Assembly (NCBI RefSeq): GCF_025602895.1
Contig: NW_026516545.1
Span: 1-24,345 of the forward strand
Length of the DNA: 24,345 nucleotides
DNA from: Polychytrium aggregatum
Lineage: Eukaryota > Chytridiomycota > Chytridiomycetes > Polychytriales
Direction: 5' to 3'
This document shows positions 1 to 24,345 of this stretch, piece after piece; the first letter of the stretch is position 1, and the number at the start of each line of letters is the position of its first letter. A program made the position numbers and the translations under genes. A model generated the notes under the pieces. It made no database searches and had not been told where the DNA came from. It was given only the letters and a program-made list of their open reading frames with translations.

Positions 1-1
1 T

Positions 2-1801
2 GACACCCACGACAAAGAGCTCCTTGCTATTGTCGATTCCTTTACTGCCTGGCGTCATTACTTGATGGCTGCCGACCCCGATCATCCCACTCTTGTTTTC
101 TCTGATCACCAGAACCTCACCCGGTTCACTTCCGCTTCCCAACTTTCTCGCCGCCAGTTCCGGTGGGCCCAATTCCTTTCTGATTTTGCTTTTCGCATTT
201 ACCACCGCCCTGGTCGCCTCAACACCAAAGCCGATGCTCTCAGTCGCCGTTCTGACTTTGAGATAAAGCCTGGTGACTCCCTCCACTCCACCAACTTCCT
301 TCAGCTGTTCGAGTCTATTTCTCTCGACAGCATCACCGTTATCGGCTCGAACCCCGACTTTCTTTCCGAGATTCGAGCTGCCACCCTTTCTTGTTCCCTT
401 CTTTCTGACTTCAACGCCAAACGTCTTGATGGCGATTACTCCTTCCGTGACGGTCTCCTTTACTTTAAAGACCTGATCGTTGTCCCTTCCCCCGAGCTCC
501 AGCTCAAAGTGTTTGAGCAACGTCACTGCTCCGCTGCCGCTGGTCACTTTGGTCTTGCCAAGACCGTTGAGCTCATCTCCCGGGACTTTCACTGGCCCCG
601 GCTTCGTAAGTCTGTGCGTCGCTTCATTGCTAATTGTGAAGCGTGCCAGCGAGCCAAGCCGTCCCGTCACTCCCCTTATGGTTTACTTCACCCTCTCCCC
701 GTTCCTTCCGAACGTTGGTGGGACCTGTCGATGGACTTCATCACGGATCTCCCACCTTCGAACGGCTTTGACTCCATCTTCGTGGTTAAGGACCGCCTGT
801 CCAAACAAGCACACTTTGTGCCCACCACGAAGATGGTTACAGGCGAGCAAACCGCCGAACTCTTCCTCTCCCACATCTTCCGCTTGCATGGTTGTCCCCG
901 GTCTATTGTTTCGGACCGAGGAACTCAGTTTACTTCGGCCTTCTGGAGGCGCTTCAATGAGCTTCTGAAGACGAAGATTTCCCTTTCTTCTGCCTTCCAC
1001 CCCGAGACCGACGGTTCGACCGAGGTTCTCAACCAGGTCATCGAGCAGTATTTGCGTATCCATTGCAATTACCTGCAAGACGACTGGACCCTTCACCTTC
1101 CCCTTGCCGAGTTCACTTACAACAACTCGGAAAACACCTCCACTGGCATGACTCCCTTCTTTGCAGTCCATGGCCATCACCCCATTTTTGATCCCTCCAT
1201 CATCCGTGATCCCTCTGTTGTGCCCTCTGCCGAAGAACGTGTCGACCGACTTCAGACCGTTCTCGAGGATCTCAAGGCCAACCTCCGGGTTGCCCAAGAG
1301 TCCTACACTTTGCAGGCCAACAAATCCCGTCTCCCCACTCCCGACATCTCCGTTGGCGACCTCGTTTTTCTTGATCGTCGCCACATCCGCACCCTTCGTC
1401 CCTCCAACAAGCTTGATCAGAAAAAGCTTGGCCCCTTTAAAGTTCTTCGCCGCATCAACCCCGTTGCCTTTGAACTTAAACTCCCTTCCACACTCAAAGT
1501 CCACCCCGTCTTTCATGTATCCCTCCTTGAACCCCGAACGAAGGACATTGTTCCCGAGTTCACCCAACCCGAACCACCTCCCATTCTTGTTGACTCCCAG
1601 GAAGAGTTTGAGGTCGAGACTGTTCTCGATTCTCGGCTCTTCCGTGGTCGCTTACAGTACTTGGTTCAGTGGAAGGGCTATTCCGAGACTGACCGGTCTT
1701 GGGAGCCCGCTGCCAATGTTTCCCACGCCACTGATCTTGTTGCTGACTTCCACCTTCGCTATCCCTCAAAGCCGAAGGCGACGCCCGGAGTTCGTCGCTA
1801 A
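2..1801 (+). CDS. pol: Element A Pol, C-terminal part (RNase H end, integrase, chromodomain), partial
   Basis: The frame is open from base 2, so the gene continues left of the window. The first codons read HDKELLAIVDSFTAWRHYL, typical of Ty3/gypsy RNase H, followed by the end of that domain. The integrase follows: an HHCC zinc-binding region from about base 524 to 660, then the catalytic core with Asp codons at 734 and 914 and Glu at 1022, giving the classical DD35E spacing. The C-terminal GPY/F-like region (LGPFKVLRRINPVAFELKL) leads into a chromodomain at about 1607-1740 with the motif YLVQWKGYSETDRSWEP. Chromodomains of this class recognise histone marks and steer integration. I see no internal stop or frameshift, so this half of Pol looks intact. 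The protein would act in virus-like particles and then in the nucleus. Confidence 0.95.
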   Translation, partial: DTHDKELLAIVDSFTAWRHYLMAADPDHPTLVFSDHQNLTRFTSASQLSRRQFRWAQFLSDFAFRIYHRPGRLNTKADALSRRSDFEIKPGDSLHSTNFLQLFESISLDSITVIGSNPDFLSEIRAATLSCSLLSDFNAKRLDGDYSFRDGLLYFKDLIVVPSPELQLKVFEQRHCSAAAGHFGLAKTVELISRDFHWPRLRKSVRRFIANCEACQRAKPSRHSPYGLLHPLPVPSERWWDLSMDFITDLPPSNGFDSIFVVKDRLSKQAHFVPTTKMVTGEQTAELFLSHIFRLHGCPRSIVSDRGTQFTSAFWRRFNELLKTKISLSSAFHPETDGSTEVLNQVIEQYLRIHCNYLQDDWTLHLPLAEFTYNNSENTSTGMTPFFAVHGHHPIFDPSIIRDPSVVPSAEERVDRLQTVLEDLKANLRVAQESYTLQANKSRLPTPDISVGDLVFLDRRHIRTLRPSNKLDQKKLGPFKVLRRINPVAFELKLPSTLKVHPVFHVSLLEPRTKDIVPEFTQPEPPPILVDSQEEFEVETVLDSRLFRGRLQYLVQWKGYSETDRSWEPAANVSHATDLVADFHLRYPSKPKATPGVRR

Positions 1802-1813
1802 GGAAGGGGATGA
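1802..1813 (+). other. Element A polypurine tract
   Basis: A purine-rich run (GGAAGGGGATGA) lies directly between the pol stop codon and the first base of the LTR. This is the position and composition expected of the plus-strand primer for reverse transcription. Confidence 0.8.
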
Positions 1814-2072
1814 TGTTAGGGATAGCTTCTGCTTGTTCTCCACTTTGACTGCACACTTGGCTGTTCTTTTGCCTTTCTGTTTGTTTGTGTGTAGCCTTGC
1901 AGTTCCCCTCCGATTTTCCGCCTTTTGCCTGTCCATTTCCGCTCCTTCCGCACTTCCGTTTCCCCGCGCTGCTCCGCTTCCTTTGTCTTCTTCGCACGCG
2001 CCGGTTTGTTTGTGCACGCGCCTTGCTGCGATTGGTTGCAATTCGGCTGCCGGTCATGTGTCCCACCACCGG

Positions 2073-2079
2073 TGACTCA
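2073..2079 (+). promoter_or_regulatory. bZIP (AP-1/Gcn4-type) site in element A U3
   Basis: TGACTCA is the consensus for AP-1/Gcn4-family bZIP factors. It lies 280 bp upstream of the LTR TATA box, between arms of a 7-bp inverted repeat (GGTCATG at 2052, CATGACC at 2078). A second site, in the opposite sense, occurs at 2165. Confidence 0.45.
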
Positions 2080-2164
2080 TGACCTGCCTGACCGCCCCGA
2101 TCTCTTGTTCATCTCGCATGCATTTGCCCCAACCTTATACTTGACCAATCCGCTTCTTGGACGT

Positions 2165-2171
2165 TGAGTCA
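2165..2171 (-). promoter_or_regulatory. Second bZIP-type site in element A U3
   Basis: TGAGTCA, the reverse complement of the site at 2073. Two exact copies of a 7-mer within 100 bp of the same promoter make a regulatory role more likely than either would alone. Confidence 0.45.
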
Positions 2172-2358
2172 CATTGCTTCGCCTTTGCACGTTTCTCCTG
2201 CCAGGTGCTTCGCTTTTGCTTGCGCCTCCCTCGCTTTGGTTCTCTGCCTGTCTCGGTGGTCCTTCTCGGCCCTCGTTCGTGCATCGCCCCCTTCGCCCTG
2301 CTCGATCGCCCACTTTTCCCTCCCTTGGCCGCCCTTCGCTGCCAAGTCCGGACTTGTC

Positions 2359-2366
2359 TATAAATA
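2359..2366 (+). promoter_or_regulatory. TATA box of element A LTR
   Basis: TATAAATA sits in the last third of the LTR, 58 bp before the poly(A) signal. Transcription would start around 2385-2395, leaving a short R region. Confidence 0.75.
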
Positions 2367-2416
2367 GCCTGACCCCCGCGATGTGTAGTCGAACCTCAGC
2401 GTTCAAAATAGGACTA

Positions 2417-2422
2417 AATAAA
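2417..2422 (+). terminator. Poly(A) signal of element A LTR
   Basis: AATAAA downstream of the TATA box, in the expected R position, with a T-rich stretch after it. Confidence 0.65.
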
Positions 2423-2456
2423 GTGCCTTCTACTTTATTCTCTGAGTGTTCCTCAC

Positions 2457-2600
2457 GTCTCATTTCGAGACTAGTCTTATCTTGAACGGATCTTTGCTTC
2501 CCTCGCTCCCTCTCCGAGTCCACTTCGGACTTTACCCTTGCCTTCCCTGAGCTCACTTCGAGCTCACTTCTTCTTTTGCCGTTGAGTCCCCTTCGGACTC
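2457..2600 (+). repeat. Series of four short hairpins in element A U5
   Basis: Four inverted repeats, each with a five-base loop, follow one another: GTCTC-ATTTC-GAGAC (2457-2471), AGTCC-ACTTC-GGACT (2517-2531, extendable by a G:T pair), GAGCTC-ACTTC-GAGCTC (2549-2565) and GAGTCC-CCTTC-GGACTC (2584-2600). The loops share the form N(C/T)TTC. The last hairpin ends five bases before the LTR terminus. They would lie in the transcribed leader. Confidence 0.7.
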
Positions 2601-2606
2601 TAACAG

Positions 2607-5600
2607 GAGCTCAACATACATGCAACCAAGAAGAAGTCGCCGATGAGTGTGGCGCTTGCAGACGATCGTGTGCAGCAGTGCACACACCAAGTGGTCCTGC
2701 GAGTGGCCCTCCATCCCAAGTACCATCCTGTCCTGTTGTTCCAAGTGATCGACACCAAGTTCGATGCCATCCTCGGCATGAGCTGGCTTGCTCGTGCCGA
2801 GCCGACTCCAGTCGTCGACTGGAAAGGCCGCACTGTCCGTGTTGGCCCTGACATTGTCCTGCAGGGCATGGCCTCACCCAACATGCCACCTCTCCTCTCA
2901 GCCATGCAATTCAAGAGGCTGATCAAGAAGGACACGTCGTTCCTCTGTGTCGTGCGTGAGGTCGACGACACCGACCAAGCCGGTCCCGGTCCCCCGCCTG
3001 TGGTGACCAAGCTGCTCGACGAGTACAAGGACGTATTCCCCGACCAGTTGCCACAATGCCTGCCACCCCAACGCACCGTCGATCATCGCATCGACATCGA
3101 ACCAGGCTCGTCGCCTCCGTCAAGACCGACGTACCAACTGTCGCTGACGGAGATGGACGAACTCAAGCGCCAGTTGGATGACCTCCTCGCCCATGGGTTC
3201 ATCCGCCCGAGCCAGTCACCGTATGGTGCACCAGTGCTCTTTGTCAAGAAGAAAGAAGGTGATCTCAGGATGTGCGTCGACTATCGCGCACTAAACAAAC
3301 AGACCATCAAGAACACCTACCCGTTGCCCAGGATCGACGAGTTGATGGATCGTCTGAGTGGAGCAAAGGTCTTTAGCAAGATAGACCTCCGCTCAGGCTA
3401 CCATCAGATCCGCATCCACGAGGATGATGTCCACAAGACCGCCTTCAGGACTCGCTACGGACTGTACGAGTTCCTAGTGCTGCCGTTCGGATTGACGAAC
3501 GCACCTGCCACGTTCATGCAGCTGATGAACGATGTGTTCCGCCAAGAGCTCGACAACTCTGTCATCGTGTACCTGGATGATATCCTTGTGTACAGCAAGG
3601 ATGAAGCGACCCATGAAGGTCATGTCGCCCGCGTGCTGGCCAAGCTACGCGAGCACAAGTTGTATGCCAAACTGTCCAAGTGTGAGTTCTTCAAGAATCA
3701 AGTCCCGTTCCTGGGACACGTTGTCTCAGGAAGAGGAATCGAAGTCGACCCCGCCAAGGTCAAGTCTGTGGTCGAGTGGCCGCCGCTCGCATGCGTCTCT
3801 GACGTGCAGTCGTTTCTCGGTCTCGTCAACTACTACCGCCGATTCATCCCCGATCTGGCGCGCACTGCCGGTCCACTCACAGACCTACTCCGCAAAGAGT
3901 GCCCCTTCGTGTGGGACCACCCACAACGCCAAGCGTTCGAGACCCTCAAGCACGCCTTGACGAACGCTCCTGTCCTCGCTGTGTTCGACCCGAACACGGA
4001 TGTCTCCGTGCACACCGACGCCTCCGACTTTGCGGTGGGAGCTGTTTTGATGCAGGAGGGAAGGCCCGTTGCCTTCGAGTCGCGCAAACTGTCCCAACAC
4101 GAGATCAACTATCCCGTGCACGAGAAGGAGCAGCTTGCGATCATCTACGCGCTGCAGAAGTTCCGAGTGTACCTCCACGGTACCGCCAAGCCCTTCAAGA
4201 TTGTGACGGACCACCAGTCACTGCGTTACCTCGACACCAAGAAGAACCTGAGCCGACGCCAAGCGCGATGGATGGAGTTCCTCGCCGAGTACAACTACGA
4301 GGTTGTATACCAGAAAGGCAAACTCAATGTGGTGCCTGACGCACTGTCCCGACGCCCCGACTACCAATTGGCGTCACTGTACGAGTCGACTGTCAGTGTC
4401 GACAACACGATGCTGGATGTTGTCCGAGACAACATCGCCAACGACAAACAGTTCGGAGAACTGTTCCGAAAGGTGTCTAAGCTCCCCAAGGACGACGAAT
4501 CATCCGAGTACACAGTGCGTGATGGCCTGCTCCTCCTGAAGAAGGACAGCCGTGTCTGTGTGCCGGACATTCCGTCGTTGAAGACCAAGTTGCTCCAAGA
4601 GGTCCACGACTCGCCCCTCGCTGGACACTTTGGAGTCGAGAAGACATACGACCGACTGGCCAAAGTCGCATACTGGCCTGGAATGAAGCGCACCGTCGAG
4701 AAGTACATCGAGTCCTGCCATACCTGCAAGATGGTCAAGTCACGCACGACCCGAGAGCAAGGATTGCTGCAACCCCTGCCTGTTCCCGACCGCCCCTGGA
4801 CCAGCATGTCCATGGATCTCATCACGCATCTACCGACGACCAAGTTGGACCACGATGCAATCGCTGTCTTTGTCGACAGGTTCAGCAAGATGGCACACTT
4901 TGTGCCGTGCCAGACGACATGCTCCGCGCCTGACCTTGCACTGCTGTTCTTCAAGCATGTGTTCAAGCACCACGGCCTCCCAAAGTCCATCGTCAGTGAT
5001 CGAGACCCCCGATTCACCTCCTTGTTTTGGACAAGTCTGTTCGACCATCTCGGCACCAAGCTGAACATGTCAACCTCGCACCACCAACAAACGGATGGAC
5101 AGTCCGAGCGGACGATCCGCACCCTCGAGCAATACCTGAGGACATACGCCTCGACCAGCCAAGACGACTGGGACATACAGCTGAGTCATGCAGAGTTTGC
5201 ATACAACACCGCCAAGTCGAGCACAACTGGCTTGAGCCCCTTTGAGGCGCTCTACGGATTCCAGCCTGATGTTCCCACCTCCTTGACACTGACCGAGTCC
5301 ACGGCTGGATTGCCTCCCAAACCAAGTGCCTTTGTCAAAGATCATCAAGTCCGACACAAGATGATCGCCGACGCGCTCACGGATGCGCAACAAGTGATGG
5401 CGAAGTACTACGACCGCCGACACCAGGATGTCTCCTTTGAAGTTGGAGACCTTGTCTACCTGGACGCCGACAACATCAAGGTCCCCGAAGCCCAGTCAAA
5501 GAAGTTGTTGCCCAAGTACCGAGGACCGTTCAAGATAGCGGCCCGACCCAGTCCCCTCAACTACCTGTTGGACTTGCCACCTGGAAGCAAGCTCCATCCT

Positions 5601-5939
5601 GTCTTCCATGTGTCCAAGCTGCGTCGCCACACGACCCGCAGTCCAGCACAGTTCCCCGACGCCGACGAAGGTGTCCCGGACGACGCACCACTGGAAGACG
5701 ACCTCGGACAATACTATACTCAAGAATATGAAGTCGAAAGGATCGTGAGGCACAAGAAAGTGGCTGATGGGTCACTTCGGTTTTATGTCAAGTGGGTTGG
5801 TTACCCACACTCGGGCAACACATGGCAAACACTGGAGGACTTGTCCCATGCACCCGAGGAGCTGAGTAAATACGGTAAACACCTCGAGGAGCCCCAAATA
5901 AAGAGCACACGCAGGGCTCCTCGCAGGAAGCCTTCTTAA
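2607..5939 (+). pseudogene. pol: Element B1 pol, 3' part, interrupted by element A
   Basis: The frame continues pol from just after the protease. It encodes RT (YLDDILVYS at the active site), RNase H ([13 protein letters not shown]), HHCC and DD35E integrase, and a C-terminal chromodomain, ending in TAA. I see no internal stops, but it cannot be expressed as gag-pol because element A separates it from its 5' half. An ATG at 2643 lies in frame but has no reason to be a natural start. By eye the protein matches B3 throughout. Confidence 0.92.
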
Positions 5940-5948
5940 GTGTGGGAG

Positions 5949-6257
5949 TGTAGGAGATGGTATCTCCGACGCTGTGCTGCGCGTACTGCGCGTACTGCGC
6001 GGCGCAGTGGGTCGTGACCTGTGCTGCGCTTTGCGTTTTCACGCACCGCAGGCAGGCCACCGCAGGGTATACCTGCGGGTTGCCCCCGTTCCCCCCGTTT
6101 GTCTGGAGTTCGGTTTTATCGTGAATAAACGTAAGTGCTCCCCGAGCTCACCCGTCCGCTAGAGTAGCCTAGCACCGCCCTGTTCTGCCCCGTCCTGTCT
6201 TGTCTTGTACCCCCTCCCTCCCCGTCTTGCCCCAACGTCCCAGTAGTGGACGTTACA
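5949..6257 (+). repeat. Element B1 3' LTR (309 bp)
   Basis: Starts TGTAGGAG and ends GACGTTACA (TGTA/TACA ends), nine bases after the pol stop; the purine-rich GTGTGGGAG between them is the polypurine tract. It is one base shorter than the other four B LTRs because a C run has six instead of seven bases (about 6091-6096). It carries AATAAA at 6124 followed one base later by GTAAGT. Confidence 0.95.
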
Positions 6258-6605
6258 GTTTCTCTCTTCAACTCCAAGATCGTCGACATCGTGGGCCTGC
6301 TGCAGCACCGCCTGCCCGACGACCCAGACCTCAAGCGAGCAGCCCGGCATGTCGATACTGCCCGGTGTCTATCACCAGGCACCCCAATCCAGCGGTTTAT
6401 CCTGGACGGTCAGTGCTACTTTGAGCATATCAAGAACCGCGATTTACCCGAGTTGATGGCGGCATTCAGTGAATTCAATCTCGAGCAGCGCTGGGACAAG
6501 CTCTCACCAGCGGATAAGGAGTGTCTGTGGGACCTTGCTATCGAGCTGGTCAAGATTGCCGAGCTGTATTCAGAGCTGCTTGTGGCAGGCGTGAGTCTGT
6601 TCTGA
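6258..6605 (+). pseudogene. Small virus-type gene, 5' end removed by element B1
   Basis: The open frame enters from the LTR, so the true start lies beyond B1 and outside the window; a GTG at 6246 belongs to the LTR. About 115 codons remain, ending in TGA at 6603. The protein is mostly helical and soluble, with a pattern (PIQRFILDGQCYFEHIKNRD, later SPADKECLWDLAIELVKIAELY) that reminds me of small uncharacterised proteins common in giant viruses, in which a short hydrophobic patch precedes a W-containing helix. I cannot give a function. It ends seven bases before the stop of the convergent gene at 6613, the tight packing expected of viral DNA. Confidence 0.7.
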
Positions 6606-6612
6606 TCACAGA

Positions 6613-6972
6613 TCACAGATCCTCGTCCTCGCCCTGTCTCATGAACATAATATAGGATACCATTCGGATGGCAATGTAGATGACCGTGAGCCAGAGAGCG
6701 AACAGGACGATGGGTTTCTCAAATGGGATGTGTGCTCGCACCATCTCGGGCATGGGCCATAGCTTTGCAACGAACACTGCGGTTATGAGGACAGCTGCCT
6801 CAAGGATGGACGGTGTTTGGAAGACACACACCGCCCCAGCATCCTTTGGCGGTGGCGATGAAGTGGCAGTGTTGACATCGGTGCTGGTTGGGATGTCGGA
6901 CTCGGGTACTTCGACGGCGGGTAGGCGAAGTAAAGAGATCGGAGTAGAGTAATTCTGTGCGTTCATCATCAT
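6613..6972 (-). CDS. Small two-TM membrane protein, virus-type
   Basis: 119 aa. Three ATG codons stand in a row at the start (6964-6972 on the plus strand), so the exact start may be any of them. The first 55 residues are polar and Pro/Ser/Thr-rich. Two hydrophobic segments follow at about 57-74 and 86-108, then a short acidic tail (RQGEDEDL). This suggests a small integral membrane protein with an exposed N-terminal region. Giant viruses encode many such inner-membrane virion proteins, but I do not recognise the family. It is divergent from the resolvase gene, sharing a 38-bp gap, and convergent with the truncated gene before it. Confidence 0.7.
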   Translation of the reverse strand: MMMNAQNYSTPISLLRLPAVEVPESDIPTSTDVNTATSSPPPKDAGAVCVFQTPSILEAAVLITAVFVAKLWPMPEMVRAHIPFEKPIVLFALWLTVIYIAIRMVSYIMFMRQGEDEDL

Positions 6973-7010
6973 CCAGCAGCACCAGCTACAGCGTCCACGA
7001 CAAAAAAACC

Positions 7011-7637
7011 ATGAGCAGCGCGACGAGCCCGCTGACCCTGAGTATTGATCTGGGATTCATCAATTGTGGCGTATGCTTCATATCCGAGGATCTCGAGATA
7101 CTCCATCTCAACCGCATCGACGGCGAGCCCCAGTTCATGGAGGCGTATTTCTTCTCCGGGATGGTCGACGGATCCGAGCCCGCCGAGCTCATGCAGCGCA
7201 CAACACGAGTGATCATCGAGAAGCCGCCAATCTTCAACGACCAGCTCTGCATTCTCGCCAATGACATATATGCTCTCTTCCAGCTCTGTGGATTCCATTA
7301 TGGCTACGGATACCGAGTCGAGTTCATCCACAGTATGCTCAAGCTGGACCAATGGACGAACTGGCCGACCGACACTCTTGGGCCCTTGGTGAAGGAGACG
7401 TATCAAGGCCGAAAGCAGTGCGGTGTCAAGCTCTGCTACCACCTCGGTCTCGGTCCCCTACTCGCCGACTTCCACAAGAAGGATGATGTATGTGACGCTA
7501 TATTGATGGCCCTTGTCGCATACGGCTACAAAGATGTCGAAGCTGCACGCAAGCAGCTGGCTCAGTCGAACCTGACGACATACGGGGAGTCGACGCCATC
7601 CAAGGACTCTGAGCCCTCTCCCCAAGGCGTCGAGTAA
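7011..7637 (+). CDS. Holliday junction resolvase, poxvirus A22-like (RuvC fold)
   Basis: 208 aa from the ATG at 7011; an upstream in-frame extension from 6957 is only low-complexity Ser codons without ATG. It shows the RuvC/RNase H-fold catalytic set in order: Asp13 in LSIDLGFINCGVCFIS, Glu70 in RVIIEKPPI, and the C-terminal acidic pair Asp158/Asp159 with Asp162 in KKDDVCDAILMAL. This is the pattern and length of the A22-type resolvases of poxviruses and other Nucleocytoviricota, which cut branched replication intermediates into unit genomes. All catalytic acids are present, so the gene looks intact. Its 3' end overlaps the convergent gene by 76 bp. A mitochondrial Cce1-type resolvase is the main alternative, but the neighbours favour a viral origin. 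Confidence 0.88.
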   Translation: MSSATSPLTLSIDLGFINCGVCFISEDLEILHLNRIDGEPQFMEAYFFSGMVDGSEPAELMQRTTRVIIEKPPIFNDQLCILANDIYALFQLCGFHYGYGYRVEFIHSMLKLDQWTNWPTDTLGPLVKETYQGRKQCGVKLCYHLGLGPLLADFHKKDDVCDAILMALVAYGYKDVEAARKQLAQSNLTTYGESTPSKDSEPSPQGVE

Positions 7638-8182
7638 CCGCTCGGGGCATCCGACTCGACCAAGAGCTCATCCAGCTCCTGATCAAACTTGTCGGCGCCC
7701 TTGTTGCGATTGATGCGCTTGCGCTTGAGGACATTGAAAATCTCAATAAAGTGGCGGCGGATGTAGGCAATCACCCTGTTCTGGATGCACCACTTGAAGA
7801 AGCAGAGCTGCCCGATGGTGGTCTCGAAGCTGACGGGCTGCTGGGTCTGCGGGTGGAGGGTGGTCATGGTGAAACGACCAAAACGACGGAAGGGGTCGAA
7901 TCGCTTCTTGCTGTAGGCTCGAAGCTGGGCCTTGTAGTTCTCGTACACGTAGAATATAGCACCGTCGACCCTGTAGCGAACGCTGTTGCGTCTGGAATAG
8001 TTCACAATGAACCAATCGAGCATGCGCAAGGAGATGCGGTCTTGGCGAAGAATGATGTAGATGACTTCGTTGAGGCGGCGTGGGTTCGCCCCGAAAAACT
8101 CGACAAGCGAGTGGGACAGGAAATTGGTCATTTCATCGTTGCCTTCAGGCGGCTTAACGGAGAGATCAAAATGGAAGCTCAT
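7562..8182 (-). CDS. Conserved giant-virus protein of unknown function
   Basis: 206 aa from the ATG at 8182; the frame is open further upstream but only from a TTG. The core reads NPRRLNEVIYIILRQDRIS, then LRMLDWFIVNYSRRNS, AYSKKRFDPFRRFGRFT and TIGQLCFFKWCIQNRVIAYI. I recognise this pattern as a family found across many Nucleocytoviricota, but I cannot recall a secure name or function. It is rich in Arg and aromatic residues, has no membrane segment, and has a polar C-terminal tail with acidic Ser-rich sequence. The 5' flank on its strand has two T-runs (reverse complements of A-runs at about 8192-8199 and 8232-8237). It overlaps the resolvase gene at its 3' end. Confidence 0.75.
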   Translation of the reverse strand: MSFHFDLSVKPPEGNDEMTNFLSHSLVEFFGANPRRLNEVIYIILRQDRISLRMLDWFIVNYSRRNSVRYRVDGAIFYVYENYKAQLRAYSKKRFDPFRRFGRFTMTTLHPQTQQPVSFETTIGQLCFFKWCIQNRVIAYIRRHFIEIFNVLKRKRINRNKGADKFDQELDELLVESDAPSGYSTPWGEGSESLDGVDSPYVVRFD

Positions 8183-8326
8183 CTTTCGACGACAGAAAAA
8201 AAGCTCGGAGTACTTGAACGAGTCTGGGTACAAAAAAGCGCGTGAAAGAGCGCGATGATTTTTTCGGCGGCTATGATCAACACTGTAGCCAAACGCTTAC
8301 TACAATTTCACCCGCGCGCTGCCAAC

Positions 8327-8782
8327 ATGAGCATACCCAACGGCCGATACGCACACTCCCGGATCCCCATCTACCCGCCACCCCTCGAGGAAGAGGCGGA
8401 GGAAGAATCGCCTGACCCCCCACCATGCCTGACCATCATCGGCAGCTACCCGCCATACCCTTACGAGACCTGGGCGGAGCTCGAAGAGAGTGACCCGTAC
8501 TACGAAGTGGCGCAGGCAGTCCCTGACTACCTCTCTGACATCCTCATGATAAAGTACCCGCACACACCTACGCCTGACACTGAACAATGCAATTGTTGGG
8601 GATCAATGTTGTATTCACATGATACGCGGAGTTGTTGGGTATGTCGCAGGTGGGAGGAGCACTATATCGATGTGTTATTGAAGCTCTATACCCATGCACC
8701 ATCGACGATCCCTTGGGAGGAGTTTGTAGGGACCGTCTTCATGCTGTCGAGTCACGAGTTGATCCCCATGCTCTGTGGGTGA
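8327..8782 (+). CDS. Hypothetical protein with paired cysteines
   Basis: 151 aa from the ATG at 8327; in-frame ATGs at 8255 and 8273 are possible but the added residues look unstructured. The N-terminal half is Pro/Glu-rich. Near residue 90 begins a Cys pattern CNC...SCWVC (CxC, about 13 residues, CxxC) that could bind one zinc ion. The remainder has a helical, aromatic-rich segment. I do not recognise the family. It lies head to head with the preceding minus-strand gene and is followed after 65 bp by the TBP-like gene on the same strand. Confidence 0.6.
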   Translation: MSIPNGRYAHSRIPIYPPPLEEEAEEESPDPPPCLTIIGSYPPYPYETWAELEESDPYYEVAQAVPDYLSDILMIKYPHTPTPDTEQCNCWGSMLYSHDTRSCWVCRRWEEHYIDVLLKLYTHAPSTIPWEEFVGTVFMLSSHELIPMLCG

Positions 8783-8795
8783 GCGCAGTCCTGGA

Positions 8796-8803
8796 TATAA
8801 AAG
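8796..8803 (+). promoter_or_regulatory. TATA box upstream of the TBP-like gene
   Basis: TATAAAAG lies 44 bp before the chosen ATG at 8848, a plausible core promoter distance. It is the clearest TATA element I see in the virus-type block, and it precedes the gene for a TBP-like factor. Confidence 0.5.
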
Positions 8804-8847
8804 CGACGTGGGATTCACTCTTCCGCTTCCCCCGGCATCGATCGAGA

Positions 8848-9990
8848 ATGACCATGACCACAGCACCAGAGCAGCCCATTGCGATTTCGACTTCGACGGC
8901 AACGATCAGCTTCGACACCGAGATCGATGTCACTGCCGTCGCCCGCCATATCGCTCTCGACGAGACCATTGTAGGTGTCAAGACCGCGATACCATCGATC
9001 CGCAGGAATATGATCTACAGCCGAGGCAAGGTGCGAATGAGCAAGTCGCGCAAGCAAGGGGCTCTCCCCATCAAGTACAGGAACAGGAACAGCCTAGCAC
9101 TCATGGCCGGTCAGGCCACGCTCTACGTGCAGCTCACCTCTGGACGCACGGTGGTCTGCAAGATCTTCAAGACCGGCACACTCCATATCACCGGCTGCAG
9201 AAGCATGGACGAGCATCGCTTTGTCGCCGAGGCGGTATGGGAGCGGCTTCGACCCATCGACACCGTGGAAACGATCGAGCTCGACGACGACTTACCGTAT
9301 AACGTGACCACGACCGAGGATCGCGCTCTCCTCGATAGCAGGGGTGATACGATCGGATACATCGACCCATCCAACAACCAAGTCTACCTCCGAAACCATC
9401 CTGTCCGAGTCGACTTGGACAGCAAGTGCTTCGTCTCGGCCGAAGACCTACGTGGACGCTCCCAGCTCTACAGCTTCACCGGGCATCACGTCGGCACGCA
9501 ATACAAAGAATCGAGACGACTCTGGATCGACGGCCGGGTGTCCTTGTATCCGCACCTGCCAGTATCGAGCGCCTCCTCCAATCCCAGAAAGTCCCTCTCG
9601 GTCCGACGCAAAGCCATACCACTCCAGAAGACGGTGGACACCTCGATGATCACCATCCATATGATCAGTGGCATGTTGAAGCTTGCACATGGTATCGATC
9701 GCGGTACCATGTTCAATGTCATGCTTGCCGATGGCATCAACGCCCGATACCACCCAGAGGTGCATGCTGCCGTGACGATGCGGGTTGCTATCCGCAGCGG
9801 ATTCTGTGGTCCTCGGTTGGAGATTGCAGACATCCTATGTCGCTGCAGAGGCCACTGTACATGCAGCAAATTCACTGCAATGATATATCGCTCCGGAACC
9901 GTGATCGTGACGGGGATGAAGCGCTTTGACCATCCCGCATTGATCGAGGAGTTCGTCTGTCGATACTGCCTTCAATTCTGTATCGCGTGA
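8848..9990 (+). CDS. TBP-like transcription factor, two divergent repeats
   Basis: 380 aa from the ATG at 8848; the frame is open to 8632 but the upstream part overlaps the preceding gene and the TATA box, so the later start is preferred. Two related units are visible, at about residues 19-136 and 262-378. Each ends in the TBP-type strand pattern: CKIFKTGTLHITGCRSMDE in the first, and MIYRSGTVIVTGMKRFD in the second. This two-fold layout is that of TATA-binding proteins and of the diverged TBP homologues of giant viruses. It is much longer than the roughly 180-residue core of cellular TBP because of insertions and a 125-residue linker. The second repeat holds an unusual Cys/His cluster (C331, C333, H336, C337, C339) that may bind metal. 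It likely directs viral promoter recognition. The stop overlaps the convergent gene by 19 bp. Confidence 0.8.
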   Translation: MTMTTAPEQPIAISTSTATISFDTEIDVTAVARHIALDETIVGVKTAIPSIRRNMIYSRGKVRMSKSRKQGALPIKYRNRNSLALMAGQATLYVQLTSGRTVVCKIFKTGTLHITGCRSMDEHRFVAEAVWERLRPIDTVETIELDDDLPYNVTTTEDRALLDSRGDTIGYIDPSNNQVYLRNHPVRVDLDSKCFVSAEDLRGRSQLYSFTGHHVGTQYKESRRLWIDGRVSLYPHLPVSSASSNPRKSLSVRRKAIPLQKTVDTSMITIHMISGMLKLAHGIDRGTMFNVMLADGINARYHPEVHAAVTMRVAIRSGFCGPRLEIADILCRCRGHCTCSKFTAMIYRSGTVIVTGMKRFDHPALIEEFVCRYCLQFCIA

Positions 9991-10385
9991 GAGGCATTGG
10001 CTCGACCCTCCACGGTTGTGTTGGGGATTGCATCCATTTCGTTGAATATACGTGTTGGTTTTGAAACATCTTGGAGCTGTGCTGTCCTTGTGGGCATGGG
10101 TGTAGGGAGCTCGAAGGACTTGTCGCCCTGCTGCACGAGTCCGGGCTCGGTGTTGGCAAAGGTCACCCATCGTTTTCCAGCATTCATCTGGCCGCCAACC
10201 GTCAGCTCTGGCGTGGCCGTCAAGATACCCATTTGCATTGGCCGATCGATGACGGTCTTGCCGCCCTCGGTGCGGCCCTCGACGGTAAAGTCGGGATTGC
10301 GTGTCGTCTGGAAGTCGCGATATTCGCTTGCACTCACGACAGCAGACGGACCGGCAGCGGGTGCGGCTTCGTAAGTCTCTTTGTT

Positions 10386-10505
10386 GACCTGCTTGACGTT
10401 CATGGGGAGCATCGTGGTGGCATTGACCAGCGACGACACACCGCCTGTATTGGAGACGTTCTCGTAGACGTCCTTGGTGACCTGCTTGACGTTCATGGGG
10501 AGCAT
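10386..10505 (-). repeat. 93-bp period repeat inside the split gene
   Basis: GACCTGCTTGACGTTCATGG occurs at 10386 and again at 10479 on the plus strand. The encoded unit is 31 residues long with the conserved part TMLPMNVKQV. Only two copies are seen. This suggests an elongated, repeat-built structural protein. Confidence 0.75.
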
Positions 10506-10628
10506 TGTGCTGGCGTTTACAGCAGCAGCCGGGGCACCGTAGCCTACGCTTGAAGCCACCAGCATCTCCAAGTCCTCTGGCTTGAGCTGGAACTGGAGGG
10601 GGACTTGCTCGCTTGTGGTGATCGGGTT

Positions 10629-10633
10629 CTTGC
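10629..10633 (+). repeat. Target site duplication of B2, left copy (CTTGC)
   Basis: CTTGC directly precedes the LTR and is repeated directly after the other LTR at 21577-21581. Five bases is the usual size for Ty3/gypsy integration. Confidence 0.95.
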
Positions 10634-10943
10634 TGTAACGTCCACTACTGGGACGTTGGGGCAAGACGGGGAGGGAGGGGGTACAAGACAAGACAGGACG
10701 GGGCAGAACAGGGCGGTGCTAGGCTACTCTAGCGGACGGGTGAGCTCGGGGAGCACTTACGTTTATTCACGATAAAACCGAACTCCAGACAAACGGGGGG
10801 GAACGGGGGCAACCCGCAGGTATACCCTGCGGTGGCCTGCCTGCGGTGCGTGAAAACGCAAAGCGCAGCACAGGTCACGACCCACTGCGCCGCGCAGTAC
10901 GCGCAGTACGCGCAGCACAGCGTCGGAGATACCATCTCCTACA
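10634..10943 (-). repeat. Element B2 3' LTR (310 bp)
   Basis: Reverse-complement of the B LTR, bounded by TGTAACGTC on the left and CTCCTACA on the right. The pol stop lies nine bases further right. Confidence 0.95.
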
Positions 10944-10952
10944 CTCCCACAC

Positions 10953-13900
10953 TTAAGAAGGCTTCCTGCGAGGAGCCCTGCGTGTGCTCTTTATTTGGGG
11001 CTCCTCGAGGTGTTTACCGTATTTACTCAGCTCCTCGGGTGCATGGGACAAGTCCTCCAGTGTTTGCCATGTGTTGCCCGAGTGTGGGTAACCAACCCAC
11101 TTGACATAAAACCGAAGTGACCCATCAGCCACTTTCTTGTGCCTCACGATCCTTTCGACTTCATATTCTTGAGTATAGTATTGTCCGAGGTCGTCTTCCA
11201 GTGGTGCGTCGTCCGGGACACCTTCGTCGGCGTCGGGGAACTGTGCTGGACTGCGGGTCGTGTGGCGACGCAGCTTGGACACATGGAGGACAGGATGGAG
11301 CTTGCTTCCAGGTGGCAAGTCCAACAGGTAGTTGAGGGGACTGGGTCGGGCCGCTATCTTGAACGGTCCTCGGTACTTGGGCAACAACTTCTTTGACTGG
11401 GCTTCGGGGACCTTGATGTTGTCGGCGTCCAGGTAGACAAGGTCTCCAACTTCAAAGGAGACATCCTGGTGTCGGCGGTCGTAGTACTTCGCCATCACTT
11501 GTTGCGCATCCGTGAGCGCGTCGGCGATCATCTTGTGTCGGACTTGATGATCTTTGACAAAGGCACTTGGTTTGGGAGGCAATCCAGCCGTGGACTCGGT
11601 CAGTGTCAAGGAGGTGGGAACATCAGGCTGGAATCCGTAGAGCGCCTCAAAGGGGCTCAAGCCAGTTGTGCTCGACTTGGCGGTGTTGTATGCAAACTCT
11701 GCATGACTCAGCTGTATGTCCCAGTCGTCTTGGCTGGTCGAGGCGTATGTCCTCAGGTATTGCTCGAGGGTGCGGATCGTCCGCTCGGACTGTCCATCCG
11801 TTTGTTGGTGGTGCGAGGTTGACATGTTCAGCTTGGTGCCGAGATGGTCGAACAGACTTGTCCAAAACAAGGAGGTGAATCGGGGGTCTCGATCACTGAC
11901 GATGGACTTTGGGAGGCCGTGGTGCTTGAACACATGCTTGAAGAACAGCAGTGCAAGGTCAGGCGCGGAGCATGTCGTCTGGCACGGCACAAAGTGTGCC
12001 ATCTTGCTGAACCTGTCGACAAAGACAGCGATTGCATCGTGGTCCAACTTGGTCGTCGGTAGATGCGTGATGAGATCCATGGACATGCTGGTCCAGGGGC
12101 GGTCGGGAACAGGCAGGGGTTGCAGCAATCCTTGCTCTCGGGTCGTGCGTGACTTGACCATCTTGCAGGTATGGCAGGACTCGATGTACTTCTCGACGGT
12201 GCGCTTCATTCCAGGCCAGTATGCGACTTTGGCCAGTCGGTCGTATGTCTTCTCGACTCCAAAGTGTCCAGCGAGGGGCGAGTCGTGGACCTCTTGGAGC
12301 AACTTGGTCTTCAACGACGGAATGTCCGGCACACAGACACGGCTGTCCTTCTTCAGGAGGAGCAGGCCATCACGCACTGTGTACTCGGATGATTCGTCGT
12401 CCTTGGGGAGCTTAGACACCTTTCGGAACAGTTCTCCGAACTGTTTGTCGTTGGCGATGTTGTCTCGGACAACATCCAGCATCGTGTTGTCGACACTGAC
12501 AGTCGACTCGTACAGTGACGCCAATTGGTAGTCGGGGCGTCGGGACAGTGCGTCAGGCACCACATTGAGTTTGCCTTTCTGGTATACAACCTCGTAGTTG
12601 TACTCGGCGAGGAACTCCATCCATCGCGCTTGGCGTCGGCTCAGGTTCTTCTTGGTGTCGAGGTAACGCAGTGACTGGTGGTCCGTCACAATCTTGAAGG
12701 GCTTGGCGGTACCGTGGAGGTACACTCGGAACTTCTGCAGCGCGTAGATGATCGCAAGCTGCTCCTTCTCGTGCACGGGATAGTTGATCTCGTGTTGGGA
12801 CAGTTTGCGCGACTCGAAGGCAACGGGCCTTCCCTCCTGCATCAAAACAGCTCCCACCGCAAAGTCGGAGGCGTCGGTGTGCACGGAGACATCCGTGTTC
12901 GGGTCGAACACAGCGAGGACAGGAGCGTTCGTCAAGGCGTGCTTGAGGGTCTCGAACGCTTGGCGTTGTGGGTGGTCCCACACGAAGGGGCACTCTTTGC
13001 GGAGTAGGTCTGTGAGTGGACCGGCAGTGCGCGCCAGATCGGGGATGAATCGGCGGTAGTAGTTGACGAGACCGAGAAACGACTGCACGTCAGAGACGCA
13101 TGCGAGCGGCGGCCACTCGACCACAGACTTGACCTTGGCGGGGTCGACTTCGATTCCTCTTCCTGAGACAACGTGTCCCAGGAACGGGACTTGATTCTTG
13201 AAGAACTCACACTTGGACAGTTTGGCATACAACTTGTGCTCGCGTAGCTTGGCCAGCACGCGGGCGACATGACCTTCATGGGTCGCTTCATCCTTGCTGT
13301 ACACAAGGATATCATCCAGGTACACGATGACAGAGTTGTCGAGCTCTTGGCGGAACACATCGTTCATCAGCTGCATGAACGTGGCAGGTGCGTTCGTCAA
13401 TCCGAACGGCAGCACTAGGAACTCGTACAGTCCGTAGCGAGTCCTGAAGGCGGTCTTGTGGACATCATCCTCGTGGATGCGGATCTGATGGTAGCCTGAG
13501 CGGAGGTCTATCTTGCTAAAGACCTTTGCTCCACTCAGACGATCCATCAACTCGTCGATCCTGGGCAACGGGTAGGTGTTCTTGATGGTCTGTTTGTTTA
13601 GTGCGCGATAGTCGACGCACATCCTGAGATCACCTTCTTTCTTCTTGACAAAGAGCACTGGTGCACCATACGGTGACTGGCTCGGGCGGATGAACCCATG
13701 GGCGAGGAGGTCATCCAACTGGCGCTTGAGTTCGTCCATCTCCGTCAGCGACAGTTGGTACGTCGGTCTTGACGGAGGCGACGAGCCTGGTTCGATGTCG
13801 ATGCGATGATCGACGGTGCGTTGGGGTGGCAGGCATTGTGGCAACTGGTCGGGGAATACGTCCTTGTACTCGTCGAGCAGCTTGGTCACCACAGGCGGGG

Positions 13901-14809
13901 GACCGGGACCGGCTTGGTCGGTGTCGTCGACCTCACGCACGACACAGAGGAACGACGTGTCCTTCTTGATCAGCCTCTTGAATTGCATGGCTGAGAGGAG
14001 AGGTGGCATGTTGGGTGAGGCCATGCCCTGCAGGACAATGTCAGGGCCAACACGGACAGTGCGGCCTTTCCAGTCGACGACTGGAGTCGGCTCGGCACGA
14101 GCAAGCCAGCTCATGCCGAGGATGGCATCGAACTTGGTGTCGATCACTTGGAACAACAGGACAGGATGGTACTTGGGATGGAGGGCCACTCGCAGGACCA
14201 CTTGGTGTGTGCACTGCTGCACACGATCGTCTGCAAGCGCCACACTCATCGGCGACTTCTTCTTGGTTGCATGTATGTTGAGCTCCTGGAGCAAGCGTCT
14301 GCTGACAAAGTTGCAGCTTGCTCCAGAGTCCACCATCATTCGGACGGTGTGACCTTGGACGGTGGCAGGGAGGTACAGCAGGGACTCTTCATGGTCCTCC
14401 TGCACAGCCTCCTGCACCATGACTTGACTTGGGGGAACGGGCGACACTTGGTCTTGGTTGGCTTCATCACGGCCACTCGGACATTTTGGATAGGGTTCGG
14501 CCATTGCGGGGGCCTGCGGCGTCAGCACGCCATTGCACACGACGTCCACGGCTTGCGGACACATGTCGGAAGCATCCGACACACACGACTTGACAGGGGT
14601 GAGGGCACAGGCGGTCCTGTCCCTCAAGGGTTCTTGATTTTCTTTTTTGTTTTGGTTTTCAATTTTGGTTTTCTCTTCACGTTCGTGGAGAGGCAGGCGG
14701 CTTGCGCCACCATGCACCTCTCGCACGACGCACAACACTTGGTTTGTTTCTCCTTCGGGGGAGGGGGCGAGGTGAACTTCCTCTGGAGACGCGTGGACTG
14801 CATTGAGCA
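10953..14809 (-). pseudogene. pol: Element B2 pol, main part, cut off by B3
   Basis: Covers the same protease, RT, RNase H, integrase and chromodomain as B3 pol. The open frame formally runs on to 14921, but residues beyond 14809 are antisense to the B3 5' LTR and are not part of the gene. The only amino-acid difference I found by eye from B1 and B3 is Phe to Leu near the end of integrase (HPVLHVSKL; a single base at 11288). The first codons of pol lie at 20279-20344. Until B3 inserted, this was probably an active copy. Confidence 0.93.
14805..14809 (+). repeat. Target site duplication of B3, left copy (GAGCA)
   Basis: GAGCA directly before the 5' LTR is repeated at 20279-20283 directly after the 3' LTR. 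Joined across, these bases restore the B2 sequence seen intact at 16103-16107 in B3 (as the complement). Confidence 0.96.
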
Positions 14810-15119
14810 TGTAGGAGATGGTATCTCCGACGCTGTGCTGCGCGTACTGCGCGTACTGCGCGGCGCAGTGGGTCGTGACCTGTGCTGCGCTTTGCGTTTT
14901 CACGCACCGCAGGCAGGCCACCGCAGGGTATACCTGCGGGTTGCCCCCGTTCCCCCCCGTTTGTCTGGAGTTCGGTTTTATCGTGAATAAACGTAAGTGC
15001 TCCCCGAGCTCACCCGTCCGCTAGAGTAGCCTAGCACCGCCCTGTTCTGCCCCGTCCTGTCTTGTCTTGTACCCCCTCCCTCCCCGTCTTGCCCCAACGT
15101 CCCAGTAGTGGACGTTACA
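14810..15119 (+). repeat. Element B3 5' LTR (310 bp)
   Basis: Bounded by TGTA and TACA. Three perfect inverted repeats stand out: GGAGAT-GGT-ATCTCC beginning four bases from the start, CCGCAGG-GTATA-CCTGCGG (14921-14939), and AACGTCC-CAGTAGT-GGACGTT ending three bases before the last base. A 9-bp tandem repeat TGCGCGTAC lies in U3. AATAAA is at 14986-14991. A T/G-rich stretch (CCTGTCTTGTCTTGT) after it could be the downstream polyadenylation element. I see no strong TATA box. Confidence 0.95.
14986..14991 (+). terminator. Poly(A) signal in element B LTR
   Basis: AATAAA in the middle of the LTR, followed by a GT-rich region about 60-80 bases on. The same signal in the 3' LTR (20145-20150) would end the transcript. 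One base after it begins the donor-like GTAAGT. Confidence 0.6.
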
Positions 15120-15172
15120 TGGTAGCATCGGAAATCCTCGTCTTGTTTTCGTCCTGTTTGTCCTCTTTCTAG
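15119..15172 (+). other. Upstream ORF across the LTR/leader junction
   Basis: An ATG formed by the last base of the LTR and the start of the primer binding site opens a 17-codon frame (MVASEILVLFSSCLSSF) that ends in TAG at 15170. It is in the same frame as gag, and the frame between that TAG and the gag ATG is open. It could dampen gag translation on unspliced RNA, or be removed by splicing. Confidence 0.35.
15120..15137 (+). other. Primer binding site of element B3
   Basis: TGGTAGCATCGGAAATCC starts at the first base after the LTR. TGG complements the CCA end of a tRNA. The next bases (T, then AGCATCG) would fit a tRNA with discriminator A and a 5' acceptor strand beginning A1-G2-C3, as in initiator tRNA-Met, which primes many Ty3 elements. 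The first eight bases match common initiator-type sites; beyond that I cannot confirm the tRNA. Confidence 0.6.
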
Positions 15173-15241
15173 ATCCTCAAGCTGGATCCCGCCTCTCTTG
15201 CCGACCGACTCTCCTCTCTGTCCCTGGAGCCTGCCCCTGCC

Positions 15242-16063
15242 ATGAGCAACCCCCGCCCACTTCCGGAAGCCTTCCTCAAGACCTTCCGTGCCCCAGTGTT
15301 TACTGGGAAGAGCCGCTCCTCCTCGGTGGAGGACTGGCTGCAGCAACTCGAGGACTACCTCGATGCTGCCCAAGTCGCCCCCACCCACCACATCGTCGCC
15401 GCCAAGCTCTGCTTAAAGGACCAGGCGTACCGTTGGTACCGCCGCCAAGGGTTCGACGAGCAGAGCGAAGGTGTGTTTGACGACTTCAAGGACCGCCTCC
15501 GTCGCCGCTTCGGCAGCCCCAATGCTGAACTCATTGCCCGTGACAAGCTATACTCTCTCGTGCAGCGTGGTTCTGTGACCCGCTACATCGAGGAGTTTGA
15601 AGACCTCTCCTCCCAGATTGAGGAGCTGGGCTCTGCTGATGCGATGTACCTCTTCCAGAAGGGCCTCAAGCCCAAGATCAGAGAGTACATCGCCAGCAAC
15701 CCTGATGCCCGCAAGTCCCTGGACGTGATGATGGACGTTGCCGAGAACCTCGACAACGTCCAGTACCATGGCCGCCAGTTCTACCCGCAGCTGGCAGGCG
15801 GCCATCGGTCTCATCACGTCCCAGCCCGTCCGCCTCGCCCGGCCCCGCCCGCAAGACCCATGCCTGAGCCCATGGACGTTGACGTCAACGCCATGGAGGC
15901 TCGTGGCCCTCCCCGCTCCCGGTTCCAGCAAGCTGCCACTGTCTCCCCCAAGGACAGACAGAAGCAGGAGGACCTCCGCCATGGTTCCTGCTTCTTCTGT
16001 CACCGACCGGGACACCAGGCCAAGGAGTGCCCCATGAAGTCGGGAAACGGCCGACCCTACTAG
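15242..16063 (+). CDS. gag: Element B3 Gag with CCHC zinc knuckle
   Basis: 273 aa. The central part (about residues 20-170) has the retrotransposon Gag pattern: [15 protein letters not shown], then [29 protein letters not shown], and [15 protein letters not shown]...[14 protein letters not shown] Pro/Arg-rich stretch follows. The C-terminal zinc knuckle is [14 protein letters not shown] (Cys250, Cys253, His258, Cys263), which binds RNA. Gag would assemble cytoplasmic particles. The ATG at 15242 is chosen as the first in frame after a stop, but an open run of 23 codons precedes it and might be translated if the leader is spliced and another start is used. The stop at 16061 lies inside the frameshift stem-loop. 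Confidence 0.95.
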
Positions 16064-19000
16064 GTGGCTCTGGAGCCCTAGTAGGAGACCAACGCCGTGG
16101 ATTGCTCAATGCAGTCCACGCGTCTCCAGAGGAAGTTCACCTCGCCCCCTCCCCCGAAGGAGAAACAAACCAAGTGTTGTGCGTCGTGCGAGAGGTGCAT
16201 GGTGGCGCAAGCCGCCTGCCTCTCCACGAACGTGAAGAGAAAACCAAAATTGAAAACCAAAACAAAAAAGAAAATCAAGAACCCTTGAGGGACAGGACCG
16301 CCTGTGCCCTCACCCCTGTCAAGTCGTGTGTGTCGGATGCTTCCGACATGTGTCCGCAAGCCGTGGACGTCGTGTGCAATGGCGTGCTGACGCCGCAGGC
16401 CCCCGCAATGGCCGAACCCTATCCAAAATGTCCGAGTGGCCGTGATGAAGCCAACCAAGACCAAGTGTCGCCCGTTCCCCCAAGTCAAGTCATGGTGCAG
16501 GAGGCTGTGCAGGAGGACCATGAAGAGTCCCTGCTGTACCTCCCTGCCACCGTCCAAGGTCACACCGTCCGAATGATGGTGGACTCTGGAGCAAGCTGCA
16601 ACTTTGTCAGCAGACGCTTGCTCCAGGAGCTCAACATACATGCAACCAAGAAGAAGTCGCCGATGAGTGTGGCGCTTGCAGACGATCGTGTGCAGCAGTG
16701 CACACACCAAGTGGTCCTGCGAGTGGCCCTCCATCCCAAGTACCATCCTGTCCTGTTGTTCCAAGTGATCGACACCAAGTTCGATGCCATCCTCGGCATG
16801 AGCTGGCTTGCTCGTGCCGAGCCGACTCCAGTCGTCGACTGGAAAGGCCGCACTGTCCGTGTTGGCCCTGACATTGTCCTGCAGGGCATGGCCTCACCCA
16901 ACATGCCACCTCTCCTCTCAGCCATGCAATTCAAGAGGCTGATCAAGAAGGACACGTCGTTCCTCTGTGTCGTGCGTGAGGTCGACGACACCGACCAAGC
17001 CGGTCCCGGTCCCCCGCCTGTGGTGACCAAGCTGCTCGACGAGTACAAGGACGTATTCCCCGACCAGTTGCCACAATGCCTGCCACCCCAACGCACCGTC
17101 GATCATCGCATCGACATCGAACCAGGCTCGTCGCCTCCGTCAAGACCGACGTACCAACTGTCGCTGACGGAGATGGACGAACTCAAGCGCCAGTTGGATG
17201 ACCTCCTCGCCCATGGGTTCATCCGCCCGAGCCAGTCACCGTATGGTGCACCAGTGCTCTTTGTCAAGAAGAAAGAAGGTGATCTCAGGATGTGCGTCGA
17301 CTATCGCGCACTAAACAAACAGACCATCAAGAACACCTACCCGTTGCCCAGGATCGACGAGTTGATGGATCGTCTGAGTGGAGCAAAGGTCTTTAGCAAG
17401 ATAGACCTCCGCTCAGGCTACCATCAGATCCGCATCCACGAGGATGATGTCCACAAGACCGCCTTCAGGACTCGCTACGGACTGTACGAGTTCCTAGTGC
17501 TGCCGTTCGGATTGACGAACGCACCTGCCACGTTCATGCAGCTGATGAACGATGTGTTCCGCCAAGAGCTCGACAACTCTGTCATCGTGTACCTGGATGA
17601 TATCCTTGTGTACAGCAAGGATGAAGCGACCCATGAAGGTCATGTCGCCCGCGTGCTGGCCAAGCTACGCGAGCACAAGTTGTATGCCAAACTGTCCAAG
17701 TGTGAGTTCTTCAAGAATCAAGTCCCGTTCCTGGGACACGTTGTCTCAGGAAGAGGAATCGAAGTCGACCCCGCCAAGGTCAAGTCTGTGGTCGAGTGGC
17801 CGCCGCTCGCATGCGTCTCTGACGTGCAGTCGTTTCTCGGTCTCGTCAACTACTACCGCCGATTCATCCCCGATCTGGCGCGCACTGCCGGTCCACTCAC
17901 AGACCTACTCCGCAAAGAGTGCCCCTTCGTGTGGGACCACCCACAACGCCAAGCGTTCGAGACCCTCAAGCACGCCTTGACGAACGCTCCTGTCCTCGCT
18001 GTGTTCGACCCGAACACGGATGTCTCCGTGCACACCGACGCCTCCGACTTTGCGGTGGGAGCTGTTTTGATGCAGGAGGGAAGGCCCGTTGCCTTCGAGT
18101 CGCGCAAACTGTCCCAACACGAGATCAACTATCCCGTGCACGAGAAGGAGCAGCTTGCGATCATCTACGCGCTGCAGAAGTTCCGAGTGTACCTCCACGG
18201 TACCGCCAAGCCCTTCAAGATTGTGACGGACCACCAGTCACTGCGTTACCTCGACACCAAGAAGAACCTGAGCCGACGCCAAGCGCGATGGATGGAGTTC
18301 CTCGCCGAGTACAACTACGAGGTTGTATACCAGAAAGGCAAACTCAATGTGGTGCCTGACGCACTGTCCCGACGCCCCGACTACCAATTGGCGTCACTGT
18401 ACGAGTCGACTGTCAGTGTCGACAACACGATGCTGGATGTTGTCCGAGACAACATCGCCAACGACAAACAGTTCGGAGAACTGTTCCGAAAGGTGTCTAA
18501 GCTCCCCAAGGACGACGAATCATCCGAGTACACAGTGCGTGATGGCCTGCTCCTCCTGAAGAAGGACAGCCGTGTCTGTGTGCCGGACATTCCGTCGTTG
18601 AAGACCAAGTTGCTCCAAGAGGTCCACGACTCGCCCCTCGCTGGACACTTTGGAGTCGAGAAGACATACGACCGACTGGCCAAAGTCGCATACTGGCCTG
18701 GAATGAAGCGCACCGTCGAGAAGTACATCGAGTCCTGCCATACCTGCAAGATGGTCAAGTCACGCACGACCCGAGAGCAAGGATTGCTGCAACCCCTGCC
18801 TGTTCCCGACCGCCCCTGGACCAGCATGTCCATGGATCTCATCACGCATCTACCGACGACCAAGTTGGACCACGATGCAATCGCTGTCTTTGTCGACAGG
18901 TTCAGCAAGATGGCACACTTTGTGCCGTGCCAGACGACATGCTCCGCGCCTGACCTTGCACTGCTGTTCTTCAAGCATGTGTTCAAGCACCACGGCCTCC

Positions 19001-19959
19001 CAAAGTCCATCGTCAGTGATCGAGACCCCCGATTCACCTCCTTGTTTTGGACAAGTCTGTTCGACCATCTCGGCACCAAGCTGAACATGTCAACCTCGCA
19101 CCACCAACAAACGGATGGACAGTCCGAGCGGACGATCCGCACCCTCGAGCAATACCTGAGGACATACGCCTCGACCAGCCAAGACGACTGGGACATACAG
19201 CTGAGTCATGCAGAGTTTGCATACAACACCGCCAAGTCGAGCACAACTGGCTTGAGCCCCTTTGAGGCGCTCTACGGATTCCAGCCTGATGTTCCCACCT
19301 CCTTGACACTGACCGAGTCCACGGCTGGATTGCCTCCCAAACCAAGTGCCTTTGTCAAAGATCATCAAGTCCGACACAAGATGATCGCCGACGCGCTCAC
19401 GGATGCGCAACAAGTGATGGCGAAGTACTACGACCGCCGACACCAGGATGTCTCCTTTGAAGTTGGAGACCTTGTCTACCTGGACGCCGACAACATCAAG
19501 GTCCCCGAAGCCCAGTCAAAGAAGTTGTTGCCCAAGTACCGAGGACCGTTCAAGATAGCGGCCCGACCCAGTCCCCTCAACTACCTGTTGGACTTGCCAC
19601 CTGGAAGCAAGCTCCATCCTGTCTTCCATGTGTCCAAGCTGCGTCGCCACACGACCCGCAGTCCAGCACAGTTCCCCGACGCCGACGAAGGTGTCCCGGA
19701 CGACGCACCACTGGAAGACGACCTCGGACAATACTATACTCAAGAATATGAAGTCGAAAGGATCGTGAGGCACAAGAAAGTGGCTGATGGGTCACTTCGG
19801 TTTTATGTCAAGTGGGTTGGTTACCCACACTCGGGCAACACATGGCAAACACTGGAGGACTTGTCCCATGCACCCGAGGAGCTGAGTAAATACGGTAAAC
19901 ACCTCGAGGAGCCCCAAATAAAGAGCACACGCAGGGCTCCTCGCAGGAAGCCTTCTTAA
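16027..19959 (+). CDS. pol: Element B3 Pol: protease, RT, RNase H, integrase, chromodomain
   Basis: The frame is -1 relative to gag; ribosomes should enter at the heptamer at 16042, so the GTG at 16027 is only the edge of the open frame. Numbered from 16027: aspartic protease with Asp186 in [11 protein letters not shown]; reverse transcriptase with YLDD at 522-525 and the [12 protein letters not shown] motif before it; RNase H with Asp671 in HTDASDF; integrase zinc region at about 868-910 and catalytic Asp937, Asp998 and Glu1034 (35 residues between the last two); chromodomain at about 1241-1292 ([18 protein letters not shown]). The tail is basic ([11 protein letters not shown]). All key residues are present and there are no stops. 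A Gag-Pol fusion would be packed into particles, then processed by the protease; integrase and chromodomain act in the nucleus. Confidence 0.96.
16042..16085 (+). promoter_or_regulatory. -1 programmed ribosomal frameshift signal, gag to pol
   Basis: Heptamer G GGA AAC at 16042-16048 in the gag frame follows the X XXY YYZ rule. A 7-nt spacer (16049-16055) is followed by a stem: CCTACTAG (16056-16063) pairs with CTAGTAGG (16078-16085), and inside it GGCT pairs with AGCC around a CTGG loop, with a two-base bulge. The gag TAG stop lies within the stem. Slipping back one base continues straight into pol. B2 has the same module at 20301-20344 on the minus strand. Confidence 0.9.
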
Positions 19960-19968
19960 GTGTGGGAG

Positions 19969-20278
19969 TGTAGGAGATGGTATCTCCGACGCTGTGCTGC
20001 GCGTACTGCGCGTACTGCGCGGCGCAGTGGGTCGTGACCTGTGCTGCGCTTTGCGTTTTCACGCACCGCAGGCAGGCCACCGCAGGGTATACCTGCGGGT
20101 TGCCCCCGTTCCCCCCCGTTTGTCTGGAGTTCGGTTTTATCGTGAATAAACGTAAGTGCTCCCCGAGCTCACCCGTCCGCTAGAGTAGCCTAGCACCGCC
20201 CTGTTCTGCCCCGTCCTGTCTTGTCTTGTACCCCCTCCCTCCCCGTCTTGCCCCAACGTCCCAGTAGTGGACGTTACA
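19969..20278 (+). repeat. Element B3 3' LTR (310 bp)
   Basis: Same borders and content as the 5' LTR (14810-15119), with no difference seen by eye. The purine-rich GTGTGGGAG between the pol stop and the LTR is the polypurine tract. Confidence 0.96.
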
Positions 20279-20283
20279 GAGCA
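20279..20283 (+). repeat. Target site duplication of B3, right copy (GAGCA)
   Basis: Matches 14805-14809 exactly; B2 sequence resumes here. Confidence 0.96.
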
Positions 20284-20344
20284 ATCCACGGCGTTGGTCT
20301 CCTACTAGGGCTCCAGAGCCACCTAGTAGGGTCGGCCGTTTCCC
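20279..20344 (-). pseudogene. Element B2 pol, first codons after the frameshift site
   Basis: This is the start of the B2 pol frame, from the slippery heptamer (20338-20344) to the B3 insertion point. Its continuation lies at 14809-10953. The frameshift stem-loop occupies 20301-20330. Confidence 0.85.
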
Positions 20345-21144
20345 GACTTCATGGGGCACTCCTTGGCCTGGTGTCCCGGTCGGTGACAGAAGAAGCAGGA
20401 ACCATGGCGGAGGTCCTCCTGCTTCTGTCTGTCCTTGGGGGAGACAGTGGCAGCTTGCTGGAACCGGGAGCGGGGAGGGCCACGAGCCTCCATGGCGTTG
20501 ACGTCAACGTCCATGGGCTCAGGCATGGGTCTTGCGGGCGGGGCCGGGCGAGGCGGACGGGCTGGGACGTGATGAGACCGATGGCCGCCTGCCAGCTGCG
20601 GGTAGAACTGGCGGCCATGGTACTGGACGTTGTCGAGGTTCTCGGCAACGTCCATCATCACGTCCAGGGACTTGCGGGCATCAGGGTTGCTGGCGATGTA
20701 CTCTCTGATCTTGGGCTTGAGGCCCTTCTGGAAGAGGTACATCGCATCAGCAGAGCCCAGCTCCTCAATCTGGGAGGAGAGGTCTTCAAACTCCTCGATG
20801 TAGCGGGTCACAGAACCACGCTGCACGAGAGAGTATAGCTTGTCACGGGCAATGAGTTCAGCATTGGGGCTGCCGAAGCGGCGACGGAGGCGGTCCTTGA
20901 AGTCGTCAAACACACCTTCGCTCTGCTCGTCGAACCCTTGGCGGCGGTACCAACGGTACGCCTGGTCCTTTAAGCAGAGCTTGGCGGCGACGATGTGGTG
21001 GGTGGGGGCGACTTGGGCAGCATCGAGGTAGTCCTCGAGTTGCTGCAGCCAGTCCTCCACCGAGGAGGAGCGGCTCTTCCCAGTAAACACTGGGGCACGG
21101 AAGGTCTTGAGGAAGGCTTCCGGAAGTGGGCGGGGGTTGCTCAT
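20323..21144 (-). CDS. gag: Element B2 Gag
   Basis: 273 aa and, by eye, the same protein as B3 Gag, with the same zinc knuckle and length. It still has its LTR, leader and frameshift signal, so B2 could still make Gag. A ribosome that shifts here would soon read into inverted B3 sequence, so no Pol would be made. Gag from such copies can help or poison other elements of the family. Confidence 0.94.
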   Translation of the reverse strand: MSNPRPLPEAFLKTFRAPVFTGKSRSSSVEDWLQQLEDYLDAAQVAPTHHIVAAKLCLKDQAYRWYRRQGFDEQSEGVFDDFKDRLRRRFGSPNAELIARDKLYSLVQRGSVTRYIEEFEDLSSQIEELGSADAMYLFQKGLKPKIREYIASNPDARKSLDVMMDVAENLDNVQYHGRQFYPQLAGGHRSHHVPARPPRPAPPARPMPEPMDVDVNAMEARGPPRSRFQQAATVSPKDRQKQEDLRHGSCFFCHRPGHQAKECPMKSGNGRPY

Positions 21145-21266
21145 GGCAGGGGCAGGCTCCAGGGACAGAGAGGAGAGTCGGTCGGCAAGAGAGGCGGGAT
21201 CCAGCTTGAGGATCTAGAAAGAGGACAAACAGGACGAAAACAAGACGAGGATTTCCGATGCTACCA

Positions 21267-21576
21267 TGTAACGTCCACTACTGGGACGTTGGGGCAAGAC
21301 GGGGAGGGAGGGGGTACAAGACAAGACAGGACGGGGCAGAACAGGGCGGTGCTAGGCTACTCTAGCGGACGGGTGAGCTCGGGGAGCACTTACGTTTATT
21401 CACGATAAAACCGAACTCCAGACAAACGGGGGGGAACGGGGGCAACCCGCAGGTATACCCTGCGGTGGCCTGCCTGCGGTGCGTGAAAACGCAAAGCGCA
21501 GCACAGGTCACGACCCACTGCGCCGCGCAGTACGCGCAGTACGCGCAGCACAGCGTCGGAGATACCATCTCCTACA
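21267..21576 (-). repeat. Element B2 5' LTR (310 bp)
   Basis: Reverse complement of the B LTR with TGTA/TACA ends; the primer binding site lies at 21249-21266 on the minus strand. The right border abuts the virus gene and the CTTGC duplication. Confidence 0.95.
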
Positions 21577-21581
21577 CTTGC
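21577..21581 (+). repeat. Target site duplication of B2, right copy (CTTGC)
   Basis: Identical to 10629-10633 on the other side of B2. These bases are also part of the interrupted virus gene. Confidence 0.95.
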
Positions 21582-22923
21582 CCTGGATCGGAGCCGGTGT
21601 CGGGAGCTGGAGTTTGTCGCTGGGCATAAAGTTTTGCGGCGCCATCGTCGGCACCTGAGGCATGGACGAGCCCACGTAACGAGTCTCGGTATTGAGCTCC
21701 TTTCTGGTCTGAGGCATGTTTGGGTTGGGGAGATACGGCATCGTCGGAACCTTGTTGAATGCGCTCTGAGCGGTCTGCTGGATGGCCCCATATTGATCGG
21801 ATGCGCGGGCAGGCAGGAAGAAGCTGCCATCGACATAGCCTGCTTCGGTGCTGGCTTTGGCTCCGGCCTGACTCCACACGCCCTGGATGGTGTTGTTGAC
21901 GATTCGAGTGTAGTCGGTATTCTGTGAGGGTAGTGAAGAGACGCTGGTGACCGGGATAGGGTAATAATCCGCCTGCACGGGCTCCTTGCAGATATCATAG
22001 CTGCCGTCAACCGGGCCCCGCATAAACCCAGCGGCTGCTACAGAGGGACCCTGATAATCGGTCGCCCAGCTGCCGTCGTTCTGGAATCTGGTGACGTACT
22101 GGGTGTTGTTATCCGACGGAGGGACAGGAGCGACATTTACAGCGGGTCCGGGCATGATCGGGACGGGTGGTACGTAGACCTGCAATCCCTGATCCTTCTT
22201 CTTCCAGTCGGCCTCGGGGAGCGTTCGAGCGACCTGACCGAGTGAGTTGTAGCTGCTGGTATCATAGATGGTCGCCGGGTTATTGAGGGTGCGTGTTTGA
22301 TCGATGGTCGGCGGCATGAACCGGGTCTCGAGCTCCGGGATCTTTTGGTTCGCCGTCTGGACAGGCGTCGTATTGGTGGCGTAGTTGTCCGGCTTCAAAA
22401 ACGGCATTCTTCGCGGCGCCATGAGCTGATCGCGGCGGAGGGTGTCGCCTGGGTTGATGGCGTTGACCTGCTCTTCGCGACCAACTTCTGCGGGACTGCC
22501 ATCATTCAGAGTGCCGCTGAACAACTCCATCTTGTACTGTGCATACTGGGTTGGGTTGTTGATACCAGCTCCCTTGTAGAACGGTGTCATATTGGAGTGC
22601 ACCGGGTCGTACGGCAACCCCGTCAACGGAGAAATGTTCTTGTCATATTTGCGCACGGCTGGGTTCGGTCCGGCTTTGTTGGGTGGTGGCAGGATGGTAT
22701 TGGTCCTGCCCAGGGTATCCTCGGTGCCCCATCGACCCCGCATGTTCTGCGGGTACTTGACATCCGCTCTCCTCTGTTGGTCCTTCTTGACGGTGTCCAC
22801 GGTCACCTTGATGTCGTCTGGAGGGATGGTGCTCACGACGGCGCGATCCCGGGCACTGTATGTATCGCTGACAAAGTAATAACCCAGAGCAGCCATGGCA
22901 GCGACAACGGCAACGGCTTCCAT
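21577..22923 (-). pseudogene. N-terminal part of a split virion-type protein gene (DUF5899-like)
   Basis: 449 codons from the ATG at 22923 to the B2 insertion point; the open frame upstream of that ATG (to 22998) is not credible because it overlaps the neighbour's promoter. The protein starts with a hydrophobic segment (about residues 3-20, VAVVAAMAALGYYFVSD). Residues after about 90 show SPLTGLPYDPVHSNMTPFYK followed by YKMELFSGT. This fits the LTG...HNNMVPFF...FTG pattern of an uncharacterised family widespread in giant viruses that I associate, from memory, with DUF5899. The rest is Pro/Asn/Thr-rich. The missing C-terminal part is at 9972-10633, with matching frame; the full protein would have about 667 residues. 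I infer a membrane-anchored virion protein. As it stands the gene is interrupted by 11 kb. Confidence 0.8.
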
Positions 22924-22997
22924 TGTGCGAGGAATGTCTTTGCACAATGATACCACTTTTTTTTCAACGCAAACACAGCGACGAAAACGCAAGCACA
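22924..22997. promoter_or_regulatory. 74-bp shared promoter region of two divergent virus-type genes
   Basis: The two ATGs face away from each other across only 74 bp. It contains a T8 run (ACTTTTTTTTCAACG) and, next to the plus-strand gene, repeats of the form AACGCAA. Both genes must take their promoters from this gap. No TATA box is evident. Confidence 0.5.
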
Positions 22998-23471
22998 ATG
23001 GACATCGTAGCGAGCGACATTGCTGCTAATCTCATCTTTCTGATTCATGTGGGCGTTGTGGTCTTTGTGGTCACCGGTGCTTTTATGAGCGACCCGCTCA
23101 TTCTGGTGCTGCACATCATCGTCTGCCTGGGTATCATTGCGCACTGGGTGCTCGGGAACAGCGCCTGCTTCCTCACGATCCTCGAATGCTACCTCCGCGG
23201 CGTCAAACCAGACGACTCATTCGTCCACCGGATTGTCTCGCCGATCTACCACATCCGCGATGACCAAGTGCGACCCGTTGCCCGCACCATCACCGTGGTC
23301 ACCATGTTCATCAGCATCTGGCGATTCTATCGTTTCACGCAGGACCAGCCGGAGAATTGGGCGAAAATCAAGAACGATTTCCGGCGCGCGCTGAGGATGG
23401 GTCGCCAAAAACATCTCGACAACGCAGCAGACACACAACGTCAAGAACAGGATGGCCAGACGACTGAATGA
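22998..23471 (+). CDS. Conserved giant-virus membrane protein
   Basis: 157 aa from the ATG at 22998; the frame is open upstream but overlaps the divergent gene's promoter. Three hydrophobic segments are visible at about 8-29, 33-53 and 95-111. Between the second and third lies the motif HWVLGNSACFLTILECYLRG followed by FVHRIVSPIY. I recognise HW..N..C.LT..E..LRG and the later PIY as hallmarks of a small membrane protein shared by many giant viruses. Its membrane part resembles DUF2784-like proteins, but I hold that comparison loosely. The C-terminal 45 residues are charged and probably outside the membrane. It overlaps the next gene by 20 bp, suggesting joint expression. Confidence 0.75.
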   Translation: MDIVASDIAANLIFLIHVGVVVFVVTGAFMSDPLILVLHIIVCLGIIAHWVLGNSACFLTILECYLRGVKPDDSFVHRIVSPIYHIRDDQVRPVARTITVVTMFISIWRFYRFTQDQPENWAKIKNDFRRALRMGRQKHLDNAADTQRQEQDGQTTE

Positions 23472-24150
23472 TCCGTTCTGGCTCTATCAGCCATCGATTC
23501 TATGGGACCACAAAGAGGAGTTTCTTCCTTTGAAGCAACACAACCTCGAAGAGAAGCTCAATGCCATCACACGACTGATCATCTACGCGGCCGTCATTCT
23601 CTCAGCAGCCAACCGCAATCTCGGATACGCCAGTGCCGGGGTGATGGTGGTTCTGCTGGTCGTGGCGGTTTACAAAGTCGTCAAGGACGAAGAAGATACA
23701 GAGCAAGCCAAGAAGGCCAAGGCCACCCATGTGATATCAGATTCGGACCGCATCACAGCGAATCCTGTGAAATCATTGGTCCTCAACGAAAGCGACAAAA
23801 TCGAGAACTGCACGCTGCCCACGGAGCAGAACCCGCTTATGACATGGCGTCCATTCGACGACATGAACCAGCCGGCTCCGTGTTCGGGTCCGATCGTCGA
23901 TACCCGAGTGCATGATATCGTTTATAACTATCCAAACTGGAATGATCTCTACGACAAGAACGGGCGAGCCTTTGTCACCCCTGCATCTGCGACGCACATC
24001 ACCGATCGAGAAAAGTTCGCACAGTGGCTCTTTGGAGACATGGTCAGCTGCAAGGAAGACACGGTGAACTGCAGCCAGCTGCTCTATGAGGATCTGAAGC
24101 AGAGCAAACGGATGTGGCCTGAAAAAAAATCAGGGTACCGAGCAAAGTGA
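23452..24150 (+). CDS. Conserved giant-virus membrane protein (DUF5762-like)
   Basis: 232 aa. The order of features fits a family widespread in Nucleocytoviricota that I associate, from memory, with DUF5762: an N-terminal DPFWLYQPSILW, then NLEEKLNAITRLIIYAAVIL, hydrophobic segments at about 42-52 and 60-77, NPLMTWRPF with a Cys-containing stretch, and a C-terminal block NGRAFVTPASATHITDREKF and AQWLFGDMVSCKED. The paired Cys residues in the C-terminal half could form disulfides, as in virion membrane proteins. Function is unknown; a role in the virion membrane or entry/fusion machinery is only a guess. The start overlaps the previous gene by 20 bp in another frame. An A8 run at 24122-24129 lies near the 3' end. 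Confidence 0.78.
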   Translation: MARRLNDPFWLYQPSILWDHKEEFLPLKQHNLEEKLNAITRLIIYAAVILSAANRNLGYASAGVMVVLLVVAVYKVVKDEEDTEQAKKAKATHVISDSDRITANPVKSLVLNESDKIENCTLPTEQNPLMTWRPFDDMNQPAPCSGPIVDTRVHDIVYNYPNWNDLYDKNGRAFVTPASATHITDREKFAQWLFGDMVSCKEDTVNCSQLLYEDLKQSKRMWPEKKSGYRAK

Positions 24151-24166
24151 CGACTTTTTGCACTCG

Positions 24167-24345
24167 ATGAACTACGCCAACCCTCTGCCTCCTCCTATCC
24201 GAACGGTTCCGGTCGACTTCCTGCCGCCCCCCACCTCGTGGACACGTATGGCTCCACCGGTCCCGGCAGCCCCGATGACGCCCATGAAGTATTTCCTGGA
24301 CTACGAGGGCAGTGGCCGTCTGAACAAATGCCGTCGCGATGGCAC
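24167..24345 (+). CDS. Proline-rich hypothetical protein, partial
   Basis: An open frame runs from an ATG 17 bp after the preceding stop to the end of the window (about 59 codons). It is open back to 24098 without another ATG. The visible part is Pro-rich and ends with a charged segment containing YEGSGRLNKCRRDG. The spacing and strand match the preceding virus-type genes. I do not recognise it. Confidence 0.5.
   Translation, partial: MNYANPLPPPIRTVPVDFLPPPTSWTRMAPPVPAAPMTPMKYFLDYEGSGRLNKCRRDG

Follow-up and report, generated by a model that had tools for sequence, protein, structure and literature searches.

A putative -1 frameshift signal with a predicted three-stem pseudoknot at the gag/pol junction of a chytrid chromovirus

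Element B and its gag/pol junction

The window, i.e., the whole stretch of 24,345 nucleotides that was analyzed, is contig 272 of the Polychytrium aggregatum genome searched here (64.7 Mb, 418 contigs) and contains a Ty3/gypsy chromovirus, element B (Table 1). The element is bounded by LTRs (each 310 bp, without difference across the 300 nt compared directly) and a short target duplication, and its pol encodes protease, reverse transcriptase (RT), RNase H and integrase parts in the order that a chromovirus requires, followed by a chromodomain (PF00385, pol residues 1241-1291, E 2.4e-13) at the integrase C terminus. Pfam matches to the integrase zinc-binding and Tf2-1 SH3 domains were above cut-off, that to the rve core was under its own cut-off, and a Ty3 polyprotein match covers pol residues 336-1214. 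In gag, a CCHC knuckle was noted by eye immediately upstream of the slippery heptamer. Element B resides in a minus-strand copy of the same element with LTR ends at 10634 and 21576, which carries a second copy of the heptamer of the frameshift module described below; there, stem 1 is whole, and B splits stem 3 and displaces the 3' arm of stem 2. Relatives of gag were searched for in IMG/VR and relatives of pol in IMG/VR and GTDB contigs, and none were confirmed.

Table 1 Features of element B and its gag/pol junction (positions in the window)
Feature	Position	Strand	Remarks
Element B	14810-20278	+	Ty3/gypsy chromovirus
Target-site duplication, left copy	14805..14809	+	GAGCA
5' LTR	14810..15119	+	310 bp; starts TGTAGGAG, GTTACA at end
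gag ORF	15242..16063	+	273 aa; Retrotrans_gag / Ty3_capsid
pol ORF	16027..19959	+	-1 frame; would be entered at 16042 via shift
Slippery heptamer	16042..16048	+	GGGAAAC, G GGA AAC in gag phase
Spacer	16049..16055	+	7 nt
Stem 1, 5' arm	16056..16064	+	CCTACTAGG; holds gag stop
gag stop	16061..16063	+	TAG, codon 5 past heptamer, within stem 1
Stem 2, 5' arm (predicted)	16068..16075	+	CTCTGGAG; in stem 1 loop
Stem 1, 3' arm	16077..16085	+	CCTAGTAGG
Second TAG in gag frame	16079..16081	+	direct sequence reading
Stem 3 (predicted)	16092..16123	+	13-bp hairpin; one bulged C, one G-U pair
Stem 2, 3' arm (predicted)	16124..16131	+	CTCCAGAG
3' LTR	19969..20278	+	310 bp
Target-site duplication, right copy	20279..20283	+	GAGCA
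Second heptamer copy	20338..20344	-	in minus-strand element interrupted by B

The heptamer GGGAAAC at the junction has the X XXY YYZ form of a -1 signal in 0-frame phase, with pol open in the -1 frame. A preliminary description of this DNA had named the phase and the 7-nt spacer correctly, and the spacer fits the 2-8 nt range for a stimulatory structure given in the available part of PMC5175198. The same description had proposed an 8-bp outer arm that encloses the gag stop. The pairing of CCTACTAG (16056-16063) with CTAGTAGG (16078-16085) is present and the stop lies within it, and the perfect run is 9 bp long (16056-16064/16077-16085). Phase, spacer and stem 1 of the module can be regarded as established at the level of sequence and covariation.

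Taken singly, the parts of the module are not rare, but their combination is unusual; the window has 37 canonical XXXYYYZ heptamers when both strands are counted. GGGAAAC itself occurs four times (3.98 expected). Stems of at least 8 bp follow 4 of the 37 heptamers and stems of at least 9 bp at a distance of 3-12 nt follow two, both of them B-type sites; a stem of at least 9 bp plus an 8-bp helix from the loop to downstream sequence was found at 16042 alone. In background sampling every 5 nt, 82 of 9678 places had a stem of at least 9 bp, and two had such a stem together with a downstream helix; these two may be the B site itself. The 47-nt hairpin by itself had a z-score of -1.25 (23 of 200 shuffles equally stable), and the 100 nt downstream of the heptamer had a z-score of -3.98 (0 of 200).

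Related junctions and the register of stem 1

The 44-nt module was found at 355 genome places with up to three mismatches, the limit of this count, and its reversed control at none. At least 100 copies are spread over many contigs among the matches listed. Since 353 of the 355 copies are exact (two are not), no covariation is usable within B; the exact copies suggest recent amplification. Further chromovirus families were sampled via two Pfam gag searches, in which 150 of 1163 and 150 of 817 candidates were scored, and every family, B and those numbered F1 to F10, was drawn from this one genome. Nine of them, F1-F9, possess an in-phase heptamer (GGGAAAC in six, GGGTTTT in two, GGGAAAA in one). 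The heptamer of F10 is changed to GGATTTT in all three copies found (L049, L057, L075), with stems 1 and 2 present and, in L049, pol matches in pieces only. In each of F1-F9, at least one copy has a pol match past the heptamer in the -1 frame. In F5, a weak protease match in L053 (19.9% identity) is the only one of this kind; the stronger ones fall in the 0 frame of L053 and the +1 frame of L073, which indicates that these two loci are broken or mixed with other elements. A pol match was sought after the heptamer of L043, L045 and L070 and none was found, and the -1 frame closes early in several family copies.

An in-phase heptamer was present upstream of the gag stop in 24 of the 32 gag junctions read (20 + 9 + 3 new), which represent 31 distinct places because L066 is L048. 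Loci without it were L048/L066 (a gag-like ORF, no pol found), L049 and L057 (F10, with GGATTTT in its place), L054 (truncated gag), L060 (decayed) and L069 (no knuckle). L050 was also counted as lacking it, as its gag frame is broken upstream, with the GGGTTTT module itself present; L072 stops short of the gag stop. The F1 module was found in 31 loci in two letter forms, and the remaining 28 F1-type loci are outside the junction-by-junction count. The module had initially been considered notable among chromoviruses. The occurrence of the site in ten sampled families including B, with F10 and a few gag places lacking it, does not support this view and suggests that retroviral-type recoding is the usual arrangement among the chromoviruses sampled here and not an exception.

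Gag and an RT piece were each used for an unrooted tree that holds families of this genome alone. Both trees place B with the long-branched F9, apart from the rest, and cluster F2 with F3. Clusters of F1 with F8 and, less firmly, of F4-F7 are apparent in the gag tree only, the RT tree being without F1, whose piece was too short. In local alignments, B shares 45-59% of residues with the other families in RT and 26-35% in gag.

The heptamer and the 40 nt that follow it align without gaps in B, F1-F8 and two F10 rows (a and b). With register offsets counted from the base following the heptamer, stem 1 lies at offset sum 43 in all nine of B and F1-F8, with runs of 6 to 11 bp, and in none of these nine did the other registers from 25 to 61 give a run of 6. 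F9 differs in having its stem at offset sum 61 and a longer loop. Stem sequence varies in a compensatory manner: across seven shared pairs in eleven rows (77 cells, including the two F10 rows and leaving out F9), 97.4% of cells are paired, and both partners have changed in 24 cells, a count that averaged 7.9 over the shuffles and was reached by 0 of 500. These shuffles take no account of relatedness, and the register was derived from the same sequences. Compensatory changes in diverged relatives, which the preliminary description had put forward as a check on the stem, were found. Covariation in stem 1 was 0.834 as compared to 0.04-0.17 in slid registers. Two weaker measures were less discriminating, i.e., double changes in six of the seven pairs (14 of 500 shuffles as high) and the number of further pair types (115 of 500). 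Within subsets, B, F2, F3 and F10 keep 8 of 8 pairs in all five rows and show double changes in six pairs, chiefly of B versus the others; F1 and F8 show three double changes among 15 pairs, a number equalled or exceeded by 11 of 500 shuffles, and F4-F7 one (244 of 500).

Stability and stem length speak less clearly for the signal. Over the 60 nt past the heptamer, stability is unexceptional in B (z 0.09), F6 (0.25), F8 (-1.16) and F7 (-1.41), and a perfect stem of equal length arises at 50 of 406 nearby positions in F7, 17 in F8, 12 in F6 and 6 in B. The gag stop follows the heptamer after 1 to 11 sense codons across families. In B, F1 and F2 it shares bases with the 5' arm of the longest perfect run, in F4-F9 it is located inside the stem-loop, and in F3 it adjoins the stem foot; closeness of the stop is hence general here, its position inside the arm is not.

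The predicted pseudoknot and the probable route to Gag-Pol

Downstream of stem 1, the junction of B has, at the sequence level, the parts of a three-stem layout: stem 2 would form from the stem 1 loop, and a hairpin, the predicted stem 3, separates the 3' arm of stem 1 from that of stem 2. The region holding this hairpin (16086-16123) folds with a z-score of -5.63 (0 of 200 shuffles equally stable), and stem 3 would act in the signal. The blocking structure is probably a three-stem pseudoknot of coronavirus layout, predicted to span 16056-16131, so that the module probably reaches 16131 and does not end at 16085 as was first described. Within a search reaching 60 nt downstream, the 8-bp stem 2 of B was matched by 36 of 2000 shuffles. 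Helices of 6-7 bp start from overlapping loop positions in F1 (66 of 2000), F2 (71), F3 (161) and F8 (158), those of F3 and F8 not being significant alone. Six core pairs of stem 2 with the same 5' arm place are common to B, F2, F3 and F10a, with one double change, and F10b breaks one of the six. F1 and F8 keep five of five pairs, again with one double change. On these comparisons, stem 2 is supported but not proven.

Alternatively, the simple interrupted hairpin at 16056-16085 could be the stimulator alone, with stems 2 and 3 incidental. Minimum free energy folding does predict the nested inner arm of this hairpin, which adds about 3 kcal/mol, hairpins alone can stimulate -1 shifts according to the available part of PMC5175198, and a loop-to-downstream helix within 60 nt was not notable in F4 (996 of 2000 shuffles), F5 (1072), F6 (1132), F7 (192) or F9 (596). 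We nevertheless regard the hairpin alone as unlikely, given the 8-bp stem 2 of B and its counterparts, with double changes, at overlapping loop positions of F1, F2, F3, F8 and F10. After the search was widened, F4-F7 also yielded a 5-6 bp match of GGGCC in the loop to GGCCC at 94-106 nt, a lead that would place the helix at the corresponding loop position, the linker being longer. Estimated energies are -13.5 kcal/mol for stem 1, -20.7 for stem 3 and -12.4 for the stem 2 duplex, against a gain of 3.0 from the inner hairpin. With the pseudoknot energy hand-summed from stem values, the pseudoknot would come out ahead of the nested inner arm provided that its penalty stays under about 9 kcal/mol. 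Of the interrupted stem proposed initially, stem 1 stands, while the inner arm is probably absent from the active fold and probably competes with stem 2 of a pseudoknot common to several relatives.

It is attractive to propose, with a probability of about 0.88, that the B module is a programmed -1 ribosomal frameshift signal with the predicted three-stem pseudoknot as stimulator. Briefly, a gag-translating ribosome would meet the pseudoknot while positioned on G GGA AAC, and the structure, consisting of a 9-bp stem 1 with the stop, an 8-bp stem 2 joining the loop with 16124-16131, and the stem 3 hairpin between, would plug the mRNA entry channel. The majority of ribosomes would keep frame, unwind stem 1 and terminate at the internal TAG, releasing free Gag. 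A minority would slip by -1, with the P-site codon going from GGA to GGG and the A-site codon from AAC to AAA, and produce Gag-Pol. Termination at the stop would let the structure refold for the following ribosome, as proposed for SARS-CoV-2. We infer both the occurrence of shifting at the B module and its frequency.

The proposal of a separately expressed pol, through splicing of the transcript or internal initiation, with the heptamer as a relic, is based on the first ATG of pol. Located at 16348 as codon 108 of the open frame, this ATG precedes the protease match (residue 173), so that the full enzyme set could start there. A relic, however, would hardly be expected to have changes on both sides in six of seven stem 1 pairs with 97.4% of cells still paired, or a heptamer phase kept in ten families counting B, and we consider this explanation quite improbable. 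Kept pairing and heptamer phase instead suggest continuing selection on the module. Across the gag stop, the sole GT...AG pair noted by eye encloses 18 nt, less than an intron needs.

A stop codon within a stem, as found here for gag, occurs in some readthrough signals. Simple readthrough of the gag stop into pol is ruled out by the second TAG in the gag frame, and readthrough as the sole mechanism is refuted by the different reading frame of pol, which leaves this route next to no probability. The long identical inverted copies in the window could suggest misassembly, but an assembly or chance artefact is equally implausible in view of the perfect 5-bp target duplications of B (GAGCA) and of the interrupted copy (CTTGC), the 353 exact module copies on many contigs among the matches listed, and the modules of different sequence in nine other families.

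Known recoding systems and a possible origin of the predicted layout

Frameshifting by -1 between gag and pol is an already known kind of recoding in LTR retrotransposons, and a 2003 survey of it in animals and fungi is presumably that of Gao et al. (RNA 9:1422). According to the available part of a 2016 review, this survey had pol in the -1 frame in 28 of 51 animal LTR elements, many with classical heptamers, and fungal LTR elements were less skewed to -1 (PMC5009743). B shares with these sites the -1 pol and a suitably placed classical heptamer; the same part of the review describes neither a three-stem pseudoknot nor a fixed stem register for them (PMC5009743). A -1 pol is also already known from chromodomain elements of another organism: the gypsy elements VdLTRE2-4 of Verticillium dahliae have gag followed by a -1 pol with chromodomain, for which the accessible text gives no slippery site or RNA structure (PMC3441728). 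The assignment of the heptamer to the retroviral gag-pro type is borne out by SRV-1 gag-pro constructs assayed in vitro, which share G GGA AAC, a 7-nt spacer and a pseudoknot with B, although SRV-1 is a retrovirus and its pseudoknot has two stems, as stated in the portion of PMC5175198 at hand. Two choanoflagellate elements, chromoviruses by name, have 6-bp slippage motifs according to the part available of PMC6875170, and a plant survey added nothing on recoding sites in its accessible part (PMC6317226).

The closest match of B pol among solved structures is yeast Ty3 (7q5b). The frameshift of Ty3 is +1. The text available of PMC5009743 sets its mechanism well apart from that of Ty1 and describes regulation by carbon source.

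In its predicted layout, B resembles the SARS-CoV-2 ORF1a/1b element, but slippery site and sequence differ and the replicon is unrelated, which makes this a likeness of layout and not membership. In line with this, an Rfam scan of 15900-16300 revealed no family at gathering score, the coronavirus frameshift element included, and four weak matches to other families. The third stem of the SARS-CoV-2 element sits between the arms of its other two stems. As in B, its 0-frame stop is located five codons downstream, in stem 1; moving this stop 15 nt downstream or removing it led to less shifting, and termination was proposed to allow refolding before the next ribosome arrives, according to the available part of PMC8168617. 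Compared with the LTR retrotransposon literature as far as accessible, the three-stem form and the fixed register seem new, which is a modest claim. We see slightly better than even odds for the joint proposal that a chromovirus lineage reached a three-stem pseudoknot with a fifth-codon stop in stem 1 independently of coronaviruses, and that selection holds the position of the stem and not its sequence (in nine of ten sampled families, F9 differing).

The ten families of this one genome represent a natural series: heptamer type, spacer and register differ little except in F9, and stem sequence, loop, linker and stop position vary. Such a series allows one to ask which geometry a -1 signal needs and whether a nearby structured stop, as in the refolding proposal for a coronavirus, is a general design. 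The linker from stem 1 to the 3' arm of stem 2 measures 38 nt in B as compared to 11-16 nt in F1, F2, F3 and F8, and stem 3 was perhaps gained when a hairpin was inserted into the linker of a shorter pseudoknot such as other families have.

Copy number and nested insertion of element B

The 44-nt frameshift module of element B, the chromovirus of this window, occurs in 353 exact copies across the 64.7-Mb genome, which suggests a burst of this element that is very recent or still under way. B itself is hosted by an identical copy on the minus strand, and this nested arrangement spans 10634-21576. The insertion point lies within the hairpin of stem 3, the third helix of the predicted pseudoknot, so that the frameshift structure of the minus-strand copy is split.

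Other chromovirus sequences in the window

The integrase-chromodomain ORF at the start of the window is followed by a repeat that is common to many of the fetched loci. At position 2604 this repeat joins a 5'-truncated, B-type pol copy running to 5939, whose end and LTR are 99.7% identical to those of B over 359 bp, with one gap. Each of the window's five LTRs carries a tandem repeat with a 9-bp unit, CTGCGCGTA, at 2.8 copies.

Features in the window and at the gag-like locus L048
Feature	Position	Strand
Integrase-chromodomain ORF (chromovirus different from B), then repeat	62-2605	
Tandem repeat in LTRs	5977-6001, 14838-14862, 19997-20021, 10891-10915, 21524-21548	
DUF7197 protein	7562-8233	-
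TATA-binding-protein-like protein	8632-9990	+
P9-like protein	23452-24150	+
Gag-like ORF, 436 aa	L048 832-2140 (L066, same place)	

Proteins flanking the retroelements and a possible giant-virus stretch

The retroelements sit between a protein matching the minor capsid protein P9 of PBCV-1 (Pfam P9_TM, 7.1e-15; PDB 6ncl, E 3.9e-10) and one matching TATA-binding protein (Pfam, 4.4e-10; PDB, only 0.0069), which are accompanied by a DUF7197 protein. Scans of IMG/VR with two of these three proteins confirmed no relatives. An endogenous stretch of giant-virus origin may have been the target into which the retroelements inserted.

Family F10 and the gag-like locus L048

Family F10, another chromovirus family of this genome with three copies found, has kept stems 1 and 2 and carries GGATTTT in place of GGGTTTT (loci L049, L057, and L074-L076); in L049 the pol match is broken into several pieces. 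The gag-like ORF of L048 contains a knuckle-like CCHC motif and, close to its end, TCTGGAAATGG at the place of the slippery heptamer in relatives; no pol match was found in the downstream stretch fetched. This ORF is possibly a gag gene kept by the host or an old remnant.
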